A stretch of DNA of 57,196 nucleotides, taken from NCBI RefSeq assembly GCF_001436255.1, contig NZ_AZEI01000002.1:1-57196 (forward strand), given 5' to 3'. The translations under genes were made by a program, and so were the position numbers. This DNA is from Lentilactobacillus rapi DSM 19907 = JCM 15042. Lineage in GTDB: Bacteria; Bacillota; Bacilli; Lactobacillales; Lactobacillaceae. Shown in pieces: positions 1 through 57,196 of this stretch (position 1 is its first letter; each line of letters starts with the position of its first letter). A model generated the notes under the pieces. That model worked only from the letters and a program-made list of their open reading frames with translations, was not told the origin of the DNA and did no database searches.

Positions 1-37
1 AAATAGTAAGTTTGACTTTCTATAGGAATAGGCGTTT

Positions 38-175
38 TGATCCCAGAATTTAACGAAAAAAACCAACTATTCCTGATTTTTTGGAATAGTTGGTCTTTTT
101 TGTTAAATTGCCGGGATCAGCCGTTTGGCGCAGCTTTTATCCAAGTGGCTAGGGCGATCTAAGTGAATGATCATC
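38..175. repeat. Intergenic hairpin element, copy A (also gshA terminator)
   Basis: A long inverted repeat starts near GGCGTTTTGATCCCAG (41-56) and closes at GCCGGGATCAGCCG (110-123), with a tip of ACCAACTATTCC (62-73) against GGAATAGTTGGT (83-94) flanked by A and T tracts. This can end transcription on both strands and lies just past the stop of the minus-strand gshA. A conserved tail (128-175, GCAGCTTTTATCC then AAGTGGCTAGGGCG) follows. The same base and tail recur near 47.8 kb and, inverted, at 57.0 kb. Confidence 0.75.
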
Positions 176-245
176 AATTGAAAATTAATGTCACGGCTTC
201 GGCCACTTTCTGGGATCAAATCGCCCTTCATCCCAATCTTATCGA

Positions 246-1778
246 TTACTTTGCTTCAAATGCCATTTTTTCAATTTCCGGGAATAAGTCGTATAAATAC
301 TTCACCGGATCTTGGTCACCAATTTTGTTTGAATAAACCACTTGGGTGACGTTATCGTATGTCAACATTAATAGTTCTTCGCCATCTTCATCTCGGACCA
401 TGTAGTATCTGATCCCCAGGCGAATGGCATGAAAGATTAAACGTTGAGTGGCCACGGTTAGATTGGCCATGGCAGGTAACAGCGTGGGATTGTTCAGCCG
501 CGAAGCTTTCCATTTCTTCGCGACGTTCACCCCAAATGCCATTAAACTATGGTCCTTAATATGGGGCAGGAGCATTGCTGAGGCCGTAAGTTCCGGGTGG
601 GTAATCACTTCACTGAAATCATCCAATGCCTGTAATTGTTCAGAGTGGGCGTGCAAAGATTTAGCCATAGCGAGCAACTCATCAAATATTTTGATGCCTT
701 CATCCATTTTAAAAGTTGGTTGGTCAGGCATTTCCAAGGCAACTTGATTATTATCATCAAATGACTGGGCAAGATCCTGCTTTAGATTAGTTGGATCAAC
801 TGGCGTCACTAACATGTACATCAAGAAAAATTTGAGAAAATACATTGCATGGCGGCTGATACCGTTGGGCGTGAAGGGAGTATTGTCAAGAATCCGTAGT
901 TCAAGGTAGGAAACACCTTTTGTCCGATAATCCTTTAAGTTGCCTTGACCCCGAAAACGGACTGGTCCGTAAAATTCCATCGGCGAGTATAGACGGCCAT
1001 CATCAACGGCTTTGGTGATGGTATCAATGTAATGGTTGAGGCTGGAATACATGGTTGTGTCGACGTGATCTTCCGGATTATTCACATAGCCGTAAATGCT
1101 GTTTCGAATGCTCCGGACGGGGTGATCCACCAACGTTGGCACGACATCGTTCAGATAGCCTTTTTCGGTAATTGGGCTGGCCCCAAACAGGTATGTAATT
1201 AACCAGCGATGAAGCACAATGTTTTGAGCTAATTGTAAATACAACGCATTTTTAAATTCAACTAGACTTTTAAATTGGTCTTCATAATGAGTGTAGAGCC
1301 GATTAACAACGGGTTCTGGAATACTAAAGTTAACGTGAACGCCTGTGATAATTTTGTGGGAAACGCCATATTTTTCGGTGAGATAGTCACGATATTTTTG
1401 ATAGGCTGGGCGGCCAAAGTGAGCTTTGATAAAATCGGTATCCTCACTGGTCAAGGCAGGTGGCATACTTAACGGCCAAATATATTCCTGATCGGCGATT
1501 GATCGATAAAGAACGGTTTGTAACGTGTCAAGTTGGTTGAGAACACCGCCGATATTGGGATTTGGATCGGTAATCAGTTCGTTCATTGATTCCGAGAAGT
1601 CGGACTGCAGGTAGGGATGGTATTTTCTGGACCCCAGATTATCGGGGTAGGGCAGTTGACTTAGCTTTCCTTTGCTGTCAATTCGGTGTTCCTCAACTTC
1701 GACGCCAACTAAACTATGATAAAGTTGCTCGGCGACGCCCTCTTCTTTGATGTATGCGAGTAAATTTTTAAGCATCAT
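246..1778 (-). CDS. gshA: Glutamate-cysteine ligase (stand-alone GshA type)
   Basis: Likely catalyses ATP-dependent joining of glutamate and cysteine to gamma-glutamylcysteine, the first step of glutathione synthesis, in the cytoplasm. The 510-residue product carries the family motif GVHVNFS at residues 146-152, with PNPNIGG (73-79) and SYLELRILDNTPF-type sequence further on. It ends after the ligase domain: the ATP-grasp domain of the bifunctional GshF fusion (about 750 residues) is absent and is not found downstream. The start is ATG at 1778 (another ATG follows directly), behind GGGAG on the minus strand. It is transcribed away from coiA. The product may be gamma-glutamylcysteine alone unless gshB lies elsewhere. 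Confidence 0.85.
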   Translation of the reverse strand: MMLKNLLAYIKEEGVAEQLYHSLVGVEVEEHRIDSKGKLSQLPYPDNLGSRKYHPYLQSDFSESMNELITDPNPNIGGVLNQLDTLQTVLYRSIADQEYIWPLSMPPALTSEDTDFIKAHFGRPAYQKYRDYLTEKYGVSHKIITGVHVNFSIPEPVVNRLYTHYEDQFKSLVEFKNALYLQLAQNIVLHRWLITYLFGASPITEKGYLNDVVPTLVDHPVRSIRNSIYGYVNNPEDHVDTTMYSSLNHYIDTITKAVDDGRLYSPMEFYGPVRFRGQGNLKDYRTKGVSYLELRILDNTPFTPNGISRHAMYFLKFFLMYMLVTPVDPTNLKQDLAQSFDDNNQVALEMPDQPTFKMDEGIKIFDELLAMAKSLHAHSEQLQALDDFSEVITHPELTASAMLLPHIKDHSLMAFGVNVAKKWKASRLNNPTLLPAMANLTVATQRLIFHAIRLGIRYYMVRDEDGEELLMLTYDNVTQVVYSNKIGDQDPVKYLYDLFPEIEKMAFEAK

Positions 1779-1932
1779 TAGTCTCCCAACCAGATTAATT
1801 TACTCATAATTATAACCAAGTTTGACTCAAATGGTAGTAATAGACACCAATTCGCTAAAATCTTCGCGATTTCGTAAACTTTTTCGAGATCTGCGACTTG
1901 CTTTCCGTATTTAAACTATAGAAGGTGATGAA

Positions 1933-3066
1933 ATGATAGTAGCAATGAGTCATAATCAATTGGTGTCAGCCACTTCGGTTGGAAATCACGATCAGGATGA
2001 TTTTATCTGCCCGTGTTGCCGGCAACCAGTGATTTATAAGCATGGACAATATCGAATTCCCCACTTTAGCCATAAATCCAAAGTAGACTGCATTGGCTTT
2101 AGTGAAAATGAAAGTCAGACGCATTTGAAAGGGAAATTGATGTTTAAACAGCAGGTCGAAGCGATGGGGCATCCGGTTGAAATCGAAGCAACCATGATGT
2201 CGATTGAACAGCGCGCAGATGTTTTTTTGCCGGACGATCAGTTAGTGCTAGAGTATCAATGCAGTCCAATTTCGTTTTCAGAAATCGCCCGGCGGACACG
2301 GAATTACCGCTCCCTCGGCTATGATGTGATTTGGATTCTTGGCGATCGCCGGCGAACTGGAATTTTACGTTCAGAGGCGGTTGCCAAGTTTGCGAGATTC
2401 CACCCGCAATTAGGCTTTTACATCATATTTTATTCCGTTGCCAATAATCAGTTTTGGTTATATTTTCAGTTGCGGGAATTGGCAGGTAAAATTGTGAGTC
2501 AGGCCCGGAATTTTTCGACGCTGGCCGCGATTTTGAAATTCGTGAAGGGTTACAAACAACCGGCAACAACCGCGATTTCACTGAATAAGAATCGGACCTC
2601 CCTGTTAAATCAACTAAAACGCATTCAGCAGAGTATTGTGCTCAAAAACGCTACCTATCGAGATATGGTAACGCGCTGTTATGCAAGCGGACGAATATTT
2701 GTCGGCTGCCCGATGATTTGCCACAGCAAGCAGGGGATGGGCGTGCCACTTTTCAAACGAACGATTCTCTGTTGGAAAGTGTGGCTGGTCTTACAATTGT
2801 TTGAATCGGGGCAATCTGACGCCTCCAATGATCAGTTGAACGACCTATTTGTCCAGTCAGTAAAATTATTTGGCCGTCAAATGGCCCAAGTGGATAATTA
2901 CGTCCGCTTTTTTCAAATTGAATTCACTAATTTCATTATTGCGCTGCGAACACAAGGGTATGTCCGGCACACGATTGATGGGATTAAAATTATCCGTCAG
3001 CCCGAATGGTTCTCTGGGTATGACCAAAAACGACGCTTTATCATGACGAGCGGCCATTTAATGTGA
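1933..3066 (+). CDS. coiA: Competence protein CoiA
   Basis: CoiA-family protein of 377 residues. In transformable Firmicutes CoiA is needed for recombination of incoming DNA. The N-terminal part has a zinc-finger-like CPCC (26-29) followed by an HFSHKS stretch. Next is the nuclease-like core with ADVFLPDD and LEYQCSPIS (about 95-116), matching the PD-(D/E)xK-type motif of the family. The start ATG follows GAAGGTGATG; a second in-frame ATG at 1945 is possible. It stands alone upstream of pepF, with only 37 bp between them, so pepF may be read through from it. The sequence cannot show whether the organism is transformable. Confidence 0.85.
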   Translation: MIVAMSHNQLVSATSVGNHDQDDFICPCCRQPVIYKHGQYRIPHFSHKSKVDCIGFSENESQTHLKGKLMFKQQVEAMGHPVEIEATMMSIEQRADVFLPDDQLVLEYQCSPISFSEIARRTRNYRSLGYDVIWILGDRRRTGILRSEAVAKFARFHPQLGFYIIFYSVANNQFWLYFQLRELAGKIVSQARNFSTLAAILKFVKGYKQPATTAISLNKNRTSLLNQLKRIQQSIVLKNATYRDMVTRCYASGRIFVGCPMICHSKQGMGVPLFKRTILCWKVWLVLQLFESGQSDASNDQLNDLFVQSVKLFGRQMAQVDNYVRFFQIEFTNFIIALRTQGYVRHTIDGIKIIRQPEWFSGYDQKRRFIMTSGHLM

Positions 3067-3103
3067 TAACCTTGAAACAATCGAATGTTTAAAGGAGGAT
3101 CAC

Positions 3104-4915
3104 ATGGCTAATACGCAAAAATTACCTCTCAGAAAAGATGTCCCTGAGAAATTAACTTGGGACTTAACCACTGTTTACAAAACGGATGCTGATTTTGAAA
3201 AAGACTTTTCAGCTGTTCAAGACCAATTACCAGTGATTGCGCAACTTGCTGGAAGCCTTGAAAATGGTGCCGATGCCCTGTTGAAGGCGACTGGCCTTTA
3301 TCTGGATTTGAACCGAAAGTTGGAAAAAGTATATGTATATGCCCAGCTGAAAAATGATCAAGATACCAGTGAAACCAAATATCAAGCGATGTTTTCACGG
3401 GTCGAATCAATGGTTGCTAAATTTGGCGCAGCGGTTTCATGGTTCGATCCTGAATTATTGACGTTATCTGAAAGCACAATGAAACAGTATTATGATCAGG
3501 AACCAAAATTAAGCGATTATAAGCGTTTATTTGACCAGACCTTTGAAAAGCGTGGTCACATTTTGAGCAACGACGTGGAGAAAGTCCTCGCCGGTGCCAG
3601 CGATATTTTCTCAGCTGGTGAAAAAACGTTTGGCATTCTCGACAATACTGATTTGCCATTCCCAGTTGTGACGGATGATAATGGCAATCAGGTTCAGTTA
3701 TCCCAAGGCGTTTATGGCATTCTCTTGGAATCAACCAGTCAGGCTGTTCGCAAGCAAGCCTTTAAGAAATTATACGAAGTTTATGGTCAATTTCAGCACA
3801 CACTGGCCGCAACTTTGACCACAAACGTTAAGAACCATAATTTCAAGGCCCAAGTACGAAAATACAACAGTGCCCTCGAAGCTGCGCTGGCTGCCAATGA
3901 AGTGCCAACCAACGTTTATCAAAATCTGATTGACGTGGTGAATAACCATTTGGACTTGCTGCATCGCTACGTGGCGTTACGCAAACGGATTCTGGATTTA
4001 GATAACTTGCATATGTATGATTTGTATACCTCATTGGTGGACAAGAAGTCGCCCAAGTACACGTTTGACCGCTCCAAAGAGATTGCTTTGGATGCATTGC
4101 AGGTGATGGGACCGGATTATGTGAGCCATGTGAAGGAAGAATTTGATCACCGCTGGATTGATGTGGTTGAAAATCAGTTCAAGCGATCTGGTGGCTATTC
4201 CTCTGGCACATATGATACCAACCCGTTCATTTTATTGAATTGGAAGGATAACCTGGATAATTTGTATACGTTGATTCATGAAACCGGCCATAGTATGCAC
4301 AGTTACTATTCCGCTCACAATCAACCCTACCAGTATGGTGACTATTCGATTTTTGTGGCTGAGATTGCCTCAACGACCAATGAAAATATTTTGACGGATT
4401 ATTTGCTGGATCAATTTAAGGACGACCCAGAAATGAAGAAGATTGTTCTGAACTATTATCTTGATGGTTTCAAGGGAACGGTCTTTCGGCAGACTCAATT
4501 TGCGGAGTTTGAACAATATATTCACGAGCAGGATGCCAAAGGCCAACCACTAACGGCTGATTTTATGGATAACTATTATCGGGACTTGAATCATAAATAT
4601 TATGGGGATGCGGTTATTTCTGACGATGAAATCGGTTTGGAATGGTCACGGATTCCACACTTCTATTACAACTTTTATGTCTATCAGTATGCGACGGGAT
4701 TCGCAGCCTCTTCAACATTGGCCGATGGGATCGTTCATGGCACCAAAGACAACGTTGAAAAATACTTAAACTTCCTAAAGTCGGGGAGTTCGGATATCCC
4801 AACCAACGTGATGAAGAAGGCAGGCGTGGACATGACGAAGCCGGATTACCTTGAACATGCGTTTGAAATTTTTGAGCAGCGACTGAATGAGTTTGAAAAG
4901 TTGACAATGAAGTAA
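3104..4915 (+). CDS. pepF: Oligoendopeptidase F (M3 zinc metallopeptidase)
   Basis: Cytoplasmic zinc peptidase that cuts medium-length peptides; in lactic acid bacteria PepF belongs to the peptide-recycling set. The 603-residue product is the usual family length. The zinc motif HETGH sits at about residues 392-396, inside LIHETGHSMHSYY, and the third-ligand region (AEIASTTNE) follows about 25 residues on. There is no signal peptide. The start ATG follows a strong AAAGGAGG. A large bidirectional terminator lies downstream, so transcription probably ends before the convergent spxH. Confidence 0.93.
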   Translation: MANTQKLPLRKDVPEKLTWDLTTVYKTDADFEKDFSAVQDQLPVIAQLAGSLENGADALLKATGLYLDLNRKLEKVYVYAQLKNDQDTSETKYQAMFSRVESMVAKFGAAVSWFDPELLTLSESTMKQYYDQEPKLSDYKRLFDQTFEKRGHILSNDVEKVLAGASDIFSAGEKTFGILDNTDLPFPVVTDDNGNQVQLSQGVYGILLESTSQAVRKQAFKKLYEVYGQFQHTLAATLTTNVKNHNFKAQVRKYNSALEAALAANEVPTNVYQNLIDVVNNHLDLLHRYVALRKRILDLDNLHMYDLYTSLVDKKSPKYTFDRSKEIALDALQVMGPDYVSHVKEEFDHRWIDVVENQFKRSGGYSSGTYDTNPFILLNWKDNLDNLYTLIHETGHSMHSYYSAHNQPYQYGDYSIFVAEIASTTNENILTDYLLDQFKDDPEMKKIVLNYYLDGFKGTVFRQTQFAEFEQYIHEQDAKGQPLTADFMDNYYRDLNHKYYGDAVISDDEIGLEWSRIPHFYYNFYVYQYATGFAASSTLADGIVHGTKDNVEKYLNFLKSGSSDIPTNVMKKAGVDMTKPDYLEHAFEIFEQRLNEFEKLTMK

Positions 4916-4918
4916 GTT

Positions 4919-4975
4919 GACGTGTCATTGGCGCTGTTTAGACGAAACCGAAACAGCGATTACCTAACTCAACAC
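4919..4975. repeat. Intergenic palindrome after pepF
   Basis: CGCTGTTT (4932-4939) faces AAACAGCG (4951-4958), and outer bases GTGT and ACAC extend the fold, giving an imperfect nested palindrome just after the pepF stop. It lacks a T tract on the plus strand. The layout resembles the GTGC...GCAC palindromes elsewhere in the window, but the sequence differs. It may help termination or protect the mRNA 3' end. Confidence 0.4.
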
Positions 4976-4982
4976 ATCATAA

Positions 4983-5036
4983 TAAAGGCCTACCGTCAGT
5001 CACTCAAAATGAGGATGACTGATGGTAGGCCTTTAT
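4983..5036. terminator. Bidirectional terminator between pepF and spxH
   Basis: TAAAGGCCTACC (4983-4994) pairs with GGTAGGCCTTTA (5024-5035), and an inner TCAGTCA/TGACTGA extends the stem. It lies between two convergent genes and can serve both strands, though the T tracts are short. Confidence 0.8.
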
Positions 5037-5068
5037 GTAATTGCGGCAACTTATTGGTCGCTGCATCG

Positions 5069-5686
5069 TTATCTTAAGCTCACAAACTGCACGACCGTTG
5101 CATCCGAGTGCGTTGGTTTTGCAAGTTCTTCGAAGTGCTTTGCGGAGCTGATACTGCGAGAACAGAAATTATACAATGAATTATAGTCATAATCTTTAAT
5201 TAAGAGACCATTGCTATCAACAGCCGAGTTAAACAGCACCGTGCTTGATGGTGTCTTGACGGACATTTCGTTGGCCACTCGCTGATCGGATCGGAACATC
5301 TTCTCAGCTAAGCTTGAGCGGCGGTCTTCGCGAAACATATCACAATCCAAGCCATTTTTTTCCGCTAATTCCAAAACCAAATCGTCACAATAGTCGGCTG
5401 AATTATCAAGGATTTCATGTTGGAGATCCATTAAAAATTCCCGACCGTAACGTTTGCCTTGAAATGAAGCAGCTTTGGTATCCAAAATCATTTTAAAAGG
5501 CAGATCGTGATCAAGCACGTTAGCATCATGTTTGGGTGTCAGGTCGTTTAGAATCTTGAGGTTTAACATCGATAAGAATCTAACCGAGACATTTGATTTA
5601 AGCTGTTGCGAAATTTTGTTGATTACTTTTTCGGCGTCATAACAATGTCGATTTAGCGGATCAATAAATAAATATATCTCTAACAC
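5069..5686 (-). CDS. spxH: SpxH/YjbH-like ClpXP adaptor (DsbA family)
   Basis: A 205-residue protein with a thioredoxin/DsbA-like start (LEIYLFIDPLNRHCYDAEK). In Bacillus and staphylococci, YjbH/SpxH binds Spx and delivers it to ClpXP, tuning the thiol-stress response. The expected CxxC site is reduced to one cysteine (HCYDAEK, about residue 15), so a redox-enzyme role is unlikely and an adaptor role fits better. The start is GTG at 5686 behind CTGGAGGG. It diverges from relQ, the usual arrangement in lactobacilli. The assignment rests on N-terminal pattern, length and neighbourhood; a general DsbA-family label is the fallback. Confidence 0.75.
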   Translation of the reverse strand: MLEIYLFIDPLNRHCYDAEKVINKISQQLKSNVSVRFLSMLNLKILNDLTPKHDANVLDHDLPFKMILDTKAASFQGKRYGREFLMDLQHEILDNSADYCDDLVLELAEKNGLDCDMFREDRRSSLAEKMFRSDQRVANEMSVKTPSSTVLFNSAVDSNGLLIKDYDYNSLYNFCSRSISSAKHFEELAKPTHSDATVVQFVSLR

Positions 5687-5808
5687 AATATTGCCCTCCA
5701 GTTTTTAACCGACAATTTTAAGTAATATACTAATTATTTACTTAACTAAGAATACCAAATTTTCAAGTAAAAACAACATATTTGCTCACAAAGACACGTT
5801 AGAATCTT

Positions 5809-5836
5809 TGGAAAGGGGGTGGAGTATGGTAAAATT
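5809..5836 (+). promoter_or_regulatory. Candidate relQ operon promoter
   Basis: TTGGAA (5809-5814) and TAAAAT (5831-5836) are 16 bp apart, with an extended TGG before the -10. It lies about 65 bp upstream of the relQ start, leaving room for the ribosome site. Confidence 0.5.
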
Positions 5837-5901
5837 AACTTCGGTTTGATTTTTAACTGGATAAGGTGCTCACTCGAGCATGATAGAATGGAAGTGTTAG
5901 C

Positions 5902-6555
5902 TTGGTTGAAAATTGGGATAATTTTTTGATACCTTACAAACAAGCTGTAGATGAATTAAAAGTAAAATTGCGTGGGATTAGAGCGCAGTTCTTAAAAATT
6001 GATGGGCGCAGTCCAATTGAGTTTGTGACCGGGCGGGTTAAACCCGTTGATAGTATTAAAGAAAAAATGGTCAGACGTCATATTTCCGAGAATCGTTTGG
6101 AAGAGGATATGGAAGATATCGCTGGCTTGCGGATTATGTGCCAGTTTGTTGAAGATATTTATCAAGTTGTTGATTTGTTGAGAAAACGGACCGACATTAA
6201 TATTCTAGAAGAACGTGACTATGTCCACAATAAAAAGCCGAGTGGTTATCGTTCTTACCACATCATTTTTGAATACCCGGTTCAGATGTTGTCAGGAGAA
6301 AAGGTGATTTTAGCTGAAATTCAAGTCAGAACTTTGGCGATGAACTTCTGGGCAACTGTCGAGCATTCATTGAATTACAAATACCAAGGCGAATTTCCAG
6401 ATGACTTGAAAGTTCGTTTAAAGCGCTCCGCAGAGGCTGCGTTTAAATTGGATGAAGAGATGTCTGAAATTCGAGATGAGCTTCAAGAAACCAATAATAA
6501 GTCATCAGGCGGCAAGTTGAGGAAGTCTTCAGATGAAAATAGCGATTTACAGTAA
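5902..6555 (+). CDS. relQ: Small alarmone synthetase RelQ (GTP pyrophosphokinase)
   Basis: Synthesises (p)ppGpp from ATP and GTP/GDP under envelope or other stress. The 217-residue length fits the small single-domain synthetases that lack the HD hydrolase domain. Visible RelA/SpoT synthetase motifs are GRVKPVDSIKEKM, DIAGLRIMCQF, YVHNKKPSGYRSYH and EIQVRTLAMNFWATVEH. The start is TTG behind GGAAGTG; no ATG fits the conserved N-terminus. nadK overlaps its 3' end by 23 bp, so the two are translationally coupled, the classical relQ-nadK-rluD order of Firmicutes. Confidence 0.93.
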   Translation: MVENWDNFLIPYKQAVDELKVKLRGIRAQFLKIDGRSPIEFVTGRVKPVDSIKEKMVRRHISENRLEEDMEDIAGLRIMCQFVEDIYQVVDLLRKRTDINILEERDYVHNKKPSGYRSYHIIFEYPVQMLSGEKVILAEIQVRTLAMNFWATVEHSLNYKYQGEFPDDLKVRLKRSAEAAFKLDEEMSEIRDELQETNNKSSGGKLRKSSDENSDLQ

Positions 6556-7345
6556 TCTCGGAGAGTCGTCGAACAACGTGGCAACCTCCTTAAAACAAGA
6601 AATTGACCAGTCTCAGTCACTGAGTGTGGACGGCCTGAACCCCGAAATGGTGATTTCCGTTGGCGGCGACGGGACTTTATTGTCCGCATTTCACCATTAT
6701 CAAGACATTAGCGACCGGATTCGAATGGTCGGTATTCATACTGGACATCTAGGTTTTTATACCGACTGGCGGGATTATGAAGTCAGCGAATTGGTTGATA
6801 GTTTGGAGCATGATAACGGTCAAAGTGTGACCTATCCGCTGCTTGATATTCGCGTGAATTACGTGACTGGCGGGCTTGCCGATGTCGGCTTGGCCTTGAA
6901 TGAATCGACGCTTAAGCAGATTAACGGGACCATGGTGGCCGATCTCTATATTAAAAATCAATTGTTCGAAAGTTTTCGGGGGGATGGCCTGTGTGTTTCA
7001 ACGCCCAGCGGTTCAACTGCTTATAACAAATCAGTCGGCGGAGCGATTATTAACCCACTCCTCAACGCCATTCAGGTGGCCGAAATTTCTTCGATCAATA
7101 ACCGGGTCTTTCGAACATTGGGATCACCGCTGATCATTGCGCCCGATGAGTGGATTAAGGTTGTTTTGAAGTCTTCGGGCCAAACAATTTTGACATGTGA
7201 TCATCAGGTGATTTCCACTGAACCGATTGCCTCAATCGAATACCGAATTTCCAAGCGGCGAATTGCGTTTGCTCAGTATCGGCACACCCAATTTTGGCGG
7301 CGGGTCAGCAACTCCTTCATTGGCCGGGCAAAAGCCGATGACTGA
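6533..7345 (+). CDS. nadK: NAD kinase
   Basis: Phosphorylates NAD to NADP, the cell's source of NADPH cofactor. The 270-residue product shows the GGDGTLLSAF ATP/active-site loop near the N-terminus, then HTGHLGFYTDW and the NAD-binding STPSGSTAYNKSVGG. The ATG start lies inside the end of relQ, behind GAGGAAG. Its stop overlaps the rluD-type start by 8 bp, so all three genes are probably one tightly coupled operon. Confidence 0.95.
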   Translation: MKIAIYSNLGESSNNVATSLKQEIDQSQSLSVDGLNPEMVISVGGDGTLLSAFHHYQDISDRIRMVGIHTGHLGFYTDWRDYEVSELVDSLEHDNGQSVTYPLLDIRVNYVTGGLADVGLALNESTLKQINGTMVADLYIKNQLFESFRGDGLCVSTPSGSTAYNKSVGGAIINPLLNAIQVAEISSINNRVFRTLGSPLIIAPDEWIKVVLKSSGQTILTCDHQVISTEPIASIEYRISKRRIAFAQYRHTQFWRRVSNSFIGRAKADD

Positions 7346-8231
7346 GTTTACTTGGCAATATCAAGGGGATAGCCCAATTAAAGTTCGGACGTTCATCATG
7401 GGGTATGGGATTACGCGAACCTTACTCAAGAAGATCAAGTATCATGGCGGCCAAACTTTGGTTAACGGCCAAGCATCGCTGGTGAACCGAATGTTGGCTA
7501 AGAACGATGTGGTGACGGTTGTTTTGCCGCCAGAGCCTGAAAACGATCACGTCAACGCCTCGCAGGTGCCGATCAAGATTGTTCATGAAGACCCTAACTT
7601 TCTCGTGGTTGATAAGCCGGCCGGGGTTGCTTCAGTCCCATCGCATGGGTATGTGCAAGACACGTTGGTGAACCGCGTGAAGGGTTATTACCAACGAAAA
7701 GGCTACGCCAACCAAAAAATTCACATTGTGACCCGCTTGGATAAAGATACCAGTGGCTTGGTAATTTTTGCCAAGCATCATTTTGCCCATTCGGTTTTAG
7801 ATAAGCAGTTGAAGGATCGAACCATTCAGAAAGCTTATTTGGCAATTGCAGCTGGCAGAATTTCTGCCGACCATTTTGAGGTTTACCTGCCAATTGGTCG
7901 TGATGAAGCCTCATTTGTCAAACGACAAGTTATCGACTCCGGTAAGATGTCGATTACTGAGGGATGGGTCGTGGATCGAATGCCCAAGCAAACTTTGGTC
8001 CGGCTTCAGTTGCACACGGGTAGAACCCATCAGATTCGGGTTCACTTAAGTGCGCTGGGCCACCCATTGATTGGCGACTGGCTATACAACCCAGCTGATC
8101 ATTTAATGGCTCGCCAAGCATTGCACTGTTACCACTTGGAATTTTACGATCCATTCAATGATCGCCAAATTAGTTGTACATCATCGCTGCCTGGTGATAT
8201 GAAAAGTTTTATTACGTTAAATCGATTTTAA
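7338..8231 (+). CDS. RluD-family pseudouridine synthase
   Basis: Converts uridines in structured RNA, probably 23S rRNA, to pseudouridine. The 297-residue protein has an N-terminal S4-like segment, then the catalytic motif RLDKDTSGLVIFAK with the nucleophilic aspartate, and the closing family motif HQIRVHLSALGHPLIGD. I chose ATG at 7338 rather than an upstream in-frame start inside nadK, because it overlaps the nadK stop and gives the normal N-terminus. The exact target uridine cannot be told from sequence, so no rluD symbol is given. Confidence 0.9.
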   Translation: MTEFTWQYQGDSPIKVRTFIMGYGITRTLLKKIKYHGGQTLVNGQASLVNRMLAKNDVVTVVLPPEPENDHVNASQVPIKIVHEDPNFLVVDKPAGVASVPSHGYVQDTLVNRVKGYYQRKGYANQKIHIVTRLDKDTSGLVIFAKHHFAHSVLDKQLKDRTIQKAYLAIAAGRISADHFEVYLPIGRDEASFVKRQVIDSGKMSITEGWVVDRMPKQTLVRLQLHTGRTHQIRVHLSALGHPLIGDWLYNPADHLMARQALHCYHLEFYDPFNDRQISCTSSLPGDMKSFITLNRF

Positions 8232-8247
8232 TTACAAATTAGAAATT

Positions 8248-8291
8248 GAGCTTCCACCGTCATTTTGTTGAATCGTGAGGTGGGGGCTCTT
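8248..8291 (+). terminator. Terminator-like hairpin after the relQ-nadK-rluD operon
   Basis: GAGCTTCCACC pairs with GGTGGGGGCTC around a loop of about 20 bases. The T tract is weak. Confidence 0.5.
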
Positions 8292-8304
8292 AGTTTGCTG
8301 CCTG

Positions 8305-8313
8305 TGATATAAT
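8305..8313 (+). promoter_or_regulatory. Extended -10 promoter for rlmA
   Basis: TGATATAAT is a perfect -10 with a TGn extension, about 27 bp before the rlmA start. I see no good -35 at the right distance. Confidence 0.5.
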
Positions 8314-8339
8314 TAACTGGTTTAGGAGAGGGTCTTCGC

Positions 8340-9191
8340 GTGAAAAAAATCGAATTCGGAACACAATTTGTCACTCAAAATATCAACATCTTTCGCTGCC
8401 CAATTTGTGACCAACCATTCCAGCAGGTTGAAGGCACGAGTTTGAAATGTCCAAATGGTCATGGCTTTGATATTTCTAAAAAGGGCACCCTGTATTTTCT
8501 CACGCATCATTCCAATAATGAATATGATTCTGAGATGTTGACTGCCCGCAATCGGATCCTTCAAGCAGGGTTGTTTGACCCAATTATCAAAGCGATTTAT
8601 GAGCGACTGGACAGCTCTCCTGAAACCATTTTAGATGTTGGCTGCGGGGAAGGAACGCCATTGGCTAAGCTGGTGAAGTTACGGCAGGCTCAGGATGTGG
8701 CAGTTGGTTTTGACATCTCAAAAGATGGGATTAACTTAGCGACCCAACATGGGGCGGATGCATTCTTTTGCGTTGCTGATTTGGCTCATTTGCCGTTTAA
8801 TGATGATGCTTTCAGCACGGTGATCGACTTATTTTCACCCTCTGCGTACGATGAGTTTAATCGGGTAATTAAGCCGGGTGGGCAACTGATTAAGATTATC
8901 CCCAACAGTCACTACCTTCATGAATTGCGGGAATTGCTATTTGGTGCCGATCAGCCCAACAGTTCATATTCAAATCAGAAAGTTTACGATCTCTTTTTCG
9001 AGCATTATCCTGACGCCACCGTCCACCAGTTGCGCTATTCCTTTCAGATTCCAGCCGGCTTGCAGCGCTCACTGATGATCATGACCCCACTTCATTGGGG
9101 AAAAAATCAGAATGCGGATGCAACCCGATTAGTCGAAAATATGAAGTCAGTGACGGTTGATGTTTCAATTTTAACTCAGCAATTTAATTAA
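8340..9191 (+). CDS. rlmA: 23S rRNA (guanine-N1)-methyltransferase, RlmA family
   Basis: SAM-dependent methylation of a guanine in 23S rRNA domain II (G745 or G748 in characterised homologues). The N-terminus has a zinc ribbon: CPICDQPF, then KCPNGHGFD (four cysteine/histidine ligands within about the first 45 residues). The SAM site ILDVGCGEGTPL follows near residue 97. Length 283 fits the family. The start is GTG behind TAGGAGAGGG. trmL follows after 14 bp with its own GGAGG, so both rRNA/tRNA methylases probably share a transcript. Confidence 0.9.
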   Translation: MKKIEFGTQFVTQNINIFRCPICDQPFQQVEGTSLKCPNGHGFDISKKGTLYFLTHHSNNEYDSEMLTARNRILQAGLFDPIIKAIYERLDSSPETILDVGCGEGTPLAKLVKLRQAQDVAVGFDISKDGINLATQHGADAFFCVADLAHLPFNDDAFSTVIDLFSPSAYDEFNRVIKPGGQLIKIIPNSHYLHELRELLFGADQPNSSYSNQKVYDLFFEHYPDATVHQLRYSFQIPAGLQRSLMIMTPLHWGKNQNADATRLVENMKSVTVDVSILTQQFN

Positions 9192-9205
9192 TTTCGGAGG
9201 ACAAC

Positions 9206-9718
9206 ATGACAAATCACATTGTATTATTTGAACCATTAATGCCGGCCAACACCGGTAATATTGCCCGAACCTGTGCAGGGACGGACACCGTTTTAGATTT
9301 AATTGAACCACTCGGGTTTAGCATTGATGACAAGCACCTGAAACGAGCTGGATTGGATTACTGGAACAAAGTTCAAATCAACTATCACGAGAATTTACCG
9401 GCATTTTTGGCGACCGTTAAGGATCCTAAAAACCTGTTTTTGGTTTCTAAATTTGCAAACCAGGATTATACCGATCCTGATTATTCCGATTCCAGTCAAG
9501 ATTATTACCTGTTGTTTGGCAAAGAAACCACGGGCCTACCGGAACCATTCATGCGTCAGAATCCTGAAAAGGCGATTCGCATCCCTCAAGATGATGACCA
9601 TATTCGGGCACTTAATCTCTCAAACACTTGTGCTATCGTCATTTATGAAGTGTTGCGGCAGCAAGGGTTTAATCACCTTGAACGGACTCACAAGTATGAA
9701 CATGACAAGTTAAAATAA
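9206..9718 (+). CDS. trmL: tRNA (cytidine/uridine-34 2'-O)-methyltransferase
   Basis: SPOUT-class enzyme that methylates the ribose of the wobble base in leucine tRNAs. The 170-residue product shows the family landmarks: an N-terminal [17 protein letters not shown], the [14 protein letters not shown]-knot loop, and [18 protein letters not shown] near the C-terminus. It is preceded by a clean GGAGGACAAC ribosome site and follows rlmA closely. Confidence 0.92.
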
Positions 9719-9761
9719 AAGCAAGCACCAGTCATTCTTGAAGAAAGGAGGAATGCCACGT

Positions 9762-12074
9762 ATGGCGACAAAACGAACGCGTCGGAAAACAACTCGCAAA
9801 CCGCGAAAGACCAGTACCAAACAGCAGGGCTTTTTAGCTAAGTATTCAAGCAATCTCTGTGGGGCGGTAATGGCAATTCTGGCATTGTTGGGCCTGTTTC
9901 ATGCGGGAATTGTTGGTGTTTTGGTCATTAATTTGGTCCGGATCTTGATTGGCAGCTTGTATCCGGTGGGGCTCATCGGGATGATTGTGGCCGGCTTTTG
10001 GTTGGCCGGCTTTTCGAAGTTACCAAAGATTAAGCCTCGATATTGGATCGGGACGACGCTGCTGGTCATTGGAATCTTGCTGTGGCTGACTTTGGTTGAA
10101 TATATCCAAACGGCCCAGCCAGTTAATTTCATCGCTGCCAACTGGGGCAAATTAACCGATGACATGGCTTCTGCTAATACCACTTCCAATATTGGCGGTG
10201 GCATCATTGCCACTTGCATTTTTGATGTTTGCCATATTCTTTTGGGCAAAATTGGAACTGGCATCATTGCAAGTTTGATTGCCCTTTCTGGTATCTTTGT
10301 TTTATTTGACATTTCGTTTGGTAAATTATTTGTTGGTCTCCATAAGGGGCTGCTCTTCTGTAAAAACGCTGTTTCGACAGTGGCAGGTAAAGCAAAGGCA
10401 ATGCGGGCCAAACCGGCTAAACAACACCCCACTTCCGCTGAACAAATGGATGTTAAGCCGACGGATGCCGAAAAGGGCCCAACTGAACCTGATCAGGCTG
10501 AGTCCAAAAAATTCTCGACTTCTGCCATTACCATTTCTGGGATGCCGGTTTCAAAACAAACGACGCCCGATCCGGAAAGCCAATCCGCCAAAGCGACTGA
10601 AAAGAATGAGGTTGAACCAAAGTCTGAAACTGACTTGGTCGATGTTCAAGAGGATGATTCGTATAAGTTGCCAACAAAAGAGCTGCTGACAGAAATTCCC
10701 CAAGGCGATCAATCAAGTGAGCTTAAGTCAATTGATCATAATGCCAAGGTGCTCCAAAAGACGTTGGACAGTTTCGGTGTGAAAGCAGAAATTAAGCATG
10801 TTAGCTTAGGCCCGTCTGTCACCAAATATGAATTGCACCCAGACATCGGGGTTAAAGTAAGCCGAATTGTGAATTTGTCGGATGATATAGCGTTGGCTCT
10901 GGCGGCCAAAGATATTCGAATTGAAGCCCCGATTCCTGGTAAATCACTCATTGGAATTGAAGTGCCAAATAAGAAAATTGCCACAGTTTCCTTTCGGGAC
11001 GTGGTCGAACATCAGCCAGATAACCACGGTCATTTGCTGCAGGTACCACTTGGTAAGGACGTTAATGGGAATGTGATCACGGCTGATTTAACCAAGATGC
11101 CGCATTTACTGATTGCCGGTTCAACCGGAAGTGGGAAATCCGTTGCGATTAACGGGATTATCACAAGCATTTTGCTCAATGCCAAGCCCAGTCAGGTAAA
11201 ATTGATGCTGATTGATCCCAAAAAAGTTGAATTGGGCGTTTATAACGGCATTCCTCATTTGCTGAGTCCGGTGGTTTCTGAACCCAAGAAAGCGGCCAGG
11301 GCGCTTCAAAAAGTTGTTTCTGAAATGGAAAATCGTTACGAGTTGTTCGCAAAATTCGGGCAACGAAAAATCAGCACCTATAACGATTTTGTCGCCAAAA
11401 ACAATCAAGAGAATGACACCAAAATTCAACCAATGCCTTATATCGTGGTAATTGTGGATGAATTAGCCGACTTGATGATGACCGTTTCAAACGATGTTGA
11501 AGCGGCAATTATTCGTTTGGCTCAAATGGGCCGAGCCGCTGGTATCCATATGATTTTAGCAACTCAACGACCATCCGTTGATGTAATTACCGGCTTGATC
11601 AAAGCGAATGTGCCGTCAAGAATTGCGTTTGCGGTATCCAGCGGGATCGATTCACGGACAATTATCGACACGAACGGGGCTGAGAAGCTTTTGGGACGTG
11701 GCGATATGCTATTCTTACCAATTGACTCAAATACGCCCATTCGAGTTCAGGGAGCGTTTATCCCTGATCAAGATGTTGCCAAAGTGGTTAAGTTCATTAC
11801 TGACCAACAATCAGCAGATTATGATGAATCGATGATGGTTAGCGATGAGGAGATTAAGCAAGAAGATCAGGCCGATTCGGAAGATGAATTATTCCAAGAT
11901 GCTTTGGATTTTGTGGTTGATCAGCAAAAGGCCAGCACGTCATTATTGCAACGTCACTTTAGAATTGGATACAACCGGGCTGCAAGGTTAATCGATGATT
12001 TGCAAAACAAGGGCTATATCGGTCCACAGGATGGGTCACGGCCGCGGCAGGTTTATAAAGAGAAACAGTCTTAG
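9762..12074 (+). CDS. ftsK: DNA translocase FtsK/SpoIIIE
   Basis: Septal DNA pump that clears chromosome ends during division. The 770-residue protein has a basic N-terminus, four or so membrane segments (about residues 25-190), an acidic and proline-poor linker, a RecA-like motor with Walker A GSTGSGKS near residue 453, and a C-terminal winged-helix gamma domain ([16 protein letters not shown]) for reading orientation motifs. I start it at ATG 9762, 10 bases after AAAGGAGG (9744-9751). An upstream ATG at 9753 and TTG at 9738 sit on or in the ribosome site. It does not overlap trmL. Confidence 0.93.
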
Positions 12075-12091
12075 CTTGAGACAGAAAAAAA

Positions 12092-12118
12092 GCTGGGACA
12101 AATTTAATTGTCTCCAGC
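12092..12118 (+). terminator. Hairpin after ftsK
   Basis: GCTGGGACAA pairs with TTGTCTCCAGC around ATTTAA. It matches the TGGGACAAA core of the other intergenic hairpins here. There is no T tract, so it may be a relic rather than a working terminator. Confidence 0.4.
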
Positions 12119-12259
12119 CTGCGGCCTTATTCGACTGTTAAAACGGACCCTGAAAAGCCAAAATCCCGAAATCGGCATTTCTACACACGCCAAATTCAGG
12201 AGTGGCCTCTAGAAAAGTTCAAATCGCTAATGGTTCAGCGATTTTCAACCAGTGCCATT

Positions 12260-12373
12260 TTATACAAATGTCATGATTGCCGAAATAACCAATGAACCAA
12301 TCGTTGCAATAATCATAATCCAAACAAAAACTAATGTAATTTTTTGAAATCGAGTTCTCTTTTTACGCGCCAA
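12260..12373 (-). CDS. DUF4044-type tiny membrane protein
   Basis: A 37-residue product read from the minus strand: a basic start (MARKKRTRFQK) followed by one hydrophobic helix (ITLVFVWIMIIATIGSL onward). This matches the short DUF4044-type membrane peptides annotated near ftsK and mraZ in lactobacilli. The start is TTG at 12373 behind a GTGGTG ribosome site. It is too short for ordinary gene finders. A hairpin (AAATCGCT/AGCGATTT, about 12222-12245) lies just past its stop. Function is unknown. The composition, basic stretch then one membrane span, makes chance less likely. Confidence 0.7.
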   Translation of the reverse strand: MARKKRTRFQKITLVFVWIMIIATIGSLVISAIMTFV

Positions 12374-12467
12374 TATTTGCACCACTTTCTCAATGTATTC
12401 CATAAACAGTTTAACTATCATTATGATTCAATGCAATACGTTTTGTCAAAGTCAGGAGGGTTGTACC

Positions 12468-12851
12468 ATGCACTTGTATCCGTGGATGACTGCTATCATC
12501 ACGTTTCTGCTTCAATTTGTCATCTTAATTTTGATTGCCGGTTTTATTCGGGCGCTGAAGAAAAGTGCGCCCTTTAAATCCCACATCAGAATTGCCCCAC
12601 TGGATCTTTGGCCGCCTGTATTATTAGTTTTCATTCATCAGATCAGTCGAAACAGCCTTGCGGAGTCCTATATTCCAGAAGTGGTCATCGTCTGGCTCAG
12701 CCTGTGCTTAATGATACTGTTATGGAAGATTTTTACTGATGAGACGCTAACTTACAAAAAATTCTTTGTCTTTTTCTGGCGATTTAGTGATTTGCTGTTA
12801 TTTTTGTGTTGGATTGTGGTGGGATTCTATATTATCATCGGAAAATTTTAA
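12468..12851 (+). CDS. DUF3397 family membrane protein
   Basis: A 127-residue membrane protein with about four hydrophobic segments (starting MHLYPWMTAIITFLLQF). DUF3397 proteins are typically found just before mraZ in lactobacilli; their role is unknown but their place suggests a link to envelope synthesis. I chose ATG 12468, eight bases after CAGGAGGG; longer versions of the frame run into a region without a ribosome site and begin with a non-hydrophobic, cysteine-containing tail. A terminator follows it, so it is probably transcribed apart from the division cluster. Confidence 0.82.
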   Translation: MHLYPWMTAIITFLLQFVILILIAGFIRALKKSAPFKSHIRIAPLDLWPPVLLVFIHQISRNSLAESYIPEVVIVWLSLCLMILLWKIFTDETLTYKKFFVFFWRFSDLLLFLCWIVVGFYIIIGKF

Positions 12852-12882
12852 TTTAATTTTTAAAATCATTTTTATCGGGATG

Positions 12883-12917
12883 AACAATGGCTTTTCGGAG
12901 CGGTTGTTCTTTTTTTG
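12883..12917 (+). terminator. Rho-independent terminator after DUF3397
   Basis: GAACAATGGC faces GCGGTTGTTC and a run of seven T follows. It separates DUF3397 from the mraZ promoter. Confidence 0.8.
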
Positions 12918-13033
12918 ACTAAAAATGGGGAAAAGCCCCCATCTGTCATAATCCTTGATGGGTCAAGGGATTGAGCCCTTAATTGAAAGCATTAAATCAC
13001 TATATAACATTATTTTTACAAAAATGGAGGGCT

Positions 13034-13068
13034 TGTGGTTGATAGTGGGGAATTGTGGTAGAATGTGA
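13034..13068 (+). promoter_or_regulatory. mraZ promoter with 10-bp phased MraZ-box repeats
   Basis: GTGG occurs at 13035, 13045 and 13055, and GTGA at 13065: four repeats at exactly 10-bp spacing. They overlap an extended -10, TGGTAGAAT (13056-13064), with TTGATA or TTGTGG as a poor -35. MraZ proteins bind short direct repeats with a 10-bp period in front of their own operon, so this is very probably the autoregulatory site. Confidence 0.75.
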
Positions 13069-13097
13069 TTGCAAGCTGAAAAAAGGGGGATAATTCT

Positions 13098-13523
13098 ATG
13101 TTCATGGGCGAATATCAACATAATATTGACGCCAAAGGACGAATTATTATCCCCGCAAAATTTCGTCAAGATCTCGGTGATAAATTTGTTGTGACCCGAG
13201 GGATGGACGGATGCCTATTTGGTTATCCAATGGCTGAATGGGAAAAGATTCAGGATAAAATCGACAATCTGCCAGTTAACAAGAAGGATGCCCGATACTT
13301 TACCAGGTTTTTCTTCTCGGCGGCAGTTGAGTGCGAATTTGATAAACAGGGGCGAATCAATATTCCTAATGTATTGAGGAAATACGCCCAAATTGAGAAA
13401 AAATGTGTGGTCGTCGGCGTTTCAAATCGCTTTGAAATTTGGAGTGATGACCGCTGGAACGATTTCAGTGACGATGCTGAAAAGAACTTTAATGAAATTG
13501 CGGAAAATATGATTGATTTTTAA
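13098..13523 (+). CDS. mraZ: Transcriptional regulator MraZ
   Basis: AbrB-like DNA-binding protein that heads the dcw operon and regulates it. The 141-residue protein contains the two conserved swapped-hairpin halves: [21 protein letters not shown] at the start and [21 protein letters not shown] in the middle. The start ATG follows GGGGG at about eight bases; a second ATG two codons on is also plausible. A phased repeat operator lies over its promoter. rsmH follows after 39 bp. Confidence 0.95.
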
Positions 13524-13562
13524 CAAGCATCATAAACTAATAGCGAATGAGGGGGTGGTCTG

Positions 13563-14510
13563 ATGCCAAAATTTGAGCATGTAACCGTTTTACTTAATGA
13601 AGCGGTCGCGGGTTTGAACATTAATCCGGCCGGTACATATGTTGATGCAACACTGGGTGGTGGGGGCCATTCCACCAAAATATTAGAACAACTAACAACT
13701 GGGCATCTTTACGCTTTTGATCAGGACGAAGAAGCGATTGCCTACAATGAAAAGCACCTTAAGAAATTTATTGCTGCCAACAAATTAACATTAGTTCATG
13801 ATAATTTCAGGCATTTGACTGCTGCCCTCCAAGAACTCGGAGTCACAGAAATTGATGGCATTGTGTACGACCTGGGGGTTTCTTCACCGCAATTTGATGA
13901 AGCTGGCCGCGGCTTTAGTTACCGGTTCAATGCCCGCTTGGACATGCGGATGGATCAAAACAATCCAGTGGATGCGTGGAAAGTCGTGAACGAATGGCCA
14001 TATGAAAAATTAGTTCGGATATTTTATCGCTACGGCGAAGAACGGTTTTCAAAACAAATTGCCAGACTGATTGAGAAACGGCGAGAGAGCCAGCCGATTG
14101 ATACGACGGACGAGTTGGTCGAAGTGATCAAGGAGGCAATCCCGGCTGCAGCTCGTCGCCACGGCGGCCATCCAGCCAAGAAAGTCTTTCAAGCGATTCG
14201 GATCGCGGTGAACGATGAACTGTCTGCGTTGGAAGATTCGTTGGAACAGGCAATTGACCTGCTGGCTGTTGGCGGCCGAATTAGTGTGATTACCTTCCAA
14301 TCATTAGAGGACCGGCTGGTTAAGACCATGTTTCGGGAGAAGACGTCGTTGCCTGAATTACCACCAAACTTACCGATTATTCCAGAAGGTATTAAGCCAA
14401 AATATAAAAGTATTACGCGAAAGCCAATTACCCCGAGTGAGTCTGAGCTAGAAGAGAATCACCGTTCTCACAGTGCAAAATTAAGGATAATTGAGCGAAT
14501 CAAAAAATAA
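13563..14510 (+). CDS. rsmH: 16S rRNA (cytosine-1402 N4)-methyltransferase RsmH
   Basis: Methylates C1402 in the decoding centre of the small ribosomal subunit, using SAM. The 315-residue protein has the SAM loop [15 protein letters not shown] near residue 28, [20 protein letters not shown] (about 99-118), and the C-terminal ITFQSLEDR. It follows GAGGGGGTGG. It is the normal second gene of the dcw cluster, also called mraW. ftsL follows after 22 bp. Confidence 0.96.
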
Positions 14511-14532
14511 ACTAAAGGAAGAATACATAATT

Positions 14533-14919
14533 ATGGCACAAAATAATTTAGCTCGTAATATTGCTGAAGAACCAAAGACTTACGTTTCGTCGCCGGAACA
14601 GACACCCGATGAAGTTGCCACCAAACAGGTTCATGTCGCCACTAAGCTCCAGATTTCCCCTTTTGAAAAGCTACTGATTGTGAGTGGCAGTGTCATCTTA
14701 ACTGTGTTAATGTTATTAGTTGTATCGTCAAAAATTGCCCTGTCGAATGCGCAACATCAGCTCCAGCATGTTGACACCCAAATTGTCAATGTGCGTAACG
14801 ATAATACGAATTTGAATCAACAAATTGGAGAGCTTCAAAGCAGCAGCCGGTTAGAAAAGGTTGCCAAGCAGGGTAATATGTCACTTAAAAACGCTAATAT
14901 AAGGAATGTTACCAAATGA
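14533..14919 (+). CDS. ftsL: Cell division protein FtsL
   Basis: Bitopic septal protein that forms the FtsL-DivIC-DivIB complex and helps activate the septal peptidoglycan synthase. The 128-residue product has a cytoplasmic N-terminus, one membrane helix (ILTVLMLLVVSSKIAL, about 62-77) and an extracellular leucine-zipper-like coiled coil. I start it at ATG 14533 behind AAAGGAAG; the upstream TTG at 14491 lies inside rsmH. Its stop overlaps the next gene by 4 bp. Confidence 0.88.
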   Translation: MAQNNLARNIAEEPKTYVSSPEQTPDEVATKQVHVATKLQISPFEKLLIVSGSVILTVLMLLVVSSKIALSNAQHQLQHVDTQIVNVRNDNTNLNQQIGELQSSSRLEKVAKQGNMSLKNANIRNVTK

Positions 14920-17075
14920 AAGGTTCATCTAACCATTCCGCAGGTAAAAAGGGCGACGCTTGGAATCGAAGGATAGTGGGAAAGTTTCTCCTTCTTTTTT
15001 TTGTGGGCGTGTTCGTCTTCTTATCAACGCGGCTTCTCGTTATTGCAGTTGGCAAAAATGTTAAGAATGTTAATCTTAACGACCAGGCCCAAAAACTCTA
15101 TACCCAGACCCAGACCCTTAAAGCTAGGCGTGGGACTATTTATGATGCTGATGGGAACCCAATTGCAGAAGATACAAGTACATATTCGCTCTATGCCGTC
15201 TTGGATAAAAGCCAGCGCGGTTTAAATGACAAGCCACTTTATGTGGTGAATAAGGACAAGACTGCCAGGATTTTGGCCAAATATTTACCAATTTCCGAAA
15301 AGAAAGCCTTGAAAATTCTGTCTCCAAAAAATAAACAACCGTTTCAGGTTGAGTTCGGTAGCGCTGGAACCAATATTTCCTTGATTACCAAGAAGAAGAT
15401 CGAAGCAGAACATCTTCCGGGAATCGATTTTGTCCAGCAACAAGCCCGACTCTATCCAAACGGGGTCTTTTCGTCTAATCTGATTGGGGTCGCAACTTCT
15501 CAAAACAACAAAAAGACTGGTGGCACAAATCTCGTTGGCCAAATGGGAATTGAGAAGGCTTTTAACAAAGTACTGGCCGGCAAGAATGGGTATAAGGATG
15601 CTCAATACGATGTCTATGGTTATAAACTGCCAGGTAGAAAGCAGAAAGAAAAACGGGTCCAAAATGGCGATAATATTTACACGACCATTGATTCCCGAAT
15701 TCAAACGCTGCTTGAAAGTGAAATGAATTCAGTGGCCTCCCAAGTTCATCCAGCGGGAATGAATGCTGTATTGATGGACGCTAAGACTGGCAAGATTGTT
15801 GCTGCTTCTCAACGGCCAACGTTTAATGCCTCGACTCTCAAGGGGATTAACAAGGCTTGGACCAATACACTCACTGCTGATACGTATGAACCTGGTTCAA
15901 CGATGAAGGTGTTTACCCTCTCAGCTGCGATTAACTCTGGGCACTTCAACGGAAATGAAACATACGAATCTGGTCGTTATTCGATTGACGGCAAGATTGT
16001 TCCTGATTGGGATCCGGCTGGTTGGGGCTACATTACATTCAACAAGGGGTTTGCCCTTTCAAGTAACGTTGCCATGGCCCACCTTGAACAGCAAATGGGG
16101 CCGAAGACTTGGAAGAAGTATATTCAACGATTTGGTTTCTTGAAGTCAACTAATTCTGGATTGCCGGGCGAATTAAGTGGGCGGATTCAATTTAATTACC
16201 CAATTGAACAGGCTGATACGTCGTTTGGTCAAGGGATCGAAGTCACGACCATGCAGATGATGCAGGCATTAACTGCTGTTTCAAATAATGGTACAATGGT
16301 GAAGCCGTACTTTATTTCAAAAATCACGAATCCCAGCAATGGTAAGACGATCAAAAAGTATGGCAAAAAAGTCGTTGGGCACCCAATCAGTGCCGCAACA
16401 GCCAAAAAGGTTCGCAAACACATGCAGGATGTGGTTTATAAGAGTTACGGAATTGGCCAAGACTATAAAATCAAGGGTTATCGAATTGCCGCTAAAACCG
16501 GGACTGCTCAAGTCAGTAACGGATATGGGGGCTATGCTTCCGGTGATGATAGCTACCTGTACTCTGTTGCTGGAATGGTACCGGCAAATAATCCACGGTA
16601 CGTGATGTTTATCACGATGAAGCAACCACAACTCACTGGAACCAAAACTGCCACCCAATTATTGGCAGAAATTTTCAAACCAGTGATTACCAGAGCTTTG
16701 CAAAACTCGAACACCAAGCAATCTGCGGTTAAAAAGACAATGCCTTCCGTTCTATACAACACAACGGTGCAAGCTAAACGAGCTTTGAATGAAAAAGGGT
16801 TCGATGTTGTGACAATTGGAAGTGGCAGCACGGTGACCAAGCAATCGCCAGTGGCTGGTGAAAAGATTAATGAACAAAGCCGCGTCTTCATTTTGACTAA
16901 CGGCGGTTGGAAGATGCCGAGAATTATTGGTTGGAGTAAGGCTGACGTTCAGAAGCTCTGTGAAATGACTGGGATGAAATTGCAGTCAACTGGAACGGGC
17001 TACGCCAACAGCCAAAGTATTAATTTCTCTCAATCGATTAATGGAAAAGAAACACTAAAAGTAAATTTTGAATAG
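14916..17075 (+). CDS. pbpB: Penicillin-binding protein 2B (septal transpeptidase)
   Basis: Class B penicillin-binding protein that cross-links septal peptidoglycan outside the membrane. The 719-residue protein has one N-terminal membrane anchor (about 24-46), a dimerisation/pedestal domain, and the transpeptidase domain with active-site STMK near residue 328, SSN near 383 and KTGT near 527. Two PASTA-like repeats close the protein (from about 605). It overlaps ftsL by 4 bp and precedes mraY by 23 bp, the standard position of ftsI/pbp2B. Confidence 0.95.
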   Translation: MKGSSNHSAGKKGDAWNRRIVGKFLLLFFVGVFVFLSTRLLVIAVGKNVKNVNLNDQAQKLYTQTQTLKARRGTIYDADGNPIAEDTSTYSLYAVLDKSQRGLNDKPLYVVNKDKTARILAKYLPISEKKALKILSPKNKQPFQVEFGSAGTNISLITKKKIEAEHLPGIDFVQQQARLYPNGVFSSNLIGVATSQNNKKTGGTNLVGQMGIEKAFNKVLAGKNGYKDAQYDVYGYKLPGRKQKEKRVQNGDNIYTTIDSRIQTLLESEMNSVASQVHPAGMNAVLMDAKTGKIVAASQRPTFNASTLKGINKAWTNTLTADTYEPGSTMKVFTLSAAINSGHFNGNETYESGRYSIDGKIVPDWDPAGWGYITFNKGFALSSNVAMAHLEQQMGPKTWKKYIQRFGFLKSTNSGLPGELSGRIQFNYPIEQADTSFGQGIEVTTMQMMQALTAVSNNGTMVKPYFISKITNPSNGKTIKKYGKKVVGHPISAATAKKVRKHMQDVVYKSYGIGQDYKIKGYRIAAKTGTAQVSNGYGGYASGDDSYLYSVAGMVPANNPRYVMFITMKQPQLTGTKTATQLLAEIFKPVITRALQNSNTKQSAVKKTMPSVLYNTTVQAKRALNEKGFDVVTIGSGSTVTKQSPVAGEKINEQSRVFILTNGGWKMPRIIGWSKADVQKLCEMTGMKLQSTGTGYANSQSINFSQSINGKETLKVNFE

Positions 17076-17098
17076 GTTAAGGATGGGTTAACGGGATA

Positions 17099-18058
17099 AT
17101 GATTAATTGGGCGATACCTTTATTAAGTGGATTTATAATTACGGCTTTGTTTATGCCAAGCCTAATCAAGTACTTTAGAAGCAAGCATGAGGGTCAGATG
17201 ATTCGAGAAGAAGGTCCGACTTGGCATGAGAAGAAGTCGGGAACTCCCACCATGGGCGGTATCCTGTTTATCATTGCGACCGTTTTAACTGATTTGATAT
17301 TTGGCTGGATCCAACACATTTTAAATCCGACTCTGTTAATCTTACTGTTTGTTTTGATTGCCTATGGATTAATTGGTATGTGGGACGACAGCATTAAGTT
17401 GTTCAAGCGTCAGAATGAAGGCTTGAAAGCTTGGCAGAAATTTTTGGGTCAAATCGTGGCCGCGATTGTCTTTTCGTTGGTTTATCTTCATGAAGGTTTT
17501 CCAATGGCTTTCAAAATTCCGTTTGCCCACGATTTAAGTGTGTCATACTGGTACATTCTGTTCATTGTTTTTTGGTTGGTTGGCTTTTCAAATGCTGTCA
17601 ACCTGACCGACGGCTTGGATGGGTTAGTTGCTGGTCTCGGCATCATTTCGTTTGGGGCTTATGGCATCATTGCATTGTACCAGCACCAAATGCAAGTCGC
17701 TGTCTTCTGTTTCACCATTGTCGGTGGCCTGTTAGGCTTCTTTATCTTTAATCACAAACCGGCAAAGATTTTCATGGGGGATATGGGTTCCTTGGCACTT
17801 GGGGCTGCACTTGCCTGCGTGTCGATCTTGGTTCACCATGAATTCTCATTGCTCATTATCGGAATCATTTATGTAGGTGAGACAGCCAGCGTTATGATTC
17901 AAGTGGCCTCTTTCAAGCTCACCGGCAAACGGGTTTTCAAGATGACACCGATTCATCATCATTTTGAAATGCTCGGCTGGAATGAGTGGAAGATCGACAT
18001 TGTGTTTTGGTCGATTGCCTTGATTGCAGCAGCTGCAAGTATCATAACGATTGTTTAA
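17099..18058 (+). CDS. mraY: Phospho-MurNAc-pentapeptide transferase MraY
   Basis: Integral membrane enzyme that moves phospho-MurNAc-pentapeptide from UDP to undecaprenyl phosphate, making lipid I. The 319-residue protein has about ten membrane segments and family motifs [10 protein letters not shown] near the N-terminus, NLTDGLDGL in the middle with the catalytic aspartates, and MTPIHHHFE near the C-terminus. A hairpin follows its stop before murD. Confidence 0.96.
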
Positions 18059-18059
18059 A

Positions 18060-18092
18060 GGTTGGAGCAAAACGGCTGTTTTGTATCCAGCC
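18060..18092 (+). terminator. Hairpin between mraY and murD
   Basis: GGTTGGAGCAAAAC pairs with GTTTTGTATCCAGCC around GGCT, followed by a short T-rich stretch. It shares the core CAAAACGGnTGTTTTG with the hairpin after the aldo/keto reductase at 54.3 kb. It may lower, rather than end, expression of murD onward. Confidence 0.55.
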
Positions 18093-18134
18093 TCTTTGAC
18101 TATACTGAAATAACTTTGAATGAGGGAATTGACG

Positions 18135-19514
18135 ATGAAATCTATTGATGATTATAAAAATAAAAAAGTATTAGTATTGGGTGCCGGTAAAAGTGGCACT
18201 CACGCAGCAGAAACCATGCAGGAACTCGGGGCAACAGTGACGCTGAGCGACTCTAAGCCAGCCAGCGAGTTGCCCGAAGTTAAAGAGCTCAATGACCGTG
18301 GGATTGAAACGCTCACTGGTGAACAGCCCGCAGATATTTTGGATCGTGGCTTTGATCTGATGGTTAAGAATCCGGGAATCCCTTATGACAACCCGGTTGT
18401 AAACTCGGCCGTTAATCACCATTTACCAATCATCACTGAAGTTGAGTTGGCCGCCCAGATTACCGATGCCGAAATTGTGGGGGTTACCGGAAGTAATGGT
18501 AAAACGACGACGGTGACGATGATTACCAAGATTTTGAATGAAGAACGGCAAAAAGGCCAAGCCTACGCTGCTGGGAATATTGGCATTTCCGCGACTGAGA
18601 CCGCTAAAAAGGCAACTGCCGATGACACAATTGTGATGGAATTGTCCAGCTTTATGTTGCTGGGAATTAAAAATCTCCACCCCCACGTTGCCGTTTTGAC
18701 CAATATTTTTTCTAATCACTTGGATTACCATAAGACCCGGGAAAATTACGTGAATGCCAAGATGCGGATCACGATGAATCAGACCCCGGAAGATTTCTTC
18801 GTGGTAAATTTTGATTCTGACGAGTGGCGCCAATTAAGCCATCGCAGTCAAGCCAAGGTGGTTCCGTTTGCCCGAACCAGCGAAATTGATCATGGGGCAT
18901 ACGAAAAGAACGGTAAGCTGTATTACAACGACGAATTCATTATGAATGCTGACGACATCAAAGTTCCCGGCAAACAAAATGTTGAAAATGCGCTGGCTGC
19001 TATTGCCACCGCCAAAGTGTTGGGTAAATCAAATTTGGCAATTACCAATGTTTTGGAAACATTTACTGGGGTTCGCCATCGCTGCCAATTTGTTCTTGAA
19101 GCGAATGGTCGCCGCTTTTACAACGATTCCAAGGCAACTGATATTGAGGCAACCCAAATGGCCCTTGAAGGCTTTGATAAGCCAGTTGTCTTACTCGCCG
19201 GTGGGTTGGATCGAGGCTATACCTTTGATAAGTTAATCCCTCAATTTAAAGAACATGTCAAAGCCGCTGTTTTATTTGGTGAGACTGCTGATTTACTGGA
19301 AGATTCACTTCAAAAAGCTGGAGTTGAACATATTCAAAAGGTAGATAACCTTGACGAAGCCGTTCCAGCAGCCTATGCGGACAGTGATGAGGGCGATATT
19401 GTTTTGCTATCGCCAGCCAATGCCAGTTGGGATCAGTTCAAGACCTTTGAACAACGAGGCGATCAATTTATCAAAGATGTTGAGAAGTTGACGCACAAGC
19501 AGGAGGAACATTAA
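18135..19514 (+). CDS. murD: UDP-MurNAc-L-alanine:D-glutamate ligase MurD
   Basis: Adds D-glutamate to UDP-MurNAc-L-alanine in the cytoplasm, using ATP. The 459-residue protein has an N-terminal Rossmann-like domain ([15 protein letters not shown]), the Mur ligase ATP loop [12 protein letters not shown] near residue 116, and the C-terminal ligase domain ([19 protein letters not shown]). I start at ATG 18135, eight bases after GAGGG, rather than at ATG 18120, which sits on the ribosome site. It touches murG (stop and start share a base). Confidence 0.95.
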
Positions 19515-20605
19515 TGCGATTAATCATTTCTGGTGGCGGAACTGGCGGCCATATTTATCCAGCCCTTGCGATCATCGAGGACCTAATGAAACAGGAGCCT
19601 GATTCAGAAGTCCTTTATGTTGGTTCCAGACGGGGCCTCGAAAGTTCGATTGTGCCTAAACAGGGCATTAAGTTTGTCGAATTGGAGATTCAAGGATTTA
19701 AGCGATCCCTTTCGCTTGAGAATTTTAAAACAGTCGCTCTTTTTCTAAAAAGTGTTCATACCTCTAAAAAAATCATTAAAGATTTTAAACCTGATGTGGT
19801 GATCGGCACTGGCGGCTACGTTTCCGGGGCAGTGGTTTATGCAGCTGCCAAAGCCCATATTCCAACGATCATTCATGAGCAAAATAGTGCTGTTGGCCTC
19901 ACCAACAAGTTTTTAAGCCGTTACGTTGATAAAATTGCGATCGGGTTCCATGAAGCAGCTGATCAATTTCCAAAAGAGAAAGTGGTCTTTGCCGGCAATC
20001 CTCGCGCTCAACAAGTTGCTAATATGCACAGTGATTTTAAATGGTCTGAAATTGGCATGCAAGACGACGTGCCAACCGTCCTCATTTTTGGTGGCAGCCA
20101 GGGTGCTCCGGCAATTAACAATGCAGTAATCGAAGCCGTCAGTGACTTTAACAAGCGCAGCTATCAAGTTGTGTTTGTCACTGGCCAGAAACGCTATGAT
20201 TCTGTTATCGAGCAGCTCGACAAAGTCCGAATCAGCGATAATATCAAAATTCTGCCTTACATAGATAATATGCCCAAGGTGTTGCCCCGGGTGTCCTTAA
20301 TTGTGGGGCGTTCAGGGGCAACCAGCATTGCTGAAATCACGGCCCTGGGGATCCCAGCTGTCTTGATTCCCAGCCCATATGTGACTGCCGATCACCAAAC
20401 AAAGAATACCATGAGCCTGGTTAATCGCGGGGCCGCATTGATGATTAAGCAGGATGAATTAAATGGTCAAAGTTTAGTTAAATCTGTTGATCAATTGATG
20501 CATGATTCAGCGGAACGTGAGAAAATGTCAGTTAATTCAAAGAAATTGGGAGTCGTTGATTCGGCTGACAAGATTTTAAATCTCGCAAGATCCATTAGTC
20601 GTTAA
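19514..20605 (+). CDS. murG: UDP-GlcNAc transferase MurG
   Basis: Membrane-associated glycosyltransferase that adds GlcNAc to lipid I, producing lipid II. The 363-residue protein begins with [14 protein letters not shown], the glycine-rich lipid/acceptor loop, and carries GGSQGA and the nucleotide-sugar site [11 protein letters not shown] in the C-terminal half. The ATG overlaps the murD stop and follows AGGAGG, so the pair is translationally coupled. Confidence 0.96.
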
Positions 20606-20628
20606 TAAGTTGCTGGGGGTAGATATCG

Positions 20629-21411
20629 GTGGGCCAGAGAAATGACATTCCAGAATCTGAAAAGGGGCTTTTTCACCACTACCAGATTCGAAATTTGAAA
20701 AAGATGTGGCCGTTAATTATATTAACGATCATCATCATTGGGTGTATGGCATTCCTGATATCGCCATACAGCAAAGTAAAGTCCGTTGATATTTCTGGCA
20801 ATGAGATTATCAGTGTGAAGCAGATTAAGCATTATTCGCCAGTCAAGAAGGGCACCTCATTATTTTCTGTTTGGGGAAAGCAGAAGAAGTTGGCTAAACG
20901 CTTGAAGCAGCGCAGTCAAAGGATGCAATCCGTGAAGGTCAAACTCGTTAATTTCAATCAAGTTAAAATTAAGGTTGAAGAGTATCCCACAATCGGGTAT
21001 CTTTATGATCACAGAGGGTATGAACCAATCCTTCAAAGTGGTGTCATCATCAAGACCAAAGTGTTGAATCCGCGCGATGGGTTCCCGGTACTGAAGAAGT
21101 TTCATGATCCTAAGAAACTTAAGCGAACCATCAAGCAGTATCGGCGGATTAATCCACCAGTTAGGGCCGTGATTAACACGATCAGTTATTCACCAACGAA
21201 AAGCAATCCGGACCGGATCTTTTTGCAAATGACGGATGGTAACAAAGTGTATGCTTCCATTAGTAGTTTTGGTGACAAAATGGACTATTATCCAAGCATT
21301 AATTCAAAGCTCAAGGTTAAGAGTATTATCAATATGGAAGTTGGTGCGTATTCATATCCAATTACAAAAAAACAATCGGCTGTGAATACAAATGTGGCGC
21401 AGGGTTATTAG
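20629..21411 (+). CDS. divIB: Cell division protein DivIB (FtsQ type)
   Basis: Bitopic divisome protein partnering FtsL and DivIC. The 260-residue product has a charged cytoplasmic N-terminus, a membrane helix (WPLIILTIIIIGCMAFLIS, about 26-44), then a POTRA-like domain (VKSVDISGNEIISVKQI) and the FtsQ beta domain. The start is GTG 20629 behind GGGGG; no ATG lies near. It sits between murG and ftsA, the standard place for ftsQ/divIB. Confidence 0.92.
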   Translation: MGQRNDIPESEKGLFHHYQIRNLKKMWPLIILTIIIIGCMAFLISPYSKVKSVDISGNEIISVKQIKHYSPVKKGTSLFSVWGKQKKLAKRLKQRSQRMQSVKVKLVNFNQVKIKVEEYPTIGYLYDHRGYEPILQSGVIIKTKVLNPRDGFPVLKKFHDPKKLKRTIKQYRRINPPVRAVINTISYSPTKSNPDRIFLQMTDGNKVYASISSFGDKMDYYPSINSKLKVKSIINMEVGAYSYPITKKQSAVNTNVAQGY

Positions 21412-21499
21412 GGTCAATTAATCTTTTTCCATGGTTATGATTGTGTTAAACTTATGTTATGTTCAGAAAATATTCTAGATGTGGAGGTTCCTTACATAT

Positions 21500-22804
21500 A
21501 TGGATAATTCGGGTTTATATGTGGGACTTGATATAGGAACTACCTCAATAAAGGTAATTGTTGCAGAAAAAGTCAAAGGGCAATTGAACGTTATTGGTGT
21601 GGGGAATCAGCCTTCTAACGGATTGAGCCGTGGTGTGATCGTTGATATTGATCAGGCTGCTGAAGCAATCAGAAGTGCTGTAAATCAAGCTCAAGAAAAA
21701 GCAAGTATTGAAATTAAAGACGTTATTGTCAGTGTTCCAGCCAACATGCTCAAGATCGAACCATGTAATGGGTTAATCACCCTTGATGATCAATCACGAG
21801 AGATTACTGAAGAAGACGTGAGAAATGTGGCGGCTTCTGCCTTGGGTACCAGTCTACCTACGGAACGGGAAATTATTGACATCCAACCAGAAGAATTCAT
21901 TGTCGATGGATTCGATGGCATTAAAGATCCACGGGGAATGGTTGGCGTCCGGCTCGAAATGCGCGGGAAGCTGATCAGTGGATCTAAAGGAATTATGCAC
22001 AATTTGCAAAAAGCGGTTGAAAAGGCCGGCTTAAATATTATGTCCACTGTATTAACACCCTTGGCCGAGAGCCACGAGTTGTTGAATGATGGTGAACAGG
22101 ACTTTGGGACAATTATTGTCGATCTCGGTGGCGGCCAGACAACTGCTTCTGTCATCCACGATCACCAACTGAAGTACGCCACAACCGATCCTGAGGGTGG
22201 TGCCTATATTACCAAAGACATTTCAATTGTTCTCAACACATCGATGAATAGTGCTGAAAAGATTAAACGAGACTACGGTTATGCGGATTCATTACAAGCG
22301 TCTGCCGATAATGAATTTCCAGTCGAAGTTGTTGGCCAATCTGAGCCAACCTACATTGACGAACGATATCTGGCTGAGATCATTGAAGCACGGTTAAGTC
22401 AGATCTTTGATAGAATTAAGGACCATCTCAATCAGATTCAGGCATTGGATTTACCAGGGGGCATTGTTCTGACAGGTGGTGTGGCTGCTCTTCCAGGAAT
22501 TGCCGAATTAGCCGCTGACCAGTTCAATACGAACGTCAGGGTCTATATTCCTGATCAAATGGGATTGCGACATCCATCGTTTACCGCCGCATTATCACTG
22601 GTGTCATATTTTGCTGATTTACCTGACGTCGATATGATTGTTAGGTCAGCCGTTGGTGCCACGTTAACCAAGGTTCCAAAGCTATCCAGTTCTCAAGATG
22701 TCCAAGTCCCTGTGTCTGAGAAATCAGCAAAGCCCAAACGACAAACACAGAAGAAAAAACGTGGCGAAGGAATCAAGAATTTCTTTAGCGATTTCTTTGA
22801 TTAA
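21500..22804 (+). CDS. ftsA: Cell division protein FtsA
   Basis: Actin-like ATPase that ties the FtsZ ring to the membrane. The 434-residue product has the phosphate-1 loop [12 protein letters not shown] at the start, [10 protein letters not shown] as phosphate-2, and [10 protein letters not shown] in the adenosine motif. It ends in an amphipathic membrane-targeting helix ([11 protein letters not shown]). The start ATG 21500 is 12 bases from GGAGG, rather far; the ATG at 21479 would sit before that ribosome site and is less likely. ftsZ follows after 29 bp. Confidence 0.95.
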
Positions 22805-22833
22805 TAAGGCACTTTACGGAGGTAAAAATAATT

Positions 22834-24138
22834 ATGGAGTACTCATTAGATTCCACCGATAGTCACGGTGCAAATATTAAAGTTATCGGAGTCGGCGGCG
22901 GCGGAAGCAATGCCGTGAACACGATGATTAATGCAGATGTTAAGGGTGTTGAGTTCATTGTTGCCAACACCGATGTTCAAGCTTTAGCAACTTCTAAAGC
23001 AGAAACCAGAATCCAACTTGGCCCGAAATTGACCCGCGGACTTGGTGCAGGTTCCAACCCTGACGTTGGGGCTAAAGCCGCCGAAGAAAGTGAAGAAGCC
23101 ATTACTGAAGCCCTTGAAGGCGCAGACATGGTCTTCGTAACTGCCGGAATGGGTGGTGGTACTGGTAACGGTGCTGCTCCAATTGTTGCTAAGATCGCCA
23201 AAGACCAAGGCGCGTTGACGGTTGGCGTTGTAACCAAACCGTTTAGCTTTGAAGGCCCTCGCCGAGTTAAATACGCAGATCAGGGGGTAGCTCAACTCAA
23301 GGAAAATGTTGATACGTTAATTGTCATCTCTAATAATCAGTTGCTTGAAATGGTTGATAAAAAGACGCCAATGATGGATGCCTTCAAGGAAGCAGATAAC
23401 GTGCTTCGCCAAGGTGTTCAAGGTATCTCAGACCTCATTACCAGCCCAGGTTATGTCAACTTGGATTTTGCCGATGTTAAGACCACTATGCAAGATCAAG
23501 GTTCAGCTTTGATGGGAGTTGGTACTGCCAACGGCGAAAACCGGACGGCAGAAGCAACCAAAAAGGCAATTTCTTCACCGTTGTTGGAAGTTTCAATTGA
23601 TGGTGCAGAACAGGTCTTACTTAACATTACCGGTGGTCCAGATTTGTCATTGTTTGAAGCCCAAGACGCTTCAGACATTGTTTCACAGGCAGCTACCAGT
23701 GATGTCAACATCATCTTCGGGACTTCAATTGACGAATCCTTGGGTGATGAAGTTCGGGTTACAGTAATTGCAACTGGAATCGACAAGAAGCGGGCTGACG
23801 AGGGCCGATTAGCTTCAAGAAGAACTCGAACTGCTCGACCACAAACCAACAACGTTGCTCGTCCTCACGCAATTGATCGTAATAAATCAAACGCAGATAG
23901 CAACAAATCCAAATCGACATCTCAAAATGATCCATTGGGCAATTGGGATATTAGGAAACAACCAGCTGCTGCCCGTCCTTCGGTTAATGAAGATGATGAG
24001 TTCAGTGATGTTGAAAAGAAGGATTTTGACCCATTTCAACCTGATGTAAGTTCTGATGATGCCACTCAACAAGATCAATCTGATGATTCTCAAGACGATA
24101 TTCCACCGTTCTTTAAACACCGTCGTCGTGACAAATAG
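22834..24138 (+). CDS. ftsZ: Cell division GTPase FtsZ
   Basis: Tubulin-like GTPase that forms the division ring. The 434-residue protein has the N-terminal [13 protein letters not shown], the tubulin signature [10 protein letters not shown] near residue 108, the T7-loop region [11 protein letters not shown], a long variable linker rich in N, S, D and Q, and the C-terminal peptide [12 protein letters not shown] that binds FtsA and SepF. It follows a clean GGAGG. High expression is likely. Confidence 0.97.
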
Positions 24139-24187
24139 TTCTGTGTGACCGGTATTTATCGAATTGGTGAATACGAAAGGAAACAAC

Positions 24188-24541
24188 ATGCCACAAAAAT
24201 TTAATTTAGCTAATTTTTTCGGGATGGACACGGATGCAGATCAGCCAAATACTGATAACGAAAAGTCAACAGATAACGTGGTTCTCATGAATAGACAAAA
24301 CATTGATCCTAGTAAAATAATTGTTTTTGAGCCAATTAACTACACAGATGTGGATACAATTGCTCAAAAGCTTTTGGAAGATAGCGCAGTTATCATTAAG
24401 TTAAACAAACTGGATGTGAATTCTTCTGCCAGAATGGTCGACTTTTTGAATGGGGTTTTGTTTGCAATTCATGGTTCCATCAACCGGTTGGACAAAGATA
24501 TTTTCTTGTGTTCACCAAAAAAGTTCCAAGTAACTAAGTAA
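24188..24541 (+). CDS. sepF: Cell division protein SepF
   Basis: FtsZ-binding ring protein that also bends and anchors to membrane. The 117-residue product has a short amphipathic N-terminus (MPQKFNLANFFGM), an acidic linker and the SepF core (IIVFEPINYTDVDTIAQKLL, VIIKLNKLDVNSSARMVDFL). I choose ATG 24188 behind AAAGGA; the upstream GTG 24164 precedes the ribosome site. It lies between ftsZ and ylmG as in other lactobacilli. Confidence 0.92.
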   Translation: MPQKFNLANFFGMDTDADQPNTDNEKSTDNVVLMNRQNIDPSKIIVFEPINYTDVDTIAQKLLEDSAVIIKLNKLDVNSSARMVDFLNGVLFAIHGSINRLDKDIFLCSPKKFQVTK

Positions 24542-24574
24542 GGATTTCACTTTAAAAGAATAAGGAGCGATCGA

Positions 24575-24856
24575 TTGGCAACTTTTGTTTTTTACGCAGT
24601 TGAGATAATCAACAAGCTGATCAGTGCTTACATGCTGGCAATTGTTGTTTATGCTTTGATGAGTTGGTTTCCGAACTCGTATGGAACCGCAATTGGAAGA
24701 TTTTTAGCGCGAATTGTTGAACCGTTTGAACGGCTATTCAATTTTGCAACGATTGGGATGATTAGCCTGGCACCGCTGGTTGCATTGGCGGTACTCACGT
24801 TTGTTCAGTATGGGGTGACATACGTAGGTAATTTACTGATTGGTTTCTTTTACTAG
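24575..24856 (+). CDS. ylmG: YggT/YlmG family membrane protein
   Basis: A 93-residue YggT-family protein with two hydrophobic segments (about 8-30 and 65-90) around VEPFERLFNF. Its biochemical function is unknown; the gene travels with sepF and ylmH and has been linked to division or nucleoid placement in related and plastid proteins. The start is TTG behind AAGGAG, with no ATG nearby. Confidence 0.85.
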   Translation: MATFVFYAVEIINKLISAYMLAIVVYALMSWFPNSYGTAIGRFLARIVEPFERLFNFATIGMISLAPLVALAVLTFVQYGVTYVGNLLIGFFY

Positions 24857-24875
24857 TATGAAGAGGGGTATTACC

Positions 24876-25667
24876 GTGGTGGATTCTAACGTTTCACAAC
24901 ACTACCGACCAGACGAGCTTCCATTTCTTGAGTCAATCGATAGCTTGAGCGGAAGAGTTGAAAATGAATATCGGCCGATCCTGACTAATTTTTTAAATCC
25001 AAGGCAGCTTTATATTCTTGAAACGATTGTTAATCGATACGATGGGATTACATTTAAGACGTTTGGCGGCTTTGCAGAAGCTGAAATGAAGCGGGCGATT
25101 GCGTTTCCAGAGTATTTTACCCCGACCGATGGTGATTTTAATATCACCGCATTTCAAATCGACTATCCAAGCAAGTTTGCCACGTTGTCACACGGTCAAA
25201 TTCTTGGCTCCATCATGGGAGCTGGAATTGATCGGGATGTGATTGGTGATATCATCACAGATGGCCTTAACTGGCAATTTATGTGTGAATCCGAAATGGC
25301 TGACTATGTTCATGCTCAGGTTGATAAGATTGGCAAGATTAAGGTCAAACTTAAGGAAATTGATCCTGAACAAATCATTCATCCAACTGATGAAAGTGAA
25401 GAAGTTACGACCACCGTTTCTTCACGGCGGGTTGATACCCTCGTCAGTGACGGCTTTCATATTTCCCGGCATCATGCCAAAGAGTTGGTTGATGGCGGGC
25501 AAGTTCGAATTAACTGGGTAACTTCTGATCGGCCGGACTTGGAACTGTCAATTAAGGACATTGTATCGGTCCGCGGATTTGGCCGGATTGTGATCAAGGA
25601 TATTTTAGGAATGACCAAAAAGGATAAAATTCGAATTGTTATTGATGTATACAATCGAAATAAATAG
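24876..25667 (+). CDS. ylmH: S4-domain RNA-binding protein YlmH
   Basis: YlmH-family protein of 263 residues with a C-terminal S4 RNA-binding domain (SSRRVDTLVSDGFHISR... DIVSVRGFGRIVI). Homologues in Bacillus act in ribosome quality control as well as lying in the division cluster. I choose GTG 24876, seven bases after AAGAGGGG; ATG 24858 precedes the ribosome site and TTG 24840 lies within ylmG. divIVA follows after 16 bp. Confidence 0.87.
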   Translation: MVDSNVSQHYRPDELPFLESIDSLSGRVENEYRPILTNFLNPRQLYILETIVNRYDGITFKTFGGFAEAEMKRAIAFPEYFTPTDGDFNITAFQIDYPSKFATLSHGQILGSIMGAGIDRDVIGDIITDGLNWQFMCESEMADYVHAQVDKIGKIKVKLKEIDPEQIIHPTDESEEVTTTVSSRRVDTLVSDGFHISRHHAKELVDGGQVRINWVTSDRPDLELSIKDIVSVRGFGRIVIKDILGMTKKDKIRIVIDVYNRNK

Positions 25668-25683
25668 GAGGGGTTGATTCACC

Positions 25684-26355
25684 ATGGTATTAAGTCCACA
25701 AGACATTCACAACAAAGAATTTTCGACCAAATTAAGAGGTTACAATATTGATGAGGTTAATGATTTCTTAGACCAAATCATTAAAGATTACCAAATTGTC
25801 CTTCAAGAGAATAAGGATCTCTCATCGAAACTTGACGAGTCCAAGGACAAATTATCCTATTTCAATGATTTGAAAGATTCTTTAAACCAATCAATTTTGG
25901 TTGCCCAAGAGGCTGCTGATAAGGTTAAGACCAACTCTAAGAAGGAAGCCGAAATTACCAACCGGGAAGCCCAAAAGAAAGCTGACGACATTTTGAATGC
26001 CGCTGACGAAAAGGCTAATAATATTCTGGAAGAAGCTTCCAAGCGAGCTAAGAAGTTGGCTATCGAGACTGATGACTTACGGAAGAATACCAGAGTTTTC
26101 CGCCAACGGCTCCAAGTGATGTTGGAAAGTCAGCTTGAAGTGATCAAGGGATCAGATTGGGATCATCTGGTTGAAGAAACCCCAACGACGACTTATGAGG
26201 ACATCGAAAAAGTTGTTGGCAGCCTTGACAACCACACAAATTCAGGGTTAAAATCAGAAACCAAACAGGATAATGATGCGGACACGGTGGTAGATGCAAC
26301 AACGACCGAGGATCCAAGCAAAACGGTTGTGTATTACCCCAACGACGCAAAGTAA
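25684..26355 (+). CDS. divIVA: Cell division/polarity protein DivIVA
   Basis: Coiled-coil protein that binds negatively curved membrane at poles and septa and recruits partners. The 223-residue product has the conserved N-terminal lipid-binding part (SPQDIHNKEFSTKLRGYNID) and a long coiled coil (about 30-150), then an acidic, threonine-rich variable tail. It closes the dcw cluster; the T-box leader of ileS follows directly, with no clear terminator between. Confidence 0.94.
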   Translation: MVLSPQDIHNKEFSTKLRGYNIDEVNDFLDQIIKDYQIVLQENKDLSSKLDESKDKLSYFNDLKDSLNQSILVAQEAADKVKTNSKKEAEITNREAQKKADDILNAADEKANNILEEASKRAKKLAIETDDLRKNTRVFRQRLQVMLESQLEVIKGSDWDHLVEETPTTTYEDIEKVVGSLDNHTNSGLKSETKQDNDADTVVDATTTEDPSKTVVYYPNDAK

Positions 26356-26369
26356 ATATTTTGAATCGA

Positions 26370-26556
26370 TTAGAGACCAGAAAGTTTATTGGTTGACACG
26401 TAAGCGAGCTAAAGATGGTGAAAGTTTAGCAGTCAACAATCAATGAATAGATCAGCTCTAGTACATAAATCGATTGCTTTTAGAGAGAATTGCAAAATTC
26501 TAAATTTGGGTGGTACCACGAAGAGTCTTCGTCCCTAGCGGCGAGGGCTCTTTTTG
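26370..26556 (+). promoter_or_regulatory. T-box leader (isoleucine) of ileS
   Basis: Classical T-box riboswitch. The T-box motif AAATTTGGGTGGTACCACG is at 26502-26520, followed by a terminator hairpin with TTTTT (to 26555). Stem I can fold through GGTTGAC and GTCAAC. On its 3' side AATCA places ATC, an isoleucine codon, at 26439-26441 as the likely specifier, in agreement with the downstream ileS. Uncharged tRNA-Ile would favour the antiterminator and read-through. Confidence 0.9.
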
Positions 26557-26561
26557 TTAGA

Positions 26562-26671
26562 GTGCGAAAAGCAACGGGTTGACGCGTTTACCTGGGAACT
26601 TCTCATTGAAATCCTGGGTTTGGATTTTAATGAGAAGTTCCCAGGTAGTTAGCGTCAGTTGCTCTGAGCAC
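26562..26671 (+). repeat. Large palindrome P1 in the ileS leader
   Basis: Two arms of about 45 bases face each other around a 21-base loop. TACCTGGGAACTTCTCATT (26589-26607) pairs perfectly with the complementary arm at 26629-26647. Outside it, ACGC/GCGT, AGCAAC/GTTGCT and GTGC/GCAC extend the fold. It starts only six bases after the T-box terminator's T tract. No ORF in it looks coding. Confidence 0.8.
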
Positions 26672-26782
26672 GTTTCCACTAGGTGGCCGAGAATAGAATC
26701 CTGGTTTTGGGATTTATGTTGGCGGTGCTTATGTGGAAACTTGTGCTTGGAGAAGCACGTTTCCACTAGGCAGCCAAAGATT
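26608..26782 (+). repeat. 175-bp tandem repeat, unit 1
   Basis: First full unit, beginning GAAATCCTGGGTTTGG. It contains the right arm of P1, a second palindrome (AGCACGTTTCCAC at 26667-26679 against GTGGAAAC...GTGCT at 26733-26747), and the small hairpin GTGCTTGGAGAAGCAC (26743-26758). Confidence 0.9.
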
Positions 26783-26957
26783 GAAATCCTGGGTTTGGAT
26801 TTTAATGAGAAGTTCCCAGGTAGTTAGCGGCAGTTGCTCTGAGCACGTTTCCACTAAGTGGCCGAGAATAGAATCCTGGTTTTGGGATTTATGTTGGCGG
26901 TGCTTATGTGGAAGCTTGTGCTTGGAGAAGCCCGTTTCCACTAGGCAGCCAAAGGTT
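26783..26957 (+). repeat. 175-bp tandem repeat, unit 2
   Basis: Second unit at exactly 175 bp from the first, differing at only about six positions by eye (for example GTCAG to GGCAG, GGAAAC to GGAAGC, AGCACG to AGCCCG). The near identity implies recent duplication or continuing homogenisation. The length is not a multiple of three, which argues against coding. Confidence 0.9.
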
Positions 26958-27010
26958 AAAATCCTGGGTTTGGATTTTAATGAGAAGTTCCCAGGCAGCT
27001 AGCGGCTGAG
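26958..27010 (+). repeat. 175-bp tandem repeat, partial unit 3
   Basis: About 50 bases of a third unit, again 175 bp on, ending near GCTAGCGGCTGAGCA. After it, a unique leader of about 85 bases runs to the ileS start. Confidence 0.85.
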
Positions 27011-27094
27011 CATGTTTCCATGACCCAATTCAAGAAAAACCACCGGTCCCATCATTATCCTGAAAACAAACAATTTAAGAAGGGAAGTCAAACA

Positions 27095-29908
27095 ATGCGG
27101 GTAAAAGATACATTAAACCTAGGCAAAACAAAGTTCAAAATGCGCGGCAATCTTCCTGTTAAAGAAGTCGACCGACAAAAAGCATGGGACGAAAATCATG
27201 TTTATCAACAAAGACAAAAATTAAATGAGGGCAAACCAACCTTTGTCCTCCACGATGGCCCTCCATATGCCAATGGTGATATCCATATGGGTCACGCGAT
27301 GAATAAAATTTCAAAGGATATTATCGTTCGATACAAGTCAATGAGTGGTTATCGGGCACCTTACGTTCCCGGTTGGGACACTCATGGATTACCAATTGAA
27401 CAAAAATTAACCCAAGCTGGTTATGATCGTAAGAAAATGTCCACTAACGATTTCCGAAAGCTCTGTCGTGAGTATGCCTTGAAGCAAGTTGAACGTCAAA
27501 AGGCAGAATTCAAACGACTGGGAGTTGCCGGTGATTGGGATAATCCTTATTTGACTTTGAAACCTGAATTCGAAGCTCAAGAAATTCGGGTGTTTGGCGC
27601 ATTTGCAAAACGTGGGTTGATTTACAAGGGTAAGAAGCCCGTTTACTGGTCATGGTCGTCAGAATCTGCTCTTGCCGAAGCCGAAGTTGAATATCACGAT
27701 ATTACTTCCCCAACTGCCTTTTATGGCGAAAAAGTTGTTGATGGAAAAGGCGTCTTAAATAATGACACAACATTCATGGTTGTCTGGACAACGACGCCAT
27801 GGACGATTCCAGCTTCTGAAGGAATTACCGTTGATGCTGGATTTGACTATTCAGTTGTTCAACCAGAGGGTGATGACCGTCACTTTGTGATTGCCAGTGA
27901 ATTGGTCAACAAGGTTTCTGAATTGGTTGGCTGGAAGAATGTTAAGACTCTCAAAACGGTTAAAGGCCAAGAGCTTGAGGGCGTTCTTGCAGAACACCCA
28001 TTTGATCATAGTCGAAAATTATTGACGATGTTAGGCGACTTCGTTGATTTGGAAGAAGGTACTGGATTAGTCCATACCGCTCCTGGATATGGTGAAGATG
28101 ACTTTAACATTGGCCGCAAATATGGGCTTGATATTTTTGCGCCAGTTGATGATAAAGGGTATTTGACTGAAGAATCCGGTAAAGACTTTGCTGGGGTCTT
28201 CTATGATGACGCCAACAAGATTGCCTTGGATAAATTAAAAGAGGCTAATTTGTTACTCCGATACATGCCGTTGAAGCATAGCTACCCATTTGACTGGCGA
28301 ACCAAGAAGCCGATCATCTTCCGGGCAACGCCTCAGTGGTTCGCCTCAGTTGATAAGATCAAAGACGATATTTTGAAATCGCTTGACGACGTTCAATTCT
28401 TCCCTGATTGGGGGAAAGTTCGCCTCGCCAACATGATCAAGAACCGGGGCGACTGGGTTATCTCCAGACAACGGGTTTGGGGTGTGCCGCTACCAATCTT
28501 CTATGGTGAAGACGGTGAAGCGATTATCACTGAAGAAACCATCAACCACGTTGCAGATTTGTTCGAGAAGCACGGTTCAGACATTTGGTTCGAAAAGGAT
28601 GCCAAAGACTTATTACCAGCCGGCTTTAAGAGCGAGCATTCACCAAATGGCAAGTTTACCAAAGAAAACGACATTATGGATGTGTGGTTTGATTCAGGTT
28701 CATCTCATCAGGGGGTTCTTGAGGAAAGAGACGATTTAACTTATCCTGCTGATATGTACTTGGAAGGCTCCGACCAATATCGTGGCTGGTTCAATTCAAG
28801 CCTGATTACCAGTGTTGCTGTTTCGAACAAAGCACCGTATAAACAAGTCTTATCACAAGGATTCACCCTTGATGGTCAAGGCCACAAAATGAGTAAATCA
28901 CTTGGAAACACAATTGCGCCAATTGACGTGATTAAGAAGATGGGAGCAGAAATTGTCCGTCTCTGGGTTACATCAGTTGATACTTCCGCTGATGTTCGCG
29001 TAAGTACTGAAAACTTCGTGAAGGTTTCAGATTCGTATAAGAAGATCCGCAACACGATGCGTTACTTACTTGCCAACGTTTCCGACTTTGATCCAAAGAA
29101 GGATGCTGTGCCATTTGATCAATTGGAAACTCAAGATCAATACATGATGATTCTATTGAACAAGTTCTTGGGAGAAGCTCGTGATTGTTACGAAAAGTAC
29201 GACTTCTTGGATTTGAACAAGAAATTAATTAGTTTCATCTCAACTGATTTGTCGGCATTCTATCTGGATGTTGCCAAGGATATTGTGTATATTGATCGCA
29301 AGGATGGCCACAAGCGTCGTTCAATGCAAACAGTAATGTATGACGCAGCTGTGACCTTAACTAAGTTAATGACCCCAGTGTTACCTCATACGACCGAGGA
29401 AATCTGGCCATTCTTGAAGGAACCCGAAGAATTCGTTCAGCTGACGGACATTCCAGAACCACAACACTTTGACAATGATGCAACAATCTTGGCAAACTGG
29501 AACAAGTTCATGACTTACCGAAACGATGTCTTGAAGGTGCTTGAAGAAGCTCGGGACGCCAAGCAGATTGGTAAATCCTCAGAAGCCAAATTGACGATTT
29601 ATGCCACGTCAGAGGTTGCTGATTTGTTTGAAAGCCTCCACACCGATTTGGCAACTGTCCTGATGGTTTCTCAGTTGGAAGTTACCGACTTCACTGACGC
29701 GCCAGGTAACAGCACGAAGTTTGACAGTGACGGCCTGGCATTGTTAGTTGAAAAGGCCGATGGTCAAGTTTGTGAACGTTGTCGGTTGACGAAAACCGAT
29801 GTTGGTGCTGATAGCGACTACCCAACATTCTGTCAATCATGTGCGGAAATTGTCCGTAGTGAATTCCCTGAAACCGCTACTGAAGGTTTTACAGACAAGA
29901 AAGATTAA
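27095..29908 (+). CDS. ileS: Isoleucyl-tRNA synthetase
   Basis: Charges tRNA-Ile with isoleucine and edits valine. The 937-residue product shows the HIGH-class motif [16 protein letters not shown] near residue 57-72, the editing region ([11 protein letters not shown]), KMSKS near residue 598, and a C-terminal zinc finger CERC...CQSC. I start at ATG 27095 behind GAAGGGAAG. An upstream in-frame ATG at 27020 lies right at the repeat edge and would add 25 residues that do not look like IleS. Regulated by the T-box upstream. Confidence 0.95.
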
Positions 29909-29975
29909 GATAGTTTAGAATTCAGCAGAACTTTTTGAAATTCTATTTTATATTTAATCGTTAAACAGTAAAATG

Positions 29976-30015
29976 AAGCTAGTGACAATTAATTTTGTGC
30001 TAGCTTTATTTTTTT
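29976..30015 (+). terminator. Terminator after ileS
   Basis: AAGCTAG and CTAGCTT form the outer stem, with GACAA/TTTGT inside, and a T-rich tract follows to 30015. Confidence 0.8.
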
Positions 30016-30219
30016 CGGTGAATAGTAATCGGAATCTAAGTACTGTGTGGCGGGATTCTGAGTTTGAGCTTTTATCCCGAGGTTGTGTGTCAGCAGGCGA
30101 TAAGATAAATGGTTTGATGCGTCGGTTAAATGCTCACCGAAGCAGTTTCTACAATTGAACAAGAAAATAGAAGTTAGCGCTTTTCAAGTGCGATTAACGT
30201 TTCACGAGGAGGAACCATT
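30016..30219 (+). promoter_or_regulatory. Long leader before the cold-shock-like gene
   Basis: About 200 bases without a convincing gene. CGGGAT (30051-30056) can pair with ATCCCG (30074-30079), and TCGGTGA (30015-30021) with TCACCGA (30134-30140), so the transcript could fold. Cold-shock mRNAs often have long structured leaders; that comparison is inference. I see no strong promoter. Confidence 0.3.
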
Positions 30220-30423
30220 TTGTTAAAAGGAAAAATTAAAACTTACAGTCCAAGGAATGCGTTTGGCTTCATTACCCAAGATGATGGCGACGACCTGTTC
30301 TTCTTTAAAAATGCTTTTCCAGAAGATCAGTATGGGACCATTCAGGTGGGCGCCAGAGTGACCTATGTCGTAGTTGAAGGTCAAAAGGGGCCCCAGGCTG
30401 CTAAGGCTCACGTGGTTGACTGA
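30220..30423 (+). CDS. Cold-shock-domain protein (divergent)
   Basis: A 67-residue cold-shock-fold protein, probably binding single-stranded RNA or DNA. RNP-1 is AFGFITQDD and RNP-2 is DLFFFKNAF; the closing strand VTYVVVEGQKGPQAAKAHVV fits. The usual GTVKWFN start is replaced by GKIKTYSPRN, so it is a divergent branch. The start is TTG behind AGGAGGAACC. It sits between ileS and the Nudix gene. Confidence 0.85.
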   Translation: MLKGKIKTYSPRNAFGFITQDDGDDLFFFKNAFPEDQYGTIQVGARVTYVVVEGQKGPQAAKAHVVD

Positions 30424-30490
30424 GTGCCACAATTGCATTAGCTGGCAAATCTTTGTAGAATAAGATCATTAAACAAAATAAGGTGATTTT

Positions 30491-31033
30491 TTGAATTTTG
30501 TAGAACACGTCATTGGATCAGAAAAAATCTATGATGGGGCAATTATTAATGTTGAAAAACAAACTGTTCGTCTGCCAAATGGTGAGCAAGCCTTTCGCGA
30601 AGTGGTTCATCATTCGGGAGCAGTCGGTGTTTTAGCATTGACCCACGACAATCAAATGATTCTCGAAAAGCAGTGGCGGGCCCCAATCGGCAAGACCACC
30701 ATTGAAATTCCGGCGGGCAAAGTGGATAGCCGCGACACTAATTTTCATCATGCGGTGATTCGTGAACTCAACGAAGAGATTCGCTACGTGCCTCGAACAG
30801 TTAAACGACTGGCCGGTTTCTATTCATCGGTTGGCTTTTGTGACGAATATATGCAACTGTATTTAGCCGAAGATCTCCAACCAGTTGAAGACGAACTGCC
30901 TCGTGACAAGGGTGAATTCCTGGAGATTATCAAGAAGCCCCTTCCAGAAGCTGTTGAAATGGTTGCCAATGGTGAAATTGAAGACGCAAAAACGATCATG
31001 GCAATCCAGCACTGGCAGCTCATGCAAAAGTAG
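30491..31033 (+). CDS. Nudix hydrolase, ADP-ribose pyrophosphatase type
   Basis: Predicted hydrolase of ADP-ribose or a related nucleotide sugar. The 180-residue protein has the ADPRase-type lead-in IEIPAGKVDS and the Nudix core RELNEEI with the metal-binding glutamates near residue 96-101. The box is imperfect: one extra residue lies between the glycine and RE, the first glutamate is replaced, and the closing glycine is arginine. The start is TTG behind AGGTGA. It precedes a small membrane protein by 12 bp and mtnN, a likely operon. Confidence 0.82.
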   Translation: MNFVEHVIGSEKIYDGAIINVEKQTVRLPNGEQAFREVVHHSGAVGVLALTHDNQMILEKQWRAPIGKTTIEIPAGKVDSRDTNFHHAVIRELNEEIRYVPRTVKRLAGFYSSVGFCDEYMQLYLAEDLQPVEDELPRDKGEFLEIIKKPLPEAVEMVANGEIEDAKTIMAIQHWQLMQK

Positions 31034-31045
31034 GTGACCACTTAA

Positions 31046-31357
31046 TTGGCAATTGACGATCATAAAAAAGAGTCAGAACCACTCACTCGAGAACAATACA
31101 GAAAATTACGGCAGCAACAAGATGACGACTTCAAGCAACGTGACAAGCGCCGAGTGCAGGTCGAGCGCCAATACGCCCGCGAGCATAATCAAGAGGCGCC
31201 AGACGATCGTGCCCCAGAGGCTGCAACATCAACTGAAGCTGCCGATGACTTTAAAACATTCAGATGGAGAAAGATCAATCGACGATTAAATTGGACAATT
31301 TCAGTGCTGCTGTTCTTAATCCTGATCGTCTATTTAGTCTTGTTTTTCATTAATTAA
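31046..31357 (+). CDS. Small single-pass membrane protein, unknown function
   Basis: A 103-residue protein: a very charged, glutamine- and arginine-rich N-terminal 75 residues (EQYRKLRQQQDDDFKQRDKR) followed by one C-terminal membrane helix (WTISVLLFLILIVYLVLFFI). I do not recognise a named family. The start is TTG behind AGGTGA. It lies between the Nudix gene and mtnN with short gaps (12 and 11 bp), so it is expressed with them. Confidence 0.7.
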   Translation: MAIDDHKKESEPLTREQYRKLRQQQDDDFKQRDKRRVQVERQYAREHNQEAPDDRAPEAATSTEAADDFKTFRWRKINRRLNWTISVLLFLILIVYLVLFFIN

Positions 31358-31368
31358 GGAGAATTCAT

Positions 31369-32070
31369 ATGGCTTACGGAATTATATGTGCAATGGACGA
31401 GGAATTGGCAATCTTAAAGGATGCCCTCGACAACGGAACAACTGAACATTATGGTCATGCTGACTTTTTCATCGGCCAAATTCATCATCAAAAAATGGTC
31501 ATCGTTAAATCTGGAATTGGTAAAGTCCAAGCAGGAATTACCGCTGCCATCCTGATTAATCATTTTAACGTTGACAGTTTGATCAACTCAGGTTCAGCAG
31601 GTGGAATTGGTGATGGCCTTTCAATTGGGGACGTCGTGGTTTCATCTGAAACGGCTTATCACGATGTAGATGTGACGGCTGCCGGCTACAAAATGGGTCA
31701 ACTGCCTAATTTTCCGGCCCGTTTCCCGGCTGATCAACAGCTTGAAGATAAGATCTTGAAGGCCGCTAAAGAAAGTGGTGTGGTTGCCCATCGCGGCCTC
31801 GTTGTTTCGGGCGATCAATTTGTGGCCGATCCAAAAGTAATTGCCACAATCAAGCAAAACTTTCCGGATGCCCTCTGTTCCGAAATGGAAGGCGCCGCAG
31901 TCGGCCAGGTAGCCTACGAAAACAAGGTGCCTTATGTCGTCATTCGGGCGATGTCTGATGTTGGTGATGAGAACGCCAATGTTAATTTCGACCAATTTAT
32001 TGTGAGTGCCGGCAAAAAGTCTGGGCAAATGTTAATTGATTTCTTCAAGAACGAGTTATTAAAGGAGTGA
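31369..32070 (+). CDS. mtnN: 5'-methylthioadenosine/S-adenosylhomocysteine nucleosidase
   Basis: Cleaves adenine from methylthioadenosine and S-adenosylhomocysteine, recycling by-products of SAM use. The 233-residue protein begins with the family's GIICAMDEELAIL, has SGIGKVQAG and NSGSAGGIGDGLSIGDVV, and the catalytic region SEMEGAAVGQVA and RAMSDVGDE. The ATG follows AAGGAG. Its stop overlaps the possible early start of the cysteine desulfurase gene. Confidence 0.95.
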   Translation: MAYGIICAMDEELAILKDALDNGTTEHYGHADFFIGQIHHQKMVIVKSGIGKVQAGITAAILINHFNVDSLINSGSAGGIGDGLSIGDVVVSSETAYHDVDVTAAGYKMGQLPNFPARFPADQQLEDKILKAAKESGVVAHRGLVVSGDQFVADPKVIATIKQNFPDALCSEMEGAAVGQVAYENKVPYVVIRAMSDVGDENANVNFDQFIVSAGKKSGQMLIDFFKNELLKE

Positions 32071-32075
32071 AAGCT

Positions 32076-33233
32076 TTGGACGAGATTTATTTGGACAATG
32101 CCGCAACCACACCGGTTTCCGAAGAAGTATATGCGGAGCTGATGGATAAGTATAAAAATGTTTATGGGAACGCCTCAACGTTGTATGGCTTGGGACGTCA
32201 AGCACGGGCAGTTATGGAACATGCCCGAGAGATCATCGCTAAGAGCATCAATGCGGATGCTGATGACATTATTTTTACCAGTGGCGGTTCAGAAAGCGAC
32301 AACACGGCGATTATGCAAACGGCGATTGCCCGTCAGTCACTTGGCAAGCATATCATCACAACCGCAATTGAACACGAGGCTGTTTTAAAGACCTGTGAGG
32401 CCCTCGAAAAGATGGGCTTCAAGATTACCTATTTACCCGTCGATGAGCACGGAAACATCTCTTTAGACGACTTTAAGGCCGCATTGGATGACCAGACGAT
32501 TCTCGTTTCCATCATGATGGGCAATAATGAAGTCGGTTCGGTCATGCCCATTCATGAGATTGGGGAAATCTTGAAGGATCACCAAGCTTGGTTCCATACA
32601 GATGCCGTTCAGGCTTATGGCTTACTGAATATTGACGTTAACCGTGACCACATTGATATGTTGTCAACGTCAGCTCATAAAATCAACGGGCCCAAAATGA
32701 TTGGTTTTCTTTACAAGCGCAATGGGATTAACTTCCCAAGCTTTGTGAAGGGTGGCGATCAAGAGGAGAAACGGCGAGCAGGAACTGAAAACGTTCCCGC
32801 CATTGCTGGGTTTGGTAAAGCGGTTGAGACAATTACCGAAGCTGAAAAGGCTCACCGACAAGCAAAGTATTTCAAATTCAAGCAATATATTGCGGCTAAA
32901 TTAACTGAAAATGGGGTTGAATTTGAAGTCAATGGGGACATTGATGAACATAATTTGAACCATGTCTTTAATATTTGGCTTAAAGGGATTTCAACCTACG
33001 TGATGCAAACCAACTTGGATCTTGCTGGAATTGCTGTGTCTGGCGGGTCGGCCTGCACAGCTGGCAGTATCGAGCCATCCCATGTGCTGGTTGCGATGTA
33101 TGGCAAGGATAGCCCTCGAATTAGCGAGTCAATTCGAATTAGTTTTGGCCGCTACACCACCACTGAAGATCTAGATAAATTAGTCGATGCAATTACTAAA
33201 ATTTCTAATCGAGTTAAGGGGGTGAAGCTATAA
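32076..33233 (+). CDS. Cysteine desulfurase (NifS/IscS type)
   Basis: PLP enzyme that takes sulfur from cysteine as an enzyme-bound persulfide; in lactobacilli such a protein next to DUF1831 probably feeds MnmA for tRNA 2-thiouridine. The 385-residue product has YLDNAATTP at the start, the PLP-lysine region STSAHKINGPK, and the catalytic cysteine loop SGGSACTAGS. I start it at TTG 32076, eight bases after AAAGGAG; GTG 32067 lies on the ribosome site. Its stop overlaps the DUF1831 start. Confidence 0.9.
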   Translation: MDEIYLDNAATTPVSEEVYAELMDKYKNVYGNASTLYGLGRQARAVMEHAREIIAKSINADADDIIFTSGGSESDNTAIMQTAIARQSLGKHIITTAIEHEAVLKTCEALEKMGFKITYLPVDEHGNISLDDFKAALDDQTILVSIMMGNNEVGSVMPIHEIGEILKDHQAWFHTDAVQAYGLLNIDVNRDHIDMLSTSAHKINGPKMIGFLYKRNGINFPSFVKGGDQEEKRRAGTENVPAIAGFGKAVETITEAEKAHRQAKYFKFKQYIAAKLTENGVEFEVNGDIDEHNLNHVFNIWLKGISTYVMQTNLDLAGIAVSGGSACTAGSIEPSHVLVAMYGKDSPRISESIRISFGRYTTTEDLDKLVDAITKISNRVKGVKL

Positions 33234-33577
33234 TGGCATTTTCAAAGACTGCGCAAGCAAACGGTGATCAACAAACTTACCAGATTAGCGAGGGGATTAA
33301 GCGGTATACCCTTAAAGATTTAGGCTTTATTGAAACCAAAGCCGGCAATTTCTCGCTAGATCGCTCATTAGATCCAAATTCTCCATATAACGCCGGCTAC
33401 AAGTTTAAAATGATGGTTTCTAAAGACTTGGATGGCTTCAGAATGTCCATCACCACTGGCAACGGCCTTAAGAAAGTGAATATCTTTAAGGACGATGCAA
33501 CTGCGGACAGTGTTGAGCAATATAATTTCATTATTAATAACTTGATTGATCGTGACGTGATTAAACGAGCTGATTAG
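33233..33577 (+). CDS. DUF1831 family protein
   Basis: A 114-residue DUF1831 protein, small and soluble, whose function is not established. It overlaps the cysteine desulfurase stop by one base (TAATG) behind GGGGGTGAAG, so the two are co-translated. In related lactobacilli, as I recall, this pair is followed by mnmA; here mnmA is 13 kb away. A role with the desulfurase in sulfur transfer is inference from position. Confidence 0.85.
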   Translation: MAFSKTAQANGDQQTYQISEGIKRYTLKDLGFIETKAGNFSLDRSLDPNSPYNAGYKFKMMVSKDLDGFRMSITTGNGLKKVNIFKDDATADSVEQYNFIINNLIDRDVIKRAD

Positions 33578-33599
33578 TTGTGATTTTGGAGAGATTGGG

Positions 33600-33720
33600 A
33601 CGAAAGGCGATTTGATCCCAGAATTTAAGTGAAAAAAGTAATGCATTCTGGTTTTTGGAATGCATTACTTTTTTGCTTAAATTCTGGGATCAGCCGTTTG
33701 TCGCAAGTTTTATCAATATA
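33600..33720. repeat. Intergenic hairpin element, copy B (terminator)
   Basis: GATCCCAGAATTTAA (from 33614) pairs with TTAAATTCTGGGATC (33677-33691), and the tip AAGTAATGCATTC (33636-33648) pairs with GAATGCATTACTT (33658-33670), giving a nearly perfect stem of about 36 bp with a T tract. The base and tail (CAGCCGTTTGTCGCA) match copies A and C, but the tip sequence is different on both arms. Confidence 0.85.
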
Positions 33721-33769
33721 AGTGGGAAAAGCCAGGCTGCATTTATAAACAATTTGCCGACTCATGTCT

Positions 33770-33885
33770 CAGCTTCTTTTTTGGCTTAAATTCTGAGATC
33801 AGCCGTTTGTCGCAGCTTTTGTGCACATATTAATGGCAATCCAAATTAATGGTGATCGATTTGAAATTAACATCCCAGCCTCTGT
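33770..33885. repeat. Partial copy of the hairpin element (B')
   Basis: TTGGCTTAAATTCTGAGATCAGCCGTTTGTCGCAGC-type sequence repeats the right half of copy B about 100 bp further on; the left arm is missing. It probably is a relic. The rest of 33578-34044 holds no convincing gene; a small AACCGC/GCGGTT hairpin lies near 33910-33935. Confidence 0.65.
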
Positions 33886-34044
33886 TTGTATTTCAAGAAT
33901 CAGCAGGCTAACCGCTTATCTCAAGGCGGTTTATTATAAAAAATCCTTAAGCTGCGTCCGTCCGGATGCTTTGTGATGAACAGACGTGGTAAACTGGAAT
34001 AACTATTTTTGCGGACTGTTTCAACAATTCTGAAGGGATTCGAA

Positions 34045-34605
34045 ATGATTTTAGATATAATTGTGATTTTAATACTGATTAGTGGACTGATTCGTGGTTA
34101 TAGAATTGGCCTAATCAAACAATCTGTGCAGGCAGGGTCATTGATACTCGCCTTCATCGTCGCGATGTATTATTTTCAGCCATTCGGAAATTTGATGATT
34201 AAGTTGCTCAAACAACTCCAGCTTAAGCCTGATATTCAATGGCTATATGTGAGTGATATAATCGCTTTTGTCTTGTTATTTTCGATCACCCAGACAGTGT
34301 ATACCAGTCTTGGAAAGCATTTAAATGGGGCGACGCGTCTGCCCGGACTCCATCTTGGTGACGAATTGCTTGGCTCGGTGATGGGGCTGCTCACCAGATA
34401 TCTCGTTACTTTTTTTCTGTTAAATATTTTAATCCTATTTCCGATGTCTTGGCTGCAAGATCAATATCATGAGTCAACCATTTCCCAAACGATCGTTAAA
34501 AAGACGCCAATCATTTCTGAATGGCAGTCGCGGCATTTGATCACTCACAGTCCTGCAAAGCAGAAATCAGAGTTGGGGGTGATCAGCAATGAAATGGCTA
34601 AATAG
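34045..34605 (+). CDS. CvpA-like membrane protein
   Basis: A 186-residue membrane protein with about four hydrophobic segments; it opens with MILDIIVILILISGLIRGYRIG, typical of the CvpA/colicin-V-production family, and has a hydrophilic C-terminal tail. CvpA proteins have no settled biochemical role. I start it at ATG 34045 behind GAAGGGA rather than the upstream in-frame start. The downstream protease gene overlaps it by 17 bp, suggesting the two proteins work together at the membrane. Confidence 0.78.
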   Translation: MILDIIVILILISGLIRGYRIGLIKQSVQAGSLILAFIVAMYYFQPFGNLMIKLLKQLQLKPDIQWLYVSDIIAFVLLFSITQTVYTSLGKHLNGATRLPGLHLGDELLGSVMGLLTRYLVTFFLLNILILFPMSWLQDQYHESTISQTIVKKTPIISEWQSRHLITHSPAKQKSELGVISNEMAK

Positions 34606-35275
34606 GCTAGTGGCGGTCATTATTGTTGGGTTGACGGTTAATGTGTTTATTCAACCTGGATCAATGAAAACAATTGGCCGACAAATTAACAATGCCGTGG
34701 ATATGCCGGCGATGTTGATCAGTCGGATTCAAAAGACAGCCACTTTGACCCAATCCACTCAGTCAACGACTTCTAAAGCTGATGAAACTCCGATTGAGAG
34801 CATTGTTCAAGAACGGCAGCTTTCTAATCATTACGAGTACCGGTTTGCAGCCGGGGTTCCTGCCAAAGCCAGGGCCGTCTTTTTAGAGGCGGTTCACAAA
34901 TATAACCAGACGGGAATTGTGCGAATCACACCATTTTCAGACAAAAATAGTACCCAAGCCAATATCATGACTTTTTACGTTTACCGAAAACGGGTTTCGG
35001 TCCAAAGCAGTTCGGTGGAATTAGGACTTGGCGGACCGAAGATTTATCCGTTGCTGGGTGAGCACAACGATGATTTGAATCGAGGAAAGGCCGGTCTCAA
35101 TATTGAGTATCCGCAATCCAGCCTTCAACTTTCTGTTGCCATGCACGAAATCGGTCATGTGTTAGGATTGGATCATAGCATGAAACGCAGCTCGATTATG
35201 TTCCCCATTGATCAGGGAAAAACAACCTTATCAGCCGACGATTTGGCGGCTTTGAAAGCTATTTACAAAAAATAA
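34589..35275 (+). CDS. Membrane-anchored matrixin-type metalloprotease
   Basis: A 228-residue zinc protease with one N-terminal hydrophobic segment (about 5-25, signal or anchor), a linker, and a C-terminal domain with the extended zinc motif HEIGHVLGLDH at residues 186-196 followed by a Met-turn (SSIMFP). These are hallmarks of metzincins of the matrixin family, so the catalytic domain should act outside the cell. The substrate is unknown. The start overlaps the CvpA gene, behind GGGGGTGA. Confidence 0.82.
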   Translation: MKWLNRLVAVIIVGLTVNVFIQPGSMKTIGRQINNAVDMPAMLISRIQKTATLTQSTQSTTSKADETPIESIVQERQLSNHYEYRFAAGVPAKARAVFLEAVHKYNQTGIVRITPFSDKNSTQANIMTFYVYRKRVSVQSSSVELGLGGPKIYPLLGEHNDDLNRGKAGLNIEYPQSSLQLSVAMHEIGHVLGLDHSMKRSSIMFPIDQGKTTLSADDLAALKAIYKK

Positions 35276-35287
35276 GATCTTACAATT

Positions 35288-35337
35288 CACCGTTAGTTTC
35301 CTCTTTTGAGTAGAAAAAGGAAATTGACGGTGTTTTT
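35288..35337 (+). terminator. Terminator after the matrixin gene
   Basis: CACCGT and TTTCCT face AGGAAA and ACGGTG, with TTTTT at the end. Confidence 0.8.
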
Positions 35338-35370
35338 AGGCTATTCTCATCATTGAAATCAAATTCTGTA

Positions 35371-35399
35371 TTGACACACCTTTTTAAAAGCGATAAATT
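35371..35399 (+). promoter_or_regulatory. Promoter of ilvE copy 1
   Basis: Perfect TTGACA (35371-35376), 17-bp spacer, TAAATT (35394-35399). The transcript would have a leader of about 160 bases in which TGATAAACG (35420-35428) can pair with CGTTTATCA (35523-35531). Confidence 0.6.
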
Positions 35400-35566
35400 A
35401 GATATTAATTAAGAAATGATGATAAACGCATAAGTGACGATCACATGAATTACCTTCAGTAAAGCGCAATTCAGAACCTGATTTCTTACATATTTGATAC
35501 GGAGAAACCATACTTAGCAACTCGTTTATCACCTACTTAATAATATTTTAAGGAGGATCCTGATAC

Positions 35567-36598
35567 ATGGCAAAACAAGATGTTAAAGACCTTGATTGGA
35601 AAAATTTAGGATTTGAATACAGAGATTTACCTTACAGTTACAATGAAGAATTTAAAGATGGCAAATGGCAAAATGGTGGCTTGACCACCAAGTCAACCTT
35701 GACCTTGTCAGAAGGTGCCGAAGAATTGCATTACGGCCAAGAAGTCTTTGAAGGAATGAAGGCTTATCGGACCAAAGATGGCAGTATTAACTTATTCCGC
35801 CCTGACATGAATGCCAAGCGATTAAATAATTCTGCCAAGCGATTAGTGATGCAGACTTATCCTGAAGACAAATACGTTGCGGCCGTTAAAGAAGTCGTTA
35901 AAGCAAACCAAGAATTCGTGCCACCTTATGGATCTGGCGGTTCACTTTACATTCGTCCATTTATGATTGGAACTGAGCCAGTTGTTGGGGTTGCGCCATC
36001 AAGCACCTATACATTCCATATCTATGCCACCCCAGTTGGTGCCTATATCAAAGGATTACATCCAATGCCATATATGGTCAGCCAGTACGACCGGGCCGCT
36101 TATGCTGGAACTGGTCAAGCCAAGACTGCTGGTAACTATGCTGGTAGTTTGTTACCAGGTAAGGAAGCCAAAGATGCTGGTTTCGCTGGTGAATTATATT
36201 TGGACCCACGTGAGCACAAGTATATTGATGAATTTGGCGGTGCCAACTTCTACGCAATTGGTAAAGACGGCAAATTCTACACGCCAAAATCAGATTCAAT
36301 TCTGCCTTCGATCACGAAGAAATCAGTTTTAACCATCGCCAAAGACTTAGGCTTGGATCCAACTGAAACGCACATTGACGTTAATGATCTTGACGAGTTC
36401 ACTGAAGCCGGTGCTATGGGAACTGCTGCTGTTATTTCACCAGTTGGTTCATTAACCAACAATGGTAAGAAGCACGTCTTCTACAGTGAAACAGAACCAG
36501 GCCCTGTTACTCAGAAGCTTTACGATACCTTGTTTGGCATTCAAGCAGGTGACGTTGAAGATAAGTATGGCTGGGTTGAAAAGGTCGATCTCGACTAA
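35567..36598 (+). CDS. ilvE: Branched-chain amino acid aminotransferase, copy 1
   Basis: PLP-dependent transamination between branched-chain amino acids and their keto acids with glutamate/2-oxoglutarate. The 343-residue fold-type IV protein shows LHYGQEVFEGMKAYR (the pocket region), GGANFYAI, and FTEAGAMGTAA/VISPVG near the C-terminus with the expected lysine region in DPREHKYIDEFG. It follows AAGGAGGATC. A paralogue of about the same length lies 1.2 kb downstream; by eye roughly 60% of residues match. Confidence 0.92.
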   Translation: MAKQDVKDLDWKNLGFEYRDLPYSYNEEFKDGKWQNGGLTTKSTLTLSEGAEELHYGQEVFEGMKAYRTKDGSINLFRPDMNAKRLNNSAKRLVMQTYPEDKYVAAVKEVVKANQEFVPPYGSGGSLYIRPFMIGTEPVVGVAPSSTYTFHIYATPVGAYIKGLHPMPYMVSQYDRAAYAGTGQAKTAGNYAGSLLPGKEAKDAGFAGELYLDPREHKYIDEFGGANFYAIGKDGKFYTPKSDSILPSITKKSVLTIAKDLGLDPTETHIDVNDLDEFTEAGAMGTAAVISPVGSLTNNGKKHVFYSETEPGPVTQKLYDTLFGIQAGDVEDKYGWVEKVDLD

Positions 36599-36659
36599 AA
36601 TAGGTTGAATAAAAAAGGTTGCTTTGTTTAAAATAATCAAAGTGAGCAGAACTGGGATG

Positions 36660-36745
36660 AAAGCTTTTTTGGTCCCAGATTTAAATGAAAACGGCAGTGC
36701 ATTTGAACTTGAATGCATTGCCGTTTTCACGTTTATTAAGTTGAT
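36660..36745. terminator. Bidirectional terminator between ilvE and the SDR gene
   Basis: GAAAACGGCAGTGCATT (36687-36703) pairs with AATGCATTGCCGTTTTC (36712-36728). It is preceded by GGTCCCAGATTTAAATG, which links it to the hairpin-element family. It lies between convergent genes and has A and T tracts on both sides. Confidence 0.8.
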
Positions 36746-36805
36746 ATTGAAAAACAACAGAAATATCGATTTCTAACCAAGTGACGGTAGGGAGATTGGC
36801 TTACT

Positions 36806-37549
36806 TTAAACTGACGTATAGCCACCATCTGCTACCAACGTTGAGCCGATGATAAACGATGCGTCATCACTAGCTAAGAAAGCGACCGCCTTGGCAATTT
36901 CTTCCGGTTTACCCAATCGGCCAAGTGGATGAAGCTTTTCCAACCGTTCCTTGGCGCCGGGATTGACCTTATCCAGCAATGGGGTATCAATATACCCTGG
37001 AGCAATGGCATTGACCCGGATGCCTTCCTTAGCGTAAGTGGCCGCCAAAGTTTGCGTTAAGATCTTAACGCCACCCTTCGCAGCTCCGTACGCCGTAACG
37101 TTTGGTAAGGCGACCATACTGTGAATTGAGCTGGAATTAACGATATTGCCACCAGTTCCTTGTTTCAACATTTGCTCGAGTGCATATTTGTCTGACAAGA
37201 AGACGCCGGTCAAGTTGATGTCAATGGTTCGCTGCCACTTTGCCAACGGTAGGGCTGTGATGTCGCCATCGTTAGCGATTCCAGCGTTGGCAAACATGAT
37301 ATCGATATGGCCAAACTTTTCAACGGCCTTATTGATCAGGTTCTTAACTTGATCCTCGTTGGTAACGTTGGTTTTAACAAACAAGGCATTGTCGTTTGTA
37401 TTCAACTCGTTAACAATCTCTTGCCCCTTGTCTGAAAAATCGCCGATAACCACTTTAGCGCCTTCGTTCAAAAATAATTTAGCAGTTTCTAATCCAATTC
37501 CTGAAGCACCACCGGTGACGATAGCAACTTTGTTATCAAAACGTGCCAT
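36806..37549 (-). CDS. Short-chain dehydrogenase/reductase
   Basis: A 247-residue classical SDR using NAD(P): TGGASGIG cofactor loop near residue 13, NAGIA near residue 90, and the catalytic Ser...Tyr-X3-Lys in SSIHSMVALPNVTAYGAAK. The C-terminal YIDTPL and LASDDASFIIGS fit the glucose-dehydrogenase-like or acetoin/alcohol branch, but the substrate cannot be read. Aspartate in VIGDFSDK after beta-2 points to NAD rather than NADP. It is on the opposite strand between two ilvE copies, with a promoter overlapped by a cre site, so carbon-catabolite repression is likely. Confidence 0.88.
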   Translation of the reverse strand: MARFDNKVAIVTGGASGIGLETAKLFLNEGAKVVIGDFSDKGQEIVNELNTNDNALFVKTNVTNEDQVKNLINKAVEKFGHIDIMFANAGIANDGDITALPLAKWQRTIDINLTGVFLSDKYALEQMLKQGTGGNIVNSSSIHSMVALPNVTAYGAAKGGVKILTQTLAATYAKEGIRVNAIAPGYIDTPLLDKVNPGAKERLEKLHPLGRLGKPEEIAKAVAFLASDDASFIIGSTLVADGGYTSV

Positions 37550-37603
37550 GATGAATCCATCCTTTCAATCATTGAGAAACAAACCAAGCCTAAATACAGC
37601 TTC

Positions 37604-37632
37604 ATTGTAACCGTTTACAAAATCATTGACAA
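37604..37632 (-). promoter_or_regulatory. SDR promoter with overlapping cre site
   Basis: On the minus strand, TTGTCA (37627-37632) and TACAAT (37604-37609) are 17 bp apart. The palindrome TTGTAAACGGTTACAA (37605-37620) matches the cre consensus WTGNAARCGNWWWCAW at every position and covers the -10. Binding of CcpA here should block the promoter. Confidence 0.8.
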
Positions 37633-37672
37633 TTGAAGACACTTGTGGATAAATACACAAAAATAATTTCAG

Positions 37673-37722
37673 TTGACAGTGTCTGTTAAAACAATTAGAA
37701 TGTGAAAAATTGGTTAGACCAA
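37673..37722 (+). promoter_or_regulatory. Promoter and palindromic operator of ilvE2-hisK
   Basis: TTGACA (37673-37678), 17-bp spacer, TAGAAT (37696-37701): a near-consensus promoter. TTGGTTAGACCAA (37710-37722) lies over the probable start of transcription. The form TGGT-N3-ACCA is that of GntR/FadR-type operators, but no such regulator is in the window. Confidence 0.7.
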
Positions 37723-37756
37723 CTTAATACGGAAGAATTTTTGAGGAGGAACACTC

Positions 37757-38791
37757 ATGGCAAAAGCAAAACCCGCATCAGAAATTGATTGGAACAATCT
37801 TGGCTTCGAATATATGGACCTGCCTTATCGATTTATTGCTCATTACAAAGACGGTAAATGGGATGATGGCGAACTCAGTGAAGATGGGACGTTACATATT
37901 AGTGAGGGGTCGATTTCCCTTCATTATGGCCAGGCGGATTTCGAGGGCTTGAAGGCTTATCGAACTAAGGATGGCAGTATTCAGCTGTTTCGTCCGGATC
38001 AAAATGCCAAACGAATGACCAAGAGTAGTCAACGCTTGTTGATGCCGGCATTCCCAGAGGATCAATTTGTGGATGCTGTTAAACAAGTGGTTAAAGCTAA
38101 CGCCGATTACGTGCCACCGTACGGCACTGGGGCAACTTTATATTTGCGGCCACTGCTTATTGGGGTTGGCGGCACGATTGGAGTTCATCCGGCTTCTGAG
38201 TATATTTTTACCATTTTTGCGATGCCAGTGGGGGCTTACTATAAAGGTGGCTTAAAACCCACTAACTTCACCACTTCCTATTACGATCGGGCGGCTCCTC
38301 ATGGAACTGGCCAAAGTAAGGTCGGCGGTAACTACGGTGGGAGCTTGTTACCAGGTGACGAGGCTCATAAAGCCGGTTATTCAGATGTCATTTATTTGGA
38401 TCCGGCAACCCATACCAAGATTGAAGAGGCTGGTTCGGCCAATTTCTTTGGAATTACCAAGGATGGCGAATTTGTGACACCGAAGTCCGATTCGATTTTG
38501 CCAAGTATTACCAAATATTCGCTGCTCTGGTTGGCGGAACATCGATTGGGCCTGAAACCCGTTCAAGGCGATGTTTATATTAATGACCTCGATCGGTTTA
38601 CTGAAGCCGGGGCGATGGGAACCGCTGCTGTCATTGCCCCAATTGGCGGCATCGAATATCAAGACAATCTACATGTCTTTTACAGTGAGACTGAAGTTGG
38701 CCCGGTGACCCAGAAGTTGTATAACGAGCTGACTGGCATTCAGTTTGGGGATGTCGAGGCGCCAGCCGGCTGGATTCAAAAGGTTGAATAA
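37757..38791 (+). CDS. ilvE: Branched-chain amino acid aminotransferase, copy 2
   Basis: A second BCAT, 344 residues, with the same motifs as copy 1: LHYGQADFEGLKAYR, GSANFFGI, FTEAGAMGTAAVIAPIG. Divergence is spread along the whole length, so the duplication is old. It has a strong own promoter and GAGGAGG site, unlike copy 1's long leader. hisK follows after 20 bp, so this copy may serve histidine-related transamination or simply share a transcript. Whether specificities differ (for example aromatic versus branched) cannot be told. Confidence 0.9.
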   Translation: MAKAKPASEIDWNNLGFEYMDLPYRFIAHYKDGKWDDGELSEDGTLHISEGSISLHYGQADFEGLKAYRTKDGSIQLFRPDQNAKRMTKSSQRLLMPAFPEDQFVDAVKQVVKANADYVPPYGTGATLYLRPLLIGVGGTIGVHPASEYIFTIFAMPVGAYYKGGLKPTNFTTSYYDRAAPHGTGQSKVGGNYGGSLLPGDEAHKAGYSDVIYLDPATHTKIEEAGSANFFGITKDGEFVTPKSDSILPSITKYSLLWLAEHRLGLKPVQGDVYINDLDRFTEAGAMGTAAVIAPIGGIEYQDNLHVFYSETEVGPVTQKLYNELTGIQFGDVEAPAGWIQKVE

Positions 38792-38811
38792 ATAAGGAAC
38801 GAGGCTTAAAA

Positions 38812-39666
38812 ATGCTGAAGCGCGAAGGACATTCACATACCGAATTTTGCCCCCATGGAAGTGGCGATGATGTTGAATTGATGATCCAAAAAGCCATCAA
38901 GCTTGGCTTTCAAGAATACAGCATTACCGAACATGCGCCCTTGCCCCCAGACTTTTCTGCCCATTATGAAGGGCAAACAACTGGCTTGACGGAGGCATCA
39001 ATGGCGGCCAGCGATTTGGATGCCTATTTTGCCAAAATGAATCGGATGCGGCAAAAATATGCGGATCAAATTCAGATTCACATTGGTTTTGAAGTGGACT
39101 ACTTGCCAGAATTCACCGAATGGACCAAAGATTTTCTGAATGAATATGGTCCCCAAACGGATGAGAATCTATTATCGGTCCACTTTTTGAAGGGCAAAAA
39201 TAATCACTATTGGTGTGTTGATGATACCGTCGCTGATTTTCAAGAGGGGTTGTTAAGTCAGGCAGCCGATTCCCAAGCGCTGTATGTCAGCTATTTTAAG
39301 CAAGTCTTAGCTTCGGTGAACGCTGATTTGGGTCAATTTGCCCCTCGGCGGATTGCCCATATGACGTTAATCAAGAAGTTTCAGGATTATTTTGATTTGG
39401 ACCATTCTTTTTCGGTTCAAAATGAACGGTTGATTAACGGCATTCTCCTTGCAGTCAAGGCACAAGGCCGCCAACTTGATTTAAATGCTGCTGGCCTATA
39501 CAAGACTTATTGCAATGAACAGTATCCAACTCTGGAAATCATTAAAATGGCTAAATTATTAAAGATTCCATTTGTATATGGTAGCGATGCTCACAGTATT
39601 GATGCTGTAGGTCAGGGCTATAATTGCATGGCTTCACTGGTTGATGGCTATCAAGATCTGGCTTGA
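38812..39666 (+). CDS. hisK: Histidinol-phosphatase, PHP type
   Basis: Dephosphorylates histidinol phosphate in histidine synthesis. The 284-residue PHP-domain protein starts with the metal site HSHTEFCPHG, then ITEHAPLP, GFEVDYLP, and ends with the metal-binding GSDAHSIDAVG, all typical of HisK/HisJ. It follows ilvE2 by 20 bp with an AAGGAACGAGG site. It lies before the his promoter and T-box, so it is outside tRNA-His control; the his promoter -35 actually overlaps its stop codon. Confidence 0.9.
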   Translation: MLKREGHSHTEFCPHGSGDDVELMIQKAIKLGFQEYSITEHAPLPPDFSAHYEGQTTGLTEASMAASDLDAYFAKMNRMRQKYADQIQIHIGFEVDYLPEFTEWTKDFLNEYGPQTDENLLSVHFLKGKNNHYWCVDDTVADFQEGLLSQAADSQALYVSYFKQVLASVNADLGQFAPRRIAHMTLIKKFQDYFDLDHSFSVQNERLINGILLAVKAQGRQLDLNAAGLYKTYCNEQYPTLEIIKMAKLLKIPFVYGSDAHSIDAVGQGYNCMASLVDGYQDLA

Positions 39667-39690
39667 CTTCGATAAAAAGCGTGGTATTAT
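39663..39690 (+). promoter_or_regulatory. Promoter of the his operon
   Basis: TTGACT (39663-39668), 16-bp spacer, TATTAT (39685-39690) with an extended TGG. The -35 covers the hisK stop codon. Confidence 0.75.
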
Positions 39691-39696
39691 TAGCTA

Positions 39697-40011
39697 ATAA
39701 TTAGTAAATCTTAATAAAATAAAGTTTTGATTAGAACAAGTAGCCAGTGAAGAATGACAAGAGAATCCCGTTGCTGTGAAGGGATCATTCTGCTGGTGAA
39801 CACACATCTATGAACTTAACCGGTTGAACCAAGTAGGCCGATTCGCATGTTTAGCGTTATCAGGGTTGCCACAGCTGTTATGAAAATGACGAGTTGTTGG
39901 CAACGTAAGGCATTCTATCGTGAGGTAGGTGCGAATTGAGGTGGAACCGCGATTAATCTCGTCCTCGAAGACTTTCTAAAGCTTCGAAGATGTGATCGAT
40001 CGCGGTTTTTT
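39697..40011 (+). promoter_or_regulatory. T-box leader (histidine) of the his operon
   Basis: The T-box motif GAATTGAGGTGGAACCGCG is at about 39932-39950. The terminator stem CCGCGAT (39947-39953) against ATCGCGG (39999-40005) ends in six T. In stem I, helix AGAATGA/TCATTCT and CCAG/CTGG lead to GAACACA, placing CAC (39801-39803), a histidine codon, as specifier. This agrees with the hisZ operon below. Confidence 0.9.
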
Positions 40012-40099
40012 CATTAAGAAGCGGCCACCCTTCAAGACTTTCAATTTACTAGTTATCGACTCAGACAAAAGCAGGCAAACATTCACAGGAAGTGACAGC

Positions 40100-41239
40100 A
40101 TGACAAATAAAAATTTACCAAATGGGACCCGTGACGAATTAGGCACGCAAGCCGAAACCAAAGAGGCCATTGAAAAACGATTGTTTAAAGGATTCCGCCA
40201 ACGGGGCTTTCGTAAGCTGACGACCCCGGTTCTGGAATATTCAGATGTTTTTAAGCCATTGAATGCTAATAACTATCGACCTTACCAGTTATTGGATGAA
40301 CAGGGCGAACCGTTAGTACTTCGGCCTGACCTGACTTTGCCGGTTGCCCGGGTAATGAGTACAACCGGCGTGGATTTGCCGGTTAAATGGTATTACGGCG
40401 GCGATGTTTTCCGGGTTAAAAAACGGTTATCCGGCAGTTACAATCAATTAACGCAGGCCGGAATTGAAATTGTCGGCTACAAAGGGATTAAGGCAGACTG
40501 GGAGTGTTTAGTTGTCGCCTTGGCTGGCTGTCAGGAGATGGGCATTCAAGATTTGACCATTGAACTCAGTCACGCCAAGTTCGTTGATGTCGTCATCCAA
40601 ACATTGGATTTACCTCAACCGACCAAGGATAGCTTAAAAGCGGCTTTGTATGCCAAAGACTTGAACAAATACAACAGCTTATGCTCGCCACTTGCCAATA
40701 CGGCTTATTCAAAATTCTTAGCCGAGTGGCCCTGGCTCTTTGGCGATTTTGACAAAGCCATGCGATTGGTTAAAACCATGCCGGAGATTGCCGAACTCCA
40801 ACAGATTATTGACGATTTGACCGCAACCAAGGCTTTCATTAACCAGCAGTTTCCAGATTACAAAGTAACCCTCGACCTGAGCATTCCGTCTCCGCAAACT
40901 TATTACACTGGAATGGCCTTTCGCGGCTTTACCGATAAGTCGGCCGACTATTTGTTTAGTGGCGGCCGCTATGATGACTTGCTGACCAACTTTCAGAAGG
41001 TCCATGTGTCAGCCGTGGGAGTCGCATTTGACGTCGATTCGCTGGTTGAACGAACCGTTGTTCAGAGCGAAAAACCAGTGACGCTGATTTATTTTAATCA
41101 AGATCAGTGGCAGTTGGCAGAGGCAAAATTACGTGAGTTAAAAAATGCCACGTTGTGTCTGGCAGACAACTTGGCGGCGGCTCAACGCCTTGCCACCAGT
41201 ACTGGCAGTCAATTAATTGATTTAACAAAAAGCAGGTGA
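40100..41239 (+). CDS. hisZ: ATP phosphoribosyltransferase regulatory subunit HisZ
   Basis: HisRS-like protein without synthetase activity that completes the short form of HisG and carries histidine feedback. The 379-residue product begins NLPNGTRDELG and shows class II synthetase-like motifs (LRPDLTLPVAR, YYGGDVFRVKK, FSGGRYDDLL). I start at ATG 40100 behind CACAGGAAG; the longer in-frame ORF runs back into the T-box terminator. Its presence matches the short, 217-residue HisG downstream. Confidence 0.92.
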   Translation: MTNKNLPNGTRDELGTQAETKEAIEKRLFKGFRQRGFRKLTTPVLEYSDVFKPLNANNYRPYQLLDEQGEPLVLRPDLTLPVARVMSTTGVDLPVKWYYGGDVFRVKKRLSGSYNQLTQAGIEIVGYKGIKADWECLVVALAGCQEMGIQDLTIELSHAKFVDVVIQTLDLPQPTKDSLKAALYAKDLNKYNSLCSPLANTAYSKFLAEWPWLFGDFDKAMRLVKTMPEIAELQQIIDDLTATKAFINQQFPDYKVTLDLSIPSPQTYYTGMAFRGFTDKSADYLFSGGRYDDLLTNFQKVHVSAVGVAFDVDSLVERTVVQSEKPVTLIYFNQDQWQLAEAKLRELKNATLCLADNLAAAQRLATSTGSQLIDLTKSR

Positions 41240-41243
41240 AAAG

Positions 41244-41897
41244 ATGACACCATTAAAAATTGCCCTTACCAAAGGGCGAACAGAAGAGCAGGTCATTCCG
41301 TTGTTGGAAGCCAGTGGGATCAATTGCGAGGGCTTAAAGAATAAGAAGCGGGGCCTAATTTTTGATGAGGATCCCCGCTATGAAATCATTTTGGTTAAAG
41401 GCCCAGATGTATTGACCTATTTGAATAACGGTTCAGTCCAGATTGGAATTGTCGGCAGCGATATTTTAGATGAGCAGCAAAATTCACAGTACGCAATGTT
41501 GGATTTAAGCGTTGGTAAATGTCGATTTGTTTTGGCCTCAACCAGTTCATTTAATCCTCAACAGCCCCGCCGCAAAATCATTGCCACTAAATATCCCAAC
41601 ATTACCAAGCGCTATTTTCAAGGGATCGGCGAGGATGTTGAAATCATCAAAATCGAGGGGTCAGTTGAACTCTCACCGTTGATTGGGTTAGCAGATGCGA
41701 TCGTGGATATTGTTGAGACTGGCAATACGTTGCGTGAGAACAATTTGCACGTTTACGCCAAACTTCAGCCGGTCAATACCAAGTTGGTTGTGAACCGGTT
41801 GGCCTTGCGTCAGTTCAAACCACAAATTAGGGAATTAATTACGAATTTACAACAAGCGGATGCCGATTATGCCAAATCAAATTTAATCAAGGAGTGA
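41244..41897 (+). CDS. hisG: ATP phosphoribosyltransferase, short form
   Basis: First step of histidine synthesis: joins ATP and PRPP. The 217-residue protein is the short HisG that lacks the C-terminal regulatory domain and needs HisZ. Motifs include [11 protein letters not shown], the DEDPRYEI region, GIVGSDIL and the PRPP loop [15 protein letters not shown]. It is four bases after hisZ. The next gene is hisB, not hisD. Confidence 0.95.
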
Positions 41898-41902
41898 TTG
41901 CG

Positions 41903-42487
41903 ATGAGAGAAGCCACAATTTCCAGAGATACCAAAGAAACTCAGATCGAACTCAGCCTGAATCTTGATGATTATTCAACCATCGACATTGATACGGGAAT
42001 TGGGTTCTTTAACCACATGCTGGATGCGTTTGCCCGTCATGGCCGATTCGGTCTGGTTGTGAAAGCTAAGGGTGACTTGGACGTTGATCCTCATCACACC
42101 ACCGAAGATGTCGGGATTGCGTTGGGGATGGCGTTAAAAAAAGCCCTTGGAGATAAGGCCGGTATTGAACGGTTTGGTTCGGCGCTGATTCCATTGGACG
42201 AAACATTGAGTCGGGTTGTGATCGATCTATCCGGGCGGTCTTACCTGGTATTTAACGCAGAATTTGCCAATGACCATTTAGGCGGTTACGACACCGAAGT
42301 GACCGAGGACTTCTTCCAAGCTTTTGCTTTCAATGCTGAGCTTAACCTGCACGCCGAAGTTCTCTACGGCAGAAATACCCATCACAAAATTGAAACGCTG
42401 TTTAAAGCCCTTGGCCGGGCACTAAGAGCCGCCGTGACACTAAATCCTGAAATTAAGGGGATTCCATCTACCAAGGGGGTCATCTAA
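41903..42487 (+). CDS. hisB: Imidazoleglycerol-phosphate dehydratase
   Basis: Dehydrates imidazole glycerol phosphate. The 194-residue single-domain enzyme shows [27 protein letters not shown] and [16 protein letters not shown], which hold the manganese-binding histidines and glutamates. I start at ATG 41903 after AAGGAGTG; the GTG at 41894 overlaps the hisG stop. Only five bases part hisG from hisB, so hisD is absent from its usual slot. Confidence 0.95.
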
Positions 42488-43113
42488 TGATCGTGGTGAT
42501 TGATTACGATACGGGTAATACTCGAAATGTCAAAAAGGCGTTGGACTATTTGAACCTTGAAAATGAGTTGACTGCTGATCCTAAAAAGATCTTAGCTGCA
42601 GATGGCCTGATCCTACCTGGCGTTGGGGCCTTTCAAAAAGCAATGGATTCTTTAAATGAGAGAAAATTGGTTCCGATCATTCAAGCGGCTGCCGAGCGGG
42701 GCATTCCGATTTTGGGAATTTGTTTGGGGATGCAGTTGTTATTTGACAAAAGCTTGGAATTCGGCGAAACCAACGGACTGGGAATTATTCCCGGAGAAGT
42801 GGTCCCAATTCCTGAAAATTTGGGCGTCAAAGTGCCTCACATGGGGTGGGATAAAAACCGAGCTGTTCAAGCCGATCCGCTGGCGACGGTCTTTGATGAT
42901 CAATTTACTTACTTCGTTCACTCATATTATGTCGCGACTGATAAGGCCAAAATAGTCGCCACAGTTGATTATGGAGTCCAAATTCCAAGCATCGTGCGTC
43001 AAGATAACGTCATTGGAATTCAATTTCACCCTGAAAAAAGCGGTCAAGTGGGATTGGCCGGGTTAACAAAATTTAAGGAGATGATTCAAAATGAAGATTA
43101 TTCCCGCAATTGA
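42487..43113 (+). CDS. hisH: Imidazole glycerol phosphate synthase, glutaminase subunit
   Basis: Supplies ammonia from glutamine to HisF. The 208-residue class I amidotransferase has the nucleophile loop GICLGMQLLF (Cys near 80), the oxyanion-strand LPGVGAF and the His-Glu pair in QFHPEKSG. It overlaps hisB by one base (TAATG) and hisA by 23 bp. Confidence 0.95.
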   Translation: MIVVIDYDTGNTRNVKKALDYLNLENELTADPKKILAADGLILPGVGAFQKAMDSLNERKLVPIIQAAAERGIPILGICLGMQLLFDKSLEFGETNGLGIIPGEVVPIPENLGVKVPHMGWDKNRAVQADPLATVFDDQFTYFVHSYYVATDKAKIVATVDYGVQIPSIVRQDNVIGIQFHPEKSGQVGLAGLTKFKEMIQNEDYSRN

Positions 43114-43819
43114 TTTAAAGAGTCAACAGAGCGTTCGGCTCTACCAGGGCGATTTTAGCAAAACGACCGTCATTAATCGCTCGCCACTCGATCAAGCACT
43201 GGCAATCGAGAAGGCTGGGTTAACCAATCTTCATTTGGTCGATCTCGATGGTGCAAAGTCGGGCCAGCCAGTTAACCGATCAATCATCAAAGAAATTTGT
43301 GAACAAACCAAGCTTGCCGTTGAGGTGGGCGGCGGAATCCGCTCGCTTGCACAAATTAATGACTATCTGACATCTGGTGTTTCCAGAGTCATCTTAGGTT
43401 CGGCGGCGCTGAATGATCCTGAACTGGTTCAAGAGGCAATTGCCCAATTTGGAGCCGACCAAATTGTGGTTGGCATCGATGGCAAGGATGGGCTGGTAGC
43501 CGTTTCCGGTTGGTTGGAACAAAGCACGGTTAAAATGGCCGAACTCATGGCTTCAATGGTTGCATTCGGGGTCAACAGCTTCGTGGTGACTGATATTTCT
43601 CGTGACGGCACGATGGGTGGGCCCAACGTTAATCAATTAGGTGAGTTGCAAGCCAAGTTTCCCACGGCGACAATTATTGCCTCTGGGGGCATCCGCAATG
43701 TTTTTGACTTAAACCAATTGGCGGCTGCCAATATTAAAGCCGCAATTGTCGGCAAGGCAATGGCGACTGGTGACCTACCTTTAAAAACTTTAGCGGAGGT
43801 GGATGCCAATGCTCGCTAA
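43091..43819 (+). CDS. hisA: ProFAR isomerase HisA
   Basis: Opens the ribose of ProFAR by Amadori rearrangement. The 242-residue TIM barrel begins [19 protein letters not shown] with the general-base aspartate, and has [30 protein letters not shown] and IIASGGIRN phosphate loops. It overlaps both hisH and hisF, so these genes are translationally coupled. Confidence 0.96.
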
Positions 43820-44567
43820 ACGGATTATTCCCTGTTTGGACGTCGATCATGGTCGGGTGATGAAAGGGGTCAATTTTGTGAACCTCAAGGACGTCGGCGA
43901 TCCGACTCAAATTGCGGCTGCCTATCAAAAACAGGGCGCCGATGAATTGGTCTTTCTGGACATTACCGCGACCAATGAAGGGCGCAAAGCCATTGTTGAA
44001 ACGATTGAAGCCGTTGCCAGCCAAGTGTTTATGCCTTTGACAGTTGGCGGTGGCATTCACAGTGTTGCCGATATGCAAAATTTGTTGAAGGCCGGGGCGG
44101 ATAAAACAGCGGTTAATTCCGCCGCGGTTAACAATCCGGAATTAATTACCCAAGGCGCGAAGAAGTTTGGCAGCCAGTGCGTAGTTTTAGCGATTGATGC
44201 CAAATGGAATCCCGAAGCTAACCAATATAATGTTTATGTTAACGGTGGCAGAAAGAAAACTGATTTGGATGCAATTAAGTGGGCTAAGCAAGGGGTTGCC
44301 CGGGGTGCTGGTGAGTTGCTTGTGACCAGCATGGACAAAGACGGGACTAAGAGTGGCTTTGATATTAAGCTCTATCAGGAACTAACCAAGGCAGTTAATG
44401 TCCCAATCATCGCTTCCGGTGGTGCCGGAAATATCCAAGATTTCACCGACGTATTTTTGGCAGCCAACGTCGATGGCGCGCTTGCTGCTTCAGTTTTTCA
44501 TTTTGGCGAGTTAACCATTGCAGACGTCAAAAGCCAGTTAAGCCAAAATGGGGTGATCGTACGTTAA
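43809..44567 (+). CDS. hisF: Imidazole glycerol phosphate synthase, cyclase subunit
   Basis: Makes imidazole glycerol phosphate and AICAR using ammonia from HisH. The 252-residue barrel opens [19 protein letters not shown] with the catalytic aspartate, and carries [28 protein letters not shown] and [10 protein letters not shown] choose ATG 43809, nine bases after GGAGG; ATG 43803 is only three bases away from it. The 3' end overlaps the damaged hisI start. Confidence 0.95.
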
Positions 44568-44596
44568 AACCAGATTTTGAAAAATACTCAGACGGC

Positions 44597-44896
44597 TTGG
44601 TGCCAACCATTGTCGTTGATGACAAGACGGATCAAGTATTGATGATGGCCTATGTTAATGAAGAAAGTTATCAATTAAGCTTAAAAACGATGCAAACGTG
44701 GTTTTGGTCCCGAAGTCGAAAAGAGCTGTGGCATAAGGGCGAAACCAGTGGCAATACCCAGCAAATCGTGGCCATCCAAATTGATTGTGATGAAGACACG
44801 TTGCTAATGCGGGTAATCCCAGCGGGGCCTGCATGCCACACGGGGCACACGAGTTGTTTTTATAGAACAGTTGTTGATAAGAACCAGGAGGAATAG
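44597..44896 (+). CDS. hisI: Phosphoribosyl-AMP cyclohydrolase HisI, start codon altered
   Basis: Hydrolyses phosphoribosyl-AMP. The core is intact: [19 protein letters not shown], and zinc ligands in [26 protein letters not shown]. The given start is TTG 44597, the first canonical start in frame, but it cuts off the conserved N-terminal residues ([11 protein letters not shown]). These are encoded upstream in frame from 44564, directly after ACG at 44561, where an ATG would be expected and which lies four bases behind GGGGTGA. So translation either starts at ACG (giving 111 residues), or at the TTG with a truncated product of 99. Independent of hisE, not fused to it. Confidence 0.8.
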
Positions 44897-44898
44897 CC

Positions 44899-45219
44899 AT
44901 GCAGAACTTAGATGAACTATATGAATTAATTTTAGATCGAAAAAACAACCCGAAGCCGGGTTCATATACGGAGTACCTGTTTAATAAAGGACTGGATAAA
45001 ATTTTGAAAAAAGTCGGCGAAGAGTCGACTGAGGTGATTGTCGCCGCAAAAAATGACTCGGACCCGGATTTTATCTTGGAGGTTGCCGATTTGGCATACC
45101 ACGTGGAAGTTTTGATGGCCCAAAGAGGAATTACGCCAGACCAGATTAAAAAGGAACTGGCAAGCAGGGAAGGCAAGAAAAGTTTGACGAAGGATCGGGC
45201 GGAGATTCAAAAATGGTAG
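44899..45219 (+). CDS. hisE: Phosphoribosyl-ATP pyrophosphatase
   Basis: Removes pyrophosphate from phosphoribosyl-ATP, second step of the pathway. The 106-residue all-alpha protein has [16 protein letters not shown] and [19 protein letters not shown], the MazG-like metal site. The ATG follows AGGAGGAATA. In many bacteria hisI and hisE are fused; here they are separate genes, two bases apart. Confidence 0.94.
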
Positions 45220-45220
45220 T

Positions 45221-45278
45221 GTGCGCAGCAAAGCGCTTAGAAGTCGGAACATAAGCAGACTTCTGCTTTGCGGAGCAC
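45221..45278 (+). repeat. GTGC...GCAC palindrome between hisE and hisC
   Basis: GTGC, GCAAAGC and AGAAGTC face GACTTCT, GCTTTGC and GCAC around a 12-base loop: a strong hairpin that begins right after the hisE stop. A short T run follows about 15 bases later. The layout matches palindrome P1 of the ileS leader (GTGCG at one end, GAGCACG at the other). Confidence 0.75.
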
Positions 45279-45381
45279 GATTCGGCTATGTTGCATTTTT
45301 CATCTCACCCAAACATTGCCACTGCCGCCACAATCTGTTACGGTACAACCAATCAATATTTACTAAAATTGGAGGCTCCCT

Positions 45382-46461
45382 ATGGTTAAAGAAACAGTCA
45401 AACACTTAAACCCGTACGTTCCGGAGATGACGTTAGCGGAACTAAAAAAGCAACGTGGGCTCGATAAGCTGGTGCGTTTATCGGCGAACGAAAATGCATT
45501 TGGAACGTCTCCTGATGTTGCCAAAGCATTGGACAAATGGCATTATGCCGATTCGAATTTATATCCGGATAGTAACGCCGAAGAGTTGCGGTCAAGCATT
45601 GCTACCAGATTTAATATCAGTCCCGATAACCTGATCTTCGGAAATGGGTTGGATGAAATTATTGAGTTACTCAGTCGGGTCATTTTACAGCCGGGTGATG
45701 AGGTGCTGGATCCGGCCCCAACTTTTTCTGAATATCAACTGCATGCTCAGATTGAGGGAGCAAAAATTCGAACGGTTGACCTTGATGAATCCGGTCGAAT
45801 TAATCTTTCAGCTATGAAACGCGAGGTTGATGAAAAGACACGAATGGTCTGGATCTGTAACCCTAATAATCCAACTGGAACCTTCATTTCGCCCCAAGCA
45901 ATCCAAAGCTTTTTAGCCGATCTTCCAGCTGAGGTAACGGTCATTGTGGATGAAGCGTACATTGATTTTACGGGTGATAAACACGCGTCAGTCATTCAAC
46001 TAACCAAGCAATATGCCAATTTGGTGGTGCTGCGGACATTCTCCAAAGCCTATGGGTTGGCAAACTTTCGGGTTGGCTTTGCCGTGTGTGGGTCACCGTT
46101 GATCGATTATCTGCAGGCTGCTCGGTTGCCATATAACTTGAGTACCTTTGCAGAAATTGCGGCGACTGCGTCATTTAAAGACACCGATTTTGTGGATCAA
46201 GTCGTTGAAACAGTCATTGCGGAGCGAAAGAAATGGGAACACTTTTTGATGAAAGCAGGGCTTCCCTTCTATGATTCTGCTGCTAATTTTATTTTCTTTC
46301 AGGTTAAGAATGGTGATTCCAAGGAACTTCATGAATACCTGCTTTCAAATGGCTATCTGTTAAGGGACGGGTTGCGAGACGGCTGGCTGCGGGTGACAAT
46401 TGGCAAGCCAGAAGATAATCAGGCTGTCCAAGAACTGATCACCAAATTTCTGACCAATTAA
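45382..46461 (+). CDS. hisC: Histidinol-phosphate aminotransferase
   Basis: PLP transaminase making histidinol phosphate. The 359-residue class I/II aminotransferase has LSANENAFGTSP, WICNPNNPTGTF, VDEAYIDF and the PLP-lysine loop RTFSKAYGLANFRVGFA. It follows GGAGG. It is separated from hisE by 162 bp with a strong hairpin, so it may be expressed at a lower level or from another promoter. Confidence 0.94.
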   Translation: MVKETVKHLNPYVPEMTLAELKKQRGLDKLVRLSANENAFGTSPDVAKALDKWHYADSNLYPDSNAEELRSSIATRFNISPDNLIFGNGLDEIIELLSRVILQPGDEVLDPAPTFSEYQLHAQIEGAKIRTVDLDESGRINLSAMKREVDEKTRMVWICNPNNPTGTFISPQAIQSFLADLPAEVTVIVDEAYIDFTGDKHASVIQLTKQYANLVVLRTFSKAYGLANFRVGFAVCGSPLIDYLQAARLPYNLSTFAEIAATASFKDTDFVDQVVETVIAERKKWEHFLMKAGLPFYDSAANFIFFQVKNGDSKELHEYLLSNGYLLRDGLRDGWLRVTIGKPEDNQAVQELITKFLTN

Positions 46462-46562
46462 TTTCTATTCATTAATTGTGGCAATCATTTCGAGAATGAG
46501 TTAGTATAAAGTTTACTGGAAATTACGACCTTCAACTCGTGGATTCTCCAGAATCTAATTGA

Positions 46563-47702
<1,140 letters not shown>

Positions 47703-47763
47703 TGGAACTGATTTTTAAGCTAGATTTTTATATTTTATTTAAGCTTTTTAAAAACAAGCAGAC

Positions 47764-47925
47764 TGCGACAATCGGCGTTTTGATCCCAGAATTTAACGAA
47801 AAGAACCAATTATTCCTGATTTTGGAATAGTTGGTTCTTTTCGTTAAATGGCCGGGATCAGCCGTTTGGCGCAGCTTTTATCCCAGTGGCTGAGGCGATC
47901 CAAGTGAATGATCATCGATGAAAAA
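47764..47925. repeat. Intergenic hairpin element, copy C
   Basis: Base GCGACAATCGGC (47764-47775) against GCCGTTTGGCGC (47861-47872), then TTGATCCCAGAATTTAACG against CGTTAAATGGCCGGGATCA and the tip GAACCAATTATTCC/GGAATAGTTGGTTC. A conserved tail follows to about 47925. It probably terminates mnmA. One pair differs from copy A within the tip. The remaining space to 48348 holds only a doubtful small ORF. Confidence 0.85.
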
Positions 47926-47996
47926 TTAATATATGTTCCAGCTGCTTTAATTTGGATTCCCAATATGACTAATCCGCTTTTTTTCATCCAATGAAT

Positions 47997-48194
47997 TCAG
48001 TTTTCAATTTTTCTCCGCCAGCTAAATTGGACAATTGCCGCAACAAACAAGAGGAGAACTGCGAGCCCAGCAAAAGTGCTGCCAACTGTTAAGGCAGTTT
48101 CCAGGTTGTCGAAGAAGTCACTTTTTGAACTGTCAGCATGTTCTTCGTTCCTCGCTGATAAATGATTCATTGACGGGTACGCCCAACGTCTCAT
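47997..48194 (-). CDS. Possible small single-pass membrane protein
   Basis: A 65-residue reading frame with a polar N-terminal half and a clear hydrophobic helix (AGLAVLLLFVAAIVQF) ending in WRRK, a proper positive-inside stop-transfer pattern. No recognisable family and only a weak ribosome site. It may be real because the pattern is protein-like, but homologues are needed. It is antisense to no known gene. Confidence 0.35.
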   Translation of the reverse strand: MRRWAYPSMNHLSARNEEHADSSKSDFFDNLETALTVGSTFAGLAVLLLFVAAIVQFSWRRKIEN

Positions 48195-48348
48195 TCAGAA
48201 AAATGTCAAGACTTTTGGACATTTATTTCGTCGTTAATTGATTAACTGTTTTTCAGGATATCTTCAGATTTTTTGCTTTAACGTTTTGAATTTACAGCCT
48301 TTTCCTGTCATAATGTAAGAAGTAAAATGAGTTTTGGAGGAATGGAAT

Positions 48349-49005
48349 TTGACTAAGTTGTACTTTGTTCGTCATGGAAAAACTGAATGGAACCTTCAAA
48401 GTCGTTATCAAGGTGCAGGCGGTGACTCGCCATTACTTCCCCAAAGCTATGAAGAAATGAATTTGCTTGGAAAGCATCTATCGAAAATTGTTTTTAATCA
48501 CATTTATGCCAGCCCAATTAAACGTGCTCGGGTGACAGCAACGACCATTAATCGGCGGTTGAAAAAGCACCCACCGATTTCGCTATTGTCCCGGTTGGAA
48601 GAATTTCATCTTGGCAAGATGGAAGGAATGAAATTTGAAGACGTTAAGCGGCTATATCCGGAAGATTTCGAGGACTTTCGCAACCATCCGGATCTGTATG
48701 ATCCAAAAGAAATCGGCGGCGAAAGTTATCAAGAAGTCATTGACCGGATGACCCCCGCCATTGTTAATATTGTGCAGAACAATCCTGAGGGCAACGTGTT
48801 GATTGTGAGCCACGGGGCTGCCCTGAATGCCGAAATGAACGCATTGCTTGGAGTGCCTCTGGCCGACCTGAGGAAACGGGGTGGCTTGGCGAATACCAGC
48901 ACCACCATCTTGGAGAGCCAAGATTCTGGCAAAACCTTTCAATTGATTGATTGGAATGACACCAGTTATTTGAACAGAAAATTAGATGAAACCGATCTAG
49001 TCTAG
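48349..49005 (+). CDS. Histidine phosphatase (phosphoglycerate mutase-like)
   Basis: A 218-residue histidine phosphatase-superfamily protein with the catalytic LYFVRHGKTEWN at the start, ARVTATTI, and the second histidine in LIVSHGAALNAEM. It is too diverged to call a glycolytic mutase; a general phosphatase is more likely. The start is TTG 48349, eight bases after GGAGG. It is nine bases upstream of the TPR gene. Confidence 0.85.
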   Translation: MTKLYFVRHGKTEWNLQSRYQGAGGDSPLLPQSYEEMNLLGKHLSKIVFNHIYASPIKRARVTATTINRRLKKHPPISLLSRLEEFHLGKMEGMKFEDVKRLYPEDFEDFRNHPDLYDPKEIGGESYQEVIDRMTPAIVNIVQNNPEGNVLIVSHGAALNAEMNALLGVPLADLRKRGGLANTSTTILESQDSGKTFQLIDWNDTSYLNRKLDETDLV

Positions 49006-49014
49006 GTGATAAAC

Positions 49015-49770
49015 ATGGCAGAAAATAGTTCAGATAAAGTAAAAAAATTACAAGAAAAAAATCGTGAAAATCAACGTAACTATACAAAAAAACGTGAGCA
49101 GGAAGAGAAGAAAGCCCACAAGTTGGTTCATGACCTCGTCCAAAAGATTGACAATGAACCCAAGAATTACCGCCATTATTACGAATTGGCAACATTGTTG
49201 GTTGAAGGCAAAGACTATGAACAAGCTGAAGAGCTATTGATGAAGGCGCTTGGATTATTTAAGGATAGCGGCGACGATGTGATTGATACCCTCAAGTTTG
49301 GGTTGGGCAATGTCTATTACGCTGCCCAGGAATACGATAAAGCAATCAAGATTTTTCAGGAAATTAACGATACGAAGCTCCAGGCTGAAGCCTATGCCAT
49401 GTTAGCGCAAAGTTACATGGCAAAAGGCGACAACAAGCGGGCAATGGTTTTTGCGTTATCTGCCCAGAGTGGTAAACGTGACGATCCGTCTATCAATGAA
49501 ATGATTGGTGATAATTTGTTGGCCTTGGGGAATTTTGCCCAGGCCGGGGAATTTTACGACAATGTACTCAAAGCCGAACCGCAGAACGGTAAGGCCAACT
49601 TCAATCGGGGCTTGGTGGCCATGGTTAACGGTGAGGACTTCGACAAGTATTTCAAGACCGCCAAACAAAGTGATCCGGACTACTTCAACCGTGGTCAGCA
49701 AAAGCTTAAAGATATCGAAAAAGTTGTTCAAATGAACAAATCGAAGGATCATGATTCTAAGGAGTCATGA
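49015..49770 (+). CDS. Tetratricopeptide-repeat protein
   Basis: A 251-residue soluble protein: a charged coiled N-terminus (to about 45), then helical repeats of TPR type (YYELATLLVEGKDYEQAEELL, YAAQEYDKAIKIFQEI, LALGNFAQAGEFYDNVL). It probably is a protein-binding scaffold; partners are unknown. In lactobacilli it commonly precedes recD2, as here, with a 21-bp gap. I start at ATG 49015 behind AGGTGAT. Confidence 0.85.
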   Translation: MAENSSDKVKKLQEKNRENQRNYTKKREQEEKKAHKLVHDLVQKIDNEPKNYRHYYELATLLVEGKDYEQAEELLMKALGLFKDSGDDVIDTLKFGLGNVYYAAQEYDKAIKIFQEINDTKLQAEAYAMLAQSYMAKGDNKRAMVFALSAQSGKRDDPSINEMIGDNLLALGNFAQAGEFYDNVLKAEPQNGKANFNRGLVAMVNGEDFDKYFKTAKQSDPDYFNRGQQKLKDIEKVVQMNKSKDHDSKES

Positions 49771-49791
49771 TGTTATGTGAGGAGGGATGGC

Positions 49792-52239
49792 GTGGACCGC
49801 TCGGTAGATTTATTTGATTCAGATAATCATCACGACGAGGCAAAATATGTAGATGGTCGGCTCAAGGCCATCTTCTTTTCCAGTAATGACAGCTTTTACA
49901 AGGTTGTCCTCGTTGAAATCACTGATACCAACATTAATTGGCCGGAAGACGAGATTGTTGTCACCGGCAATTTTGGTGATTTGGTAGAAGAAAACAGCTA
50001 TCATTTTACCGGCAAACTCATTGACCATCCGCGTTATGGTAAACAGTTTCAAGCAACCAACTATACAAGTCTGATCGCGACAACTAAGGATGGGGTCATC
50101 AAGTACTTATCCGGCGATCAATTTCCTGGGGTTGGCCGCAAAACGGCTGAGCGGGTAGTTGATGCGTTGGGTGAGGATGCGATTGAAAAGATCAACGCTG
50201 ACGGACGGGTCTTGGATGTTGTACCGATCAGTCAGAAGCTCAAGCACGCGATTATCGATAATTTGACCGTGGATGATAATCTGGAGAAGGTCATCATTGG
50301 TTTAAACAGTTATGGCTTTTCCAGTTCGATAGCTTCAGCAATTTACCAAAAGTATCACGAAGATGCGCTGAAAATTATTTCTGAAAATCCCTATCAATTG
50401 GTTGAAGATATTGATGGCATCAGTTTCCGGAAGGCGGATTCGATTGCCCTAAAATTAGGCATGGTTCCGGATGCCAACGAACGGATCCGAGCTGGCTTGA
50501 TGTATGCCATCGACGAATTGTGCTTACGAAATGGCGATACGTATACCACGACTGCGCCGTTAGTTGCCATGGCAACTAGTGTGCTGGAAGGCAATTCCAA
50601 CCAGAAGATTCCTGGCAAAAAATTAGCTGAATCAATGGTCGAATTAGCAAAGGAAAACAAGATTGTCGGCCAAGACGATCGAATTTATTTAACGCGTTTG
50701 TATACGGCTGAAGTTCAAATTGCCGAACACATCAACCGAATTATCAAGAATAAGGATGACAGTGAGTTTGATGATGCTGCAATCAAGAAGCAGCTTAAAA
50801 TTGTCGAGAAGCAATTCGATATCACTTACGATGACTCCCAGGTTGCCGCCATTGTGCAGGCAATTCAATCACCGGTCTTCATTTTAACTGGGGGTCCCGG
50901 AACAGGGAAAACAACGATCATTAACGGAATTGTCAACACCTATGCCCGGCTCCATGAACTTTCCCTGGATGTCAATTCTTATAAGGACAGCAATTTCCCA
51001 GTTGTCTTAGCTGCACCGACTGGTCGAGCTGCCAAACATATGTCGGAGTCAACGGGGCTGCCAGCCAGTACCATTCATCGCCTATTAGGCTTAAACGGCC
51101 GGGAATCAAATGACGCTGATCCCACCAAGGATATTGAGGGAAACCTACTGATCATTGATGAAATGTCAATGGTTGATACTTATCTGTTTCGCTCGTTGGT
51201 CCGGGCAGTTCCAAATCACATGCAGGTCGTGCTGGTTGGCGATCAGGATCAATTACCGTCAGTCGGGCCAGGGCAAGTCTTTCACGATTTGTTGGTATCC
51301 AAACAAATTCCAGCCATGCAACTGGATACGATTTATCGCCAGGAAAAGGGGTCGTCGATTATTCAATTGGCCCACGATATTCATAGCGGCAAATTGTCAC
51401 CGAATTTTGCGGAAAATCAGTCCGATCGGTCGTTCATTCCGTGTCGGGATAATCAGATTCCCTCAGTTATTGAACAAGTGACTCAGCGGGCCAAGCAAAA
51501 GCAGTTTGGCTTGATGGATGTTCAAGTATTGGCACCGATGTATCGTGGCAATGCCGGAATTGACCATTTGAATGACATTGTGCAGGAAGTCTGGCAGGAT
51601 AAGCCTACTAAAAAAGTCGTGAGGATTCGCGAGCATGCCTATCGGATTGGTGACAAAGTGCTCCAGCTGGTGAATAATCCTGAGCAAAACGTGTTCAACG
51701 GTGATATTGGGATTATTGTCTCGATGGAAACCGTCAAGGACCAAAAGTCACCCACAAAGATTACAATTGATTTTGACGAGACTGAAGTCACTTATGAAAA
51801 AAGTGAGTGGAGTCAATTCACTTTGGCTTATTGTACGTCGATTCATAAGGCTCAGGGTAGTGAATTCAAAATGGTGATTTTGCCGATTGTTCACCAGTAT
51901 TCGCGAATGCTGCAACGGAATTTACTCTACACAGCCGTCACGCGGGCAAGCGATTTCTTGATTATGCTTGGCGAACAAGACGCCTTTGAGCAATGTGTCA
52001 GAAGCGTTTCGGTCAACCGGCGGACCAGTTTAGTGAAGCGATTGGTGGATGCAGTTGGGCGGCCAACGAATCATCCGGTGGTAACTGATGAACTTAACAA
52101 GCCGCTGGATGGTGAACAAGAACAAGCCAAAGCGGATGCACCTGCTGAGCCTGATCGTTTAACCATTTCAGTAATCAATAACAACGAAATTGACCCAATG
52201 ATTGGCATGGGGAGTACCTCGCCAAAAGATTTTATGTGA
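49792..52239 (+). CDS. recD2: RecD2-type DNA helicase
   Basis: Superfamily 1B 5'-3' helicase found without RecBC, involved in DNA repair. The 815-residue protein has the N-terminal RecD2 domain with helix-hairpin-helix region (SGDQFPGVGRKTAERVV), Walker A GGPGTGKTT near residue 367, VLAAPTGRAAKHM, the DExx box IIDEMSMVD, VGDQDQLPSVGPGQ, and motif VI (LLYTAVTRA). I choose GTG 49792, five bases after AGGAGGG; GTG 49777 lies before it. Confidence 0.93.
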   Translation: MDRSVDLFDSDNHHDEAKYVDGRLKAIFFSSNDSFYKVVLVEITDTNINWPEDEIVVTGNFGDLVEENSYHFTGKLIDHPRYGKQFQATNYTSLIATTKDGVIKYLSGDQFPGVGRKTAERVVDALGEDAIEKINADGRVLDVVPISQKLKHAIIDNLTVDDNLEKVIIGLNSYGFSSSIASAIYQKYHEDALKIISENPYQLVEDIDGISFRKADSIALKLGMVPDANERIRAGLMYAIDELCLRNGDTYTTTAPLVAMATSVLEGNSNQKIPGKKLAESMVELAKENKIVGQDDRIYLTRLYTAEVQIAEHINRIIKNKDDSEFDDAAIKKQLKIVEKQFDITYDDSQVAAIVQAIQSPVFILTGGPGTGKTTIINGIVNTYARLHELSLDVNSYKDSNFPVVLAAPTGRAAKHMSESTGLPASTIHRLLGLNGRESNDADPTKDIEGNLLIIDEMSMVDTYLFRSLVRAVPNHMQVVLVGDQDQLPSVGPGQVFHDLLVSKQIPAMQLDTIYRQEKGSSIIQLAHDIHSGKLSPNFAENQSDRSFIPCRDNQIPSVIEQVTQRAKQKQFGLMDVQVLAPMYRGNAGIDHLNDIVQEVWQDKPTKKVVRIREHAYRIGDKVLQLVNNPEQNVFNGDIGIIVSMETVKDQKSPTKITIDFDETEVTYEKSEWSQFTLAYCTSIHKAQGSEFKMVILPIVHQYSRMLQRNLLYTAVTRASDFLIMLGEQDAFEQCVRSVSVNRRTSLVKRLVDAVGRPTNHPVVTDELNKPLDGEQEQAKADAPAEPDRLTISVINNNEIDPMIGMGSTSPKDFM

Positions 52240-52275
52240 TTCCCGCACAAAATTGTACAATTTAACCCTGGGATT

Positions 52276-52285
52276 ATGGTAATAT
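52276..52285 (+). promoter_or_regulatory. Extended -10 promoter of the prs paralogue
   Basis: TATGGTAATAT supplies an extended -10 (TGG-TAATAT), about 30 bp before the start codon. No good -35 at the right distance. Confidence 0.45.
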
Positions 52286-52315
52286 TTAGTTAAACAAGAA
52301 TATTTGGAGGACATC

Positions 52316-53275
52316 ATGACCGAGTTGAAATCGCATCCTAAATTAAAGTTGTTTTCTCTCAATTCAAATCGTCATTTGGCAGAAGCCATTAGTAAAAAGG
52401 TTGGCGTGCCATTAGGTAAAGCTACCGTTGAAAAATTCAGTGACGATGAAATTAAAATCAGTGTTGATGAAAGCATTCGGGGTGACGAAGTTTACGTCAT
52501 CCAGTCGGTTTCAGACCCTGTCAATTCTAACTTGATGGAATTACTGATTATGGTCGATGCTTTGCGACGAGCAAGTGCGGCCTCAATTAATGTTGTGATC
52601 CCATACTACGGTTATTCAAGAGCTGACCGAAAGGCTCGTTCCAGGGAACCAATTACCGCAAAGCTAGTTGCATCATTTCTTGAAATGGACGGCGTTGACC
52701 GGGTTGTGACCCTTGACCTGCATGCCGACCAGATTCAAGGGTTCTTCAATATTCCCGTCGATCATTTAAAGGCCGACACACTGTTGGCCCATTATTTTAC
52801 CGAAAAGCATTATGATTCAGATTTAGTCGTTGTTTCCCCTGATCATACCGGGGTTTCTCGGGCAAGAAAGTTTGCTGAACTGCTGAAGGCACCCATTGCG
52901 ATCATTGACAATCGATCGCCAGAAGATGCCACAACTGTTCCGGAATCCGTGATTGGAAATGTTCGTGGGAAACGGGCAATTATCGTGGATGATATGATTG
53001 ATACCGCATTTAAGCTGACAATTGCGGCAGAAACGCTGAAGAAAGCTGGGGCAACTGACGTTTATGCGATTGCCACCCATGCGGTATTTTCTGGAGATGC
53101 CCAAAAGCGGCTTCAAGATTCTCAAATTGAAAAGGTCATTGTGACCGATTCAATTAGTATTGCTAAAGAAGACCAATTTGAAAAATTGGAAGTTGTTTCA
53201 GTTGGTGATTTATTTGGTGAAGCAATTTCACTGATTCATAATCAAAAATCAGTTGGCAAGCTCTTTGGCAGATAA
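52316..53275 (+). CDS. prs: Ribose-phosphate pyrophosphokinase paralogue
   Basis: PRPP synthetase family, 319 residues, the usual length. Conserved parts: [44 protein letters not shown]. Two active-site segments are altered. The catalytic flexible loop that normally reads DKRRP is DNRSP, so the loop lysine is asparagine. The PRPP loop DDMIDTAGT reads [13 protein letters not shown] reads DHTG. It may therefore have low or altered activity, or act as a regulator of a normal Prs elsewhere. I start at ATG 52316 after TTTGGAGG. Confidence 0.85.
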
Positions 53276-53303
53276 AAAATTTATTGTGAAGGTGATTTGA
53301 TTT

Positions 53304-54293
53304 ATGTATAAGGCAAATGACGATCGTTATGAAAACGCAGTAGTACGAAGGGCGGGCAATTCTGGTCTTCAATTACCAGCATTATCATTTGGATTGTGGC
53401 ACAGTTTTGGCGATGATGCCAACTATGGCGACAGTGAGAAAGTCATGTTGAAAGCCTTTGACTCCGGTATTTTTTGTTTTGATAATGCATTTAACTACGG
53501 ACCTAGTGCAGGAGCTGCCGAGCGCATGTTTGGCGAAGTTTATCGGGCAAACTTGAAACCCTATCGTGATGAATTAGTGATTACCACCAAAGCTGGTTTC
53601 AATATGTGGCCAGGGCCTTACGGGAACTTCTCTTCCCGAAAGACTTTGATTAATGCCTTGGACGGAAGCCTGAAGCGGATGGGGCTTGATTACGTTGATA
53701 TTTACTATAGTCATCGATTTGACCCCAACACCAGCTTGGAAGAGACTGCCAACGCCTTAGACAGCATCGTGCGTTCCGGCAAGGCCCTTTATATCGGGAT
53801 TTCTAATTATAATGCTGAACAGACCAAAGAAATTACCAAGTACTTCAATGAACTTCACACACCGTTTGTCGTCAACCAAGCTTCGTATAATATGCTAAAT
53901 CGGGGTGTCGAAGATGATGGTCTCATCGATACGCTTGCCAGTGAAAACAAGGCATTGGTTGCTTATGGTCCATTGGCTGAAGGATTGTTGACCGACAAAT
54001 ACCTCAATGGGATGGATGATGACGTTAAGATCCATTGGAGTAACGAATTTGTCATCAAGCATGGCAAGGATGAACTGGTCAAGAAACTTAATGAGCTGAA
54101 TGATTTGGCTAAGAATCGTGATCAGAATCTGGCTCAGATGTCGCTTGCTTGGCTGCTGCATAATAAGACGGTTGCCAGTGTTGTGACTGGCGCTTCAAAA
54201 GTAAACCATCTTGAAGATAATCTTAAAGCACTTAAGAATCTTGATTTCACTAATGATGAGTTAGCTCAAATTGACAAGATTGTTAAGGAATAA
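53304..54293 (+). CDS. Aldo/keto reductase (YghZ-like)
   Basis: NADPH-dependent reductase of 329 residues. The catalytic tetrad is in place: the aspartate/tyrosine of CFDNAFNYG, the lysine of ITTKAGF, and the histidine of YSHRFDP. GPYGNFSSRKTL and ISNYNAEQ fit the YghZ/Kv-beta branch that reduces small aldehydes such as methylglyoxal or L-glyceraldehyde 3-phosphate. The substrate here is a family inference. It follows prs by 28 bp and has a terminator after it. Confidence 0.9.
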   Translation: MYKANDDRYENAVVRRAGNSGLQLPALSFGLWHSFGDDANYGDSEKVMLKAFDSGIFCFDNAFNYGPSAGAAERMFGEVYRANLKPYRDELVITTKAGFNMWPGPYGNFSSRKTLINALDGSLKRMGLDYVDIYYSHRFDPNTSLEETANALDSIVRSGKALYIGISNYNAEQTKEITKYFNELHTPFVVNQASYNMLNRGVEDDGLIDTLASENKALVAYGPLAEGLLTDKYLNGMDDDVKIHWSNEFVIKHGKDELVKKLNELNDLAKNRDQNLAQMSLAWLLHNKTVASVVTGASKVNHLEDNLKALKNLDFTNDELAQIDKIVKE

Positions 54294-54308
54294 ATCAAAT
54301 AGTTTGCT

Positions 54309-54349
54309 GGGGTGCTGGGACAAAACGGGTGTTTTGATTCAAGCACCCC
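54309..54349 (+). terminator. Terminator-like hairpin after the aldo/keto reductase
   Basis: GGGGTGCT and CAAAAC pair with GTTTTG and AAGCACCCC around GGGT. No T tract. The core CAAAACGGnTGTTTTG is shared with the mraY-murD hairpin. Confidence 0.65.
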
Positions 54350-54379
54350 ACATTTGTAAGCTATGAATGGAGAATTGTC

Positions 54380-55387
54380 ATGACTAAAAAAGTAACAATT
54401 ACTGATCTTGCTCACAAGGCAGGGGTTTCGGTTACCACTGTGTCCCAAATTTTGAATGGTAAACAGGATCGATTTAGCGACAAAACTGTTGAGAAGGTGC
54501 ATCGACTTCGACGGGATATGGGCTATGTGCCGGATTTTAATGCTCAAAGCTTAATCAAAAAAAGTGGCCGAACCATTGGGGTGCTTCTCCCTAATATCAA
54601 TAATCCTTTTTTCAGCCGTTTCTTGAGGGGGATTGAAGCCACTGCCATGGAGCATGACTATGTACCGCTTATTTTTGGCTCTAACAACAGCGAAACCCTT
54701 GAAAGCCACTATCTACTTGAATCGATCAGACGGACCGCAGACGGCATGATAATCGCTTCTGCAGTGTCCGACCTCAACTATATTGATAAAATCTTGAGTC
54801 AAAATGAAGTGCCATACCTGTTGGTTGATCAAGCCCCGGTTGTGGAAGGTGACCAAATTAACGCCAACAATTACCAGGGCGGCTCATTATTGGCCGAATA
54901 TCTGTTGGCAAAAGGCCATCAAAATGTGGTCGTTGTTGCAGACTCTAACCCAACCCTGAATATGGAACATCGATTGGCTGGCTTTTTGGAGACATACAAA
55001 AAAGCAGGGCAGCCAATTTCCAATGATCATATTGTTAAGACCGATCTCACAAAAATGGGTGGTTATCAAGTAACCCAACAAGTCATTGAGATGAAGCCAA
55101 CCGCTATTTTTGCCATTAATGATGAAATTGCGATTGGTCTTTACCGCGGGATCCATGAAGCTGGTTTAAACGTGCCAGCTGACATTTCAGTGGTCGGCTA
55201 CGATGATATTGATCTAACCGAATACATCAGTCCTAAATTGACGACGGTCCACCAGGCAGCCTTTGAGATGGGGCAACATTCCGCCGAAATGATTATTGAG
55301 CGGATCGAAAATCGCGATGAGCCAATTCAAAGCGTCACGTTGCCAGTTAAGCTGGTTGAACGTGAAAGTGTGAAGAAGATTAACTAA
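54380..55387 (+). CDS. LacI-family transcriptional regulator
   Basis: A 335-residue LacI/GalR-type repressor. The N-terminal helix-turn-helix is VTITDLAHKAGVSVTTVSQIL, the hinge follows (NAQSLIKKSGRTIGVLLP), then a periplasmic-binding-protein-like sugar domain (GYDDIDLTEYISPKLTTV). It sits 110 bp upstream of ribokinase, so it likely is the ribose regulator RbsR, but the effector is not shown by sequence. The ATG follows TGGAGAATTG. Confidence 0.9.
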   Translation: MTKKVTITDLAHKAGVSVTTVSQILNGKQDRFSDKTVEKVHRLRRDMGYVPDFNAQSLIKKSGRTIGVLLPNINNPFFSRFLRGIEATAMEHDYVPLIFGSNNSETLESHYLLESIRRTADGMIIASAVSDLNYIDKILSQNEVPYLLVDQAPVVEGDQINANNYQGGSLLAEYLLAKGHQNVVVVADSNPTLNMEHRLAGFLETYKKAGQPISNDHIVKTDLTKMGGYQVTQQVIEMKPTAIFAINDEIAIGLYRGIHEAGLNVPADISVVGYDDIDLTEYISPKLTTVHQAAFEMGQHSAEMIIERIENRDEPIQSVTLPVKLVERESVKKIN

Positions 55388-55408
55388 CGGATCATTCGAA
55401 TAAAAAGC

Positions 55409-55437
55409 TTGTTAAACCCTTTCATCTCTGATAGAAT
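55409..55437 (+). promoter_or_regulatory. rbsK promoter
   Basis: TTGTTA (55409-55414), 17-bp spacer, TAGAAT (55432-55437). It sits inside an inverted repeat (AAACCCTTTCA against TGAAAGGTTT), which may be an operator or a terminator of the preceding gene. Confidence 0.65.
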
Positions 55438-55497
55438 CATTGGTGAAAGGTTTTACTTGCTTAATCTAAACACTTTAAAGAATAAGAGGAGCGTAAC

Positions 55498-56415
55498 ATG
55501 ACGAATAAAGTTGTTGTTCTTGGTAGTTTAAACGTTGATACCACCCTGCATATTGCCCAGATGCCGAAACCGGGCGAGACAATCAGTGCAAAAAGTAAAA
55601 CGAACTCTGCCGGTGGTAAGGGTGCCAATCAAGCAGTTGCAGCAGCAAGATCTGGTGCAACTACCAGCTTTATTGGCCAGGTTGGCCGGGACAGCAACGG
55701 TCAATTTATGATTGATGCGTTAAAGCGTGACGGTATTAATGTTGATCACATTAACGTTGACGAGGCAGATGGCACCGGTTCTGCGGTTATTTTGCTCGAT
55801 GAACATGGTCAAAACAGTATTATGGTATACGGTGGGGCAAACCAAGCAATGAAGCCGGCAATTATCGCTGACAGCGAATCGTTGATTGATGGTGCAGATA
55901 TACTCATCTCAGAATTTGAAACCCCACAGGAAGTGACGCTGGCGGCCTTTAAATTAGCCAAGAAGCATGGGGTAACCACGATTTTGAACCCTGCACCGGC
56001 TTCACAATTGATTGCTGGTTTGGCGGAAGTGACGGATTTGATTGTTCCAAATGAAACCGAAAGTGCTTCACTGACTGGGATTGAAGTTACTGATACTGCT
56101 TCGATGGCTGCCAATGCCGATAAGTTTACTAAAATGGGGATTAAAAACTTAATTATTACCGTTGGAGATCGAGGAGCTTATTATCATACACCGGCTGACG
56201 ATGGTTTCGTACCGGCGTTCAAAGTTCATGCGCGAGATACGACGGCTGCCGGAGATACTTTTATCGGCGCATTAAGTTCACAAATAAATAAGGATCTTTC
56301 TAATATTGAAGATGCCCTAACTTATGCCCAAAAAGCCTCATCAATTACGGTTCAACGCTTGGGAGCGCTCCCGTCAATTCCTACAAAACAAGAAATTGAA
56401 AACGAATATAAATAA
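55498..56415 (+). CDS. rbsK: Ribokinase
   Basis: Phosphorylates ribose to ribose 5-phosphate. The 305-residue PfkB-family protein has the N-terminal VLGSLNVDTTLH, the SAGGKGANQAVAAARSG motif, DEHGQNSIMVYGGAN, and the C-terminal signature DTTAAGDTFIGAL with the catalytic aspartate. No rbsD or ribose transporter is adjacent. The ATG follows AGAGGAGCG. Confidence 0.93.
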   Translation: MTNKVVVLGSLNVDTTLHIAQMPKPGETISAKSKTNSAGGKGANQAVAAARSGATTSFIGQVGRDSNGQFMIDALKRDGINVDHINVDEADGTGSAVILLDEHGQNSIMVYGGANQAMKPAIIADSESLIDGADILISEFETPQEVTLAAFKLAKKHGVTTILNPAPASQLIAGLAEVTDLIVPNETESASLTGIEVTDTASMAANADKFTKMGIKNLIITVGDRGAYYHTPADDGFVPAFKVHARDTTAAGDTFIGALSSQINKDLSNIEDALTYAQKASSITVQRLGALPSIPTKQEIENEYK

Positions 56416-56441
56416 AAGTTATCGATAAAATTAGATTAACA

Positions 56442-56453
56442 TTTAGCGCTAAA
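56442..56453. promoter_or_regulatory. Palindrome with central CG (candidate LacI-family operator)
   Basis: TTTAGCGCTAAA is a perfect 12-base palindrome with a central CG, the form of LacI/GalR operators. It lies 19 bp before the promoter of the small downstream gene, close to a LacI-family regulator gene. Confidence 0.4.
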
Positions 56454-56471
56454 ATCATTTTTAGTAAAGTG

Positions 56472-56500
56472 TTGCTTTAGGCGAAATTATCTGGTAGTAT
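56472..56500 (+). promoter_or_regulatory. Promoter of the small unknown gene
   Basis: TTGCTT (56472-56477), 17-bp spacer with an extended TGG, TAGTAT (56495-56500). The leader of about 105 bases contains GTTAG/CTAAC and GGAAAT/ATTTCC in crossed order. Confidence 0.6.
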
Positions 56501-56608
56501 ATCCAATCGTTAGCAGGAAATGATTAAGAAATACCTAACATTTCCTTGTGAGAAGTTTAAATTCGATGGAATTACAATTTAATTTTACATTCAAAGGGGT
56601 TTATAGCT

Positions 56609-56827
56609 ATGAGTAATAAGTTAGAAATTCTTAAAGAGTACCAACAAGCATCAAACAAGCTAAGTGAGTTAAAAGATCAAGAAGCACAGTCTGTGCATTC
56701 ACAGGCAACCGGTACCAGCGATACAGTTGTGATTCGACCACAATTTGGTAATGAAATGAAGCACTTGAATCAAGAGTGTATGCAGTTAAACATGATTTTG
56801 GAAGCAATGGATGCTTCTGAGGATTAG
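56609..56827 (+). CDS. Small unknown protein
   Basis: A 72-residue, acidic, mostly helical protein: an N-terminal helix (NKLEILKEYQQASNKLSELK) that could form a coiled coil, a polar middle with threonine and serine, and a C-terminal helix (MKHLNQECMQLNMILEAM). No family recognised. It has its own promoter, AAAGGGG ribosome site and terminator, so it is a stand-alone gene. The pattern, two amphipathic helices and a short linker, suggests a small binding protein. Confidence 0.65.
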   Translation: MSNKLEILKEYQQASNKLSELKDQEAQSVHSQATGTSDTVVIRPQFGNEMKHLNQECMQLNMILEAMDASED

Positions 56828-56859
56828 TTTTTAATTAAAGAGGTTTATTGATTGAATAG

Positions 56860-56900
56860 GGCTGGGGCAATTGATGATTGCTTGAAGCTCTATTTTTTGC
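56860..56900 (+). terminator. Terminator after the small gene
   Basis: AGGGCTGGGGCAAT can pair with ATTGCTTGAAGCTCT, followed by ATTTTTT. Past it, up to 57030, I see no gene; a GCGCT(A/G)(A/G)ATGAATAT-like pair at about 56935 and 56999 may be relics. Confidence 0.65.
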
Positions 56901-57029
56901 TTAATTAGATTGAGTCAGCTTCGATGGTCTTAGCGCTGGAATGAATATTGATGTCGAACATTTCTGGGTGTGTCGGGAGAAAGCTACTCCGGGAAATTGG
57001 CGCTAAATGAATATCAAACAGAACCAGGC

Positions 57030-57144
57030 CGGGACATATAGTACATAATCATTCGTTTAGATGACCCTAGCCACTTAGATAGAAGCTGCTGCGACAAACG
57101 GCAGATCCCCGTCATTTAAGCCAAAAAAGTAATGCATTCCAAAA
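57030..57144 (-). repeat. Hairpin element, copy D, inverted and cut by the IS
   Basis: Read on the minus strand, GGAATGCATTACTTTTTT and GGCTTAAATGACGGGGATC, then the tail with GCAGCTTCTATC and AAGTGGCTAGGG, match the right half of copies A and B. The other arm is missing because the IS begins at 57145, within the hairpin loop. Confidence 0.8.
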
Positions 57145-57196
57145 TGAACTGAACCCCTTGAATTGGAGAAATCTAATTCAAGGGGTTTTATTATGT
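57145..57196 (+). mobile_element. Left end of an IS3-family-like insertion sequence (partial)
   Basis: The end begins TGAACTGAACCCCTTG, resembling terminal repeats of the IS3 (IS150) group in lactobacilli. CCCCTTGAATT pairs perfectly with AATTCAAGGGG, whose AAGGGG would be the ribosome site of an ATG at 57193, the likely transposase orfA start. The hairpin would hide that site in transcripts entering from outside. The rest lies beyond the window. Confidence 0.7.

Follow-up and report, generated by a model that had tools for sequence, protein, structure and literature searches.

What is the palindromic, repetitive DNA that separates the T-box leader from ileS in Lentilactobacillus rapi DSM 19907, and does it serve ileS? 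The window analyzed here is a stretch of 57,196 nucleotides to which unprefixed coordinates refer. A preliminary description of it had read this region as a T-box leader lengthened by palindromic repeats, recently duplicated or maintained, that any read-through transcript would carry, possibly as a second control layer. The locus contains:

25684–26355, forward strand: DivIVA-domain gene 5' of the ileS leader (ORF of 223 aa; TIGR03544 DivI1A domain, 59.7 bits, cut-off 22)
26369–26539, forward strand: T-box leader RF00230 (cmscan, 53.6 bits, E 8.3e-11), with a terminator hairpin and a T-run to about 26558
27095–29908, forward strand: ileS with its likely start at 27095 (ORF 27020–29908; TIGR00392, 952 bits, cut-off 621)

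The proposed order of a T-box before the array and ileS after it holds. The RF00230 match covers the full model length, but at 53.6 bits against a gathering score of 93; the sequence contains a motif of the GGGTGGTACC type, here GGGTGGTACCACG, and a hairpin with a T-run (by eye) and ileS lie downstream. Judged from the sequence, the ileS start is more likely 27095 than 27020: a purine-rich stretch lies just before 27095 (by eye), and alignments with ileS relatives mostly begin at residue 17–26, some at 8–12, and that with L. dabitei at 1. The sole promoter-like site 3' of the T-box, at 26935–26962, is a 9-of-12 match, and a search for terminator-like sites between the T-box and ileS found none; there is therefore no clear sign that the array lies outside the ileS transcript, and a read-through transcript should carry the repeats, as had been supposed. 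A second T-box leader, at 39718–39969 on the forward strand, scores 93.2 bits, above the Rfam gathering score, and stands ahead of an ORF at 39992; no match to R1, the covariance model introduced below, lies beside it.

The array and the elements that compose it are as follows:

26605–27006, forward strand: 175-bp tandem array of 2.3 copies (TRF, period 175, 96% matches; repeat search)
26559–26682, forward strand: intact hairpin element, variant A, AGAGTGC...GCACGTTTCCACTA, with foot P1, stem P2, bulge, stem P3 and 26-bp hairpin P4
26683–26769, forward strand: 5'-truncated variant B copy, ending in a 3' foot at 26753
26770–26857, forward strand: 5'-truncated variant A copy, 3' foot at 26841, 90% to the 3' part of the intact copy
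26858–26944, forward strand: 5'-truncated variant B copy, 98% to 26683–26769, with a weak R1 match of 23.2 bits at 26826–26938
26945–27023, forward strand: decayed 3' part of variant A, 3' foot GAGCATGTTTCC at 27008

TRF and the repeat search both recover the 175-bp unit in 2.3 copies, the latter as two 175-nt copies at 98% and a third of 49 nt. Between the two full units there are 4 mismatches in 175 positions, fewer than the six or so first counted by eye, in keeping with a leader lengthened by recent duplication; between unit 2 and the partial third there are 4 in 52. As described, the palindrome that opens the region is 110 nt long, with GTGC at 26562 pairing with GCAC ending at 26671, and its arms (26589–26614/26622–26647) hold the perfect 19-bp core as 19 uninterrupted pairs. 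The RNA fold of 26562–27030 reaches −204.9 kcal/mol (z −9.4), with none of 100 shuffles as good. The first element begins at 26559, 3 nt past the T-run of the T-box terminator, ahead of the array proper, which starts at 26605. This intact A copy, itself among the 15 units from which R1 was built, scores 106.8 bits (26559–26676, model positions 1–119); over 26559–26682 its RNA fold is at −69.1 and its single-stranded DNA fold has a z of −11. On its sequence, the 175-bp period is one truncated B copy plus one truncated A copy. The copy number at ileS rests on a draft assembly of 87 contigs; an assembly artefact was considered as the source of the array and rejected, given that the array units differ and that similar arrays occur in other assemblies, including that of G001 in 2 contigs.

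The element at 26559 belongs to a family with a common geometry. Among 16 examples folded from this and related genomes, 15 share the fold (L006 deviates, and the inner stem of L007 is weak): a 4-bp foot of GTGC/GCAC, an internal loop of 2–3 nt, a stem of 7–8 bp, a 5'-side bulge of 3–4 nt, a stem of 6–7 bp, a small loop, and finally a hairpin some 26 bp long that is capped by about 7 nt. Elements are about 118 nt long, variant D about 187 bp, and occur singly or in head-to-tail arrays. The feet distinguish variants A and B (AGAGTG), C (AGTGAG...GCTGTCCTA) and E (AGTGTG); those of D are AGATTGGGAC or AGACTGGGAC, and the 3' end of D pairs with its own start. R1 was built from 15 hand-chosen, MAFFT-aligned units, with L006 left out. 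On this model the wrong-strand hairpin, or reverse-strand shadow, of an element reaches 57.7 bits, about E 4e-12 for one genome. The window contains three further elements:

33592–33711, forward strand: variant D copy, 14 nt past a stop codon ending at 33577 (R1 74.2 bits; R1-independent copy)
47760–47879, forward strand: variant D copy, 57 nt past a stop codon ending at 47702 (R1 88.9 bits; R1-independent copy)
45218–45283, forward strand: element with the long hairpin deleted and both feet kept (R1 46.3 bits)

Because 46.3 bits lies below the shadow level, the last of these is assigned by its feet; it opens with the AG of TAG, the stop codon of ORF 44899–45219.

Searching the genome with the array, as the preliminary description had suggested, gave 52 blastn matches across many contigs. 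All 150 of the candidates scored, from a total of 1211, match R1, 148 of them above 64 bits; this is a lower bound on the copy number because 150 of the 1211 were scored and some strong copies found later are absent from that list. Three copy-rich contigs, 392 kb together, hold 89 units (111 matches minus 22 reverse-strand shadows), of which 77 score at least 58 bits; since these contigs were picked for their richness, we extrapolate no genome total from them. The largest contig seen (G000:C12, 534 kb) has 4 of the 150 listed copies, and contigs of 60–175 kb carry many. In one C unit of this genome, at L164 17124–17237, a run of N leaves the unit incomplete.

More widely, R1 matches occur in 20 of 24 genomes of the genus (E ≤ 0.001; one with a single weak match), in 138 of 301 Lactobacillaceae genomes from 23 of 40 genera (E ≤ 1e-6), and in 47 of 395 genomes of the order, 20 of these outside Lactobacillaceae; with 12 candidates scored per genome in the family and 9 in the order, match counts are not copy numbers. 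The best match stays at or below the shadow level in 12 of the Lactobacillaceae genomes with matches and in 9 of the 20 from outside the family, and the model may have found bare hairpins there. Similar feet and bulge are present at five loci of other families, less clearly in L235. Rfam searches of the window, of 26300–27100, of 12 loci and of L164 gave on the elements only microRNA-type or other matches below family cut-offs. We also considered phage or plasmid cargo and set it aside: as blastn queries, the array had no match on 50,697 phages and one variant B copy none on 72,556 plasmids, and part of variant D matches 9 plasmid records from Lactiplantibacillus and Lentilactobacillus.

The stems vary in sequence and keep their pairing. 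In alignments fitted to R1, and so biased towards it, the 89 units of the copy-rich contigs have 92.7% standard pairs, against 66.1% when the 3' letters are shuffled (best of 200, 67.3%), and 18 distinct units from other genera have 92.5%, against 56.7% (best of 500, 61.5%), with 41 of 45 pairs changed on both sides. Including three shadows and one fragment, the alignment from other genera gives 91.7% against 56.8% shuffled, and 33–44% with the structure shifted along the alignment. Covariation extends to the short stems P2 and P3. An alignment-free count, in which hairpins were defined by Watson–Crick pairs only and mismatches had to be flanked by good pairs, found 166 single G.T, 12 A.C and 110 other mismatches in the long hairpins of 193 units, a roughly 14-fold excess of G.T over A.C; counting each sequence context once leaves 91 G.T against 11 A.C. 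For this set identical units were collapsed, 20 of 213 units had no qualifying stem, and orientation was taken from the terminal motifs; inclusion required an R1 match, a possible bias towards G.T. The variant C units of this genome, which mostly lie antisense to the adjoining gene, have 23 G.T and 2 A.C. A double-stranded or repair-made palindrome should give G.T and A.C equally, unlike the counts here. From the excess of G.T in these sequences, we read the fold as real and as selected in one single strand, the sense strand, as RNA or DNA.

The paired changes might instead come from template switching, in which repair copies one arm onto the other and the fold itself is not selected. Eight orthologous units compared with the related genome G003 bear on this reading: five are 92–99% identical, and three, at 71–78%, have replaced stems, a pattern that, like the long near-perfect arms, template switching would explain. 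The diverged three have 44 changed pairs, of which 25 are still standard and 19 are broken in the alignment used, and each G003 unit alone still folds well. Stems thus seem, from these few pairs, to have been replaced in one step more often than to have drifted; the eight were hand-picked, two as the best-fitting units out of arrays, and a clearly diverged D pair at L169:5788 is not among them. Arm copying treats the strands alike, yet G.T outnumbers A.C by the margins given above, in raw counts and in contexts, and the covarying short stems also speak against it. On the mismatch counts we rejected template switching as the source of the covariation, and as an account of the family we regard it as very improbable.

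The elements tend to lie at precise positions relative to genes, whose borders were taken from a simple ORF caller. One of the 66 clusters sampled in this genome lies inside an ORF, a figure favored by the dropping of ORFs that were more than 30% element, or shorter than 90 aa and touching one; that cluster and one without a 3' neighbor were left out, so that 64 entered the position count. A further set of loci from this and other genomes, for which 126 of 158 matches remained after removal of shadows, a duplicate locus and a match that was cut off, and ORFs below 80 aa were dropped too, comprised 93 clusters, 86 of them used. The 5' foot lies at −2 to +5 of a same-strand stop codon in 26 of 42 clusters of the first sample (4.2 expected) and at 39 of 61 further loci (2.4 expected), 65 of 103 combined; in 29 of these 103 same-strand cases the element itself supplies, with its opening two bases, the AG of a TAG stop. 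On the opposite strand, the preferred position is 15–25 nt upstream of a start codon (13 of 22 clusters in this genome, 1.6 expected; 5 of 25 further loci, 0.9 expected). The remainder, 38 of 103 same-strand and 29 of 47 opposite-strand clusters, are positioned elsewhere, and the P-values assume independent clusters, an assumption that orthologous sites violate. Elements also follow switches, namely the ileS T-box and a TPP riboswitch. At L164 16622–17487 a variant A element begins within the end of the TPP riboswitch and is followed by four antisense C units just upstream of the SD of a gene, making this a second regulated leader with elements.

Both occupancy and unit number change between relatives. 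Of 40 site comparisons (20 clusters against G003 and G009), 24 could be placed and the flanks of 16 could not. At L169, the place of a D copy is taken in G003, G009 and G006 by terminator-like hairpins, and a C copy is common to this genome and G003 and absent in G009 and G006. G003 and G009 lack the three-unit C array of L164; with a TATAAT-like promoter before it and the SD of a gene after it (by eye), this array is probably transcribed. Three other arrays number 3, 2 and 4 units in this genome against 1, 1 and 2 in G003. The flanks of the sites with changed occupancy or unit number are 86–95% alike between this genome and G003. At the empty sites compared, no clean target-site duplication was established; TA occurs on both sides of many copies (by eye), and the feet pair over 4 bp only. 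Two leader sites without the element have only small palindromes where it stands in this genome.

These positions and changes also bear on a reading in which the elements are working RNA parts, kept as helpful, with hairpins at stop codons protecting or ending mRNA and hairpins in leaders tuning translation or stability. In its favor are the exactness with which elements abut stop codons or precede SD sites, the selection of a single-stranded form implied by the G.T excess, the promoter-to-SD position of the L164 C array, and the TPP riboswitch with its element and four further units. Moreover, and counting against the mobile-element reading favored below, the stop-codon preference is sharper than neutral insertion and tolerance would produce, so that some function next to stop codons is conceivable. 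However, occupancy and unit number differ from G003 despite the similar flanks, and the antisense-lying C units keep wobbles suited to the other strand. As an explanation of the family as a whole we consider it unlikely, though it is the main rival to the reading favored below.

At ileS itself, we compared 20 loci of the genus, from 19 named Lentilactobacillus and one MAG named only Lactobacillaceae. Seven have an element in the ileS leader by R1, counting one cut by a contig end and one 39-nt remnant; 13 have none by R1, nor do any of the 22 loci from other genera. In the leaders that carry an element, the sequences of the hairpin arms are unrelated to each other (by eye). The nearest named relative by DivIVA (100%) is L. 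dabitei, whose ileS leader contains an intact B copy followed by one truncated A copy. The expectation that close relatives would share the leader arrangement is thus borne out for the presence of an element at this site and fails for the 175-bp array, which L. dabitei lacks; with an identical DivIVA and another arrangement, it indicates that the array was rearranged between close relatives. The repeat unit is a dispersed element, present in the ileS leader of a minority of the genus loci, and not a module specific to ileS as had been implied, and the idea of a second control layer for ileS finds little support. The sense orientation after the T-box terminator, the stable fold and the absence of the array from the relatives' leaders compared count in its favor; against it stand the majority of genus loci without an element in this leader (with a remnant in one more), the unrelated stem sequences where one is present, and the occurrence of the same units at many other places. 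We saw no sign of conservation as a control part at ileS, and judge such a role highly unlikely. Patchy occurrence and unrelated stem sequences argue for an inserted element rather than a conserved regulator.

We therefore favor, as the probable explanation, that the ileS array is debris of a mobile, non-coding, shape-conserved miniature hairpin element. In this model, an ancestor shared by part of the genus would have acquired an element past the T-box terminator; the site would then have gained or exchanged elements and undergone truncations, and in the lineage of L. rapi the 175-bp pair of truncated A and B copies would have been duplicated. We infer that the elements move and that an enzyme mobilizes them. 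Since the one-strand wobbles are kept wherever a copy lies, the fold may serve as the recognition signal for this mobilization, with one strand being read, as RNA or as single-stranded DNA. DNA beside the 5' foot may be lost, either at insertion, as in the one case where a terminator was replaced, or afterwards; only selection on the gene would halt this loss, at a stop codon or SD site, which fits the clustering of elements at both. The elements at ileS would then be passengers in the read-through mRNA, lengthening the leader and having at most a side effect.

Which enzyme might act on such an element? Repeats of the REP type or of a retro-element that depend for movement on a resident Y1 (RAYT) transposase or reverse transcriptase would likewise be many short palindromes in intergenic space with a single-strand signature. 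The genome of L. rapi has one Y1 transposase match. Across the genus, Y1 transposases are present in 7 of 24 genomes and reverse transcriptases in 8 of 24, and neither tracks the element. No Y1 match was found in the element-rich G001, G006, G009, G013, G014, G017 and G022, and six of these (G001, G006, G009, G013, G014 and G022), with 95 to 150 matches each among the matches listed, some of them reverse-strand shadows, have neither enzyme family; conversely, the element-free G018 and G023 have reverse transcriptases. The six genomes mostly refute a resident Y1 or reverse-transcriptase drive, and we give this alternative hardly any credence. The resemblance to REP/RAYT systems extends to high copy number, but the element is much longer than REPs, which are 20–40 bp (PMC3733652), and has no constant tag of the GTAG type before the foot, where the bases preceding AGAGTG vary (89 units, by eye). 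Measured against a MITE, which has the terminal inverted repeats of a known IS and a target-site duplication, the feet pair over 4 bp only and TA flanks many copies on both sides (by eye), with no clean duplication at the empty sites compared.

EFAR, from Enterococcus faecalis, is reportedly a modular repeat of about 170 bp that consists of stem-loops and replaces small stem-loops at its insertion site. In our data one D copy stands in place of a terminator-like hairpin, and the two leader sites have small palindromes only. Efa-1 of this species is given with size 163, copies 65 (18) and a pair of adjacent stem-loops (PMC2267715). Compared by description only, EFAR/Efa-1 and the present family are both structured intergenic repeats; the family described here differs in being one compound 118-nt hairpin with a conserved bulge and feet and hypervariable stems, in overlapping stop codons, and in its spread over a family. 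BOX of Streptococcus pneumoniae is modular, with tandem inner modules of varying number and predicted stem-loops, and its insertions have been discussed as tolerated downstream of genes (PMC3049150). Modularity, varying unit number and stem-loops are shared; BOX, however, repeats an inner boxB between fixed ends, whereas here the repeated unit is the whole hairpin, arranged head to tail across short spacers, and stems vary without loss of pairing. The pneumococcal SPRITE is enriched near gene 3' ends and terminator-like (PMC3049150). It consists of an 18-bp duplex and a U-rich tract, whereas no T-run follows the hairpin in copies of variants A, B, C and E among the 89 units (by eye). By analogy, the nearest described kinds are EFAR/Efa-1 and BOX/SPRITE; we found no recognized account of this family in open-access text, a coverage outside which most subscription papers fall.

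A functional likeness links the element to the attC sites of integrons. In attC, shape is conserved and sequence variable, bases are extrahelical, one strand is used, and the site lies just after a stop codon. All these traits recur here, though we noticed no core boxes, and cassettes are absent. By this analogy it is tempting to speculate that the family is a Lactobacillales-wide, shape-coded mobile element, a one-strand hairpin exchanged or re-inserted at fixed chromosomal sites by a putative enzyme, in the manner of attC sites in integrons. If so, a site would keep its element while stems are swapped whole, extrahelical bases would stand at a fixed distance from the foot, and the AG end could rebuild an upstream stop codon (T+AG). 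We regard this broader reading as doubtful.

A repeat family of at least 150 copies in one genome thus has no Rfam match. Shape rather than sequence is conserved, and plain sequence comparison therefore sees the family poorly. In food lactobacilli it adds long hairpins to the leaders and 3' ends of genes, in unit numbers that shift between relatives, and its placement at stop codons together with the one-strand signature poses a clear question about its mode of movement. For one variant D copy, at L169 16229–16417, two stretches elsewhere in G003 are 95–96% identical and further ones 84–92%, a level of identity that suggests recent activity.
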